A stretch of DNA of 46,778 nucleotides. Source: an uncultured Bacillota bacterium (GTDB taxonomy: Bacteria; Bacillota_I; Bacilli_A; RFN20; CAG-826). Made by a program: the position numbers and the translations under genes. This document shows, piece by piece, positions 1 to 46,778 of this stretch. Each line of letters opens with the position of its first letter. Position 1 is the first letter of the stretch. The stretch covers positions 1-46,778 of the forward strand of contig CASFVT010000032.1 in assembly GCA_949298195.1 (NCBI GenBank). The letters run 5' to 3'. The notes below the pieces were generated by a model that did no database searches, was not told where the DNA came from, and was given only the letters and a program-made list of their open reading frames with translations.

Positions 1-483
1 GGCAAGGTCATCAACGACATCATCGCCCAGTGCGACCAGATCCAGATCGACGTCGAGGACGACGGGACGATCACCCTCTATCACCACGACAAGGAGATGA
101 TCGAGAAGGCCAAGGCCATCATCGACGGGATCGTCCGCGAAGCCAAGATCGGCGAGATCTTCGAAGGGACGGTCAATCGGGTCGAGGACTACGGCTGCTT
201 CGTCAACCTCTTCGGGGATACCGACGGACTTTGCCACGTCTCGCGCCTGGCCTGGAATTACGTCGACAATGCCAACGATGCCGTCAAGATCGGCGACAAG
301 CTCAAGGTCGTCGTCATCGGCATCGACGAGAAGGGCAAGGTCAAGCTCTCGCACCGCGAGTTCCTCGAGAAACCCGAAGGCTATGTCGAGCGGCCCGAAG
401 GCGGTCCGCGACCCCGTTCCCCCCGGGGCGGCGATCACCATGGGCCCCGCCACGACGGTCCCCGCCGCGGTGGCCGGCACTAA
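1..483 (+). CDS. pnp: Polynucleotide phosphorylase, C-terminal part (5' truncated by window edge)
   Basis: The frame is open from base 1 to TAA at 481-483. The first 40 or so residues match the end of a KH domain, with a GKVINDIIAQC start and a hydrophobic IDVEDDGTITLY strand. An S1 RNA-binding domain follows, with EIFEGTVNRVEDYGCFVNL, a GLCHVSRLA loop and a KVKLSHREF end. The protein finishes in an Arg/Gly/His/Pro-rich tail. A KH-S1-basic tail order is the hallmark of PNPase, the phosphate-dependent 3'-5' exoribonuclease of the RNA degradosome. Its closeness to an RNase J-like gene and ftsK matches the Bacillus pnpA-rnjB-spoIIIE neighbourhood. The catalytic RNase PH-like domains lie outside the window. 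The tail may strengthen RNA binding (inference). Confidence 0.93.
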   Translation, partial: GKVINDIIAQCDQIQIDVEDDGTITLYHHDKEMIEKAKAIIDGIVREAKIGEIFEGTVNRVEDYGCFVNLFGDTDGLCHVSRLAWNYVDNANDAVKIGDKLKVVVIGIDEKGKVKLSHREFLEKPEGYVERPEGGPRPRSPRGGDHHGPRHDGPRRGGRH

Positions 484-500
484 AGGCAAAACGATCCCTC

Positions 501-524
501 AGGCACCCATCCGGGTGCCTTTTT
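501..524 (+). terminator. Rho-independent terminator of pnp
   Basis: A perfect 8-bp stem (AGGCACCC, loop ATCC, GGGTGCCT) is followed directly by TTTT. It starts 18 bases after the pnp stop codon. Strand and position fit termination of the pnp transcript. Confidence 0.9.
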
Positions 525-593
525 CGTCCCGGTTTCGCCTCACTCTGCCTAGTAGCGGGGCAATTCGTGCCTGATTGAATGCGAAATCAGAAC

Positions 594-1424
594 ATGAGAC
601 TGGTTTACGGGGCGATGGTCGGGGACATCAACGGTTCCCCCTGCGGCTACGAGAGGGCCGTCGACCACGATTTCCCCCTCTTCCGCGATACGATGTTCAT
701 CTCCGACGACAGCATCCTCACCGTGGCGACGATGAAGGCCCTCCTCGAGGCCGGGCCCTACGTCCCGGGGGAGAAATGCCTCAAGAAATTGGAGAGCACT
801 TCCTTTAGGGCCTACCGGGAAATGAGGAGCGAATACCCCGATGCCGATTACGGGGAACGCTTCCGCCTCTGGATGAAGGCCCCGCGGATTGGGGCCCCTT
901 CCTCGGGCAACGGGGCGGCGATGCGGCTTTTCCCGGTCGCCTACTGGGCCCCGAGCCTCAAGACGGCCAGGGAATTGGCCAGGGTGAATGCCGCCATCAC
1001 CCACAATGAGGAAGACGGAATCAAGGGCGGAGTCTGCCTCGCCGAAGTCCTTTTCCGGGTCCTCCATGGGGAAAATAGGAAAGAACTCCACCGAGCGGCG
1101 GTCTCCTACTACCCGGAATTGGAGACCCGGGATTATCTCGATTATGCCCACGAAAAGCGGTGGAGCGCACTCGGAAGCGCCTCCCTTCCGCAAGACCTTT
1201 CCGCCTTCCTGGCTTCCTCTTATTACGAGGATGCGGTCAGGAAAGCCATCCTCATCGGGAGCGACGCGGATACCCTCGGAGCCATCGCCGGGAGCCTGGC
1301 CGAGGGTTTCTACGGGCCCTCTTCCTTCCCCGTGGCGAGTGTCATGGTCCCGACCTACCTCCCGCCCGGCCTTTTGGCGAACAGCGACGAATTCAACTCC
1401 CGTATCCCGGGAGAAAGGCCGTAG
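594..1424 (+). CDS. ADP-ribosylglycohydrolase family protein (DraG-like)
   Basis: This predicted cytosolic hydrolase of about 276 residues would remove ADP-ribose from modified proteins, nucleic acids or small molecules. Family signatures are visible in order: GAMVGDINGSP near the N-terminus, ISDDSILTVA with the metal-binding DD pair, GNGAAMRLFPVAY, ITHNEEDGIKGG, and C-terminal IGSDADTLGAIAGSLAEGFYG carrying the second metal-binding aspartates. All key acidic residues appear intact, so an active Mg2+ enzyme is expected. The start is uncertain. ATG 594 begins just before the conserved core, and an in-frame ATG at 579 adds five residues; neither has a good Shine-Dalgarno. The gene stands alone, flanked by the pnp terminator and a long noncoding gap. 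No ADP-ribosyltransferase partner is visible in the window, so the substrate cannot be inferred. Confidence 0.85.
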   Translation: MRLVYGAMVGDINGSPCGYERAVDHDFPLFRDTMFISDDSILTVATMKALLEAGPYVPGEKCLKKLESTSFRAYREMRSEYPDADYGERFRLWMKAPRIGAPSSGNGAAMRLFPVAYWAPSLKTARELARVNAAITHNEEDGIKGGVCLAEVLFRVLHGENRKELHRAAVSYYPELETRDYLDYAHEKRWSALGSASLPQDLSAFLASSYYEDAVRKAILIGSDADTLGAIAGSLAEGFYGPSSFPVASVMVPTYLPPGLLANSDEFNSRIPGERP

Positions 1425-1762
1425 GAGTGAGGGGCGAGGAGGGCAAAAGCCCCTTTAGGCCCATCGCCGTCCGTTTTCTGTCGACCCCATGCCGTCTACT
1501 GGGAAAAAGATGCGATGGTATCTTATGATAACCAATGTTTAAAACAACTAATAAACAACTGAAAAAATACAGTAAAAAGACCAATTTAATTGGCAGGCCA
1601 AAACCTTTTGGGCTCGACCCTTCATGAAGGGGCCTCTTAGAGATGACTGCTCCCCTTCTAAGGGGTGTCCGGAGTTGATACAATTCAAATAGAGACTCCC
1701 GCCGGGTGCGGGAATGGACATCACATCCGGCCTGGGAACTCAAGTGGGAGGGTCATCGACCT
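1425..1762 (+). other. Long intergenic region with AT-rich island and structured segment (possible ncRNA or leader)
   Basis: No credible gene is seen here. Bases about 1505-1592 are strikingly AT-rich in a GC-rich chromosome and hold a -10-like TATGAT at 1526. Bases 1594-1734 are closed by CAGGCC pairing with GGCCTG (1729-1734). Inside lie several hairpins: CCCTT-CATG-AAGGG (1618-1631), CCCC-TTCTAA-GGGG (1652-1665) and CCCGC-CGGGT-GCGGG (1698-1712). AAGGGG at 1627-1632 could instead pair with CCCCTT at 1652-1657, so alternative folds compete. The element ends about 30 bases before the phosphodiesterase start. I do not recognise a known riboswitch, T-box, 6S, SRP or tmRNA signature. Confidence 0.5.
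1431..1456 (+). terminator. Weak candidate terminator after the ADP-ribosylglycohydrolase
   Basis: GGGGC at 1431-1435 can pair with GCCCC at 1449-1453, or a shorter GGGC-AAAA-GCCC hairpin can form at 1441-1452. Only TTTA follows. The U-run is short, so this is a tentative call. Confidence 0.3.
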
Positions 1763-2317
1763 ATGGAAAAAGTACTCGTCTTCAGCGATTTGCACGGCCG
1801 CGTCCACGCGATGGAAAAACTGGCCAAGCGGTGCAAGGCCGAGAAACCCGATCTGGTCATCGGGCTCGGCGACTATCTCTACAACGGCCCGCGGAACGGC
1901 GTGCCCGACGATTACGAGCCGATGACCGTCGCGAACATGATCAACTTCCTTCCGTATCCGAAGGTATTCGTGAAGGGGAATTGCGATTCCCGGGTCGACC
2001 AGGCCGTCATCGCAACCCCGATCGAGGAGAACAAAATCATCGAACTTTTCGGAATCAAGGTCGGGCTTTACCACGGCGACGTCCCCTCGATGGAGGGCCT
2101 CGACCTCTCGGAGGTGCGCCTCTACATGTTCGGTCATAGCCACGTCTATCTCCTCGAGAAGTGCGATTTCGCCTCCTTCCTCAACCCCGGGAGCGTTGCC
2201 TTCCCGAAGGGTGGGAACGAGGGCACCTATTGCCTCATCGACAAGGACAAGGCCGAGATCCGGGGCATCGACGACGGCAAGGTCATCCTCTCCAAACCCC
2301 TCTCCGAACTCATCTAA
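1763..2317 (+). CDS. yfcE: YfcE/MJ0936-type metallophosphodiesterase
   Basis: This 184-residue calcineurin-like phosphodiesterase is close to the usual YfcE length. Dimetal site motifs occur in order: FSDLHGR (D-x-H), GLGDYL, KGNCDSR, LYHGD, MFGHSHV and NPGSVAFP. The family hydrolyses phosphodiesters with Mn2+ in the cytosol; its physiological substrate is poorly defined. The start at ATG 1763 is chosen because the conserved core begins at residue 5 and GGGAGGG at 1746-1752 provides a Shine-Dalgarno. The frame stays open upstream but encodes no family sequence. The gene sits downstream of the structured noncoding region, which could act as its leader. A terminator follows. A second, smaller family member occurs at 22443. 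Confidence 0.9.
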   Translation: MEKVLVFSDLHGRVHAMEKLAKRCKAEKPDLVIGLGDYLYNGPRNGVPDDYEPMTVANMINFLPYPKVFVKGNCDSRVDQAVIATPIEENKIIELFGIKVGLYHGDVPSMEGLDLSEVRLYMFGHSHVYLLEKCDFASFLNPGSVAFPKGGNEGTYCLIDKDKAEIRGIDDGKVILSKPLSELI

Positions 2318-2329
2318 GCCCCGTCCATG

Positions 2330-2358
2330 GGCCCGGGCGACCTCCCCCGGGCCTTTTT
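2330..2358 (+). terminator. Rho-independent terminator of the phosphodiesterase gene
   Basis: A perfect 8-bp GC-rich stem (GGCCCGGG, 7-base loop, CCCGGGCC) is followed by TTTTT, starting 13 bases after the stop codon. Confidence 0.92.
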
Positions 2359-2398
2359 CCTTGCCAAATCGGGCTTCCCATCTATTCCTGACCGTTCT

Positions 2399-2416
2399 CT
2401 TGATTATATAATCAAG
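2399..2416 (+). promoter_or_regulatory. Promoter -10 inside a perfect 18-bp palindrome upstream of the RNase J-like gene
   Basis: CTTGATTATATAATCAAG is a perfect inverted repeat containing TATAAT at 2407-2412. No convincing -35 is seen at 16-18 bases, which fits an activator- or repressor-controlled promoter. The symmetry suggests an operator for a dimeric regulator, or a bidirectional -10. The upstream gene is co-directional and terminated, so transcription into 2457 must start near here. Confidence 0.6.
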
Positions 2417-2444
2417 GGGCAAAGACCCCGGCAACGGGGCTTTT
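2415..2444 (+). promoter_or_regulatory. 5' leader hairpins of the RNase J-like mRNA (possible attenuator)
   Basis: CCCCG-GCAA-CGGGG (2426-2439) is a GNRA-capped hairpin followed by CTTTT. An alternative GGGG...CCCC hairpin uses 2416-2419 and 2426-2429, so the two folds exclude each other. The element lies 13-42 bases before the start codon. It could be an attenuator or an mRNA 5'-end protector (inference). Confidence 0.45.
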
Positions 2445-2456
2445 AGTAGGTAGCAT

Positions 2457-4130
2457 ATGAACGAAACAGTCAAGATTTTGGCCTTGGGCGGCCTCGACGA
2501 AGAGGGGAAGAACTGCCTCCTCGTCGAAGTCGGCGGCTCCATTTACGTCGTCGAGTGCGGCTCCCGGGAGCCCGATCGACGGATGCCCGGGGTCGATTAC
2601 GTCATCCCGAACTTCGATTACCTCCGGGCCAACAGGGAACGAGTCAAGGCCTATTTCATCCTTCATGGGCACGCCGACGAGCTCGGCGGCCTTTCCTATG
2701 TCTATAAGGACGTTCCGGCCCCGGTATACCTGAGCGAGGTGTCCAAGGCGATGCTCCTCGAATTCGCCAGGCGGAGCCGGGCCATCGACCCCTCCCTATT
2801 CGACCTCCGGGTCGTCGATCCGACCTCGAGTTTCCGGGTCGACGGCAGGAAGGTTTCCTTCTACCGGACTTCCCATAACATCGCCAATAGCTCCGGCATC
2901 GCCATCGAGACGGGCCGCGGGAACGTCGTCTACACCTCCGATTACGTCATCGAAAACAACTGCGATGCCAACTTCCTGACCGACCTCAATGCCCTCGCCC
3001 GCCTCGCCGAGGAGAAGACCCTCGTCCTCCTAAGCGAATCCCTCTATGCCGGGCGGAAGGGCTACACGGCCCCCTTCTACAAGCTCACTCCCCACATCGC
3101 CGAGCCGATGAAGAACGCCCGCGGGCGCTTCTACCTCGCCATCGCCTCGAGCAATTTCTACAACATCACCGAAGCGGTCTCCCTCGCCATATCCCTCCAC
3201 AAGAAGGTGGTCCCTTACGATGCCGAGACCGCCTCCCTCATCGCGGCCATGCAGTCCTCGGGGCAATTACTCATCCCCCGGGAGTCGTTTGCCCCGGCCA
3301 GCGACATCAACCGGCTACGCGCCGTCGACGTCTTCTGCCTCATGCTGGCCAACAAGCGCACCCTTTTCGGGAAGATCGCCCTTTTGGCCGCCGGGCAAAA
3401 CGAGGGCAGCCAAGCCCGGCTCGGTGACGGGGACGTGTTCGCGGTCGGTACCCTCTCCGACGACAACAACGAACTCGAGGCGACCGATGCCCTCGATGCC
3501 CTCTACCGGAGTGGGGCCGAGGTGGTCACCCTCCCGCGGAAGGGCTTCCTCCGGATGCACGCCTCCGAAGAAGACCTCAAGACGGTCATCGGCCTCCTCA
3601 AGCCGAAGTACTACGTCCCGGCCAAGGGGCTCTACAAGGACATGCTCGCCAACGCCGAGGTGGCCCTCTCGATGGGCCTTGGGCTCAGCCACAACAGCGT
3701 CTTCCTCCTCGAGAACGGCAATAGCCTCATCATCGACGACACCGGGGCCCGCCTCTTCAACGAGAACGTGCCGGTCGGGGACGTCATGATCGACGGCATC
3801 GGGGTCGGGGACGTCCAGGGCTCGGTCATCGCCGACCGGGAGAAGCTTTCCCAAGGGGTCGTCATGATGGCCGTCACCGTCTCGAAAAGCCGCCGGAAGA
3901 TCGTGGCCGGGCCGGATGTCCAGCTCCGCGGCCTCGTCTTCCTCAAGGATTCAGAGGCGATGGTAAGGGAAGTCTCCCGCCACTTCGTGAGCGAGGTCGA
4001 GGACGGACTCGTTTCCGGGCTCCCCTTCGACGAGATCAAGGACCGCTGCTACGAACGCGTCTCCCGCCTCATCAAGCGGACGGCCGGAAAGGAGCCGATG
4101 GTCCTCCCCTTCCTCGTCGAGGCCGATTGA
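2457..4130 (+). CDS. rnjB: RNase J family protein, RNase J2-like with altered active site
   Basis: At 557 residues this is typical RNase J length, with metallo-beta-lactamase, beta-CASP and C-terminal domains. RNase J is a 5'-3' exo- and endoribonuclease in Firmicute mRNA decay. The metal motif normally HxHxDH reads H70-G-H72-A-D74-E75, so the last His is Glu. H140 (TSHN) and D162 (TSDY) are kept. In the C-terminal motif the first His (MHASEEDLK, residue 368) is present, but the second, normally in PxHGEY, is Lys390 (PAKGLY). Loss of ligands is characteristic of RNase J2, which has weak activity and partners RNase J1. Synteny (pnp upstream, ftsK immediately downstream) supports rnjB. ATG 2457 is preceded by only a weak AGTAGGTAG Shine-Dalgarno. 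The following ftsK start is adjacent. Confidence 0.88.
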   Translation: MNETVKILALGGLDEEGKNCLLVEVGGSIYVVECGSREPDRRMPGVDYVIPNFDYLRANRERVKAYFILHGHADELGGLSYVYKDVPAPVYLSEVSKAMLLEFARRSRAIDPSLFDLRVVDPTSSFRVDGRKVSFYRTSHNIANSSGIAIETGRGNVVYTSDYVIENNCDANFLTDLNALARLAEEKTLVLLSESLYAGRKGYTAPFYKLTPHIAEPMKNARGRFYLAIASSNFYNITEAVSLAISLHKKVVPYDAETASLIAAMQSSGQLLIPRESFAPASDINRLRAVDVFCLMLANKRTLFGKIALLAAGQNEGSQARLGDGDVFAVGTLSDDNNELEATDALDALYRSGAEVVTLPRKGFLRMHASEEDLKTVIGLLKPKYYVPAKGLYKDMLANAEVALSMGLGLSHNSVFLLENGNSLIIDDTGARLFNENVPVGDVMIDGIGVGDVQGSVIADREKLSQGVVMMAVTVSKSRRKIVAGPDVQLRGLVFLKDSEAMVREVSRHFVSEVEDGLVSGLPFDEIKDRCYERVSRLIKRTAGKEPMVLPFLVEAD

Positions 4131-4135
4131 ATGCC

Positions 4136-6934
4136 ATGCTGAAAATGAAGACTCCCCAAAACGCCAAGCGGGGCCTGAGCGAGGCCATTGGGATTTTCCT
4201 CGTCCTCCTTGCCGTCTTCCTCCTTCTTTCCCCGACCGGGGCCTTCTTCCCGGTCGCCTATGGCCTCGTCTATGTCTTCGGGCTCCCGCTATTCTATGTG
4301 CTTCTCCCCATTCTCGTCTTCGTGGGCGTTTCCTTCCTCTTGAAGGGGCGTTGGTCTTTGTTCAAGACCGGTGGTTGGCGGCTCCTCCTCGGGGCTTTCC
4401 TCCTATACCTCAGCCTGGCCTTCTTCCTGGCCTACGGGGGGCTCTCCAGCGGGATCTTCCTCGATGGGGAAAGCTATCTAACGGGGCTTTCTGCCCTCTA
4501 TGACGTCGAGATGGCGACCTCGTTATACTCGAGCCTTGCGGTGGGGGCCGGTTATCCCCTCTCCCTACTCTCCGCCCTTCTATCGAGCCTTGCCGGGCCC
4601 TACCTCGTGGTGACGGTGGCCTCGGTGCTCCTCGTCATCGCCGTCGTCACCTTCGTCTATCCCTATGCCCTCCTATACATCTCCCGCCTCCCGGCCAAGG
4701 GCAAACCGCGTTCCAGGGAGCCCGATCCCTCTCCGACGCCGAGTCGGGAAAAGGAAGAGGGGAGTGTCTATTTCGCCGAGGCCCCGACCCTCGTGAGCGG
4801 CGACGAGGAAGAGGCCGTGGGGGCCCGTTATGCCCCCGAGGCCCCGTCCATCTTCCCGAAGGAAGTCGCCCCCTCGCCCCTCCCGAGTTACATCGCCCCC
4901 GAACGGGTGGCCAATCCCGGTCTGCACGAGGCCCGTTTCGCCTTTCCGGAGGGGAGCGGGGGAAACGAAGAAAGGAAAGAGCCGGTCACCCCGATCCGCC
5001 TCCCCGACCCCCCATCGAAGGAAGAAAGCGCCCCGGCAGCGGCCGAGGAACGGCAGGCCGAGTTCGCCCCGCCGCCCCTCCCCGAGCCCGGTCCCTCTAT
5101 CGTCCCTAGCGACCGCCCCTCGCCCTCGTATTCCTTCCACCTCGACCCGGAGCCGGAACTTTCGGCCCCGCCTTTGGAAAAGGAAGGGAAGCAACCCGAG
5201 GAAGAACCCGAGGTTCCGGTGGAGGAGGCTCCGGAAGACGAGTCCGGCCCCACGATCGGGCTTTCCCTCGACGAACTCGAGAACGGGCCGGTCGAGAAGC
5301 CCGTGAAGGAAAAGACGCCCGGGGAACCCCTCCCCGAGGAGGACGTCGAAAGGGAAGCGGAACCCGAAACGGTCGAAGAAGAGCCGGCCCCGCCCCTCTC
5401 CCCCTATGAGCGCCTCGGGCAGCGGAAGGCCAAGCCCCTCCCACCCTATGTCTTTCCCTCGCTCGACCTCCTCAAGACCTACGAGGACGGCGGGGACCTC
5501 GACTCGATCCGCTCCGAGTGCGAGGAACGGGCCAAGACGATCACCCAGACCCTCTCCGACCTCCGGGTCGGGGCCCGGGTCGTCAGTTACACCATCGGCC
5601 CCTCGGTCACCCGTTACGACATCCAATGCGACCCCAACGTCCCGGTCGCGACGATTGGCAAATACGTCCAGGACATCTCGGTCCGCCTCTCCGGGGTACC
5701 GACCCGTTTCGAGGAAGTGGTGCGGGGGAAGGCCACCTCCGGCCTCGAAATCGCCAACTCGAAGACGAGCATCGTCTCCCTCCGCGAGATGATCGAGCAC
5801 CTCCCGATCGGGCCGAAGAAGAATCTCTACATTCCCTTCGGCAAGTCGATTTCCGGCGAATACATCAGCGCCGACCTCGGCGAGTTCCCCCACATGCTCA
5901 TCGCCGGTGGCACCGGTTCGGGAAAATCGATCTTCGTCCACGGGATCATCATGTCCCTCCTCATGCGGAACCGCCCGGAGGAACTCAAGTTCATCCTCAT
6001 CGACCCGAAAAGGGTCGAACTCGGCAAGTACCGCGACGTCCCCCATCTATTGACCCACATGATCAAGGACACGGAGGAAGCCAAGGTCTGCCTCAAGAAG
6101 CTCTGCGACGAGATGGAACGGCGCTACGACCTCCTCGAGGAGGGGCGGATTTCCAACATCCGCCAGTTCAATAGCGACATCGCCGAGGCCGAGGGACTCG
6201 AGAAGCTCCCCTTCATCGTCGTCGTCATCGACGAGTACGCCGACTTGGTAGGCAACTGCAAGGAAATCGGGGATTACGTCGTCCGCCTGGCCCAGAAGGC
6301 CCGGGCCGCCGGCATCCACCTCGTCATCGCCACCCAACGTCCCTCGGTCGACATCATCACCGGGGTCATCAAGGCCAACCTCCAGGTCCGGGTCGCCCTC
6401 CGGGTCGCCTCTTCCCAGGACTCGATGGTCATCCTTTCCCAAGGCGGGGCCGAGGATCTCAACGGCTATGGCGACATGCTGGTGGACTGTTCCCTCGTCT
6501 CCCGTTCGGGCTTCACGCGTTGTCAGGGCTGCATGGTCGACAACCGCGAGATAGCCGCGGTCTCCGACTTCGTCTCCTCCCAGCTCAAGTGCCATTACGA
6601 CCCGACTTTCGCGGATTTGACCGACCACGAAGCCGACGCCAAGCTCCTCGAGGAGGGGATGAGCATCGACCGGGCCGCCCTCAAGGTCCAGCAGGGCGAC
6701 GATTTCTACCGTAACGTCGTGGAGAACATCATCCCCTTCGACTTCACCTCCATCTCCAAGATCCAACGCCAGTTCGGGATCGGCTTCCCGCGGGCCGGAC
6801 GGATCTTCGCCCATCTCCAACGGGATGGCATCGTCTCCAACACGATGGTTTCGCCCCAGAAGGGCTGCCCGGTCCTCGTCCACACGATGGAGGAGGCCGA
6901 GAAGCTCATGACCAGCGAAGCCAAGGACGACTGA
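4136..6934 (+). CDS. ftsK: DNA translocase FtsK/SpoIIIE
   Basis: This septum-located, ATP-driven DNA pump clears chromosomes from the closing division site. It has 932 residues from ATG 4136. The N-terminus holds about four membrane segments (residues 15-185). A long Pro/Glu-rich linker spans about 190-430. The alpha/beta motor carries Walker A GGTGSGKS at about residue 590, the LIDPKRVEL motif, and Walker B VVVIDEYAD at about 694. RAAGIHLVIATQRPSVDIITG is followed by the C-terminal winged-helix gamma domain (about 865-932, FYRNVVENIIPFDFTSISKIQRQF in outline). The gamma domain indicates orientation by short DNA polarity motifs. ATG 4136 lies 5 bases past the upstream stop; an in-frame TTG at 4127 would overlap it. 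Short spacing suggests co-transcription with the RNase J-like gene. Confidence 0.96.
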   Translation: MLKMKTPQNAKRGLSEAIGIFLVLLAVFLLLSPTGAFFPVAYGLVYVFGLPLFYVLLPILVFVGVSFLLKGRWSLFKTGGWRLLLGAFLLYLSLAFFLAYGGLSSGIFLDGESYLTGLSALYDVEMATSLYSSLAVGAGYPLSLLSALLSSLAGPYLVVTVASVLLVIAVVTFVYPYALLYISRLPAKGKPRSREPDPSPTPSREKEEGSVYFAEAPTLVSGDEEEAVGARYAPEAPSIFPKEVAPSPLPSYIAPERVANPGLHEARFAFPEGSGGNEERKEPVTPIRLPDPPSKEESAPAAAEERQAEFAPPPLPEPGPSIVPSDRPSPSYSFHLDPEPELSAPPLEKEGKQPEEEPEVPVEEAPEDESGPTIGLSLDELENGPVEKPVKEKTPGEPLPEEDVEREAEPETVEEEPAPPLSPYERLGQRKAKPLPPYVFPSLDLLKTYEDGGDLDSIRSECEERAKTITQTLSDLRVGARVVSYTIGPSVTRYDIQCDPNVPVATIGKYVQDISVRLSGVPTRFEEVVRGKATSGLEIANSKTSIVSLREMIEHLPIGPKKNLYIPFGKSISGEYISADLGEFPHMLIAGGTGSGKSIFVHGIIMSLLMRNRPEELKFILIDPKRVELGKYRDVPHLLTHMIKDTEEAKVCLKKLCDEMERRYDLLEEGRISNIRQFNSDIAEAEGLEKLPFIVVVIDEYADLVGNCKEIGDYVVRLAQKARAAGIHLVIATQRPSVDIITGVIKANLQVRVALRVASSQDSMVILSQGGAEDLNGYGDMLVDCSLVSRSGFTRCQGCMVDNREIAAVSDFVSSQLKCHYDPTFADLTDHEADAKLLEEGMSIDRAALKVQQGDDFYRNVVENIIPFDFTSISKIQRQFGIGFPRAGRIFAHLQRDGIVSNTMVSPQKGCPVLVHTMEEAEKLMTSEAKDD

Positions 6935-6958
6935 GTACCCCATTAACGAGGATCAACC

Positions 6959-9076
6959 ATGAAAGACACCTTCCTATCCACGCGCCTGGTCGAACCCGAC
7001 CTCATCCGCCTCGTCATTTTCTCGGACCGGAGTTTCGAGGGGCTTGCGGCGGTCCTTCTCGTCGACCGGCGTCAGGAGATGCCCCTCAAGGCGAGTCGCG
7101 TGAACTCGACCAGCTCGACGATGGTCGCCGATTTCCGGCTCCCGTCGCCCCTCCAACTCGGGCATAGCTACGTCCTCCTCGTGAGCGGCTATGGGGAATC
7201 CCCCCTCGACGTGAGCGAGGCAACCTCCTTCCCCGACTTCGACGAGAAATACCGTTATGACGGGGACGACCTCGGGGCTTCCTACCGGAAGGAAGGGACT
7301 TCCTTCAAACTCTGGGCGCCCCTCGCCTCGGCCGTCATGCTCAAGGTCAAGCGCCCGGGGGAGAGTCGTTCCTCCTACTACCGGATGGAGCGCCTCCGGC
7401 GGGGAGTCTGGTCGATCTATTGCCCCGGGGACTATGAAAAGGCCGAATACACCTATCTCGTCACCAATAGCGAGGTCACCTACAACTGCACCGATCCCTA
7501 TGCCAAGTGCTCGCTTCCCAACGGGCGGAGGTCGGTGGTCGCCGATTTCCGGCGGCTCTACCGCCCCGACCGCCGCAATGCCCTCCCGCGTTACAACGAG
7601 CCGACCGAGTATGTCATCTACGAGGCCTCGGTCCGCGACCTGACGAGCGATCCGGATACCGACATCGAGAAGAAGGGCACCTATCGCGGGCTCATGGAGC
7701 CCGGGCGGAGGAGTAGGGAAGGCCACCCGGTCGGTCTCGATTACCTCGCGAGCCTCGGGATCAGCCACCTCCAGCTCCTCCCGGTCTACGATTTCCAGAC
7801 CGTCGACGAGCTCCATCCGGAAAAAGGCTACAACTGGGGCTATGACCCGAGGCAGTACTTCGTCCCCGAGGGCTCCTACGCCAGCGACGTGAAAGACCCC
7901 TACAACCGGATCGAGGAACTCCGCGACCTCATCATCACCCTCCATCAGAAGGGAATCCGGGTAGTGATGGACGTCGTCTACAACCACGTCTACGAATACA
8001 TTTCCTCGACCTTCGAGAAGACGGTTCCCAATTACTATTTCCGGAAAAGGCGGGACGGGCACCTCGCCAACTGCTCCTATTGCGGCGACGACTTCGCCTC
8101 CGAGCGCCCGATGGCCCGCAAGCTAATCGTCGACTCGGCCAAGTGGTGGATCGATTTCTACCACATGGACGGCTTCCGCTTCGACCTCATGGGGATCGTC
8201 GACTCCTCGACCCTCCGCCTCATCTCGGATTACGCGAAAAAAAAGGATCCCTCCTTCTTCCTCCACGGGGAAGGCTGGAACATGGGAAGCGACATCCCCG
8301 GGGAGAAGGGGGGCACGATGGGCAACTACCGGGAACTCCCGACCTACGGCTTCTTCAACGATTCCTACCGCGAGACCGTCAAGCGTTACCTTGCCGGGGA
8401 GGAGGGGAAGAAAGAGGAGTTCAAGTTCTCCCTCCTCGGGAGCGTCATCCCCTTCGCCGGGCGGGAAGCGATGTTCCTCGACGCCAGGCAATCGACCAAC
8501 TACCTCGAATGCCACGATAACGGCACCTACTTCGATTTCGTGGGCCACCTCCGGCCCGACCTCGACGAAAGCGAGCGTCTCAAGATCTGCCTTCTCGGCT
8601 TGGCCGCCCCCCTCCTCTCCTTCGGGGTTCCCTTCATCCACATGGGCCAGGAACTCGGCCTTACCAAGTCCGGGCACGAAAACACCTACAACGAAGGCGA
8701 CGCCTTCAACCGGATGGAATATCGCCTGCTCGAGGAGCGGGGCTTCCTTTATAATGCCTTCAGGAGCCTCATCTCACTCCGGCGCGGGTCGAAGGCCTTC
8801 CGCTCCTTCGATGCCCGGGTCATCGCCCCCCTCGTCGATTTCGTCGACGTGGGCGGGGCTCTCCTCATGAGCGTCAAAAGCGACGTCGAGCTCGGAAACT
8901 TCAAGGAAATCGACGTCTTTTTGAACGCCTCGGGGAAAGAGGAATCCCACCTCTTCGAGAAGGAAAGGACATGTCTATACAAGGACGGTACCTACTTCCC
9001 CGAGGGGGAGGGAACGCTCACCATGGCAAGGCTCGCCCCCCGGAGCCTCGAGGTGTACGCTCTTAGAAAGGACTAG
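6959..9076 (+). CDS. pulA: Type I pullulanase (glycogen/starch debranching enzyme)
   Basis: This 705-residue GH13 enzyme hydrolyses alpha-1,6 branches in pullulan or glycogen-derived limit dextrins. An N-terminal beta domain (1-100) and a CBM48-like domain (about 110-175, SFKLWAPLASAV) precede the barrel. Pullulanase signatures are YNWGYDPRQYFVPEGSY (about 290), VVMDVVYNHVY (about 335), DGFRFDLMG with the nucleophile Asp (about 402), HGEGWNMG with the acid Glu (about 435), and YLECHDNGT (about 515). GEGW more often continues with D; here it is N. No signal peptide is visible, so the enzyme is probably cytosolic and acts on stored glycogen or imported maltodextrins. ATG 6959 follows an AACGAGGA Shine-Dalgarno. 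The downstream gene starts one base after the stop. Confidence 0.95.
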   Translation: MKDTFLSTRLVEPDLIRLVIFSDRSFEGLAAVLLVDRRQEMPLKASRVNSTSSTMVADFRLPSPLQLGHSYVLLVSGYGESPLDVSEATSFPDFDEKYRYDGDDLGASYRKEGTSFKLWAPLASAVMLKVKRPGESRSSYYRMERLRRGVWSIYCPGDYEKAEYTYLVTNSEVTYNCTDPYAKCSLPNGRRSVVADFRRLYRPDRRNALPRYNEPTEYVIYEASVRDLTSDPDTDIEKKGTYRGLMEPGRRSREGHPVGLDYLASLGISHLQLLPVYDFQTVDELHPEKGYNWGYDPRQYFVPEGSYASDVKDPYNRIEELRDLIITLHQKGIRVVMDVVYNHVYEYISSTFEKTVPNYYFRKRRDGHLANCSYCGDDFASERPMARKLIVDSAKWWIDFYHMDGFRFDLMGIVDSSTLRLISDYAKKKDPSFFLHGEGWNMGSDIPGEKGGTMGNYRELPTYGFFNDSYRETVKRYLAGEEGKKEEFKFSLLGSVIPFAGREAMFLDARQSTNYLECHDNGTYFDFVGHLRPDLDESERLKICLLGLAAPLLSFGVPFIHMGQELGLTKSGHENTYNEGDAFNRMEYRLLEERGFLYNAFRSLISLRRGSKAFRSFDARVIAPLVDFVDVGGALLMSVKSDVELGNFKEIDVFLNASGKEESHLFEKERTCLYKDGTYFPEGEGTLTMARLAPRSLEVYALRKD

Positions 9077-9077
9077 C

Positions 9078-9353
9078 ATGATTTCTTCTCTCTTCTGCTC
9101 GGGGCGCCTCGGCCCCGTCCCCTTCCCCGGTTACCGCTACCTCGAGGTGGAACGCCCGGTTCCCGATGCGAACGGGAAGCAGGTGATCGACCGCTTCCTC
9201 GTCAAGGACGCCCTTTCCTCCTCCTCGAAACTCCTTCGCCTCCCGGAAGGGACGCTCGTCGTCTTCAAGGGCCGTCTCGAGGTCGACATGGAGCACGGGC
9301 CGGTCATCGTCGAGGAAATCCTCGAGAGCTACCGGGGAGTCGAGAGGTTCTAG
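9078..9353 (+). CDS. Small hypothetical protein, possibly OB-fold
   Basis: This 91-residue product is not assigned to a family. It starts one base after the pulA stop and ends one base before the acyltransferase start, with AGAAAGGA as Shine-Dalgarno, so it is clearly translated within an operon. The pattern of alternating beta strands (RFLVKDAL, GTLVVFKGRLEVDMEHGPVIVEEIL) resembles an OB fold such as a truncated SSB, with 'hydrophobic-x-G-x-hydrophobic' strand elements. That is a shape-based guess only. No signal peptide, membrane segment or cysteine motif is seen. Confidence 0.7.
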   Translation: MISSLFCSGRLGPVPFPGYRYLEVERPVPDANGKQVIDRFLVKDALSSSSKLLRLPEGTLVVFKGRLEVDMEHGPVIVEEILESYRGVERF

Positions 9354-9354
9354 G

Positions 9355-10143
9355 ATGCTCAAGTGGCTCCGCATCGTCTTCCTGGCCGCCCCGCGGGTTC
9401 TTTACGAGTATTTTTTCCACATCCTTCCCTATTCCCGCCATCCGGAGCGCTACCCAATCGAGCTCCGTTTCCACAAGATCAGCGAGCTCGTCCGCTTCCT
9501 CCTCAAGGTCTTCCGGGCCGATCTCCTCGTCGAAGGGCAAACCCTCCACAAGGAACTGGCCCTCTCCAGGCGCGGTCTCCTCGTCGCCCCCAACCACATA
9601 AGCGACTTCGACCCCCTCCTCCTTTTCGCTGTCTCCTACCGCCCCCTCCGCCCGGTGGCCAAGAAAGAGGTGGCCTCCTACCCGATCATCGGGCGGGCGG
9701 TGAAGGCCCTCGACGGCCTCTTCATGGACCGGGAGGACCTACGCCAGTCCCTCGCGGTCATCAAGACGGTCACGGCCGGGCTATCGGAAGGGAAGGACTA
9801 CCTCATCTTCCCGGAGGGCACCAGGAACCGCGACCCCCTCCACGTCGATACCCTCCCATTCCATCCCGGCACCTTCAAGGCGGCCCTCCGTAGCGGCTCC
9901 CGTGTCCTCCCGACTTCCATCTACGGGACCTTCCGCCTCTTCAAGATCGGTCATGACGACCGCCGGATCCCCCTCGAGGTGAAATTCCACCCGGTCGAGG
10001 AACCCCTCGGGATGAGCGATGCCCTCGCTTCTCTTGTCGAACGAAAAGTCGCTTCCGGGGTCGCCGCCTACCGGGAGATGGACGAGGCCTATTACGCATC
10101 GGGAAAAGAAAAAATCCCCCTTTCGAAGGGGGATGTGCGGTAG
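9355..10143 (+). CDS. plsC: 1-acyl-sn-glycerol-3-phosphate acyltransferase family (PlsC-like)
   Basis: This 262-residue membrane-associated acyltransferase adds the second acyl chain in phosphatidic acid synthesis. It shows acyltransferase block I NHISDFDPL (HX4D catalytic pair), block II around GLFMDREDLRQS, block III FPEGTRNRD and block IV LPTSIYG. A hydrophobic N-terminal stretch (residues 5-25) fits membrane attachment. The start at ATG 9355 lies one base after the previous stop. The last 10 codons (10114-10134) coincide with a perfect hairpin that appears to terminate the convergent minus-strand gene, so these C-terminal residues (KIPLSKGDVR) are under dual constraint. Substrate specificity cannot be read from sequence. 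Confidence 0.88.
   Translation: MLKWLRIVFLAAPRVLYEYFFHILPYSRHPERYPIELRFHKISELVRFLLKVFRADLLVEGQTLHKELALSRRGLLVAPNHISDFDPLLLFAVSYRPLRPVAKKEVASYPIIGRAVKALDGLFMDREDLRQSLAVIKTVTAGLSEGKDYLIFPEGTRNRDPLHVDTLPFHPGTFKAALRSGSRVLPTSIYGTFRLFKIGHDDRRIPLEVKFHPVEEPLGMSDALASLVERKVASGVAAYREMDEAYYASGKEKIPLSKGDVR
10104..10134 (-). terminator. Rho-independent terminator of rsmF, embedded in the plsC coding end
   Basis: On the minus strand, ATCCCCCTT-CGA-AAGGGGGAT forms a perfect 9-bp stem followed by TTTTTTC. On the plus strand no U-run follows, so it works only for the minus-strand gene, whose stop codon is about 20 bases upstream. It lies wholly inside the last codons of plsC. Confidence 0.85.
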
Positions 10144-10153
10144 GAATCCCTTT

Positions 10154-11473
10154 CTATTCCCTCTCCGGATCCCACTCCCGGCGGAGCCCCCGCGGGTAGT
10201 GGTTCTTTGCCATCCCGGAAGTGACCTTCACGAAGCCGAGGTTGAGTCCCTCGTAACTCACGATGTAGAAACCGTCCATCCGGTCGAGGAGGAAGGTGTC
10301 CCCGCGGATGTAGGCCTTGGCCTCCTCTTTCCCGATCGGGAGGGAGTAGGAGGAATCGAGGAAAGCGGCCAGGTGGTGGTCGGGAAGGTAGATCTGGCTA
10401 TCCCGCATCTCGAAGAGCTTGACCCCATAACGGAGGAGGTTGAGGTGGCTCACGTCGAACTTCCGGTCGATCGAGTAGAACTTGTTCCGGAAGACCTCGT
10501 TGCTCCGCCCGATGAGACCGTAGTACTCGAGGAAGCCGCGATAGCGGGAGGAAGCCCCGTCCTCGGCGGGGGCGATCAGGCGGTCGGGGTAGTGGATGCC
10601 CGGCTTCTTGAGCTTGCAGATGAACTGGCCCTCCCCATAGAAGCGATTGGGGAGGAGGTAGACGCTTTCTTTGAGGGTGGCCGGGTGAAGGAACGTCGGG
10701 TCGTCCGGGAGCGCGACGACTTCCGCCTCCGGATAGGAGAGGCGGAAGAGGGCGATGACGTCCTCGTTTTCCTCCTTCGAGAAGGAGCAGGTGCTGTAGA
10801 CGAGGGTCCCACCCGGCTTGAGCATCCGGTAGCCGAGTTGGAGGAGTTCGATCTGGCGGTGGGCGCTGCCGCGGATCTTGGCACTCGTGAAGTTGGAACG
10901 GGCCTCCTCGCTTTTGCGGTACATCATCGAGCCCGAGCAGGGGGCATCGACGAGAACCTTGTCGAAACGCCCGGCGAAATAGACGTGGGAGAAGACGAAG
11001 TCGTTGCTGGCCACCACGATGTTGCCCCGGCCCATCCTCTCGACGTTCTGGGAGAGGGCCTTGGCCCGGGGATAGGAGATGTCGTTGCTCACGATCGTCC
11101 CCTCGTCCTCCATGAGGATCGAGGCCTCGATCGACTTGCCGCCCGGGGCGGCGCAGATGTCGAGGACGGTGTCTTCCTTCTCCGGGGCGAGGAAATGGAC
11201 CGGCATCATCGCCGCGGCATCCTGGATGGAGATGGCCCCGGCATCGTAGATGAGCTTCTTGCCGAAGTCGTAGACGTCTTTGTCGTAAAGATAGGCGTGG
11301 GGGACGAAGGGGTGGGGCCTCACCTCCGGGTAACGGGCCTTGAAGGCGTCGTCGTCGATTTTCTTGGGATTGAGGATGAGGGCGTGGGTCAACTTGCCAT
11401 GCTCGATTTCCTCGAAGAGGGCATCGGCCTCTTCCTTCCCGAAATGCTCTTCCAAAGACAAGCGGAAATCCAT
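10154..11473 (-). CDS. rsmF: RsmB/RsmF-type RNA (cytosine-C5) methyltransferase
   Basis: This SAM-dependent rRNA or tRNA m5C methyltransferase has 439 residues from the ATG at 11473. SAM motif I is LDICAAPGGKS (about residue 112) and NDISYPRA binds the cofactor. Both family cysteines are present: DAPCSGS (catalytic motif IV region) and YSTCSF (motif VI). The C-terminal 150 residues (from about FLEYYGL) match the PUA-like RNA-binding extension of RsmF/YebU-type enzymes. A second ATG three codons upstream (11482) lies inside the -10 region, so 11473 is preferred; transcription would then begin at or next to the start codon. It is divergent from pdp and convergent with plsC. Confidence 0.9.
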   Translation of the reverse strand: MDFRLSLEEHFGKEEADALFEEIEHGKLTHALILNPKKIDDDAFKARYPEVRPHPFVPHAYLYDKDVYDFGKKLIYDAGAISIQDAAAMMPVHFLAPEKEDTVLDICAAPGGKSIEASILMEDEGTIVSNDISYPRAKALSQNVERMGRGNIVVASNDFVFSHVYFAGRFDKVLVDAPCSGSMMYRKSEEARSNFTSAKIRGSAHRQIELLQLGYRMLKPGGTLVYSTCSFSKEENEDVIALFRLSYPEAEVVALPDDPTFLHPATLKESVYLLPNRFYGEGQFICKLKKPGIHYPDRLIAPAEDGASSRYRGFLEYYGLIGRSNEVFRNKFYSIDRKFDVSHLNLLRYGVKLFEMRDSQIYLPDHHLAAFLDSSYSLPIGKEEAKAYIRGDTFLLDRMDGFYIVSYEGLNLGFVKVTSGMAKNHYPRGLRREWDPERE

Positions 11474-11480
11474 GGTTCCC

Positions 11481-11509
11481 ATTATAATGGTTTCGTCTAG
11501 GGCCGTTAA
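11481..11509 (-). promoter_or_regulatory. rsmF promoter (predicted leaderless)
   Basis: On the minus strand TTAACG (11509-11504) is 17 bases from TATAAT (11486-11481). Expected transcription start is about 11474, right at ATG 11473, so the mRNA would have no leader. The -10 sits in the palindrome CCATTATAATGG shared with the pdp promoter. Confidence 0.7.
11483..11488 (+). promoter_or_regulatory. pdp operon -10 element (shared palindrome)
   Basis: TATAAT on the plus strand overlaps the minus-strand TATAAT inside CCATTATAATGG (11479-11490). No strong -35 is seen on this strand. Expected start is about 11495, giving a leader of about 36 bases with Shine-Dalgarno GGAGG at 11518-11522. Confidence 0.6.
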
Positions 11510-11530
11510 GCGCGGATGGAGGTAGCTTTT

Positions 11531-12835
11531 ATGCGGATGGTCGACCTCATCGAGAAGAAAAAAGCCGGCGGAACCCTCGGAAGGGAAGAGATTTCCTATT
11601 TCGTGAGGGGACTCGTCAAGGAGGAGATCCCCCTTTACCAGGCCTCCGCCCTCCTCATGGCCATCGTCTTCCGCGGGATGGGCGAGGAAGAGACCGCCAT
11701 CCTCACCGAGGAGATGATGAAAAGCGGGGACGTGATCGACCTAACGGACATTCCCGGCATCAAGCTCGACAAGCACTCGACCGGCGGGGTCGGGGACAAG
11801 ACCTCCCTTTCCCTCATGCCCCTCGTCGCGAGTTTCGGGGTCAAGGTCGCCAAGATGAGCGGCCGCGGGCTCGGCCACACCGGGGGAACCCTCGACAAAA
11901 TGGAAAGCGTCCCCGGGACCGACGTCTACCTAAGCGAGGCGTCCTTCAAGGAACAGGTCAGGAAGGTCGGGATCGCCATCAGCGGCCAGACCGGCGAGAT
12001 CGACCCGGCCGACAAGAAGCTTTACGCCCTCCGCGACGTGACTTCGACCGTCGAGTCGATTCCCCTCATCGCGAGTTCCATCATGTCGAAGAAGCTCGCC
12101 TCCGGCTCCGATGCCATCCTCCTCGACGTGAAGTACGGCCGCGGGGCCTTCATGAAGGACCTTCCCTCGGCCCGTTACCTCGCCGACTTCATGATCAAGA
12201 TCGGGCGGCGGCTCGGGCGCGACGTCCGGGCCATCATCTCGACGATGGACGAGCCCCTTGGCCGGGCGGTCGGCAATTCCCTCGAGGTCGTCGAGGCCAT
12301 CGATACACTCAAGGGAAGGGGACCTTCCGACTTCACCGAGCTCGTCGAGCGGGCCGGGGGGATCCTCCTCGTCCAGGGGAAGGTGGCCTTTGACGAGGAA
12401 GAAGGGCGGAAACTCATCAAGAAGGCCATCGCGGACGGTTCGGGGTATCGGAAGCTCATCGAGCTCTTCGCCGCGCAGGGCGGGGACGTCTCCTATATCG
12501 AAAACCCCGGGAAATTCCCGAAAGCCAAGTCTGTTTTGCCGGTGATTTCAACCAAAAGCGGTTACGTCGAGCGGATAGACGGTCTGGCCATCGGGCACGC
12601 GGCGATGCTCCTCGGGGCCGGGCGGGAGGAGGTCTCCTCCCCAATCGACCATAGCGCCGGCATCGTCCTCGAGAGGAAAGTCGGGGAGCGGGTGGAAGCC
12701 GGCGAGGTGCTCGCCTATGCCCATACCGACAAAGAGGATTCCGGTCCGGCCCTCCGGGAAATCCTCTCCTCTTACCAAATCGGGGCGAAGGAGGTCCTTT
12801 CCCCGGCCATCATCGCCGAGTACATCCATCCATGA
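11531..12835 (+). CDS. pdp: Pyrimidine-nucleoside phosphorylase
   Basis: This cytosolic salvage enzyme splits thymidine, uridine or deoxyuridine with phosphate into base and (deoxy)ribose-1-phosphate. It has 434 residues, the usual length. The start MRMVDLIEKKKAGG matches the family N-terminus and follows GGAGG at 11518-11522; an upstream ATG at 11516 is rejected because it precedes the Shine-Dalgarno. The signature KHSTGGVGDKTSL holds the phosphate-binding loop, and KMSGRGLGHTGGTLDKMES and the C-terminal dimer domain follow. It overlaps dtd by ATGA, so the two are translationally coupled. deoC at 43441 could act on the resulting deoxyribose phosphate after a mutase not seen here. Confidence 0.95.
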   Translation: MRMVDLIEKKKAGGTLGREEISYFVRGLVKEEIPLYQASALLMAIVFRGMGEEETAILTEEMMKSGDVIDLTDIPGIKLDKHSTGGVGDKTSLSLMPLVASFGVKVAKMSGRGLGHTGGTLDKMESVPGTDVYLSEASFKEQVRKVGIAISGQTGEIDPADKKLYALRDVTSTVESIPLIASSIMSKKLASGSDAILLDVKYGRGAFMKDLPSARYLADFMIKIGRRLGRDVRAIISTMDEPLGRAVGNSLEVVEAIDTLKGRGPSDFTELVERAGGILLVQGKVAFDEEEGRKLIKKAIADGSGYRKLIELFAAQGGDVSYIENPGKFPKAKSVLPVISTKSGYVERIDGLAIGHAAMLLGAGREEVSSPIDHSAGIVLERKVGERVEAGEVLAYAHTDKEDSGPALREILSSYQIGAKEVLSPAIIAEYIHP

Positions 12836-13296
12836 AGATCGTCTTGGAGCGGGTCAAGGAAGCCAGCGTCACCCTCCGGGGCGAGGGGAGTCCCTTTTCG
12901 CGTATCGGCCCGGGCTATCTCCTCCTGGTCGGCTTCGAAAGGGGGGACGACGGATCCCTTCTCCCCCCGATGGCCCGTAAAATCGCCGCCCTCCGCCTCT
13001 TCGAGGACGAGAACGGGAAGACGAACCGCTCGATCCTCATTGCCGGCGGGGACGTCTTGGCCGTCAGCCAGTTCACCCTCCTTGCCGAACTGCGTCGCGC
13101 CGGGAACCGCCCCTCGTTTGGTAGGGCCCTCGGGCGGAAGGAAGCCGAACCGCTATATGAGCTTTTCCTCATTGAACTAGGCAAGGTCCTTCCCCGTCCC
13201 CCGGCCCGGGGTGTTTTCGGGGCCGAGATGGAAGTGCGCCTGGTAAACGACGGCCCCTTCACGATCATCCTCGATTCGCGGGAGGTGATCGCGTGA
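12832..13296 (+). CDS. dtd: D-aminoacyl-tRNA deacylase
   Basis: This 154-residue enzyme removes D-amino acids and glycine mischarged on tRNA, a proofreading step in the cytosol. It shows the signature SQFTLLAEL with GNRPSF and the C-terminal FGAEMEVRLVNDGPFTIILDS (family Gly-cisPro-type loop region). The family normally has SQFTLYGD followed by KGNRPSF; here AELRRAGNRPSF is a mild variant. The ATG overlaps the pdp stop (ATGA) and the end overlaps mnmA GTG by the same arrangement, so pdp-dtd-mnmA is a tightly coupled operon. Confidence 0.93.
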   Translation: MKIVLERVKEASVTLRGEGSPFSRIGPGYLLLVGFERGDDGSLLPPMARKIAALRLFEDENGKTNRSILIAGGDVLAVSQFTLLAELRRAGNRPSFGRALGRKEAEPLYELFLIELGKVLPRPPARGVFGAEMEVRLVNDGPFTIILDSREVIA

Positions 13297-14417
13297 ATAT
13301 CCTCCTTGGCTTTTCCGGCGGGGTCGATTCGGCCGTGGCCGCCCATCTCCTCAAGAAGGAGGGACACCAAGTGACCGGCTGCTTCATGCGGAACTGGGAT
13401 AGCCTCCTCAACGGGGACTATTTGGGCAACCCGACCGTCGATGCCCCCCAGTGCCCCCAGGAAAAGGACTACGACGATGCCCGGAAGGCCGCCTCCATCC
13501 TGGGGATACCCCTCATCCGAGTCGATTACGTGAAGGAATACTGGGACGACGTCTTCAGCGAGTTCCTCCGCCTCTACGAGCAGGGGCTCACCCCGAATCC
13601 GGATGTCCTTTGCAACTCGCGGGTCAAGTTCGGCCCCTTCCGCGAATACGCCCTCACCCATGGCTACGATGCCATCGCCATGGGCCATTACGCCCGGAAA
13701 ACGGTTCACGAGGGCCACTCCTATCTCGCCATCCCGGGAGACCACGAGAAAGACCAGACCTATTTCCTCCTCGATTTGGACGAGGAGCAGATCGCCTCAT
13801 CGCTTTTCCCGATGGGGGAAATCACCAAGCGGGAGGCCCGTTCACTCGCTAGGGGCATTGGGCTCGGCTTCCTGAGCCTCAAGCACGGCTCGACCGGCAT
13901 CTGCTTCATCGGGGAACGGCGCTTCGCCGCCTTCCTTTCCAATTACCTTCCCTCGAAGGAAGGGGAAATCCGCGAGGAACGGACGAACGTTCCCCTCGGA
14001 ACCCATCGAGGGGTCCTCTATTACACCCTCGGCCAGCGGCATGGCCTCGGGATCGGGGGACGGAAAGGGGAAGAGGGAGGTCGATATTACGTGACCAGGA
14101 AGGACGTCAAGAACAACATCCTCTACGTCGAGAAAGGGGATGAGGACGATCTCCTTTTCACCGATTCCTGTTCCCTTGCCTCCCTCAACATGGTGCACGA
14201 GCGTCCTTCGAAGGCCCTCGCCAAGTTCCGCTACCGTTCCTCGTTCGTCCCGGTCGAGGTCGCCTATCGGGGCGAGAGGGAAGCCTTCTTGACCTACCCT
14301 GGCCTCGCCAAGGCCGTCACCCCGGGACAATATGCTGCCCTTTACCACGAAGACGGGCGCCTCCTCGGCGGGGGAATGGTCGTCGACACCTACCGGGACG
14401 GGAATAAGCGCAGCTAA
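13293..14417 (+). CDS. mnmA: tRNA-specific 2-thiouridylase MnmA
   Basis: This 374-residue enzyme makes 2-thiouridine at the wobble position (U34) of Lys, Glu and Gln tRNAs using ATP and relayed sulfur. It carries the PP-loop SGGVDSAVAA at residues 9-18, the first catalytic Cys in NPDVLCNSRVKF, the second in GSTGICFIGER, and C-terminal beta domains. It starts at GTG 13293 after a near-perfect Shine-Dalgarno GGAGGTGAT (13281-13289) that is itself in dtd. It is the last gene of the pdp operon. The next gene, alaS, has its own T-box leader. Confidence 0.95.
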   Translation: MNILLGFSGGVDSAVAAHLLKKEGHQVTGCFMRNWDSLLNGDYLGNPTVDAPQCPQEKDYDDARKAASILGIPLIRVDYVKEYWDDVFSEFLRLYEQGLTPNPDVLCNSRVKFGPFREYALTHGYDAIAMGHYARKTVHEGHSYLAIPGDHEKDQTYFLLDLDEEQIASSLFPMGEITKREARSLARGIGLGFLSLKHGSTGICFIGERRFAAFLSNYLPSKEGEIREERTNVPLGTHRGVLYYTLGQRHGLGIGGRKGEEGGRYYVTRKDVKNNILYVEKGDEDDLLFTDSCSLASLNMVHERPSKALAKFRYRSSFVPVEVAYRGEREAFLTYPGLAKAVTPGQYAALYHEDGRLLGGGMVVDTYRDGNKRS

Positions 14418-14813
14418 AAAAGAACCCCCTAGCCCAAGACGCCTCTATCAACGCCGGACGGGGATTCCCCCTTTGGGGGACGTCATGTTCCCTTGTTTTT
14501 CGGTCGCCTCACCCCCTTCTTGCCCCGGAGCGGCTCTAGTTGCAGGGGGCAAGCCAAGTAAAGACCCAATGTTACAAACGTTCAATTCGTCCCGGTTGGG
14601 ATTCGAGCTCCCCTTGAAAAGGGGAATCCCGAAGCGCACAATCCTTGTGGGAAAGAAGCCCCTGAGGGGCGAGCCACTCCCCATTGAGGCGGGCAATGCC
14701 GCCGTCGGCCCCGCGTTAAGGGGCGCAAGGAAGAGCACCCTGGGTGAAGGAGGATGGTACCGCGCGCAAGCGTTCCTCCGGACGGGGTTTTGTTTTTTTC
14801 GGAGGCAAATGCG
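14418..14813 (+). promoter_or_regulatory. alaS leader region with T-box riboswitch (Ala expected)
   Basis: No gene lies in this 396-base gap. The T-box core GGAGGATGGTACCGCG is at 14749-14764, close to the AGGGTGGNACCGCG consensus, and is followed by a terminator stem and U-run. This class senses uncharged tRNA and permits readthrough when the cognate tRNA is empty; with alaS downstream, tRNA-Ala is expected. A hairpin at 14594-14644 may be Stem I. In one fold its 3' internal loop holds GCG/GCA, both Ala codons, but a stronger alternative pairing (GGGATT with AATCCC) makes the specifier uncertain. The first 150 or so bases include a hairpin TCCCCC-TTT-GGGGGA (14465-14480) that may end the mnmA transcript. 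I could not fix the promoter. Confidence 0.85.
14771..14798 (+). terminator. T-box-controlled terminator of alaS
   Basis: CGTTC pairs with GGACG (14771-14784, one G-U) and is followed by GGGGTTTTGTTTTTTT. It abuts the T-box core, as expected for mutually exclusive terminator and antiterminator helices. The Shine-Dalgarno GGAGGC follows at 14801. Confidence 0.7.
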
Positions 14814-17405
14814 ATGGAAAGACTGAGCGGGAACGAGATCAGGCGGCGGTGGATCGCCTTCTTTGAGAAGCGGGGGCATCTTTTCGTCCCCGGGGTGAAC
14901 CTCATTCCCCAGGGCGACAAATCGCTTCTTTGGGTCAATGCCGGGGTGACCGGCCTCAAGAAGTACTTCGACGGCTCCTTGGTCCCGCCCTCCCGGAGGA
15001 TCGTCAACGTCCAGAAGTCGATCAGGACCAACGACATCGAAAACGTCGGGCGGACCGCCCGCCACCACACTTTCTTCGAGATGCTCGGCAATTTCTCGAT
15101 CGGCGATTACTTCCGGAGGGAGGTCATCGCCTGGGCGATGGAAATCCTGACCGATCCCGTCGAGGGCTTCGGGATGGAGAAGGAGCGTCTTTACGCAACC
15201 TACAACCCCTCCGACCTCGAAAGCCGGCGGCTCTGGATCGAGAACGGGCTCGAGGAATCCCACCTCATCCCCCTCGAGGGCAATTTCTGGGAAATCGGGG
15301 AAGGGCCGTGCGGCCCGAACACCGAGGTCTTCTACGACCGGGGCGAGGAATACGACCCCTCTGGCCTCGGCCTCCGCCTCCTCCAAGAGGAAATCGAAAA
15401 CGACCGTTACATCGAGATCTGGGGCATCGTCTTCTCCCAGTTCGAGGCGGTGGCCGGGGTGAAGCGGGAAGACTACAAGGAACTCCCGAGCAAGAACATC
15501 GATACCGGGGCGGGACTTGAAAGGATTGCCTGCATCCTCCAGAAGACCCCGACCAATTTCGAGACCGATCTCTTCATGCCCATCGTGAAGGCCGCCGAGA
15601 AACTCACCGGGGTTGGCTATGGTGGGGATGCCCTCATGAGTTACCGGGTCATCGCCGATCACGCCCGTTGCCTCGCCTTCGCCCTCAGCGACGGGGCCCT
15701 CTTCGGTAACGACGGGCGGGGCTACGTCCTCCGCCGGATCCTCCGCCGGGCCATGCGCTATGGCCAGAAGCTCGGGCTCCACGGTCCCTTCCTCCACAAG
15801 CTCATTCCCGCGGTCGTCGAGATCTACGACGGGTTCTACCCGGAACTCGACAAAAACCTCGAAAAGGTCGTTTCCCTCGTGAAAAGCGAGGAAGAGCGCT
15901 TCGTGAACACCCTCGAAAGCGGGGAAAGGATGCTCGATGGGCTCCTGAGGGAAGGCAAGGACATCGATGGGGAAAGCGCCTTCCGCCTCCACGATACCTA
16001 TGGCTTCCCCCTCGAACTCACCGTCGAGATCGCCGCTGAAAAGGGCCTCAAGGTCGACGTGGACGGGTTCCGCGAGCTGATGGAAGAGCAGCGCGAACGG
16101 GCCCGGACGGCCCGCGGGAACGTCGAGAGCTTCCACCATCAATCCAAGGACCTCCTCGCCTTCAAGGAGCACGGGGAATTCTTGTATGAGACAACGTCAG
16201 TCAAAAGCCGCTGCCTCGCCCTCTTCGTCGACGGAAGGCGGGTGAAGCAGTTGAGCGGCAAGGGCGAGGCCGCCTTCGAGAAGACCCCCTTCTACGTCGA
16301 GATGGGCGGGCAGGTCTCCGATACCGGCGAGATCGAGGCAGAGGGGATGCGCGCCATTGTCACCGGCATGGGAAAGGCCCCCAACCTCACCCCGCTCCAT
16401 GAAGTCGAGGTGAAGGAAGGGAAACTATTCGAAGGCGGGGAATACCTCTTGAAGGTCGACACGAGGAGGCGGTCGCTCATCGAGCGGAACCACTCGGCCA
16501 CCCACCTCCTCCATGCCGCCTTGAGCGCGGTCCTCGGCCACGTCGAGCAACGCGGTTCCTACGTCGATGGGGATTACCTCCGTTTCGATTACTCCTTCAA
16601 CCGGAAGCCGACCAACGAGGAACTCTCGGCCGTTGAAGACCTCGTCAACGAAAAGATAGCCGAGGGGCTAATCAGGAAAACCGAGATCCTCCCCATCGAG
16701 GAAGCCCGGAAGACCGGGGCCGAGATGGAATTCGAGGGGAAGTACGGCTCCGAGGTGAGGGTTGTTTCCTTCGAGGGCTTCTCCAAGGAGTTCTGCGGCG
16801 GCACCCATGTCAAGAACACGGCTTCGATCGGCTCTTTCCGCCTTGAAAGCGACGAAAGCGTTTCCAGTGGGGTCCGGCGGATCACCGCCTATACGTCCCT
16901 TGGGGCCCTCTCGCGCGAAAAGGAAGAACGCCAACTCATCGCCTCCTTGTCGAATCGCCTCTCCAGCGACCCATCCCACCTCGAATCCCGGGTTGAGAAA
17001 CTGGTCAACGATTTGGGGAAGGCCGAGAAGGAGCTCAGGGTGTGCCAAGACGAGCTCTCGCGCTTAGCGGCCGCCTCGAGCCTCGCCGAGGGCAAGGAAA
17101 TCGACGGCATCTATTTCCTCCTTGCCCGTTACCAGGGGGCCGACCGGAACAAGCTCCTGAGCGTCGCCGATTCGATCAAGAACAAGAAGAAGGATTGCCT
17201 CCTCGTCCTCATCGGGGGCGACGCCCCGTCTTACCCCTCCGTCGTCATCAGCCAAGGGAAGGCCCCGAAGGCCAACGAGACGATGAAGAAGCTATCCCTC
17301 TACCTCGGCGGCGGCGGGGGAGGTAGGGAGACCATGGCCTCCGGTTCCTTCAAGAACCTCGACCGCCTCGAGGAAGTGCGCGGGGAATTGGAGGGTCTAC
17401 TTTGA
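14814..17405 (+). CDS. alaS: Alanyl-tRNA synthetase
   Basis: This class II synthetase of 863 residues charges tRNA-Ala and edits mischarged serine or glycine. N-terminal motifs include IRRRWIAFFEKRGH, the motif 2 region around RHHTFFEMLGNFS, and motif 3 NDGRGYVLRRILRRAMRYG. The editing domain has the zinc motif HSATHLLHAAL (HxxxH) and FSKEFCGGTHVKNT (CxxxH). The C-terminal coiled coil and C-Ala domain close with GGGGGGRETMASGS. ATG 14814 follows Shine-Dalgarno GGAGGC (14801-14806). An upstream in-frame ATG lies inside the T-box core and is rejected. Expression is controlled by the T-box leader. ruvX begins overlapping its stop. Confidence 0.97.
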   Translation: MERLSGNEIRRRWIAFFEKRGHLFVPGVNLIPQGDKSLLWVNAGVTGLKKYFDGSLVPPSRRIVNVQKSIRTNDIENVGRTARHHTFFEMLGNFSIGDYFRREVIAWAMEILTDPVEGFGMEKERLYATYNPSDLESRRLWIENGLEESHLIPLEGNFWEIGEGPCGPNTEVFYDRGEEYDPSGLGLRLLQEEIENDRYIEIWGIVFSQFEAVAGVKREDYKELPSKNIDTGAGLERIACILQKTPTNFETDLFMPIVKAAEKLTGVGYGGDALMSYRVIADHARCLAFALSDGALFGNDGRGYVLRRILRRAMRYGQKLGLHGPFLHKLIPAVVEIYDGFYPELDKNLEKVVSLVKSEEERFVNTLESGERMLDGLLREGKDIDGESAFRLHDTYGFPLELTVEIAAEKGLKVDVDGFRELMEEQRERARTARGNVESFHHQSKDLLAFKEHGEFLYETTSVKSRCLALFVDGRRVKQLSGKGEAAFEKTPFYVEMGGQVSDTGEIEAEGMRAIVTGMGKAPNLTPLHEVEVKEGKLFEGGEYLLKVDTRRRSLIERNHSATHLLHAALSAVLGHVEQRGSYVDGDYLRFDYSFNRKPTNEELSAVEDLVNEKIAEGLIRKTEILPIEEARKTGAEMEFEGKYGSEVRVVSFEGFSKEFCGGTHVKNTASIGSFRLESDESVSSGVRRITAYTSLGALSREKEERQLIASLSNRLSSDPSHLESRVEKLVNDLGKAEKELRVCQDELSRLAAASSLAEGKEIDGIYFLLARYQGADRNKLLSVADSIKNKKKDCLLVLIGGDAPSYPSVVISQGKAPKANETMKKLSLYLGGGGGGRETMASGSFKNLDRLEEVRGELEGLL

Positions 17406-17833
17406 GGAAGCTCATCGGAATCGACCTCGGGACGACGAGTCTTGGGGTAGCCGTGAGCGATTCCCTCGGCCTCGTCCACCCGCGTCCGGCCTTCTTTTTC
17501 CCGAAGAAGGCCTACCGGCGGGCCATCGCCTTCTTCTATTCGCTGGTCGAGGAGACCGGGATCAAGGAGGCCGCCCTCGGCTACCCCCTCAACATGGACG
17601 GGAGCAGGGGCGAGGCGGCCATCCGCTCCGAACGCTTCAAAGCCATCGTCGAGGGCGAACGCCCCGACGTCCTCATCCATCTGGTCGATGAACGCCTTTC
17701 GACCCTCGAGGCCCTCGACGGCCTCTCTTCCTGGGGAGTGAAGGGCAAAAGGAAATCCGCCCTCGTCGACAGCGAGGCCGCCGCGATCATCCTCGAACGA
17801 TATCTCAAGGAGGAAGGACCATGCTCGAGATAA
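17402..17833 (+). CDS. ruvX: YqgF/RuvX family Holliday-junction resolvase-like nuclease
   Basis: This 143-residue RNase H-fold protein matches the YqgF family linked to pre-16S rRNA 5' processing and Holliday-junction resolution. It begins GIDLGTTSLGVAVSD with the first acidic residue, contains VDERLSTLEAL, and ends with the conserved DSEAAAIILE acidic pair. It starts at TTG 17402, overlapping the alaS stop, with GGAGG at 17390-17394 as Shine-Dalgarno. In Bacillus the small gene ireB (yrzL) lies between alaS and ruvX; it is missing here. It overlaps the DUF1292 gene by 13 bases. Confidence 0.92.
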   Translation: MRKLIGIDLGTTSLGVAVSDSLGLVHPRPAFFFPKKAYRRAIAFFYSLVEETGIKEAALGYPLNMDGSRGEAAIRSERFKAIVEGERPDVLIHLVDERLSTLEALDGLSSWGVKGKRKSALVDSEAAAIILERYLKEEGPCSR

Positions 17834-18090
17834 ACGACAACACCATCTTGATAAAAGACGAAGACGGGACGGAAGAGGAATGGAAGATCCTCTTCTATTA
17901 CGTCAACGAGGAGCGGGGGAAGACCTACTACCTCATCTACAAGGAAGATGATCCCGATTCCCTCCTCGTGATGGGGACTTCCGACGGGAAGAGCCTCGAA
18001 AGCGTCTCTCCCGAGGAGATGGAAGAAGCCGAGGAAACCCTCCGGGCCTACGAGGAAGACCCCAATATCGACGCCGCGATCAACGACTAG
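17821..18090 (+). CDS. DUF1292 family protein (YrzB-like)
   Basis: This 89-residue very acidic protein has the DUF1292 pattern: a short beta-rich core (TILIKDEDGTEEEWKILFYY, TYYLIYKEDDPD, LVMG) and a Glu/Asp-rich C-terminal helix. The family is widespread beside alaS and ruvX in Firmicutes and has no established function. ATG 17821 follows AAGGAGGAAGG and overlaps the ruvX end by 13 bases. No cysteines or membrane segments are present. A terminator follows five bases after the stop. Confidence 0.88.
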   Translation: MLEINDNTILIKDEDGTEEEWKILFYYVNEERGKTYYLIYKEDDPDSLLVMGTSDGKSLESVSPEEMEEAEETLRAYEEDPNIDAAIND

Positions 18091-18094
18091 GCAT

Positions 18095-18121
18095 CGTTTC
18101 CGGGAAGGGAAACGGGGTTTT
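18095..18121 (+). terminator. Rho-independent terminator of the alaS operon
   Basis: A 7-bp stem (CGTTTCC, loop GGGAAG, GGAAACG) is followed by GGGTTTT. The U-run is displaced by three G, so strength is moderate. Confidence 0.65.
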
Positions 18122-18251
18122 GCCCCCGATTTCACTCCTCGATGCCGGTTTTCGCGAAATAGGCCACGGCCCCGATGGACATCGAATCCGATCCGGGAAA
18201 GGAAAGGGAAGGAAGGCAAAACCCGTCTTCAAGCGGAGTGCGACTGGTCCC

Positions 18252-18280
18252 TTCCAAAGGAAGGCCCGGGGCCTTATAAT
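18252..18280 (+). promoter_or_regulatory. greA promoter
   Basis: TTCCAA (18252-18257), 17-base spacer, TATAAT (18275-18280). Expected start is about 18287, leaving a short leader with AGAAGGA as Shine-Dalgarno before ATG 18304. Bases 18122-18250 upstream hold nothing I can assign. Confidence 0.75.
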
Positions 18281-18303
18281 CCCGGAGGTAAGAAGGACAT
18301 AGC

Positions 18304-18786
18304 ATGGCAGAAGAAAAGATCATCATGACCCAAGAGGGGATGGAGAAGCTCGAGAAGGAGTACCGTCACCTCATCGACGTCGAGAAGAAGGAAGTCATCG
18401 AGGCCCTCAAGGCGGCCCGGGCCCAAGGCGACCTGAGCGAGAACGCCGACTGGGACGCGGCGAGGACCCGCCAAGCCCAGATCGAGGCCCGCATCACCGA
18501 GATCGAGCACATCAAGGACGTGGCCGTCGTCATGAAGGACGAGCACCGCGGGGGGAGCCGGAAGGCTGCCCTCGGGACCCTCGTCACTTACCGGCGCGGC
18601 GACAAGGAGCTGACCGTCAAGCTGGCCGGCACCGTCGAGGCCAACCCCTTGGCCAACCCGCCGCTCATCTCGAGCGAGTCGGCCCTCGGAAAGGCCATCT
18701 TCGGCCGGAGCGTCGGCGAAACCTGCCTCGTCGAGGCGAGCAAGCCCTACGAAGTCACCATCGTCAAGATCGAAGCAGCCCTTTGA
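18304..18786 (+). CDS. greA: Transcription elongation factor GreA
   Basis: This 160-residue protein is of standard length. It enters the RNA polymerase secondary channel and stimulates cleavage of backtracked RNA. The N-terminal coiled coil carries the tip motif GDLSENADWDAA with the catalytic Asp and Glu. The C-terminal FKBP-like domain ends with ISSESALGKAIFGRSVGE, close to the family's SP(I/V)GKALLG motif. It has its own promoter and strong terminator, so it is monocistronic. greA near alaS/ruvX/DUF1292 is a usual Firmicute arrangement. Confidence 0.96.
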   Translation: MAEEKIIMTQEGMEKLEKEYRHLIDVEKKEVIEALKAARAQGDLSENADWDAARTRQAQIEARITEIEHIKDVAVVMKDEHRGGSRKAALGTLVTYRRGDKELTVKLAGTVEANPLANPPLISSESALGKAIFGRSVGETCLVEASKPYEVTIVKIEAAL

Positions 18787-18804
18787 TCTTCCCTTACGCA
18801 CCGG

Positions 18805-18826
18805 AAAAGGGGTTCGCCCCTTTTTT
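18805..18826 (+). terminator. Rho-independent terminator of greA
   Basis: AAAAGGGG-TTCG-CCCCTTTT with a stable UUCG tetraloop and further T residues, 18 bases after the greA stop. Confidence 0.93.
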
Positions 18827-18854
18827 CTTTGGGCCAAATGACCGCTCCCGCGCC

Positions 18855-18860
18855 TATATA
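18855..18860 (+). promoter_or_regulatory. Candidate -10 of the comEA operon
   Basis: TATATA lies 22 bases before comEA ATG, between the greA terminator and a Shine-Dalgarno GGGAGG (18870-18875). No clear -35 is visible, as might be expected for a regulated competence gene. Confidence 0.4.
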
Positions 18861-18881
18861 GGGACGAAGGGAGGGAAAAAG

Positions 18882-19430
18882 ATGTTTAAAGTGATAATCG
18901 GGGTCCTTGCCGTGACCGTCGTCATGCTCATCGTCTTGGCCGGGGTCGATGCCATGTCGACCGACATCGTTGAGGGCAACACCGGCAATAGCTACGTCCT
19001 CGAAGGGGAAGCCAGCATCGAGGCGACGATCAGCGGGGAAGTGGTCCGGCCGGGTACTTACCTGCTCGAGGAAGGGGCGAAACTGAGCGACCTCATCCAA
19101 AGCGCCGGTGGGGTGAGCGGCAACGCCGATAGCCGGGCCTATGATGTCTCTTTCGTCCTCGAGGGCAAGATGAGCTTCTACATCGCCCCCCTTTTCGACA
19201 CGAGCGACGTCTGTGCCACCGAGCCGATTGCCAAGGTCAACATCAACACGGCCAGCAAGGGCGAACTCGATGAGGGGGTGAGCGCCTTCTCGAGCTCGGT
19301 GGCCCAGGCCATCGTCGATTATCGGAACGGCAACGGGCCCTTTTCCCGAATCGAGGAACTCAAGGACGTCAAGGGCATCGGCACCGCGACCTTCGAGAAG
19401 TGCAAGGACTTCGTCGTCTTGCGGGATTAG
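18882..19430 (+). CDS. comEA: ComEA-type competence DNA receptor
   Basis: This 182-residue membrane-anchored DNA-binding protein is used in natural transformation. It has an N-terminal membrane segment (residues 3-22), an SLBB-like beta domain (about 45-110, ISGEVVRPGTYLLEEGAKLSDLI) and C-terminal helix-hairpin-helix repeats beginning VNINTASKGEL. The second hairpin KDVKGIGTATFEK is intact. The first hairpin, normally PGIG-like, reads GVSAFSSSVAQAI, so its Gly-Ile-Gly turn is lost. ATG 18882 follows GGGAGG. The 3' end overlaps comEC by 31 bases. Confidence 0.9.
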   Translation: MFKVIIGVLAVTVVMLIVLAGVDAMSTDIVEGNTGNSYVLEGEASIEATISGEVVRPGTYLLEEGAKLSDLIQSAGGVSGNADSRAYDVSFVLEGKMSFYIAPLFDTSDVCATEPIAKVNINTASKGELDEGVSAFSSSVAQAIVDYRNGNGPFSRIEELKDVKGIGTATFEKCKDFVVLRD

Positions 19431-21469
19431 CCGGACCGCCTGGCTTTCTTCTTGCCCTCTCCTTCTTCGTCGTCTCTTCCCATCTATCTTTCCTCCTCGG
19501 GGCCTACGCCTTCCTCGCCCTCCTCCTTTTTCTCCCCGGCCCCTTCCTATTCAAGGGCAAGAAGGGCCGGGCGCGGCTTGCCCTGGGCTTCCTTGCCAGT
19601 CTCCTCGCGATGCTCCTCTTCCTCCTTTTCCCGCGCGGAGTCGATGGGCCGAGCCGGGAACTCGTCTTCGTCATCGACAGCCGGGACACTTACTTCCTCG
19701 TGTCTGGCTTCCGGGGGCGTTACCTCGTCTACCGGGACGGACTCGATGTCGAGCGGTTCGATCTCCTCATCCTCGAAGGGGAAGCCAGGGGCCTCACGAT
19801 GGCCCATTACGAGAGCCGTTTCTCTTTCGAGGAGTATCTCAACAAAAAAGGGATTTTCCGGGAGATGGAGGTGACTTCCCTCGAGTACGTGGTCAGGCTT
19901 CCCCTCCGTCTCCGGAGCCTCGAGAGGACTTTCCTCTCTTACTTCAACGAGGAAACCGGTTATCTCATCGACTCCCTTCTCTTCGGGCGTGCATCGACGT
20001 CCTCGAGCGCCCTCCTAAGCGGGTATGAGGCCATCGGGGCCCTCTTCTTCCTGAGCGGTTCGGGCACCATCTTATCGTCTTTCCTCTTTTTCCTCGAATA
20101 CGTCCTCGCCCTCCGTTACGAGAAGAAGGCAGTGTCCATCGTCACTTTCCTGGTTTCCCTCGTCCTGGCCCTTTTGATGCCCCTCAAGGTCGGGATTGCC
20201 CGGGTCGTCCTCGGGCGGGTGATCCGCGTCGTTTTCTCTTTCAAGAAGCGGAAGGGCGGTCGGCTCGTGGTCCCCCTCATCACGGCCTTCTTGCTTCTGA
20301 GCATCGATTTCCACTTCGCCCTCGACGAGGGCTTCCTCGTCGGTTACCTCCTTTCCTTCGTTTACGCGTTATCGAGCCGTTTTCGGACGGTTTCATGGAA
20401 GAAGCGGGGGATTTACGGCTTCTTTTTGTCAGTCGCCCTCCTTTTTCCCATCCTCCTCGAGGGAGGGGAATACCATCTTCTCGCCCCTCTTTACTCTTTT
20501 CTGCTCTCCCCGCTCGTCGCCCCGTTCCACCTCTTCGCCTTCCTTTCCTTCCTGAGCCTCCCCTTCGTTTCCTTCCTCGAGGGATATTCCTTCTTGCTCG
20601 GGGAGCTTTCCTCTTTCCTCGACGGCCTCGACGTGGTCATCCCGGTTCCCGGTGACCCGGACTTACTTGCCGCCTTCTACTATCTCCTTCTCCTCTTCTT
20701 CCTTCTCAGCCACGAGGCGGGGCTTACCCTCTTCAGGCGGGGGAGTTTCTACGTCCTCCTTTCCCTCCTTTTCCTCAATTACGTTCCCTTCGAGGACATC
20801 TGCCTCACCCGGGTCAGTTTCATCGACGTGGGGCAGGGCGATGCGATCCTCCTTTCCCGACGCGGCCATCATCTCCTTGTCGACACCGGCGGGAACCTTT
20901 CCTTCGACATGGCCGAGGAAGTCCTCATCCCCTATTTCCGGAAGAAGAGGGTCTACCGTCTCGATGCCCTTGTCCTCACCCATGGCGATTACGACCATTC
21001 CGGCGCGGCAGCGAGTCTATTGGAGAGCTTCCCGGTCGGGGAAATCCTCGAGGGGAAAGATTTTCCCTATCGCCTCTCCGACATCGAGATCAAGAGCCTC
21101 AATCCCTATTCCGGGACGGACGAAAACGAGTCGTCCCTCGTCCTCGATTTCGAGGTGGACGGGACTTCCTTCCTCCTCATGGGGGATGCCGGGAAAAAGG
21201 CCGAGGAGCTCCTCCTGGAGGGGGGAATGGGCCACCACGACGTCATCAAGCTCGGCCATCACGGCTCTTCCACCTCCTCATCTTATTCCTTCCTCAGCGC
21301 GGTCGATCCGGAACTGGCCATCGTGAGTGCCGGCGAAGGGAACCGTTATGGGCATCCGGACAGGGAGGTCATTCTCCGTTGCCGGGCCCTGGGCATCGAC
21401 GTCCGTTCGACCATGGAGGAGGGGACGATCGAGCTCACTTCCTCTTTCCTCAGCCCGTTTGCCTTATAA
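19400..21469 (+). CDS. comEC: ComEC/Rec2 competence DNA channel protein
   Basis: This 689-residue integral membrane protein moves single-stranded DNA across the membrane during transformation. It has N-terminal membrane segments, a DUF4131/OB-like region (about 75-170), and the multi-pass Competence domain (about 190-470). The C-terminal metallo-beta-lactamase domain has FIDVGQGDAILL, LTHGDYDHSGAA (HxDxDH metal site), LLMGDAG and LGHHGSSTS. The metal residues look intact. The frame opens at GTG 19400 inside comEA; it lacks a good Shine-Dalgarno, so coupling to comEA translation is likely. It is somewhat shorter than typical ComEC. The stop TAA overlaps holA as TAATG. Confidence 0.93.
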   Translation: MQGLRRLAGLAGPPGFLLALSFFVVSSHLSFLLGAYAFLALLLFLPGPFLFKGKKGRARLALGFLASLLAMLLFLLFPRGVDGPSRELVFVIDSRDTYFLVSGFRGRYLVYRDGLDVERFDLLILEGEARGLTMAHYESRFSFEEYLNKKGIFREMEVTSLEYVVRLPLRLRSLERTFLSYFNEETGYLIDSLLFGRASTSSSALLSGYEAIGALFFLSGSGTILSSFLFFLEYVLALRYEKKAVSIVTFLVSLVLALLMPLKVGIARVVLGRVIRVVFSFKKRKGGRLVVPLITAFLLLSIDFHFALDEGFLVGYLLSFVYALSSRFRTVSWKKRGIYGFFLSVALLFPILLEGGEYHLLAPLYSFLLSPLVAPFHLFAFLSFLSLPFVSFLEGYSFLLGELSSFLDGLDVVIPVPGDPDLLAAFYYLLLLFFLLSHEAGLTLFRRGSFYVLLSLLFLNYVPFEDICLTRVSFIDVGQGDAILLSRRGHHLLVDTGGNLSFDMAEEVLIPYFRKKRVYRLDALVLTHGDYDHSGAAASLLESFPVGEILEGKDFPYRLSDIEIKSLNPYSGTDENESSLVLDFEVDGTSFLLMGDAGKKAEELLLEGGMGHHDVIKLGHHGSSTSSSYSFLSAVDPELAIVSAGEGNRYGHPDREVILRCRALGIDVRSTMEEGTIELTSSFLSPFAL

Positions 21470-21470
21470 T
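21465..21470 (+). promoter_or_regulatory. Possible internal -10 for holA
   Basis: TATAAT overlaps the comEC stop codon and lies 7 bases before ATG 21478. It could start a leaderless holA mRNA. It may equally be a by-product of the TAATG stop-start overlap. Confidence 0.35.
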
Positions 21471-21477
21471 GGCCGCG

Positions 21478-22446
21478 ATGAATTTCCTTTTCGCCTCGCC
21501 CCAGCTCAAGATGGCCGAAAGCGCCCTCAAAAAAGCCCTCAAGGGAAACGACATCAAGAAAGGCGATTTCAATTTCGTGGAGGTCGACCTCCGGGAAGAC
21601 GGCCTCCCCCTTCTCCTCGACGAGCTCCATGGCCTCCCCCTCGGCTACGAGCACAAGCTCGTGGTCCTTTCCGGGGTCGAAACGGGAAAGGGCAAGGGCA
21701 AGAAGAAGGGGAACGCTTCTTTGGAACCCCTCTACGAATATCTCCGTTCCGGCGGGGACGGGAGCATCGACCTCTACATCCTCCTCGAGGGGAAGCTCGA
21801 CAAGAAGGATCCCCTCGTGAGCGCCCTTCTCGCCGGCGGGGGCAAGGTGACCGAGGTCCAGGAATTCTCCGAGGAGGAGTGGAAGCGTTACATTCCCGCC
21901 TGGCTATCCAAGCGGGGGGTGAATATCTCCAGCGACGCCCTCGACGAATTCATCGCCCGCCTAGGGGGGGACTACGCCCGCTTCCTGAGCGAAGCCAACA
22001 AACTCGTCTCCTACAAGGGCGGGACCGGTCTCATTGGCCTAAGCGACGTCAAGGATCTCGTCCACCGGCCCCTCGAGGAAAACGCCTTCGCCCTCACCGA
22101 TGCCCTCTTCTCCCGTTACCCGGCCGCCTCGTTCCGCATCTACCGGGAACTCCGCGAGGGCGGGGTCGAGCCGATTCTCCTTTCGCGGATGATCCTCAAG
22201 CAGCTCATCCTCCTTTCCGAGCTTTCCTACCTCTTGACCCATGGCCTCAACTCCGACCGGGCCGCCGAGGAACTCGGGATCCATCCCTACCGGGCGAAAT
22301 TGGCCGCGCGGACCGTCGCCAGGATGAGCAAGAAGGACATCGACGCCGGCATGGATTCCCTCTTCGAATTCGAAAAGAGCGTCTTGAGCGGCCAAAAGGA
22401 CGCGGACATCGCCTTCCTCGAGTGCCTCGCCTCCTTCGCCAGATGA
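21478..22446 (+). CDS. holA: DNA polymerase III delta subunit
   Basis: This 322-residue clamp-loader subunit opens the beta sliding clamp at the replisome. It has the delta-family layout: N-terminal degenerate AAA+ domain (FLFASPQLKMAESAL, LVVLSGVET), central domain with RLGGDYARFLSEANKL matching the family 'GxDxxxLxxExxKL' block, and a C-terminal helical domain with RMILKQLILLSELSYLL and LGIHPYRAKLAART. Two starts are possible. ATG 21469 overlaps the comEC stop (TAATG) and adds MAA; ATG 21478 sits 7 bases past TATAAT. Position between comEC and rpsT is canonical in Firmicutes. Its stop overlaps the next gene as ATGA. Confidence 0.92.
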   Translation: MNFLFASPQLKMAESALKKALKGNDIKKGDFNFVEVDLREDGLPLLLDELHGLPLGYEHKLVVLSGVETGKGKGKKKGNASLEPLYEYLRSGGDGSIDLYILLEGKLDKKDPLVSALLAGGGKVTEVQEFSEEEWKRYIPAWLSKRGVNISSDALDEFIARLGGDYARFLSEANKLVSYKGGTGLIGLSDVKDLVHRPLEENAFALTDALFSRYPAASFRIYRELREGGVEPILLSRMILKQLILLSELSYLLTHGLNSDRAAEELGIHPYRAKLAARTVARMSKKDIDAGMDSLFEFEKSVLSGQKDADIAFLECLASFAR

Positions 22447-22892
22447 TCTATCTCTTGGCAAGCGACATCCACGGCGACCTCTCCACCCTCCGCGGGCTTG
22501 TTTTGAAAAACCCAGAGGCCGGGGCCTTCCTCCTTCTCGGGGATGTCCAAGCCTCCCCGGAGGAGATATCCCCCTTCGTCTCCGTCCTCGGGAACTCTGA
22601 CCTCGGCTACCGCGACCATTACCCCCTCCACCGGGAAATCGTTTTCGAAAGCGGCAAAAAGGCCCTCTTGGCCCACCATCCCCTTCCAAATAGAGCCCTC
22701 GATCGCCTAATCGAGAATGGCTATTCATATTTCCTCCATGGCCATACCCACGTGAGGGAAGACCGTTTATATAGGGGCCTTAGGATCCTCTGCCCGGGCT
22801 CGACTTCCTTCCCCCGCGACGGGGGGATGGGGAGTTATATCCTCATCGATTCGAATCCCGACGGGGAAAAGGTGCTCTTCAAGGAAACATGA
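22443..22892 (+). CDS. Small YfcE-like metallophosphoesterase
   Basis: This 149-residue calcineurin-like phosphoesterase starts at ATG 22443, overlapping the holA stop (ATGA). Motifs are ASDIHGD, LLLGDV, LGNSDLGY, LLAHHPLP, LHGHTHV and CPGSTSFPR, so all metal ligands appear present. It is shorter than the member at 1763. Upstream the same frame remains open but only antisense-like GC-rich sequence is encoded. The gene is probably the last of the comEA-comEC-holA unit and converges on rpsT, whose terminator overlaps its stop codon. The substrate is unknown. Confidence 0.88.
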   Translation: MIYLLASDIHGDLSTLRGLVLKNPEAGAFLLLGDVQASPEEISPFVSVLGNSDLGYRDHYPLHREIVFESGKKALLAHHPLPNRALDRLIENGYSYFLHGHTHVREDRLYRGLRILCPGSTSFPRDGGMGSYILIDSNPDGEKVLFKET

Positions 22893-22914
22893 AAAAAGCG
22901 CGCCGGAGCGCGCT
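22892..22914 (-). terminator. Rho-independent terminator of rpsT
   Basis: On the minus strand AGCGCGC-TCCG-GCGCGCT is followed by TTTTTC. It begins 17 bases past the rpsT stop and touches the stop codon of the convergent plus-strand gene. Confidence 0.9.
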
Positions 22915-22930
22915 CAAGGAACTTCGCAGG

Positions 22931-23194
22931 CTACTTCTTCGCGGCGAGGAGGCGGGCGAGGGAAGACTTCTTCCGGCGTGCGCTATTGCCGGAGATGACA
23001 CCCTTCTGGGCCGCCCGGTCGAGGAGACCCTCGGCGTGGGAAACGGCCTTCTTGGCCTCTTCGATGGTGCCGGTCTCGATGAGGGCCTTGGCCTTCTTGA
23101 TGGCCGTGCGGAATTCGCTCCTGGTCGCTTGGTTGGCGAGGGCCTTCTTCTCGTCTTGCTTCACTCTCTTGATCTGCGATTTGATGTTTGCCAT
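22931..23194 (-). CDS. rpsT: 30S ribosomal protein S20
   Basis: This 87-residue basic protein has the S20 pattern: MANIKSQIKRVKQDEKKALANQA start, SEFRTAIKKAKALI helix, and the C-terminal GVISGNSARRKKSSLARLL that binds 16S rRNA. It is on the minus strand, opposite holA, as usual for Firmicutes. AGTAAGGA lies 8 bases before the ATG. It has its own promoter and terminator. Confidence 0.97.
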   Translation of the reverse strand: MANIKSQIKRVKQDEKKALANQATRSEFRTAIKKAKALIETGTIEEAKKAVSHAEGLLDRAAQKGVISGNSARRKKSSLARLLAAKK

Positions 23195-23229
23195 GTTGAA
23201 AATCCTTACTTCTCTTTCTAGCGCTGATA

Positions 23230-23258
23230 ATCATACTTAGCCGTGCCTTCGAGGGCAA
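23230..23258 (-). promoter_or_regulatory. rpsT promoter
   Basis: On the minus strand TTGCCC (23258-23253), 17-base spacer, TATGAT (23235-23230). The expected start is about 23223, giving a leader of about 29 bases. Confidence 0.8.
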
Positions 23259-23260
23259 GG

Positions 23261-23287
23261 AAAATCGCACCGTCCCTTGGGAACGGT
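23261..23287 (-). terminator. Candidate terminator of the acyl-AMP ligase gene
   Basis: On the minus strand ACCGT-(T)-CCC-AA-GGG-ACGGT forms an 8-bp stem with one bulge, followed by GCGATTTT. It lies 22 bases past the ligase stop, just before the rpsT -35. Confidence 0.6.
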
Positions 23288-23309
23288 CCAAAAGGGTGCC
23301 CCTGGGGCC

Positions 23310-25313
23310 TTAGCCCCTTTTCTTCAATAAGAGGAGGATTTGGTAGGCGAAATCGTCGACCGTCCCGACTTTTCCATAGAGTTCGACCGGGAATTCGATG
23401 CCGAAGACGTCGTTGAGGTCGCTCACCATCGCCACGTAGCTCATCGAATCGCCCCCGAGGTCCTTGTCCCAGACATCGTCATAGGCGATCTTTTCCTCGA
23501 GGAGCTGGAGGTTCTCACTGAAGACCCGCCGGGTCTTCTTCCGGACTTCCTTCACGAGCAACTCGTCGAAGGAGGCGAAGCGTTCCTTGTCCTCCTTTTT
23601 CTCCTCGTAGATCCCCGAGAGGGGCACGAAGTCCTTGCTCCCGGATTTCAGCTCGTCCCGGAGCTGGAAGCGCTTGACCTTCATCGAGCCGGAGATGGGG
23701 AGCGATTTCCGGTACATGTAGGCCGAGGCGACTTTCTTCTCGTTAGGTAGGCCCGCGTTGATGCTTTCGAAAGCCGAACGGGTCTTCTCGAGGGCATCCT
23801 TCTCGTTGACGTTGTCCATCTCGATGGCCAGGCAAATCCGTTCCCGGCCCCCTTCCTCGAGGCCGAAACAGGCGACGTTTTTGGCATGTGGGAGACCGCG
23901 GAAAGAGTCCTCGATCTCGTCGGGGTAGACGTTTTCCCCGTTCGTGTCGATGATGGTGTCCTTGAGTCGGCCCTTGATGTAGAGACGCCCGTCCTCGATT
24001 CGAACGATGTCCCCGGTCGCGAAGTAGCCGCCATCCTCGAGGGGGGTCTTCCTCGGCTTCCCCCCGATGATTTCCTCTTCGTGGACGGTCGGGGAGCGGA
24101 GAAGGAGCTCGCCTTCCTCTTTCCCATCCCTGATCTTGGCCTCGAAGCCGTGGAAGAGGGTGCCGATGCTCCCGCCGAGGCGGGATGGGGCGTCCTCCCT
24201 TTTCTCGACGCAGGCCACCCCGATCTCGGTCATCCCGTAGCCGTTGGCCAGGGGGTAGCCGATTCCGTTGACGAGGCGGAGGGTCTTCTTCGAGATGGCC
24301 CCTCCGCCGGAGATGCACCAGAGGATCGAGGTTCCGAAGGCCTTTTTCTTGAGGAGGCGCTCGAAAAGGGCGGAGCCGGCGAACCCGGCTTCCTTCTTCG
24401 AGATTTCCCCGACTCCGTAGGCCACCCGCTTCTCGAAGAGGGTCTTCATCTTCTCGCCTTTGAGGGCAATCGAGCGTTCGAGCGTCTTGGCCACCCCGTC
24501 CCAGAACATCGGGACGCTATAGACGTGGGTGCATTTCCCGACCCTGATGGCGTCGAGGACGTCGCGGGTCGAGGTCGAGGAGGGGTAGACGATGCCCAGC
24601 CCGTAGTAGCTGTACCAGAGGAAGACGGCCACGAAGCCGAAGATGTGGTGGAAGGGGATCATCGCGAGGTTCCGCGTCTTCCCGGCGTTGAGGATGAGGA
24701 GGTTTTCCTCCGGGAGGTTGGCGGCCGCCTTGATCTGGGCGACGAGGTTGGCGGCCCCCATCACGATGAGCTTGGCTTCCCCGGTCGTGCCCGAGGAGGC
24801 GAAATAGACCCTGGAGGCAAAATGCGGCTCGAAACCCCCGTCCGGATAACTGCCCATGATCTCGTTGAGGCGGATAGTCTTTATCTCATATGGATCGATT
24901 TCGCTGGCGATGACGGCCTGGGCCCCGGCTTGGCGGAGGAGGTTGGCCGCGTTTTCCCTTTGGAGGCGGAAGTCGAGGAGGAGGACGTCACGCCCGTTCA
25001 TGAGGATGGCCCAGAACAAGAGCGGCCAGTTCTCGCTGTTCCGCATCTTCAGGGCGACCGGACCGGCCGGAAGGCCTCTTAGAAGCGGCGAGAGCCTGGC
25101 GGCCAATTCGAGGCTCCGGCGGCCATAGGTCGCGTAATCCATCGTCTTCTTCCGCCCGTCTTCGTCGAAATAGATCGAGGCGATTTCGCGCGAGTGGGCC
25201 TTGATGGGGTGTTCGTAAACCTCCTTTAAAGAGGCTTCCGGGCCCTCCTTCAAGGCGCAAGCCTCGTCGATGAGGGCGCGGATGGCCCGGTACTCCTTGG
25301 CTCTAGTGTCCAT
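23310..25313 (-). CDS. Acyl-AMP ligase fused to a C-terminal acyl carrier domain
   Basis: This 667-residue cytosolic protein is a member of the ANL (AMP-forming acyl/aryl/aminoacyl ligase) superfamily. The adenylation domain has the P-loop YFASSGTTGEAKLIV (about residue 169), NGYGMTEIG, YFATGDIVRIEDG and GRLKDTIIDTNGENVYP. The catalytic Lys region GSMKVKRF is near residue 546. The last 80 residues form a carrier domain with DKDLGGDSMSYV, whose Ser (about 621) is the phosphopantetheine site. The protein can therefore activate a carboxylic acid and load it onto its own arm. The acid is not predictable. ATG 25313 is chosen after AAGGAG; the frame is open 25 codons further. It is divergent from fmt. 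No partner synthase lies nearby. Confidence 0.85.
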   Translation of the reverse strand: MDTRAKEYRAIRALIDEACALKEGPEASLKEVYEHPIKAHSREIASIYFDEDGRKKTMDYATYGRRSLELAARLSPLLRGLPAGPVALKMRNSENWPLLFWAILMNGRDVLLLDFRLQRENAANLLRQAGAQAVIASEIDPYEIKTIRLNEIMGSYPDGGFEPHFASRVYFASSGTTGEAKLIVMGAANLVAQIKAAANLPEENLLILNAGKTRNLAMIPFHHIFGFVAVFLWYSYYGLGIVYPSSTSTRDVLDAIRVGKCTHVYSVPMFWDGVAKTLERSIALKGEKMKTLFEKRVAYGVGEISKKEAGFAGSALFERLLKKKAFGTSILWCISGGGAISKKTLRLVNGIGYPLANGYGMTEIGVACVEKREDAPSRLGGSIGTLFHGFEAKIRDGKEEGELLLRSPTVHEEEIIGGKPRKTPLEDGGYFATGDIVRIEDGRLYIKGRLKDTIIDTNGENVYPDEIEDSFRGLPHAKNVACFGLEEGGRERICLAIEMDNVNEKDALEKTRSAFESINAGLPNEKKVASAYMYRKSLPISGSMKVKRFQLRDELKSGSKDFVPLSGIYEEKKEDKERFASFDELLVKEVRKKTRRVFSENLQLLEEKIAYDDVWDKDLGGDSMSYVAMVSDLNDVFGIEFPVELYGKVGTVDDFAYQILLLLKKRG

Positions 25314-25340
25314 GGATGCGTTCTCCTTGAAGAAAGATTG

Positions 25341-25355
25341 GCCCCCTAAGGGGGC
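25341..25355. repeat. Inverted repeat between the acyl-AMP ligase and fmt starts
   Basis: GCCCCC-TAA-GGGGGC is a perfect 6-bp inverted repeat. It ends 8 bases before the fmt -10 and lies in the expected leader of the divergent ligase gene. It could be an operator or an RNA hairpin. Confidence 0.5.
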
Positions 25356-25363
25356 ATCCCGGC

Positions 25364-25369
25364 TATAAT
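25364..25369 (+). promoter_or_regulatory. fmt -10 element
   Basis: TATAAT lies 33 bases before fmt ATG 25403. Expected start is about 25376, with Shine-Dalgarno GAGGAGGGG at 25389-25397. No good -35 is visible; the inverted repeat 25341-25355 covers the -35 position. Confidence 0.6.
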
Positions 25370-25402
25370 GACACGAAAGCACGTTCAAGAGGAGGGGTCA
25401 AT

Positions 25403-26365
25403 ATGCCTGTGTATGCGCGAAACGAGGACGTGAAGGTCCTTTTCCTCGGGACCCCGGGCATTTCCAGCACCATCCTCAAGGCCCTCCTCGAAGCCCGTTA
25501 CGACGTCATCGGGGTCGTCACCCAGCCCGACCGGGAAAGCGGCCGGGGGCACGGGCTTGTCTACCCGGAAGTCAAGAAGATGGCCCTCGAATACGGGCTA
25601 CCGGTCTATCAGCCCCTCAAGATCCGCGAGGACCATTCCTTCGCCGATTCCCTCGATTTCGACGTCATCGCCTGCATGGCCTATGGCCAAATCGTCCCCC
25701 TTTCCTTCCTTTCGCTCGCCCGTCGCGGGGCCGTCAACGTCCACGGCTCCATCCTCCCGGCCTACCGGGGGGCCGCCCCGATCCAACGGGCCATCATGGA
25801 CGGGCGGGAATCGACCGGCGTCTCCCTCATGGAGATGGTCGAGCAGATGGATGCCGGGGATGTCTACGATACCCGGGAATGCAAGATCGAAGAGGATGAC
25901 GACTACACATCGCTTTCGGAAAAGCTCTCCGCCCTCGGGGCCGAGATGATCGTGAAAGACCTCCTTGCCTACGCCAACGGGGAACTCACCCCCCATCCTC
26001 AGGACGAGGCGGGGGTTACCATCGCGAGGAAAATCAGGAAAGACGAGGAAGAGGTCTCGACCTCCCTCTCGGCCAAAGCCGCCCGCGATGCCTTCCGCGG
26101 GCTCTCCAGGACCCCCGGGGGATACATCGTCCTCAATGGGGAAAAGCTCAAGGTCTACCGGACGCGGTTGGTCGACCTTCCCGGCGGGGAAGAAGGCGAC
26201 TACCTCCTTGAGAAAAAGCGCCTCCTCGTCCGTTTCAAGGACGGCTGGCTTTCCCTCCTCGAGGTCCAGCCCTCCGGGAAGAGGGCGATGGATGCCGTCT
26301 CCTTCCTCAACGGGGTCAGGACGCGCTTGCCTTCGAAAGGGAAGATCGGTCCGTGGAGCGAATAG
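25403..26365 (+). CDS. fmt: Methionyl-tRNA formyltransferase
   Basis: This 320-residue enzyme formylates initiator Met-tRNA with 10-formyl-THF. N-terminal KVLFLGTPGISSTIL starts the Rossmann-like formyltransferase fold. The catalytic block is NVHGSILPAYRGAAPIQRAI, with GVSLMEMVEQMDAGDVY after it. The C-terminal OB domain (from about 210) contains RDAFRGLSRTPGGYI and LKVYRTRL. ATG 25403 follows GAGGAGGGG. Met at residue 1 is about 10 residues ahead of the core, which is slightly long. The 3' end overlaps the helicase gene by 13 bases. Confidence 0.95.
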   Translation: MPVYARNEDVKVLFLGTPGISSTILKALLEARYDVIGVVTQPDRESGRGHGLVYPEVKKMALEYGLPVYQPLKIREDHSFADSLDFDVIACMAYGQIVPLSFLSLARRGAVNVHGSILPAYRGAAPIQRAIMDGRESTGVSLMEMVEQMDAGDVYDTRECKIEEDDDYTSLSEKLSALGAEMIVKDLLAYANGELTPHPQDEAGVTIARKIRKDEEEVSTSLSAKAARDAFRGLSRTPGGYIVLNGEKLKVYRTRLVDLPGGEEGDYLLEKKRLLVRFKDGWLSLLEVQPSGKRAMDAVSFLNGVRTRLPSKGKIGPWSE

Positions 26366-28719
26366 ACTTATCCGTCCACGCCCTCGTCGATTCCCTGTTC
26401 CGGAGCGGAGACCTCGATAGCCGGGTATACAACCTCGAGACGATGAAGGAGGGGAGCCGCCTCCACCTCGAGGTCCAGCGGAGCCGCCTCGACTACCAAA
26501 GCGAGGTTGACATAGACCTCGAAGTCCCTTTCGACGGTTTCCTTTTCCACGTCCACGGGCGGGCCGACCTCGTCTATGAAAGCGAAAGGGAACTCCGGAT
26601 CGAGGAAATCAAGTCGACCGTCGCCCCCCTCGGCGATTTCCATGCCGAGAACGAGAAGTGGCACCTCGCCCAAGCGGTCGTCTATGCCTATGCCCTCGCC
26701 CGGGAAAAAGGCCGGGAAAAGGCCGACATCGACCTCTTCTACCTCTCGCAGGTCGATTCCGCGAGTGCGCGCTACTCCTATTCCTACTCCCTTGACGAGC
26801 TGAAGGCCCTCTTCGAGTCCTACCTGGCCCTCTATCTCGTGGACGAGAAGCGGCGGAGGGCCCGGCGGGAGCTCCTCCTCGCCTCGCTTTCCTCCCTCCC
26901 GTTCCCCTATCAGTTCAAGCGGAAGGGGCAAGAGAGGATGGAAGAGGCGGTGAGCCGGGGGATTTCGGAGGGCAAGCCCGTCTTCATCGAGGCCCCGACC
27001 GGAATCGGGAAGACCGTCTCCTCCCTTTACCCGGCCCTCAAGAGCTTCCCGAGCGGGACGAAGAAGGTCTTTTTCCTGACCGCCAAGAACAGCGGTGGCC
27101 AAGTCGCCGCCCGCCTCCTCGAGCATTTCGCGAAAAAGGGGGCGCCCGTCCGTTATTCCATCCTCGAAAGCAAGGAACGGATGTGCCTTACCCCGGGGGC
27201 CAACTGCAACCCGGACGAATGCCCCTTCGCGAAGGGCTATTACGGAAAGCTCCCAGCCCTCAGGGAGGAATCGCTAAAAGGGGACGGTTGCCTCCGCCCC
27301 GAGAAAATCCGGGAGATGGCCCTGGACGCCGAGGCCTGCCCCTTCGAGCTCGAGCTCGATTTGAGCGAGGATAGCGACGTCATCATCGCCGACTACAACT
27401 ACCTCTTCGACCCCCTAGTCGCCCTCGAACGCTACTTCGGCGAGAATTCCTTCGGGGAGGAAGGCAGTTACGTTGCCCTCGTCGACGAGGCCCACAACCT
27501 CGTCGAACGCTCCCGGGACATCTACGGGGTCAATCTGTCCGAAGGGGAAGTCCTCAAGGCCCGGGAGGATCTTGTCCTTTCCGGCGGGAGGAAATCCCGC
27601 CTCAAGGCCCTGGACGCCCTCCTATCCGCCTTCGCGGGGCTCGAAGACCGCTTCCTCGAGGGGAGCACCTTCATCGATTTCCCCCTCATGCCGCCGGAAC
27701 TGAAGGCGGCCATCGAGAATTTCCAGAATGTCGAGAAGGGCATCGCGTCCGAGCTCGCCAAAAGGAAGAAGAAGCCCCGGCGGGGGAAATCTCTTCCCCC
27801 GTCTTTCCGGGAACTCAGCCGGAAACTCCGCCGCGCCGCTTACCTCTTGGAAAACGTCGCGGGGCTCACCCATTTCCTCGAGAGGGGAAGGGATTCCATT
27901 TCCTATCGTTTCCTCCTCCTCGACCCCTCTTCATACGTGAGTTCCAGCATCGCCCCCCTCCGCTCGACCGCCTTTTTCTCGGCCACCCTTTCACCCCTTT
28001 CCTATTACACGGCCGCCATCCTCGGGAAGGAGGCGGATTCCCTTTCCCTCGATAGCCCCTTCCCCCGGGAGAACTTCCTCCTCCTCGTCGCCCCGGTCTC
28101 CACCCGTTACCGCGACCGGGAAAGGACCTATCCCGAAGCCGCCCGGTGCATCAACGAGTTCGTGAGTGCCCGGCGGGGGAACTGCTTCGTCTTCTTCCCA
28201 AGTTACGATTACCTATCGCGCGTCCTCCCCTTCCTCGATTTCGGCACCCTCCCCGTCCATGCCCAGACCCGGAAGATGAGTTCGAGTGACCGCGAGGAAT
28301 TCCTCTCCCACTTCGTCGAGGGCGGGGAAGGGGTCGGTCTCCTCGTCCTCGGGGGCCCTTTCTCGGAGGGCATCGATCTCGTCAACACGCGCCTCACCTC
28401 GGTCGTGGTGGTCGGGGTCGGCTTCCCGCAGGTTTCCCATGAGCGCGACCTCCTCCGGGAGAGCCGCCTCGACCCGGGCGAGGGCTTCCTCTTCGCCTAC
28501 GTCTACCCGGGCATCAACAAGGTCATGCAGGCGATGGGCCGCCTCATCCGTTCGGAAGAAGACACCGGGGCCATCCTCCTCATAGACGACCGTTACCGGC
28601 GCAACGAATATTCCTCCCTCTTCGCCTCGACTTACCGTTTCCCCCTTTATGTCTATTCCCCGTCGGCCATCAAAGCGGCGGTACTCTCCTTTTCAAGGAG
28701 GGGGGAAAAGAAGGTATAA
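26353..28719 (+). CDS. PD-(D/E)XK nuclease fused to XPD/DinG-type Fe-S DNA helicase
   Basis: This 788-residue DNA repair-type protein has an N-terminal Cas4/RecB-like nuclease domain with GRADLV (about 69), EEIKST (about 84) and WHLAQAVVYAYAL (about 103), giving D, E-x-K and QxxxY residues. The superfamily 2 helicase has Walker A APTGIGKT (about 214) and VDEAHN (about 377), plus C-terminal motifs FFPSYDYLSRV, GGPFSEGIDL and QAMGRLIRSEEDTG (motif VI). Cysteines near 278, 285, 290, 312 and 328 lie between Walker A and DEAH where XPD and DinG place their 4Fe-4S cluster. Both activities look intact. The GTG 26353 start overlaps fmt by 13 bases, after AAAGGGAAG. The stop codon overlaps the lepA -10. 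Exact role is unknown; DNA 5'-3' unwinding with cleavage is inferred. Confidence 0.85.
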   Translation: MERIDLSVHALVDSLFRSGDLDSRVYNLETMKEGSRLHLEVQRSRLDYQSEVDIDLEVPFDGFLFHVHGRADLVYESERELRIEEIKSTVAPLGDFHAENEKWHLAQAVVYAYALAREKGREKADIDLFYLSQVDSASARYSYSYSLDELKALFESYLALYLVDEKRRRARRELLLASLSSLPFPYQFKRKGQERMEEAVSRGISEGKPVFIEAPTGIGKTVSSLYPALKSFPSGTKKVFFLTAKNSGGQVAARLLEHFAKKGAPVRYSILESKERMCLTPGANCNPDECPFAKGYYGKLPALREESLKGDGCLRPEKIREMALDAEACPFELELDLSEDSDVIIADYNYLFDPLVALERYFGENSFGEEGSYVALVDEAHNLVERSRDIYGVNLSEGEVLKAREDLVLSGGRKSRLKALDALLSAFAGLEDRFLEGSTFIDFPLMPPELKAAIENFQNVEKGIASELAKRKKKPRRGKSLPPSFRELSRKLRRAAYLLENVAGLTHFLERGRDSISYRFLLLDPSSYVSSSIAPLRSTAFFSATLSPLSYYTAAILGKEADSLSLDSPFPRENFLLLVAPVSTRYRDRERTYPEAARCINEFVSARRGNCFVFFPSYDYLSRVLPFLDFGTLPVHAQTRKMSSSDREEFLSHFVEGGEGVGLLVLGGPFSEGIDLVNTRLTSVVVVGVGFPQVSHERDLLRESRLDPGEGFLFAYVYPGINKVMQAMGRLIRSEEDTGAILLIDDRYRRNEYSSLFASTYRFPLYVYSPSAIKAAVLSFSRRGEKKV

Positions 28720-28720
28720 T
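28692..28720 (+). promoter_or_regulatory. Candidate lepA promoter (near-leaderless)
   Basis: TATAAT (28715-28720) overlaps the stop codon of the helicase gene. TTCAAG (28692-28697) is a weak -35 at 17 bases. Expected start is about 28727, two bases before ATG 28729. Confidence 0.5.
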
Positions 28721-28728
28721 CACCCCCG

Positions 28729-30543
28729 ATGCCCTACAAGAAGAGCCAAATCCGCAATTTCTCGGTCGTCGCCCACATCGACCATGGGAAGAGCACTTTC
28801 TGCGACCGCATCCTCGAGCTGACCGGGGCGGTCGAGGCGAGGAATTTCCATGCCCAATACCTCGACGAGATGCCCCTCGAGCAGGAGCGGGGAATAACCA
28901 TCAAGCTCAATGCCGTCACGGTCTCCTACCGTGCCGAGAACGGGGAGGAGTACCTATTCAACCTCATCGACACCCCGGGGCACGTCGACTTCACCTACGA
29001 AGTGAGCCGTTCCTTGGCCGCCTGCGAGGGGGCCATCCTCCTCGTCGATGCCACCCAGGGGGTCGAGGCCCAGACGATGTCGAATGCCTATCTCGCGATC
29101 GATGGCGACCTCATGATCGTCCCGGTCGTCAACAAGTGCGACCTCCCGAGCGCCGACCCGAACCGGGCCAAGAAGGAAATCGAGGAAAGGATCGGCATCT
29201 CGGTCAACGACTGCGTCGAGTGCTCGGCCAAGACCGGGGCCGGGGTGAAGGCCGCCCTCGAGAAGGTGGTCGAGCTCGTCCCCCCGCCGGACGGGGACGA
29301 GAATGCCCCCTTGAAGGCCCTCATCTTCGATAGCTACTACGACTCCTACCGGGGGGTCATCGTCCTCGTCCGGATCAAGGAAGGCCGCGTGAGGCCCGGC
29401 GACGAGATCCTCTTGATGGCCGCCGGGAAAAGCTACGTGGTCACCGAGGTCGGCATCAGGACGCCGAAGGAACGCCCGGTCGACGAGCTTACATCCGGCG
29501 AGGTCGGGTATCTGGCCGCGACCATCAAGGACATCAAGGACGTCTTCCCCGGCGAGACCATCACCCTCAAGGGGAACCCGGCCGCGGAGCCCCTTCCCGG
29601 CTACCGCCACATCAACCCGATGGTCTATTGCGGGCTTTACCCGGTCGACACCAGGAAATACGAAGACCTCAAGGAGGCTCTTGCCAAGCTCTCCCTCAAC
29701 GACGCTTCCCTCGTCTACGAGCCGGAGAGCTCGAAGGCCCTCGGATTCGGCTTCCGGTGCGGCTTCCTCGGCCTCCTCCACATGGACGTCGTCGAGGAAA
29801 GGCTCGAGCGCGAATACGGGCTCGACCTCATCTTGACCGCCCCTTCGGTCTCTTACCGGGCCAAGCTCCAGGGCGGGAAGGTGACGGTGGTGGACAACCC
29901 CTCCGAGATGCCTTCTCCCCAGTCGCTCCTCGCCATCGAGGAGCCCTACGTCAAGGCCGCGGTCATCACCCCCAAGGAGTACGTCGGGGCGGTGATGGAC
30001 CTCTGCTCCCGCCGGAGGGGGATCTATCTCGACATCCTCTTCCACGAGGGCGACCGGGTCGAGGTCCATTACGAGATGCCCCTTAGCGAGATCATCTTCA
30101 ATTTCTTCGATGCCCTGAAGTCGCTCACCCGGGGCTACGCCTCCCTCGACTACGAGATGGCCGGCTACCGGGAAAGCGATCTCGCCAAGATGGACATCCT
30201 CCTCAACGGGGAGGTCATCGATGCCCTCTCCTCGATCGTCTACCGGCCCGATGCCTACCGCCGGGGCCTCGCCCTCGTCTCCCGCCTCAAGCAGATCATC
30301 CCGCGCCAGCTCTTCGAGATCCCGGTCCAGGCCGCCATCAACGGCAAGGTCGTGGCCAGGGCCGACGTCAAAAGCGTCCGCAAGGACGTCCTCGCCAAGT
30401 GCTATGGCGGGGACATCTCCAGGAAGAAGAAACTCCTCGAGAAGCAGAAGGAAGGGAAGAAGCGGATGAAGGCCATCGGGAGCGTCGAGGTGCCGCAGGA
30501 AGCCTTCATGGCCGTTCTCTCTCTCGACGACAAAGACAACTAA
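28729..30543 (+). CDS. lepA: Elongation factor 4 (LepA)
   Basis: This 604-residue ribosome-associated GTPase matches usual length. G1 is HIDHGKSTF, the switch region [10 protein letters not shown]3 DTPGHVDF, G4 NKCDLPSA. The LepA-specific C-terminal domain ends [35 protein letters not shown] in outline. LepA can back-translocate ribosomes or assist 30S biogenesis. No Shine-Dalgarno sits at a normal distance from ATG 28729: AAGGAGGGGG is 24 bases away and AAGAAGG is 15 away. A leaderless or near-leaderless transcript from TATAAT 28715 is one explanation; translational coupling is another. Position before hemW is canonical for Firmicutes, although two genes intervene here. Confidence 0.96.
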
Positions 30544-30580
30544 GCATCGAAGGAATCTCTTTTATTTAGTAGTTTACTAG

Positions 30581-30609
30581 TTGTTTTCCGTTCGTTTTCA
30601 TCATATACT
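30581..30609 (+). promoter_or_regulatory. Leaderless promoter of the Fic-like gene
   Basis: TTGTTT (30581-30586), exact 17-base spacer, TATACT (30604-30609), then 6 bases to ATG 30616. Expected transcription start is the A of the ATG. The surrounding 30555-30607 is AT-rich relative to the chromosome. Confidence 0.75.
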
Positions 30610-30615
30610 CCGAGC

Positions 30616-32277
30616 ATGGATAACAACGATGTGATTGCCCGCCGTTTCACCGACGAGCGCTACCTTTCCAAAAGCGAGATCCAACTCGAGATGCGGACCT
30701 CCCTCGTCGACGGCTACTGGAAGGCGGTCCTCGCCTACCGGGAGGACTTCAAGAAGAAACTCCCCTTCCACGGAATCAGGAAACTCCCCTTCTACTATGT
30801 CGAGACCCCGGCCATCCGCGAGAAAATCACTTCCTTCTCGGCCCGCCTCGATAGCTTCCTCCTCAAGCTCTCGAACCTTTTCCCGACCCTCGATGGGCGC
30901 TCGATCAGGCAGGAAACCCTCTTCGAGATCCTCGATTCCATCGACGTCGAGGGCGATTTCCAGATGAGCGAGCTTTCGCTGAAGGCCCTCATCAACGGCA
31001 CCTACGACGAGGAACAGCCCTTCCACGAACCCCTCATCAACTACCATTCCCTCCTCAACAAGCTCTCGGAACGTCCTTATGAAGGCGGGGTCGAGGATTT
31101 CCTGGCCTACGCCTACGGGGAGCTCCGGGGAGAGGGGGAGGAACTCACCGAGTTCTACCGCCTTGGCGACCTCGATCCCTCGGTCGAGCGGATCAAATGG
31201 CTCTCCGACGCCATCTATCCCTCGGCCCCGGCTGGCGAAGTCGAGGGGCTCATGGGGGAATTCGTCCCCTATCTTTCCCACAATGACGACCTCTACTTCG
31301 TGAGCGCCGTCTTCGCCCTCTATTTCCTCACCTACGTCAAGCCCTTCGCCCACGACTACAACGCCATGATGGCCTCCCTCTTGTTCAAGGAGCGCTACGC
31401 CTCGCTCTCCCGGCGGCCATCGGCCTACCTCTTCCCCTTCGAACGCCTCCTCGTCCCGGGGCGGGGGAAAGGCGGGCTCTCCCTCCTCGACCCGGGGAAC
31501 AAGAAACGGGAACTCCTCAAGAAGGAAGTCCAGCGTTCTGGCGACCTCACCTACATCCTCTTCGATGCCATCGACGGGATCGGCGGGATCATCCAACGCC
31601 TCGAGGAGAAGATCGCCGCCATCAGGCTAAGCGACATGAAGAAAGAGGCGATGCTCGACAAAGAGGAACTTTCCTCGATCAGGGAAAGCACTTCCTCCTT
31701 CCTCGAGGAGGGCCAGCTCTCCCTTTTCGATAGTCCCGCGGAAGAGGAAACGAAACCCGCTCCCCTCCCCCCGGCCCCCCATCCGGTCCCGGAAGCGCCC
31801 GCGCCGGTGATCCCCGAACGGATCGCACCCGTCGTTCCCCACGAAGTGCCGGCGGCGGAAGTGGAGAAAGAGGAAGTGCCGCCCGCCCCTGCCCCCGAGC
31901 CCGAGGGGAAAGCGTCCCTAACGAGCAAGGAAAAGGAAGAGGTCAAGCCGGTCCGCCTCCTGAGCCCCGAGGAATTCGGGGAAGGGAAGTCCTTGTTCAT
32001 CGAGCCCCAACGCCTCTCGGAGAAGGAGGCCCGGGAATACGTCCTCTACCTCCTGGAGACCAATCCCGCCCTCTCGCGCAAGCAAGCCGCCTTCCTCTCC
32101 ACCCACTGCACGATGGGCCGTTACTACACCATCCAGCAGTTCAAGACCTCGGCCCGCGTCGCCTATGAGACGGCCCGGACATCGATGGACAAGTTGGCCA
32201 GCCTCGGCTACTACGAAAAACTGCAAGTCAAGAACAAATTCGTCTATACTCCCGTGATGAAAGGCAAAAAGTCATGA
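30616..32277 (+). CDS. Fic-like protein with degenerate active site and C-terminal winged helix
   Basis: This 553-residue soluble protein is of uncertain function. The region ALYFLTYVKPFAHDYNAMM (about 235-255) resembles the Fic motif HPFxxGNGR in position and flanking helices, but the catalytic His is Lys and the Gly/Arg are missing, so AMP transfer is unlikely. A Pro/Glu/Ala-rich linker spans about 370-445. The C-terminus (about 470-550) looks like the winged helix found after Fic domains, with YTIQQFKTSARVAYETART, KLASLGYYEK and KFVYTPV. A nucleic-acid-binding or regulatory role is possible. It has its own promoter and no Shine-Dalgarno. It overlaps the next gene as ATGA. Family assignment is by eye only and could be wrong. 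Confidence 0.6.
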   Translation: MDNNDVIARRFTDERYLSKSEIQLEMRTSLVDGYWKAVLAYREDFKKKLPFHGIRKLPFYYVETPAIREKITSFSARLDSFLLKLSNLFPTLDGRSIRQETLFEILDSIDVEGDFQMSELSLKALINGTYDEEQPFHEPLINYHSLLNKLSERPYEGGVEDFLAYAYGELRGEGEELTEFYRLGDLDPSVERIKWLSDAIYPSAPAGEVEGLMGEFVPYLSHNDDLYFVSAVFALYFLTYVKPFAHDYNAMMASLLFKERYASLSRRPSAYLFPFERLLVPGRGKGGLSLLDPGNKKRELLKKEVQRSGDLTYILFDAIDGIGGIIQRLEEKIAAIRLSDMKKEAMLDKEELSSIRESTSSFLEEGQLSLFDSPAEEETKPAPLPPAPHPVPEAPAPVIPERIAPVVPHEVPAAEVEKEEVPPAPAPEPEGKASLTSKEKEEVKPVRLLSPEEFGEGKSLFIEPQRLSEKEAREYVLYLLETNPALSRKQAAFLSTHCTMGRYYTIQQFKTSARVAYETARTSMDKLASLGYYEKLQVKNKFVYTPVMKGKKS

Positions 32278-32696
32278 AGCTAACCATCCTCGACACCCTT
32301 CTGGAAAACCCGCTCATCATCACCATCCTCATCGTCCTCGTCTTCGGGCTCCTCGTCGGCGGGGTCATCCTCATCAAGAAGTACGTTCCCTATTTCAAAA
32401 ACGACGACAAGCCGAAAACCCCCGAGGAAATCGCGGCCGAGGAGGTGAAGCGCCTCGTCGTCGACCCCGAGGAAGAGGAGAAGGAAGAGGAACTCGATAG
32501 AGCCAGCGAGGAACTCTCGCGGGAAAGCCGGGAAGCCCCGGAGGTAGACCATAGCGAAGAGGAACTCGCCCGGGCCACCCGCCCCATCGAGGAAAAAGAG
32601 GCCCTGGAGGCGATGCAGCGCTACGCCGCCGAACACCCCGAGGAAGGGGAAGCCGCCATTAGGGCCCGGGAGGAGCAAGGGGGAAAGGCGGAATAA
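32274..32696 (+). CDS. Small membrane protein with acidic cytoplasmic tail
   Basis: This 140-residue protein is not recognised. One membrane segment (residues 13-34, IITILIVLVFGLLVGGVIL) is followed by KKYVPYFKNDD and a long Glu/Arg-rich, probably helical or coiled-coil tail (45-140). Lys after the membrane segment suggests the tail faces the cytosol. ATG 32274 overlaps the Fic-like stop (ATGA). Its own stop TAA overlaps the presumed ATA start of hemW (ATAA), so the three genes form a coupled unit between lepA and hrcA. Confidence 0.75.
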   Translation: MKLTILDTLLENPLIITILIVLVFGLLVGGVILIKKYVPYFKNDDKPKTPEEIAAEEVKRLVVDPEEEEKEEELDRASEELSRESREAPEVDHSEEELARATRPIEEKEALEAMQRYAAEHPEEGEAAIRAREEQGGKAE

Positions 32697-33787
32697 AAGC
32701 CCGCGCCCTCTACATCCACATCCCCTTTTGCCGGCATTTCTGCCGCTATTGCTCCTTTGCCCGCGTCTATTACCGGCCCGACTGGGCCTTTTCCTATCTA
32801 AGGCGGCTCCGCGAGGACCTCGCTTCCTTCAAAGGGGAGGAAGGGCGCTTCCTGAGCATCTACCTCGGTGGGGGAACCCCCTCGGTCCTCCCCCCGGAAC
32901 TCCTCGCGCCCCTTCTCGAGGAACTGAGGCCCCTCCTCCAGCCGGGCGGGGAATTCGATTTCGAGTGCAATCCCGAGGACGTCGACGCTGCGCTGGCGGC
33001 CCTCCTTGACGAAAAGGGGGTCAATCGGGTTTCCCTCGGCCTCCAGTCGAGCCGGGGTAGCGCCCTCCTTTTCCTCGGCCGCCATCACGACTTCGCGACC
33101 GTGGGGAAAGCGGTGGGGCACCTCCGTTCCGCCGGGATCAAGCGTCTCAGCCTCGACCTCATCTACGGCCTTCCCGGGGAAACCCTCGACGAGGTCGAGA
33201 TGGACGTCGAGGCGCTCCTGAGCCTCGATCCCGGCCACTTCTCGGCCTATTCCCTCGAGATCAAGGACGGGACGCCCCTCGAGAGGAAGGGGCTCCACGA
33301 ACGCCCCGATGCGGTTCTCAAGGAGCATTCGAGCCTCATCAAGGAAAAGGCCCGGGAGCGCGGTTACCTCCATTACGAGGTCTCGAGCTTCGCTAGACCT
33401 GGCGAGGAGAGCCGCCACAATCTCGTCTATTGGCACGACGAACCCTACGTCGGCCTCGGGATGGGCGCGGCCGGTTTCGAAGACGGGATCCGCTACGTCA
33501 ACCCCTCGACCCTCGTCGCCTACCTGTCAAAGGCCCCGCGGACGGAAGAGCACCCCTCGCTTGAAGAGGAAAGAGAATACTTTCTCCTCACCAACCTCCG
33601 CCTTGCCGCCGGCTTCCGCCTCGCGGAGGCCGCCCGGCGGTTCGGGGATTCCTTCGTCGAATCCTTGCTCGGGAAAGCCCGCCCCTTTTTGCATAACGGC
33701 CTCCTTCTACTCGAGGAGGGTTCTCTCCGCCCAAGCGAAGAGGGGCTCGATCTCCTCGACTACGTCCTGCGCGGGCTTTTCGCCTAG
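32693..33787 (+). CDS. hemW: HemW-like radical SAM protein with apparent ATA start
   Basis: This 364-residue member of the HemN/HemW family, a heme chaperone or coproporphyrinogen oxidase-like radical SAM protein, is placed just before hrcA as in Bacillus. It begins KARALYIHIPFCRHFCRYC with the CxxxCxxC cluster motif. It then has YLGGGTPSVLP, FECNPED, NRVSLGLQSS, LSLDLIYGLPGET, HYEVSSFARPGEESRHN and the C-terminal HemW domain. The frame has an upstream TAG at 32660-32662. Between it and the conserved IHIPFC motif there is no ATG, GTG or TTG. ATA 32693 lies in an ATAA overlap with the previous stop, preceded by GGGGGAAAGG. One G-to-A change from the common ATGA overlap would explain it. Earliest conventional start (GTG 33101) would delete the Fe-S motif. 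Confidence 0.88.
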   Translation: MKARALYIHIPFCRHFCRYCSFARVYYRPDWAFSYLRRLREDLASFKGEEGRFLSIYLGGGTPSVLPPELLAPLLEELRPLLQPGGEFDFECNPEDVDAALAALLDEKGVNRVSLGLQSSRGSALLFLGRHHDFATVGKAVGHLRSAGIKRLSLDLIYGLPGETLDEVEMDVEALLSLDPGHFSAYSLEIKDGTPLERKGLHERPDAVLKEHSSLIKEKARERGYLHYEVSSFARPGEESRHNLVYWHDEPYVGLGMGAAGFEDGIRYVNPSTLVAYLSKAPRTEEHPSLEEEREYFLLTNLRLAAGFRLAEAARRFGDSFVESLLGKARPFLHNGLLLLEEGSLRPSEEGLDLLDYVLRGLFA

Positions 33788-33806
33788 GGGACGCCTCCCG
33801 ATTTTG

Positions 33807-33833
33807 GTGGCACTCTCATATTGACAGTGCTAA
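33807..33833. promoter_or_regulatory. CIRCE operator
   Basis: GTGGCACTC, 9-base spacer, CAGTGCTAA matches the CIRCE consensus TTAGCACTC-N9-GAGTGCTAA with two left-arm and one right-arm differences. HrcA, encoded just downstream, binds CIRCE as a dimer and is stabilised by GroEL in known systems. Confidence 0.93.
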
Positions 33834-33848
33834 TGCCTTTCCTATAAT
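33821..33848 (+). promoter_or_regulatory. hrcA operon promoter
   Basis: A perfect TTGACA (33821-33826) is followed by a 16-base spacer and TATAAT (33843-33848). The -35 lies inside CIRCE, so HrcA binding would block polymerase. A leader hairpin follows at 33856-33878 (GGCAA, CCGG-GAGA-CCGG, TTGCC), then AAAGGGG as Shine-Dalgarno. Confidence 0.93.
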
Positions 33849-33893
33849 AGGGCTTGGCAACCGGGAGACCGGATTGCCAGAAAGGGGCTAGCG

Positions 33894-35018
33894 ATGACTT
33901 CCCGCGACGAAATCCTAAAGCTGATCATCGAGCATTTCATCAAGACGTGCGAGCCGGTCGGGAGCAAGGTCCTCAAGGAGGCCTACGGTCTCGAGGAGTG
34001 CTCGGCCAGCATCCGTTCGGCCATGGGGATGCTCGAGGCCGACGGCTACATCGAGAAACCGCATGCCGCGGCCGGGCGGGTCCCGACCGCCAAGGGCTAC
34101 GCCTACTACGTCGACCATCTCCGCCATGGCGGGGTCGACGAGACGGCCAAGAACGCCCTCCAGGGCATCCTCTCGGAGAAGAGCAAGTCGATTGAGGAGG
34201 TCATGCGGCAAAGCTGCGAGGTCCTCTCGTCGATGACCAACCTCGCCTCGGCCGTCCTCGGCCAGGGCGGGAAGGAGGAACGCCTCGTTTCCATCCAGTT
34301 GATTCCCCTCGGTGGGACGACGGCCTCGGCCGTCTTCGTCACCGACAAGGGCTACGTCGAGCACAAGACGTTCGTGATGGAGGAAGGCTCCTCCCCCGAG
34401 CGCCTCGCCTCGACGGTGAAGCTCATCAACGACCGGTTGACCGGCACCCCGATCGGGGAGCTGGTCGCCAAGCTCGAGGCCATGCGGCCCCTCCTCGAGG
34501 ACTTCCTCCTCGGGCAGGAGGTCCTCTACGACGCCATCATGGGGGCCCTCGCCGAGCTCCAGACGGAGCGCATCTCCGTCTACGGGGCCAAGGAACTCAT
34601 GAAACAGCCCGAATTCCAGGACGTCGACTCCCTCAAGCGCCTGTTGAGGGCCCTCGAGGATCCCGGGCGCCTCGTCGAAGGGGTCTCTTCCGGGAAGAAA
34701 AAGGACGTCGACGGGGTCGAGATCGCCCTCGGGGAGGATGAACTCGAAGGGCTCGCCATCGTCTCGGCGAGCGTCGACATCCCCTCGAACCCCGGGGTGA
34801 GCCTCACCCTCCTCGGCCCGAAGCGGATGGATTACGCCCGGGCGATGGCCACCTTACGTTACTTTGCCGAGCAGCTCGACCGCTACTTCGGCGGGAAAGG
34901 AGACAGCACGTGGACGAAGAAAAAGGAAAGCAGCCCGGCGAAAAGCGCGGGGAAGACGAAGAAGACGCCCTCCTCGGCGAAGAAGAAGGCCAAGAAAGCC
35001 AACCCGAACCCGAGATAG
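33894..35018 (+). CDS. hrcA: Heat-inducible transcription repressor HrcA
   Basis: This 374-residue repressor of class I heat-shock genes has an N-terminal winged helix (SASIRSAMGMLEADGYIEKPHAA, residues about 35-60) and the following AGRVPTAKGYAYYVDHL. A GAF-like domain (about 120-330) ends GVSLTLLGPKRMDYARAMATLRYFAEQLDRYF in outline. The last 35 residues are a Lys/Ser/Pro tail (KKKESSPAKSAGKTKK onwards) beyond the usual family end. This tail is encoded by DNA that also encodes the acidic grpE N-terminus in another frame. ATG 33894 follows AAAGGGG. It is self-regulated through CIRCE. Confidence 0.95.
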   Translation: MTSRDEILKLIIEHFIKTCEPVGSKVLKEAYGLEECSASIRSAMGMLEADGYIEKPHAAAGRVPTAKGYAYYVDHLRHGGVDETAKNALQGILSEKSKSIEEVMRQSCEVLSSMTNLASAVLGQGGKEERLVSIQLIPLGGTTASAVFVTDKGYVEHKTFVMEEGSSPERLASTVKLINDRLTGTPIGELVAKLEAMRPLLEDFLLGQEVLYDAIMGALAELQTERISVYGAKELMKQPEFQDVDSLKRLLRALEDPGRLVEGVSSGKKKDVDGVEIALGEDELEGLAIVSASVDIPSNPGVSLTLLGPKRMDYARAMATLRYFAEQLDRYFGGKGDSTWTKKKESSPAKSAGKTKKTPSSAKKKAKKANPNPR

Positions 35019-35539
35019 ACCCATTGAAGAAGGCCGAGGAGGAGGCGGAGCACTGGAAGAACGAATACTACCGCGCCCTCGCCGACACCCAGAACCTCCG
35101 GAAATCGCTCGAGGAGGATTACCGCACGGCCCTCCGTTACCGTTCCGAAGGCTTCCTCGAGACGCTCATCCCGGCCCTCGATAGCTTCCACATCGCCCTC
35201 GAGGCGGTCCCGAACGGGGAGGAGGCGAAGAACTACCGGGTCGGCTTCCAATACATCTACAACCAGATCAAATCCTCCCTCGAACGCGAGGGAGTCAGCG
35301 AAATCGCCCCCGCCCCCGGCACGGAATTCGACAGCGCCTCGATGCACGCCCTCGAAACGGTGAGCGGCGGGAAGAAGGGCGAAGTCGCGAAGCTCCTCGC
35401 CAAGGGTTATCGCCTCCACGAGAAAATGGTCCGTCCGGCCATGGTCTCGGTCTACGAAGGCGAAAAGGAGGAAGCGCCCGCCCCCGGGATCGAAAGCGGG
35501 GACGGCCTAGAGACAAAAGAAGGGGCCAATAGGGCCTAG
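34910..35539 (+). CDS. grpE: GrpE nucleotide exchange factor
   Basis: This 209-residue co-chaperone releases ADP from DnaK. A long acidic N-terminus (residues 1-45) leads into the dimerising helix (AEHWKNEYYRALADTQNLRK) and a C-terminal beta domain with EFDSASMHALET, GEVAKLLAKGYRLHEKMVRPAMV. Start GTG 34910 is supported by AAAGGAG at 34896-34902, seven bases away. It overlaps hrcA out of frame by 109 bases. An in-frame TTG at 35024, past the hrcA stop, has no Shine-Dalgarno and would remove the acidic tail. Second gene of the CIRCE operon. Confidence 0.93.
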   Translation: MDEEKGKQPGEKRGEDEEDALLGEEEGQESQPEPEIDPLKKAEEEAEHWKNEYYRALADTQNLRKSLEEDYRTALRYRSEGFLETLIPALDSFHIALEAVPNGEEAKNYRVGFQYIYNQIKSSLEREGVSEIAPAPGTEFDSASMHALETVSGGKKGEVAKLLAKGYRLHEKMVRPAMVSVYEGEKEEAPAPGIESGDGLETKEGANRA

Positions 35540-35557
35540 GAAAGGAGAAACATTCTC

Positions 35558-37381
35558 ATGGCAAAGGAAATCATCGTCGGCATCGACCTCGGCACCACCA
35601 ACTCCGTCATCTCGTACATGCAGGCGGACGGCAAGGTCAAGGTCATCCCGAATCCGGAAGGCACGAACACCACTCCCTCGGTCGTCGCCTTCAAATCGAG
35701 CGGGGAGGAAATCGTCGGCAACGCCGCCAAGCGGCAGATGATCACCAACCCCGACACCGTCCGGAGCGCCAAGCGGCACATCGGGACGGCCGACAAGTTC
35801 CACATCGCCTGCCTCAACAAGGACTTCACCCCGCAGGAAATCTCGGCCAAGGTCCTCTCTTACATGAAGGGCTACGCCGAGAAGAGCATCGGGCAGGAAA
35901 TCAAGAAGGCGGTCATCACCGTTCCGGCCTACTTCAACGACGCCCAACGCCAGGCCACCAAGGACGCCGGCACCATCGCCGGTCTCGACGTCGTCAGGAT
36001 CATCAACGAGCCGACGGCCTCTTGCCTCGCCTATGGCCTCGACTCGAACAAGTCCGGCAAGGTCCTCGTCTTCGACCTCGGGGGCGGCACCCTCGACGTC
36101 TCGATCCTCGATATCGGGGACGGCACCTTCCAGGTCCTCTCGACGGCCGGGGATACCCACCTCGGCGGCGACGACTGGGATCATGCCATCGCCGACTGGA
36201 TCCGGGCCCAGATCAAGATCGAGACCGGGGCCGATTTGAACGACAAGATGGCCGAGCAGCGCTTCCTCGACGCGGCCGAGAAGGCCAAGATCGAGCTGAG
36301 CAGCTCGGTCGAGACGACCATCTCCCTCCCCTTCATCGGGATGGGGAAGGCCGGCCCGATCAACTACGAAGGTACCCTCACCCGGGCCAAGTTCCAGGAA
36401 ATGACCCGGAACCTCCTCGAGCGCTGCAAGGAGCCGATGGAGCGGGCCATGAAGGATGCCGGCCTCTCTTATGGCGAGATCGGCGACGTCCTCATGATCG
36501 GCGGTTCCATCCGGATGCCGGCCGTCCAGGAAATGGTCGAGGCCGCGACCGGTCACCGGCTCAACATGTCGGTCAACCCCGATGAGGCCGTCTCCATCGG
36601 GGCAGCCATCCAAGGCGCGGTCATCGCCGGCGACGTGAAGGACGTCGTCCTCCTCGACGTCACGCCCCTCACCCTCGGCATCGAGACCCTCGGTGGGGTG
36701 ATGACCCCCCTCATCGAGCGGAACACGACCATCCCGACCACCAAGAGCCAAGTCTTCTCGACCGCCCAGGACAACCAGCCGGCCGTCGACATCATGGTCT
36801 ATCAAGGCGAACGCCCGATGGCCCACGACAACAAGCTCCTCGGCCATTTCACCCTCTCGGGCATCAAGGCGGCTCCCCGTGGGACCCCGCGGATCGAGGT
36901 GACCTTCTCCATCGACGTCAACGGCATCGTCAAGGTGGCCGCCAAGGACCTCGATAGCGGCAAGAGCACCGACATCACCATCTCCGGGAGCAACGGCCTC
37001 TCCAAGGAAGACATCGACCGGATGATCAGGGAAGCCGAGGAGAACAAGGCGGCCGACCAGAAGAGGAAAGACGACGCCGAGGTCAAAAACAAGGCCCAGA
37101 CCTACGTCGACGAGATCAACAAGGTCCTCGTCGAACAGGGCGACAAGCTCGACGAGAAGAGCAAAAACGACATGATGGCCCTCCGCGACGAAGCCCAGGG
37201 CGCCATCAGTAGCGACAACATCGACAAGCTCCGCGAGATCGTCGGGCGCCTCGAGGACATGGCGGCCAAGGCCGCCTCGGCCCAGGCTTCGGCTTCTAAT
37301 GCCGGGGGCGCCGACACGGCGACCCCGGGGAGTAGCCCCGACGACGTCGTCGACGCCGACTTCACCGACAAGAAGGCATAA
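35558..37381 (+). CDS. dnaK: Chaperone DnaK (Hsp70)
   Basis: This 607-residue ATP-dependent chaperone has phosphate-1 loop [54 protein letters not shown] (phosphate-2) and [11 protein letters not shown] (adenosine). The substrate-binding domain starts around [14 protein letters not shown]. The C-terminus is Ala/Ser/Gly/Asp-rich and ends [12 protein letters not shown], the typical EEVD-like acidic end of bacterial DnaK. ATG 35558 follows AAAGGAG (35541-35547). IGGSIRMP has Ile where Gly-Gly-Ser-Thr/Ser-Arg is usual, a mild variant. It lies between grpE and dnaJ under CIRCE control. Confidence 0.98.
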
Positions 37382-37390
37382 TCGGGCTTT

Positions 37391-37410
37391 GGGGGAGCAA
37401 ACGCTCCCCC
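37391..37410 (+). other. Hairpin between dnaK and dnaJ
   Basis: GGGGGAGC-AAAC-GCTCCCCC is a perfect 8-bp stem, 9 bases after the dnaK stop. No U-run follows, so it is not a standard terminator. It may stabilise the dnaK 3' end after processing and lower dnaJ levels (inference). Confidence 0.7.
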
Positions 37411-37436
37411 TCATCCATCTTTAGAAGGAGGCCAAT

Positions 37437-38579
37437 ATGGCAGAGAAACGCGACTACTACGAAGTGCTTGGCCTCAAGAAAGGGGCTGACAAGGCCGAGA
37501 TAACCAAGGCCTACCGTTCCTTGGCCAAGAAATACCACCCCGACATCAACAAAAGCCCGGATGCCCCGAAGAAATTCGAGGAGATCCAGGAAGCCTACGA
37601 CGTCCTCCGCGACGACCAGAAAAGGGCCCAGTACGACCGCTTCGGGCATGCCGCCTTCGAAAACGGCTCCTCGATGGGCGGCGGGGCTGGTAACCCCTTC
37701 GCCGGGGGCTTTTCCTCGGCCGGGTTCGGCGACGTCGACCTCGGCGACATCTTCTCCTCCTTCTTCGGCGGGGGGATGGGCGGCCGCCGGCGGGGCGGGA
37801 GCACCGGTCCAAGGAAGGGCGAGGACACCCTTTACCGGGTGAACGTCTCCTTCATGGACGCGGTGAAGGGGAAGAAGGTCGTCATCCCGGTCACCTACGA
37901 CGAGCCGTGCAGCCACTGCCATGGCACCGGGGCCGAGACCCCGAACGACTACGTGAACTGCCCCGATTGCGGGGGCAGTGGCCATGTCCGGACGCGTCAG
38001 CAGACCATCTTCGGGGTGATGGAGCAGGAAAGAACGTGCGAACGCTGCCACGGGAGCGGGAAAATCGCCCGGCGGGCCTGCTCGAGTTGCGGCGGGGCCG
38101 GCTATACCCGGGTCAAGAAGGACCTCGAGGTCCAGATCCCGGCCGGCATCGCCTCGGGCCAGCAGATCCGCGTCCAAGGGCGCGGGGGGCGCGGCTCCGG
38201 CGGGGGCCCCAACGGCGACCTCTACGTCGAGGTGAACGTCGAGCGGAGCGCGAGCTTCCGCCGGGAAGGCAACGACATCCACGTCGACCTCGAGCTGAGC
38301 TTCGTCGAATGCGCCCTCGGGACGAGCCGCGAGGTCGAGACGGTCTACGGGCCCGTCGAGGTCGAGATCCCGGCCGGCACCCAGCCCTCCCAGATCCTCA
38401 AGCTCAAGGGCAAGGGAATCAAGGACCTCCGGAGCGGGCGCCCGGGCGACCAATACCTCCACGTGAACGTGAGGACCCCCACCAACCTGAACGACCGCCA
38501 GAAGGAACTGCTCGCCTCCTTCGAGGAAGAGGAGGAGAAGAAAAACGGCAAGTGGTGGAACCGTTTCCGGAAAAGCTAG
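37437..38579 (+). CDS. dnaJ: Chaperone DnaJ (Hsp40)
   Basis: This 380-residue type I Hsp40 has a J domain (residues 4-68) with the HPD motif in YHPDINK that stimulates DnaK ATPase, followed by a Gly/Phe-rich region (about 75-125). Four zinc-finger repeats are present: [24 protein letters not shown] and CSSCGGAG. C-terminal substrate-binding domains follow with [19 protein letters not shown] and [13 protein letters not shown] 37437 follows AAGGAGG at 37425-37431. Last gene of the hrcA operon, with a terminator after it. The usual next gene, prmA, is absent. Confidence 0.97.
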
Positions 38580-38586
38580 CGCCTCG

Positions 38587-38606
38587 GGGCCCATGGGGCC
38601 CTTTTT
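38587..38606 (+). terminator. Terminator of the hrcA-grpE-dnaK-dnaJ operon
   Basis: GGGCCC-ATG-GGGCCC forms a 6-bp GC stem directly followed by TTTTT, 8 bases after the dnaJ stop. Confidence 0.88.
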
Positions 38607-38631
38607 CGGTCGTTGTTCCTTCCCCCGGCGG

Positions 38632-38660
38632 TTTACTTCGTTCGCCCCGCTCCCTATACT
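38632..38660 (+). promoter_or_regulatory. Promoter of the membrane protein-guaD operon
   Basis: TTTACT (38632-38637), 17-base spacer, TATACT (38655-38660). Expected start is about 38667, giving a leader of about 24 bases with GGGGGA before ATG 38691. Confidence 0.7.
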
Positions 38661-38690
38661 TTCCTTAATCGGAAAAACGGGGGAATGGGC

Positions 38691-39374
38691 ATGCTCAAGG
38701 AAGATTACCGGTCGATCAACGTGCGCGAAGGCGACGAGGACTACGTCGCCGAGAACTACGCGATGTTCGGCTTCCGCCTCGTCAACAAGGAGACGGTCGT
38801 CTTTTCCGACGAGCGGAGCCACCGCGACTTCGTGCTCTATTCCCGGAACGGGCCTTTCTACGTCGAGAAGCCAATCTATTCGAGCATCGTCCGCTACAGC
38901 AAGCTGACCTTCTCCCGCCCCTTGTCGAATCCCAACTACGCCTTCGAGAAGGCGTGGGGGGACGTCTACGAAAACCTCCGCAAAGACGGGGCGTATCTCG
39001 CGATAAGCGCCCATAACGAGGAAGGGAAGGCCCGTCGCTCGTTCTCCCTCATCTTCCTCTTCCTCGTCCTTCTAATCGGGCCGGTCGTCGCCCTGGTGCT
39101 CCTATACCATAAGGGTGGGATCTTCGACCTTTCCGCGACTGGCGCCTACGGGGCTTGGGTACTCATGGCCATCGCCCTATTCGCCCTCCTGGCCATCGCC
39201 ATCGACGTCGGAACGGCCCTCTACCACCGTCTGGTGGCCTCTTCGGTCAAGAAGGATCTCGTGAGGATCTCGACGATCGAACGCGATTTCATCCGGGCGA
39301 TGCGGACGGGGAATTCCCGCCCGAGCTTTCCCTTTTCGAAGGTGATGGAGATCGAGGCGAGGTACCGCCGCTAG
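38691..39374 (+). CDS. Hypothetical membrane protein with two membrane segments
   Basis: This 227-residue protein is not recognised. The N-terminal half (1-115) is a soluble region rich in aromatic and charged residues (FVLYSRNGPFYVEKPIYSSIV). Two strong membrane segments follow at about 123-143 (SLIFLFLVLLIGPVVALVLL) and 155-178 (WVLMAIALFALLAIAIDVG). A basic C-terminal tail of about 45 residues ends EARYRR. It starts at ATG 38691 after GGGGGA; ATG 38685 two codons upstream is too close to that Shine-Dalgarno. It is first in a run with guaD, a TM2 protein, rsmE and mtaB. No catalytic motif is visible. Confidence 0.75.
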   Translation: MLKEDYRSINVREGDEDYVAENYAMFGFRLVNKETVVFSDERSHRDFVLYSRNGPFYVEKPIYSSIVRYSKLTFSRPLSNPNYAFEKAWGDVYENLRKDGAYLAISAHNEEGKARRSFSLIFLFLVLLIGPVVALVLLYHKGGIFDLSATGAYGAWVLMAIALFALLAIAIDVGTALYHRLVASSVKKDLVRISTIERDFIRAMRTGNSRPSFPFSKVMEIEARYRR

Positions 39375-39393
39375 TCCGTAGAGAGGTTCGAGA

Positions 39394-39858
39394 ATGGACA
39401 AATTCATGGAAGAAGCCCTCCGCGAGGCCTATAAGGGCATCGAAGCGGGGGATGGAGGCCCCTTTGGGGCCGTCATCGTGAGGGATGGCGAGATCATCGG
39501 CCGCGGGCATAACCAGGTCATCAGAAACGGCGACCCGACTTGCCATGGCGAGATGATGGCCATCCACGATGCCTGCGCCCGGGTCGGGAGCTTCGACCTC
39601 TCCGGCTCGAGCATCTACACGACCGGCTATCCCTGCCCGATGTGCCTCGGGGCCATCCTTTGGGCCAACATCGAGCACGTCTATTACGGCTGCAACCTCC
39701 TCGACACCGAGAAGATCGGCTTCCGCGATTCCCGCTTCTATGAGATCAGCGAGGACGACGACAAGAAATCCGCCTTCATCGAGGAGCTCGGCCGGAAGGA
39801 ATGCCTCGAGCTTTACGAGGCCTATTCGAATAGCGAGAAGAAGAAGAAGGCTTATTGA
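39394..39858 (+). CDS. guaD: Guanine deaminase-like cytidine/deoxycytidylate deaminase family enzyme
   Basis: This 154-residue cytosolic zinc deaminase has the zinc and proton-shuttle motif CHGEMMAI (HxE) and PCPMCLGAILWA (PCxxC). The GGPFGAVIVRDGEIIGRGHNQV start, DPTCHGE context, and the C-terminal GFRDSRFYEI and final aromatic EAYSNSE...AY resemble Bacillus guanine deaminase rather than TadA, which targets tRNA. The product would convert guanine to xanthine. TadA or another base deaminase cannot be excluded by eye. ATG 39394 follows AGAGAGG. The next gene starts two bases after the stop. Confidence 0.8.
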   Translation: MDKFMEEALREAYKGIEAGDGGPFGAVIVRDGEIIGRGHNQVIRNGDPTCHGEMMAIHDACARVGSFDLSGSSIYTTGYPCPMCLGAILWANIEHVYYGCNLLDTEKIGFRDSRFYEISEDDDKKSAFIEELGRKECLELYEAYSNSEKKKKAY

Positions 39859-39860
39859 AG

Positions 39861-40298
39861 ATGCCGCGTTGTAGATCCTGCCACCGTGAGATAACCCGTT
39901 TCGACGACGACGTCTGCCCCTATTGCGGGGAAGCCCATCCCATCGAGGATGGCTACCTCACCAAGGACATGACGAAGTTCATCGACCCGGTCGAGGGAAG
40001 CAATTCCCTTTACAAGTCGAAGCGGAAGATCGTCTATCTCCTCCTTTCGTTTTTCCTCGGGGCCTTCGGGGCCGGGGACATCTACCTCGGGCGGCTCCGG
40101 GCGGCCGCGGCGACTTTTTTGCTCACCTCCATCTTCGTCGCCGGACTCGGGACGGCCCTTTATTTCCTCGTCCCGAGCCTCTCGGGCTTCGCCTTCCTCA
40201 TCGCCTACGCCCTCCCCTTCGCCGTCAGCGCCGGCAAAAGCGCCTACCTCTCGACCCGCGACGATCTCAAGGACAGCAACGGGGAGTTCCTCCGCTAG
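39861..40298 (+). CDS. Zinc-ribbon TM2 domain membrane protein
   Basis: This 145-residue protein has an N-terminal zinc ribbon (CRSCHREITRFDDDVCPYCGE, two CxxC knuckles at residues about 4-21) and a TM2 domain. The TM2 part begins KSKRKIVYLLLSFFLGAFGAGDIYLGR and holds two to three membrane segments (about 55-130). TM2 proteins are widespread and have no general assigned activity. It starts two bases after guaD and ends directly against the rsmE ATG, so it is co-transcribed. Confidence 0.87.
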   Translation: MPRCRSCHREITRFDDDVCPYCGEAHPIEDGYLTKDMTKFIDPVEGSNSLYKSKRKIVYLLLSFFLGAFGAGDIYLGRLRAAAATFLLTSIFVAGLGTALYFLVPSLSGFAFLIAYALPFAVSAGKSAYLSTRDDLKDSNGEFLR

Positions 40299-41003
40299 AT
40301 GAAGCGTTTCTATGCTCGCGTCGAGGACGGGAGGGCCATTTTAAGCAAGGAAGATAGCTCCCACCTCCTTTTCTCACTGCGGGCCGAGGTGGGGGAGGAA
40401 CTCGAGATCGTCGATGACGGCCTCCCATATGAGGCGAGGATCGTTTCCCTCTCGCCCCTCGAGATCGCCGTCTCCTCCCTCAAGGAAGAGCGCCGGGAGC
40501 CCACGGGACGGCTCGCCATCTTCTTCTCCCCCCTCAAAAACGGCCGCGAGGAATTCGTCCTCCAGAAGGGGACGGAACTCGGGGCGACCTCCTTCCATCC
40601 CTATCTCGGGGAGCGGACCGTCGTCCGCCCGGGAGGCGAATCGGCGAAACGGAAACTCGAACGCTACCTCCACATCGTCCGGGAGGCCGCCTCCCAGTGC
40701 CGGCGCGAGCTCCTCCCCAGCGTCCATGAAATCCTTCCCCTCCATTTGGCCCTCGAGGGGGCGAAGGGGAAGAAGCTCTACGGGGACGAGGACGTTTCCC
40801 TTTCGGGATCCTTCCTCTTCGATGAGATCGATGACCCGATGAGCTTCCTTGTCGGGCCGGAAGGTGGCATTTCCAAGCGGGAAAGGGAGCTTTTGCGGGA
40901 AAAAGGCTGGATGCCCGTTTCCCTCGGCCGGAGGATCCTCCGGAGCGAGACGGCGGCCGTCTTCGCCGCCGCGGCCTTCCTCGTCAAGGAGGAGGGGCGA
41001 TGA
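40299..41003 (+). CDS. rsmE: 16S rRNA (uracil-1498-N3)-methyltransferase RsmE
   Basis: This 234-residue SPOUT-class methyltransferase modifies U1498 of 16S rRNA. It has an N-terminal PUA-like domain (MKRFYARVEDGRAILSKEDSSHLLF in outline), followed by SPLKNGREEFVLQKGTELGA, the SAM-knot FLVGPEGGISKRERELL and SLGRRILRSETAAVFAAA. These are standard family motifs. It starts immediately after the TM2 protein stop and overlaps the next gene as ATGA. rsmE-mtaB downstream of dnaJ is canonical, except that prmA is missing and a hypothetical gene separates rsmE from mtaB. Confidence 0.95.
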   Translation: MKRFYARVEDGRAILSKEDSSHLLFSLRAEVGEELEIVDDGLPYEARIVSLSPLEIAVSSLKEERREPTGRLAIFFSPLKNGREEFVLQKGTELGATSFHPYLGERTVVRPGGESAKRKLERYLHIVREAASQCRRELLPSVHEILPLHLALEGAKGKKLYGDEDVSLSGSFLFDEIDDPMSFLVGPEGGISKRERELLREKGWMPVSLGRRILRSETAAVFAAAAFLVKEEGR

Positions 41004-41797
41004 ACATCTACGAGTTCCTCGCCGCCCGTCAGCGGAAGACCGCCTATCCCCGGAGCGGGGAGCCTTCCTTTTTCCGCGAGCACGCCCACCTTCTTTCCAA
41101 CCACGAGGCGTGGGAGCCGTGGATGAGCCCGAAAAGCCCCTTCGAGGTCATCCGTTCCAACATCATCATCCGTTCCCTCCTCAACAAGAACGCCATCGAG
41201 AAACTCTATTTCACCTACGAGCGGAAGACCGAACGGAGGGAAGAGGCTTCCCTCTCCCTCGGCAGCTACATGAAAAGCGGCATGAGCGACCTCCCCTACC
41301 TCCTCGTCGAGGGGAAAAGGAAGGTCTACGTCCCCTTTTTCCCGAAATCGCTCAACCTCTTCTACGAGAGCCAGTTCGAGAAACTCGGCGTCTCGCCATA
41401 CCGGCGCCTGATCGATGAATTCGAGGCCGCCCTCGTCGATCCCTTCGATTACTATGGGCACGCCCTCTTCGATAGCTATTTCACGCGACTGGTTCCCATC
41501 AAGAAGGGCGAGAAGCTCCTCTTCGCCTACGATTACGACGCCGAAAGCGCCTACCTCATCGACGAGGAGGGACGCCTTGAGGTCGGGATCGCCCTCTTCG
41601 ACGACGCCCTTCCCTCCCCGAGCCGGGCCCACATGGCCGAGCGCCTCCTCAAGGTGGCGGAGGCCTATTTCGCCGGCGACCGCGAGGGTTTTTACGGGGC
41701 CCTCGTCTCAACGAAGCTCATCTCGGGGAAGACGATGGGCGAATATCTCTCCCTCCGCAACCGCCTCAAGAAAAAAGAGGACCGACGCGATGGCTGA
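41000..41797 (+). CDS. Hypothetical protein between rsmE and mtaB
   Basis: This 265-residue soluble protein is not recognised. It begins MNIYEFLAARQRKTAYPR and has mixed alpha/beta sequence with many aromatic and charged residues (FDYYGHALFDSYFTRLVP, LFAYDYDAESAYLIDEEG). No membrane segment, nucleotide-binding loop or cysteine cluster is seen. ATG overlaps the rsmE stop (ATGA) after AAGGAGGAGGGG, and the end overlaps mtaB by 8 bases, so it is tightly co-translated with two RNA-modifying enzymes. That context hints at RNA or ribosome work, without direct evidence. Confidence 0.75.
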   Translation: MNIYEFLAARQRKTAYPRSGEPSFFREHAHLLSNHEAWEPWMSPKSPFEVIRSNIIIRSLLNKNAIEKLYFTYERKTERREEASLSLGSYMKSGMSDLPYLLVEGKRKVYVPFFPKSLNLFYESQFEKLGVSPYRRLIDEFEAALVDPFDYYGHALFDSYFTRLVPIKKGEKLLFAYDYDAESAYLIDEEGRLEVGIALFDDALPSPSRAHMAERLLKVAEAYFAGDREGFYGALVSTKLISGKTMGEYLSLRNRLKKKEDRRDG

Positions 41798-43064
41798 ATC
41801 CTTCCTCTTGCTTTCCCTCGGCTGCAAGGTCAATTCCTACGAGGCTTCCCTCCTCCGGGCTCCCCTACTGGCCAAGGGCCTCGTCGAGACAAACGACCCC
41901 TCGAAGGCCGACTACATCCTCTTGAACGGCTGCGCGGTGACCGCCCGGAGCCTCCAGAAGGGACGGCAACTCGTCCGCCGGCTCCGCCATCTCGCCCCGA
42001 AGGCCCGGATCCTCGTCACCGGCTGCTTCGTCTCGGCGAGTCCCGGCCTTGCCCTCGAGCTCGGGGCCGATGCCGAACTCGGAACCCGGGACCGGGGAAA
42101 GGCCCTCGAGGTGCTTCTGGGTTCGACGCCCCCGGAGATGACCCCACCCTTCAGCCGCCTCCCGTATGAAGAAGCCGGCTCGCTGAGCGATCAGCGCGAA
42201 CTCCGGGCCTACCTCAAGGTCCAGGACGGCTGCTCCCGCTTCTGCTCTTATTGCCTCATCCCCCATCTTCGCGGGCCCTCGCGCTCGAGAAGCAAAGTAG
42301 AATGCCTGAGGGAAGCCGCCTACCTCGCTTCCCTTCACCCCGAGATCGTCGTCACCGGGATCGAGGTGGCTTTCTACGGAAAGGACCTCGGGGACGGCAC
42401 TTACCGCCTTCCCGATTTGCTCCTCGACATCCTGGAAGGCAATCCCGAACTCGCCCGCCTCCGCCTCTCCTCCCTCGAGGAAGGGGCGGTGGATGACCGC
42501 CTCCTCAAGCTCTTCGAAACCGAAGGAAGGCTCGCCTCCCACGTCCACCTCGCCCTCCAATCGGGGAGCGACCGGGTTCTCACGAAGATGGGCCGGCCCT
42601 ATTCCTCCGCCATTTTCAGGGAAAAGGCGGAGCTACTCCTCGCTACCCGCCCGGACATGGCCCTTACCACCGACATCATCGTCGGCTTCCCCGAAGAAGA
42701 AGAAGGCGATTTCGAGGCCACCCTCCGCTTGGCCGCGGAAGTCGGTTTCAGCAAGATCCACGTCTTCCCCTATTCCCCCCGTCCGGGGACGCGGGCCCTC
42801 AAGGAGGGGCTCAGGGAAGTCGATCCCGCGACCAAGAAGCGGAGGGCCGCGTCCCTGCTTGCCCTTTCTAGCCGCCTCCACGACCGGTATTGCGAGAAGC
42901 AGTACGGGACGAAGAAACGGGCCATCCTCGAAACCCTTTCCCCGAGCGGACGTTATTTCCTCGGGCATACCTCCGATTACCTGAAGGTCCGCTTCCCGGC
43001 CGTCGGGCACGTCCGCGGGGAGGTGGTCGATTTCGTCTATCGAAGTGAGAACCGCGCGGATTGA
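41790..43064 (+). CDS. mtaB: tRNA N6-threonylcarbamoyladenosine methylthiotransferase MtaB
   Basis: This 424-residue radical SAM enzyme makes ms2t6A at position 37 of tRNAs reading ANN codons. The N-terminal MTTase domain begins [13 protein letters not shown], with further cluster cysteines in NGCAVTARS and TGCFVS. The radical SAM motif is [22 protein letters not shown] (CxxxCxxC). A TRAM domain lies at the end ([23 protein letters not shown]). The start at ATG 41790 puts the conserved core at residue 9; the frame is open far upstream through the overlapping gene but without family sequence. Confidence 0.94.
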
Positions 43065-43084
43065 CTGGGCAAAACGCCTTTTTC

Positions 43085-43099
43085 TTGGACATTGTCCAA
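43085..43099. repeat. Inverted repeat upstream of the rpmF promoter
   Basis: TTGGAC-ATT-GTCCAA is a perfect 6-bp inverted repeat with a 3-base centre, 8 bases upstream of the rpmF -35. It may be an operator, or a weak hairpin after mtaB; no U-run follows. Confidence 0.5.
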
Positions 43100-43106
43100 A
43101 TCAATC

Positions 43107-43134
43107 TTGTTTCTTCCCCCTCCCCATGTATAAT
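43107..43134 (+). promoter_or_regulatory. rpmF promoter
   Basis: TTGTTT (43107-43112), 16-base spacer, TATAAT (43129-43134). Expected start is about 43141, right before Shine-Dalgarno GGAAGGAG (43143-43150). Confidence 0.85.
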
Positions 43135-43159
43135 TTCGCCTCGGAAGGAGAAGTTAGAC

Positions 43160-43351
43160 ATGGCTGTCCCGTTCAGACGTACCTCCAAGACCGCCAAGCG
43201 CCTCCGCCGCGGCCACTTCAAGCTCAAGGTCGAGGGCTTGGTCAAGTGCCCGCACTGCGGGGCCCTCGTGAAGAGCCACCGGGTGTGCCCGGAATGCGGC
43301 TACTACGGCGGAAAGGACGTCCTCGGTCTCAAAGGCGAGGACAAGAAGTGA
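43160..43351 (+). CDS. rpmF: 50S ribosomal protein L32
   Basis: This 63-residue protein has the standard start [17 protein letters not shown] and four zinc cysteines in CPHCGALV and [12 protein letters not shown], so it is the zinc-binding (C+) type. ATG 43160 follows GGAAGGAG. The DUF177 gene (yceD) that often precedes rpmF is absent. It is monocistronic with its own promoter and terminator. Confidence 0.97.
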
Positions 43352-43353
43352 GG

Positions 43354-43379
43354 AAAGAGAGCCGCCGCTCTCTTTTTTC
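43354..43379 (+). terminator. Rho-independent terminator of rpmF
   Basis: AGAGAGC-CGCC-GCTCTCT with flanking A/T extension and TTTTTTC. It begins 3 bases after the stop codon. Confidence 0.93.
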
Positions 43380-43384
43380 TTTGC

Positions 43385-43413
43385 TTTTACCCTCGCGCGC
43401 TTGCGTTTAGAAT
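43385..43413 (+). promoter_or_regulatory. deoC promoter
   Basis: TTTACC (43385-43390), 17-base spacer, TAGAAT (43408-43413). Expected start is about 43420, followed by AGAGG and ATG 43441. Confidence 0.65.
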
Positions 43414-43440
43414 GAGACCAGACAAGGAAAAGAGGTAGCC

Positions 43441-44088
43441 ATGGAACTCAACAAGCTCATCGATCACACTTTGCTTAGGGCCGACGCGCGGAACGAGGAC
43501 ATCGTCAAGCTGTGCGCCGAGGCCAGGAAGTACCGTTTCATGTCGGTCTGCGTCAATCCCTTCTTCGTCCCGGTTGCCCACCGGCTCCTCAAGGGGACGG
43601 GGATCAAGACGTGCACGGTCGTCGGTTTCCCCCTCGGGGCCGCAAGCCCCTCCGTCAAGGCCTACGAGGCCAAGGAGGCCGTCCGTTCGGGGGCCGACGA
43701 GGTCGACATGGTCATCAACATCGCGATGGCCAAGGAGAAGAACTTCGACTACATCGAAAAGGAAGTCGCCCTCGTCCGTTCCGCCCTTCCCGAGGAGACG
43801 GTCCTCAAGGCCATCATCGAATGCTGCTACCTCTCCCCGCGCGAAATCGTCAAATGCGCGGCGGCCGTCCGCGATGGCGGGGCCGACTTCGTGAAGACCT
43901 CGACGGGTTTTGGTCCCTCGGGGGCCAAAGTAGGCGACGTGAAGCTCATCCGCTCGGTCGTCGGTGGCGATTGCGGGGTCAAGGCCAGCGGGGGCATCCA
44001 CACGAAGAACGAAGCCATGGCCCTCGTGAAGGCCGGGGCCAACCGCCTCGGCTGCTCCGCCTCGGTCACCATCGTGGAAGGCAAGTAG
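43441..44088 (+). CDS. deoC: Deoxyribose-phosphate aldolase
   Basis: This 215-residue class I aldolase cleaves 2-deoxyribose-5-phosphate to acetaldehyde and glyceraldehyde-3-phosphate. It begins LNKLIDHTLLRADA. Catalytic residues lie in EVDMVINIAMA (Asp), FVKTSTGFGPSGA (Schiff-base Lys) and GVKASGGIHT (second Lys). Together with pyrimidine-nucleoside phosphorylase at 11531 it could salvage deoxynucleosides as carbon. ATG 43441 follows AAGAGGT. The stop overlaps the next gene's GTG by one base. Confidence 0.96.
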   Translation: MELNKLIDHTLLRADARNEDIVKLCAEARKYRFMSVCVNPFFVPVAHRLLKGTGIKTCTVVGFPLGAASPSVKAYEAKEAVRSGADEVDMVINIAMAKEKNFDYIEKEVALVRSALPEETVLKAIIECCYLSPREIVKCAAAVRDGGADFVKTSTGFGPSGAKVGDVKLIRSVVGGDCGVKASGGIHTKNEAMALVKAGANRLGCSASVTIVEGK

Positions 44089-45107
44089 TGAAAGTCCTTC
44101 TTTACTCGGAAGGGCAAAATGCCCTTTCCCGGAGCGGGATCGGGCGGGCGCTTCTCCACCAAGCCAAGGCCCTCTCCCTCGCCGGTGTCGAGACGACCTT
44201 CGATCCGAAGGACGGTTGCGACCTCGCCCACGTCAATACCATTTGGGCCCATTCCCGTGCCCTCGTCCGTTCCTACAAGAAGAAGGGGATCCCCGTCGTC
44301 GTCCATGGTCACTCGACCTACGAGGATTTCCGGGAATCCTTCGCCTTTTGGCGTCTCATCGAGCCGTGGTTCGATTCCAATCTCCGGAAGGCCTATTCCT
44401 TGGCCGACCTCATCGTCACCCCGACACCCTATAGCCGCGACCTCATCGCCTCCTATGGTTTCGGCGTACCGATCACGGCCATCTCCAACGGGATCGACCT
44501 CGCCGAATACGCCCCCTCCGAGGAGCGGAAGGCGTCTTTCCTAAGGGCCTTCGGCCTGAAAGCCGACGACCCCTACGTGATCGGGGTCGGCTTCCCCTTC
44601 GTGAGGAAGGGCATCGTCGAGTTTTTCGAGGTGGCGCGCCGCTTCCCGGAGATTCGTTTCTACTGGTTCGGGTCGCTTCAGAAGGCCATCACCTCCCACG
44701 AGGTCAAGCGGGCCATCGCGCATCGCCCGGCGAATGCCATCATGCCCGGCTACGTGAAAGGCGAACTCATCAAGGGGGCCTACGAAGGAGCCTTGGCAAT
44801 GCTTTTCCCCTCCCACGAGGAAACCGAGGGGATCGTCGTCCTCGAGGCCCTCGCCAGCCGGACGCCCCTCATCGTGAGCGAGGCCGGGGCCTTCTCCCCC
44901 TGGCTCGTCGACGGCGTCAATTGTTTCAAGGGACACGACGTCGATTCCTATGTGGCCGCCCTCCAGCGGGTCATCGACGGGGGGTATGGGGAAGCGATGC
45001 TTCAAAAAGGCTACGAAACGGCCCGGGAACGGGATCTATCGAAAGTCGGGGCCGCCCTCAGGGAAGCTTATTCGGGACTCCTTTTGAAAAAGGGCAAGGT
45101 TCGGTAA
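44088..45107 (+). CDS. GT4 glycosyltransferase, CpoA/BgsA-like glycolipid synthase
   Basis: This 339-residue protein closely resembles the streptococcal CpoA and enterococcal BgsA type enzymes that add a second sugar to glycosyl-diacylglycerol at the membrane surface. Matching features are the start VLLYSEGQNALSRSGIGRAL, DLAHVNTI, VVVHGHSTYEDFRESF, ADLIVTPTPYSRDLI, ISNGIDLAEYAPSEE, and the donor site SHEETEGIVVLEALASRTPLIV. No signal peptide or membrane segment is present, as in the family. GTG 44088 shares one base with the deoC stop, with GGAAGG as Shine-Dalgarno. Its 3' end overlaps the convergent gene by 40 bases. Sugar donor is not predictable. Confidence 0.82.
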   Translation: MKVLLYSEGQNALSRSGIGRALLHQAKALSLAGVETTFDPKDGCDLAHVNTIWAHSRALVRSYKKKGIPVVVHGHSTYEDFRESFAFWRLIEPWFDSNLRKAYSLADLIVTPTPYSRDLIASYGFGVPITAISNGIDLAEYAPSEERKASFLRAFGLKADDPYVIGVGFPFVRKGIVEFFEVARRFPEIRFYWFGSLQKAITSHEVKRAIAHRPANAIMPGYVKGELIKGAYEGALAMLFPSHEETEGIVVLEALASRTPLIVSEAGAFSPWLVDGVNCFKGHDVDSYVAALQRVIDGGYGEAMLQKGYETARERDLSKVGAALREAYSGLLLKKGKVR

Positions 45108-46030
45108 GAAGCGACGAAATCCGGGCATTCCCTTTCTAGGCACCCGTCTTTTCCCATGGCGGCCTTGAAAAGGGAAAAGGCGGCCTTTTCCCCCTCTTTC
45201 GTGAGGCCGGCCTCCCGGCTCCTTTTGGCCGCGTAGGAAAGGGAGAGGCGGTGGCGGAGGCGGTAGGAAAGTAGGAGGCGTTTCCCTTTCTCCTCACCAC
45301 GTGCCTCGTAAAGGAGGCGGCAGGCGGCGAAGGCGGAGGCATGCTTCCTTAGCCGCCCGGCATCCCCCTTCGAGGTGAGGGAGTCCGGGTTCGATTCCTC
45401 ATAGACATAGAGGCGGTCGGGAATGGCGACGGCTTTTCCCAAGCCCGGCAAAATCGCGGCATTGAGGAGGAAATCCTCCATGAAGGTGAGGACGGGTCCC
45501 TCATAGGAGAGGATGACTTCCCGTCGGTAGCACTTGCTCCACATGAAACCGCGGGTCCCGATGTCGAGGAAAAGGGCCTTCAAGAGGCGAAGGCCACTCC
45601 CCTTGAAGGAGGAAAAGAAGGGATAAGCATGCTTTTTGCCGCGGTGGATGATGGAGAAGGAAAAGCCGATGACATCAGGTTTTTCCTTTTCAATGACCTC
45701 CTTGAGCCGGGGGAAGAAGCTTTCCTCGAGAAAGTCGTCGGCATCGAGGAAGGCCAGGTATTCCCCATGGGCCAATTGGCTGGAGCGGAGACGGGAGAGG
45801 AGGGGGCCGAGCTTCCTTTCGTGGACGTCGATCAGCTTGGCCGGGAACCCGCTTAGGGCCCTATGGGCCGCGGAAGGCGAGTCGTCGCCTGGCTTCGGGT
45901 CGATCCCGACGACGATCTCGATTTCACCTGGGGGGAGATGGGCGGCCGATTTCCTCGCCGAAAGGAGGGCCCGCGGGAGGTAGGATTCCGCCCCATAGGC
46001 GGGGATGACGAGGCTGATGAGGGGTTTCAC
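45068..46030 (-). CDS. GT2 family glycosyltransferase (GT-A fold)
   Basis: This 320-residue inverting glycosyltransferase is of the type making surface polysaccharide or glycolipid heads. From the N-terminus it has LISLVIPAYGAESYLPRAL, IEIVVGIDPKPGDDS, and LAFLDADDFLEESFF with the DxD-like metal site, then TRGFMWSKCYRREVI and FMEDFLLNAAIL with the catalytic ED pair. No membrane segment is seen. The start is ambiguous. GTG 46030 lies 6 bases after GATAAT on the minus strand; TTG 46066 adds 12 residues and has no Shine-Dalgarno. It converges on the CpoA-like gene; both may act in envelope glycan synthesis. Confidence 0.85.
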   Translation of the reverse strand: MKPLISLVIPAYGAESYLPRALLSARKSAAHLPPGEIEIVVGIDPKPGDDSPSAAHRALSGFPAKLIDVHERKLGPLLSRLRSSQLAHGEYLAFLDADDFLEESFFPRLKEVIEKEKPDVIGFSFSIIHRGKKHAYPFFSSFKGSGLRLLKALFLDIGTRGFMWSKCYRREVILSYEGPVLTFMEDFLLNAAILPGLGKAVAIPDRLYVYEESNPDSLTSKGDAGRLRKHASAFAACRLLYEARGEEKGKRLLLSYRLRHRLSLSYAAKRSREAGLTKEGEKAAFSLFKAAMGKDGCLERECPDFVASYRTLPFFKRSPE

Positions 46031-46036
46031 CCCTGA

Positions 46037-46066
46037 ATTATCGGCCGAGCCGGCCTTCTTCGACAA
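46037..46066 (-). promoter_or_regulatory. Candidate leaderless promoter of the GT2 gene
   Basis: On the minus strand TTGTCG (46066-46061), 18-base spacer, GATAAT (46042-46037), then 6 bases to GTG 46030. Expected transcription start is the G of the GTG. Confidence 0.45.
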
Positions 46067-46507
46067 GGAGAAGGGGCCGGGGAAGGGTGGCGGCCGCCGG
46101 TTAGAACGACGGAATCGTCTTTTCCGGCCTTCCGATCTTGAAATGCCCGCTTCGGACGCGTTCTAAAGTGCAATCCTACCGATTTGGGCGTATCGCCGCC
46201 TCGGGCGGAGCGACCGCGCCGGTAACTTTTCCGTCTACGTTTGGAATCAATGGCCCGACCTGGCCGTCGTCGGCCCGGACATCCGACAACCGGGTTGCGG
46301 TTTCTCTTCGAGCATCGGCTTTGTGTCTTCTTCGGGCCTTTTCCTCAGGTAGTACCTTCTTGCTGCCTATTTTCGATCTACCTGGAGTTTGCAATCGGTT
46401 GATGTTTGTTCTTTTTCGGGGAATGGGCAATCCCGAAGAACTGGTAAGTTCCTTTTCCCTCTCCGACGATGTAAGCGGGATGGCCGCCTTTCTCTTTGGC
46501 GGTCACG

Positions 46508-46543
46508 CGAATGTCGTTTTTCTTCCGAATGTCGTTTTTCTTC
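46508..46543. repeat. Two perfect tandem copies of an 18-bp unit
   Basis: CGAATGTCGTTTTTCTTC occurs at 46508-46525 and again at 46526-46543 with no mismatch. This is the only such tandem repeat I noticed in the window. Confidence 0.95.
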
Positions 46544-46556
46544 TCATGTCATGAGA
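46542..46556. repeat. Inverted repeat next to the tandem repeat
   Basis: TCTCATG-T-CATGAGA is a perfect 7-bp inverted repeat with a single central base, abutting the second tandem copy. It has operator-like symmetry. Confidence 0.85.
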
Positions 46557-46730
46557 CAGCTTCGCCTTTCCATGAGCGAGAACCGGAAACCTGATTGGCA
46601 GGCCTATCCAAGGCAAGTAGAAGAATCCCCGGAACGTCCGTAATCGGAATGCATTTCCCACAGAGACCCCTAGGGGGCCCTTGACTCAGCCGCTTTCCGG
46701 CTTTAGGTTAGGGTGTCTTTGGGGCAAACG

Positions 46731-46778
46731 CTAATCGCGCTTGCCTTTTTCCTTGAGGTAGGCCCGTATGACCTGGCA
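46731..46778 (-). CDS. 3' end of a gene cut by the window edge (unidentified)
   Basis: On the minus strand the last 48 bases read CQVIRAYLKEKGKRD followed by TAG. The composition (amphipathic helix ending in a basic tail, C/G-ending codons) looks like a genuine C-terminus. Fifteen residues are too few to name a family. Confidence 0.45.
   Translation of the reverse strand, partial: CQVIRAYLKEKGKRD

What the first reader, a model, noticed from the sequence alone, without database searches (positions are those of the whole stretch)
32660..32730. hemW appears to start at ATA, in an ATAA overlap
An in-frame TAG (32660-32662) precedes the HemW frame, and the conserved IHIPFCRHFCRYC motif begins about 8 codons after ATA 32693. 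No ATG, GTG or TTG lies between. ATA overlaps the previous gene's TAA as ATAA, exactly where neighbours use ATGA. A single G-to-A change would convert both stop and start at once. AUA initiation is rare and normally suppressed by IF3, so hemW may be expressed at low level or through coupling.
Basis: partly seen in the sequence, partly recalled or inferred. Interest (0 to 1): 0.72.

Follow-up and report, generated by a model that had tools for sequence, protein, structure and literature searches.

The report
Heme-chaperone gene starting at AUA codon
The hemW gene of this unnamed bacterium really seems to begin at the very weak start codon ATA, and because related species keep ATA there too, it looks like a lasting way of keeping the protein scarce rather than a sequencing error.

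Summary
The HemW frame opens after TAG 32660-32662. It has no ATG, GTG or TTG before the CxxxCxxC motif, and ATA 32693-32695 overlaps the upstream TAA as ATAA. The protein passes NCBI's HemW cut-off.

It is unlikely to be a sequencing error. The two closest congeners, G030 (62% identical) and G002 (57%), also have an in-frame ATA there and no usual start for 68 codons. The three form a supported clade (98/92); its sister G012 uses GTG. G029 has only ATC. The other 27 readable genus members use GTG (18) or ATG (9).

Other genes of this clade also lack a usual start: rimP (ATC), a conserved 557-aa protein (ATC or ATA) and infC (ATC). The first two use ATG, GTG or TTG elsewhere in the genus.

Best reading: AUA is the authentic start, weakened by IF3 proofreading and probably helped by coupling to the upstream gene. 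Natural AUA starts are known in Staphylococcus aureus (PMC13009471), so this is a new case of a known kind. Expression was not measured.

The parts
32693..33787 (+). hemW (radical SAM heme chaperone), 364 codons read from ATA
   Evidence: TIGR00539 219.3 bits over cut-off 205.4; Radical_SAM and HemN_C domains
32693..32695 (+). ATA, proposed start codon of hemW
   Evidence: only plausible near-cognate before the motif; in-frame ATA also in G030 and G002
32660..32662 (+). in-frame TAG that closes the HemW frame upstream
32677..32683 (+). AAGGGGG, Shine-Dalgarno-like (AAGGAGG with one G.U), 9 bases before ATA
   Evidence: G030 and G002 have AAGGCGG 9 bases before their ATA; spacing 7 is the genome mode, 9 the upper shoulder
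32694..32696 (+). TAA stop of the upstream gene, overlapping ATA as ATAA
32274..32696 (+). upstream gene, 140 aa, apparent N-terminal membrane segment, no known family; next to hemW in most of the genus
32729..32752 (+). CRHFCRYC, radical SAM CxxxCxxC motif
33894..35018 (+). hrcA, first gene after hemW (lepA - two unknown genes - hemW - hrcA - grpE - dnaK - dnaJ)

Best explanation
hemW is a functional gene whose translation starts at AUA (32693). The initiator tRNA pairs with the first two bases only; IF3 proofreading rejects most such complexes, so the protein is made at a low level. Ribosomes are supplied by a moderate Shine-Dalgarno site 9 bases upstream and, probably, by ribosomes finishing the upstream gene at the overlapping TAA. 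The weak start arose before this species split from its two closest held relatives and has been kept. Shown: absence of any usual start, gene intactness and selection, ATA in three species, intact IF3 gene. Inferred: low expression, IF3 sensitivity, coupling.
For: No ATG/GTG/TTG between TAG 32660 and the motif. In-frame ATA with no usual start for 68 codons in G030 and G002. Clade support 100/100 and 98/92. The resulting N-terminus (M)KARALYIHIPFC matches MRPRALYVHIPFC of G022, which starts at ATG in the same codon position, -12. SD-like AAGGNGG 9 bases upstream in all three. Selection on the protein: dN 0.37-0.42, dS 1.0-1.2. IF3 N and C domains present and conserved in G000, G030 and G002. 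infC itself starts at ATC after AGGAGG, so near-cognate starts appear to work in this lineage. AUA starts are shown in S. aureus at about 10-30% of AUG (PMC13009471).
Against: No expression data. The SD of hemW is weaker than the AGGAGG of infC and rimP. By nucleotide alignment the upstream stops line up rather than the two ATA codons, so strict base-by-base homology of the ATA is not certain. The fold of the region is unremarkable and gives no extra regulatory sign.
Confidence: 0.78

Rival explanations
1. Sequencing or assembly error: the true base at 32695 is G (ATGA), as in other genes of the window.
For: The assembly is a draft in 38 contigs with 6.95% estimated contamination; ATGA overlaps occur in the window.
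Against: Two other species assembled separately have ATA at their hemW junction and no usual start.
Confidence: 0.04
2. Ribosomal frameshifting from the upstream gene makes a fusion protein, so hemW needs no start codon.
For: The two frames overlap closely; the upstream gene is nearly always adjacent.
Against: The upstream frame relates to hemW differently in G000 (stop at nt -35 from the first Cys codon) and in G030/G002 (stop at -34), no slippery heptamer is seen, and most congeners have a usual start for hemW of its own.
Confidence: 0.03
3. Another weak codon inside the frame is the start, such as ATC 32714 or 32720 or AGG 32678.
For: ATC starts are used by infC and rimP in this genome.
Against: The ATC codons lie inside the conserved LYIHIPFC stretch; AGG is a very poor start (own knowledge); no SD fits better.
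Confidence: 0.08
4. hemW is decaying in this species and its lost start marks a pseudogene.
For: No clear hemW was found in three genus members, G013, G015 and G016, all draft genomes.
Against: Open over 364 codons, all domains present, dN/dS about 0.35, same state in two further species.
Confidence: 0.05

Closest known systems
Natural AUA starts of Staphylococcus aureus infC, ccpN and citZ (PMC13009471)
   Same: Chromosomal genes initiating at AUA; ccpN's non-canonical start is conserved between species; low initiation efficiency measured (about 10-30% of AUG)
   Different: infC and ccpN have strong extended SD sites and ribosome-profiling proof; here the SD is moderate, the start overlaps an upstream stop, and there are no expression data
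AUU starts restrained by IF3 (Escherichia coli infC, pcnB; cited in PMC13009471)
   Same: AUH codon as start, expected to be restrained by IF3
   Different: hemW encodes no translation factor, so no feedback on itself is expected; AUA rather than AUU
Ordinary hemW with GTG or ATG start in the same genus
   Same: Same gene, same neighbour, same N-terminal length
   Different: Usual start codon instead of ATA

Membership tests
HemW (TIGR00539) | Score above the curated family cut-off | tested here: met
   219.3 bits against 205.4
HemW (TIGR00539) | Radical SAM CxxxCxxC motif and HemN C-terminal domain | tested here: met
   CRHFCRYC; PF04055 88.6 bits, PF06969 35.8 bits
HemW (TIGR00539) | Binds heme and acts as heme chaperone | not testable with these tools
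   biochemistry needed
Genes with a natural AUH (near-cognate) start | No ATG/GTG/TTG available upstream of the conserved protein | tested here: met
Genes with a natural AUH (near-cognate) start | Near-cognate start conserved in related species | tested here: met
   ATA in G030 and G002; strict nucleotide homology uncertain by about one codon
Genes with a natural AUH (near-cognate) start | Strong, well-spaced Shine-Dalgarno site | tested here: inconclusive
   AAGGGGG or AAGGCGG, 9 bases upstream; weaker than the AGGAGG of infC and rimP
Genes with a natural AUH (near-cognate) start | Initiation at that codon shown experimentally and sensitive to IF3 | not testable with these tools
   ribosome profiling, mass spectrometry or reporter needed

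The most novel reading that the evidence does not exclude
In this small clade (G000, G030, G002, G012, G035) start-codon discrimination has been rewired: several conserved genes (hemW, rimP, a 557-aa conserved protein, perhaps an ECF-like sigma factor) moved from ATG/GTG/TTG to AUH starts and form a set whose output follows IF3 activity. The apparent absence of IF3 in G012 would make it a natural test.
Probability: 0.25. Interest if true: 0.72.

Novelty: new member of a known kind. Interest (0 to 1): 0.45.

Why it matters
Gene finders that accept only ATG, GTG and TTG would call this hemW from GTG 33101, losing the catalytic motif, or miss it. A conserved AUA start in a housekeeping gene, with rimP and a further gene of the same clade on AUC/AUA, gives comparative evidence that near-cognate starts can be kept outside infC and offers a natural system for asking what sets start-codon stringency.

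Tried and rejected
A GGAGG-ATAA pattern scan of the window was uninformative. The first script reading N-termini forgot to reverse minus-strand loci and was redone. The first stop-to-stop survey gave many false hits from overlapping and antisense frames; filtering by third-position divergence and SD left few convincing cases. Several flagged genes proved ordinary on inspection: psuG has an ATG 16 codons upstream, comFA a conserved GTG, and a deformylase-like gene a conserved ATG. An AUA-reading initiator tRNA was considered: the tRNA with anticodon UAU in G000 has a normal paired G1-C72 elongator-type end. Loss or damage of IF3 was considered and rejected for G000, G030 and G002. RNA structure over the junction is no stronger than in shuffles.

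Full report
OBSERVATION. The sequence is as described. The HemW frame opens after TAG 32660-32662. Twenty-two codons separate it from the first cysteine of CRHFCRYC, and none is ATG, GTG or TTG. ATA 32693-32695 overlaps the TAA of the upstream 140-aa gene. The next usual start in frame is GTG 33101, behind the catalytic motif. The upstream gene itself begins at an ATGA overlap. The gene lies in lepA - unknown - unknown - hemW - hrcA - grpE - dnaK - dnaJ, a usual setting for hemW (own knowledge). The protein passes the curated HemW cut-off.

IS IT REAL? The window's genome is a draft assembly, so an error was the first rival. Sixty relatives were searched. Of 31 readable hemW N-termini in the genus, 18 have GTG, 9 ATG, 3 ATA with no usual start nearby, and 1 (G029) no usual start but ATC at codon -12. 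In two other families of the order all 39 newly read N-termini have a usual start, nearly always ATG. The three ATA species are G000, G030 and G002. In G030 and G002 no usual start lies within 68 codons of the motif. A tree of HemW joins them (98/92) with G012, which uses GTG, as sister (100/100). Divergence is large (57-62% identity, dS about 1), so ATA has probably stood for a long time. In G000 a change of ATA to ATG would only turn the upstream stop TAA into TGA, another stop; that it has not happened suggests, but does not prove, selection for the weak start.

A single ATGA-to-ATAA change would be recent and local. Instead, in G030 and G002 the junction is ATAAGTAA, and the upstream stop stands in a different frame relative to hemW (stop at nt -34 from the Cys codon, against -35 in G000). 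By nucleotide alignment the stops line up and ATA shifts by about one codon. So the exact ATAA overlap is particular to G000, whereas the ATA start is shared. The different frame relation also argues against a conserved frameshift fusion.

HOW IT LIKELY WORKS. AAGGGGG (G000) or AAGGCGG (G030, G002) stands 9 bases before ATA. The main spacing in this genome is 5-8, mode 7; infC and rimP use 9 and 8. The predicted N-terminus (M)KARALYIHIPFC has the length of that in G022, which starts with ATG at the same codon position. IF3 is encoded and conserved in the three species. IF3 disfavours weak third-position pairs (PMC10158994). In S. aureus natural AUA and AUU starts gave about 10% of AUG output, up to 30% for ccpN in rich medium (PMC13009471). 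From these the inference is low, IF3-restrained expression, with ribosomes partly delivered by the upstream gene. Neither step was measured.

IS HEMW ALONE? About 500 orthologous genes of G000 and G002 were compared (914 kb and 1172 kb). Four genes convincingly lack a usual start in both: hemW (ATA), infC (ATC), rimP (ATC, perfect AGGAGG) and a 557-aa protein of no known family (ATC), with a sigma-like gene possible (ATC and ATT). infC starts at AUH codons in the genus members read and in most of the order, as is textbook. rimP starts at ATC in G000, G002 and G012 but at ATG, GTG or TTG in the other genus members read. The 557-aa protein has ATC in G000, G030, G002 and G035, ATA in G012, and ATG in the rest of the genus where the start was readable. 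So the clade has gathered near-cognate starts in at least three genes beside infC. The survey is not exhaustive: it misses genes with chance upstream starts, and it covered about three quarters of each genome.

VERDICT. A real, conserved AUA start as far as sequence can show; a new example of a known kind, with an interesting clade-level pattern that deserves a proper survey.

Noticed in passing
L177:8401-8850 (G000 contig C27): rimP starts at ATC after a perfect AGGAGG in G000 and G002 (GGAGGT in G012), while the rest of the genus uses ATG, GTG or TTG.
   Followed up: yes
L153:17724-19394 minus strand (G000 contig C7): A conserved 557-aa protein without any Pfam or NCBIfam match starts at ATC (ATA in G012) in five species and at ATG elsewhere in the genus.
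   Followed up: yes
L163:2677-3270 (G000 contig C13): A sigma-70/ECF-like gene has no usual start near its conserved N-terminus in G000 and G002 (ATC and ATT aligned), with weak SD.
   Followed up: partly
G012 and G004 genomes: Neither IF3 domain was found in these 97% and 93% complete genomes; gap or true loss not settled.
   Followed up: partly
L081:38-113 minus strand (G000 contig C5): A tRNA-Ile with anticodon UAU, unusual in bacteria, in a genome that also has a TilS match barely over cut-off; contamination of that contig is not excluded.
   Followed up: partly
L150, ORF on the minus strand (G000 contig C7): A HAD-like phosphatase gene reads MKEY-stop-LYLIDFDGT where G002 has an open codon, so the start region is interrupted in G000.
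   Followed up: no
L166:12517-13458 (G000 contig C16): A gene that is one open frame in G002 is split by an in-frame stop in G000 and lacks a usual start near its N-terminus.
   Followed up: no
G029, L076 and L007: hemW of G029 has no usual start for 61 codons; ATC at codon -12 follows GAGGAG, an apparently independent near-cognate start.
   Followed up: partly
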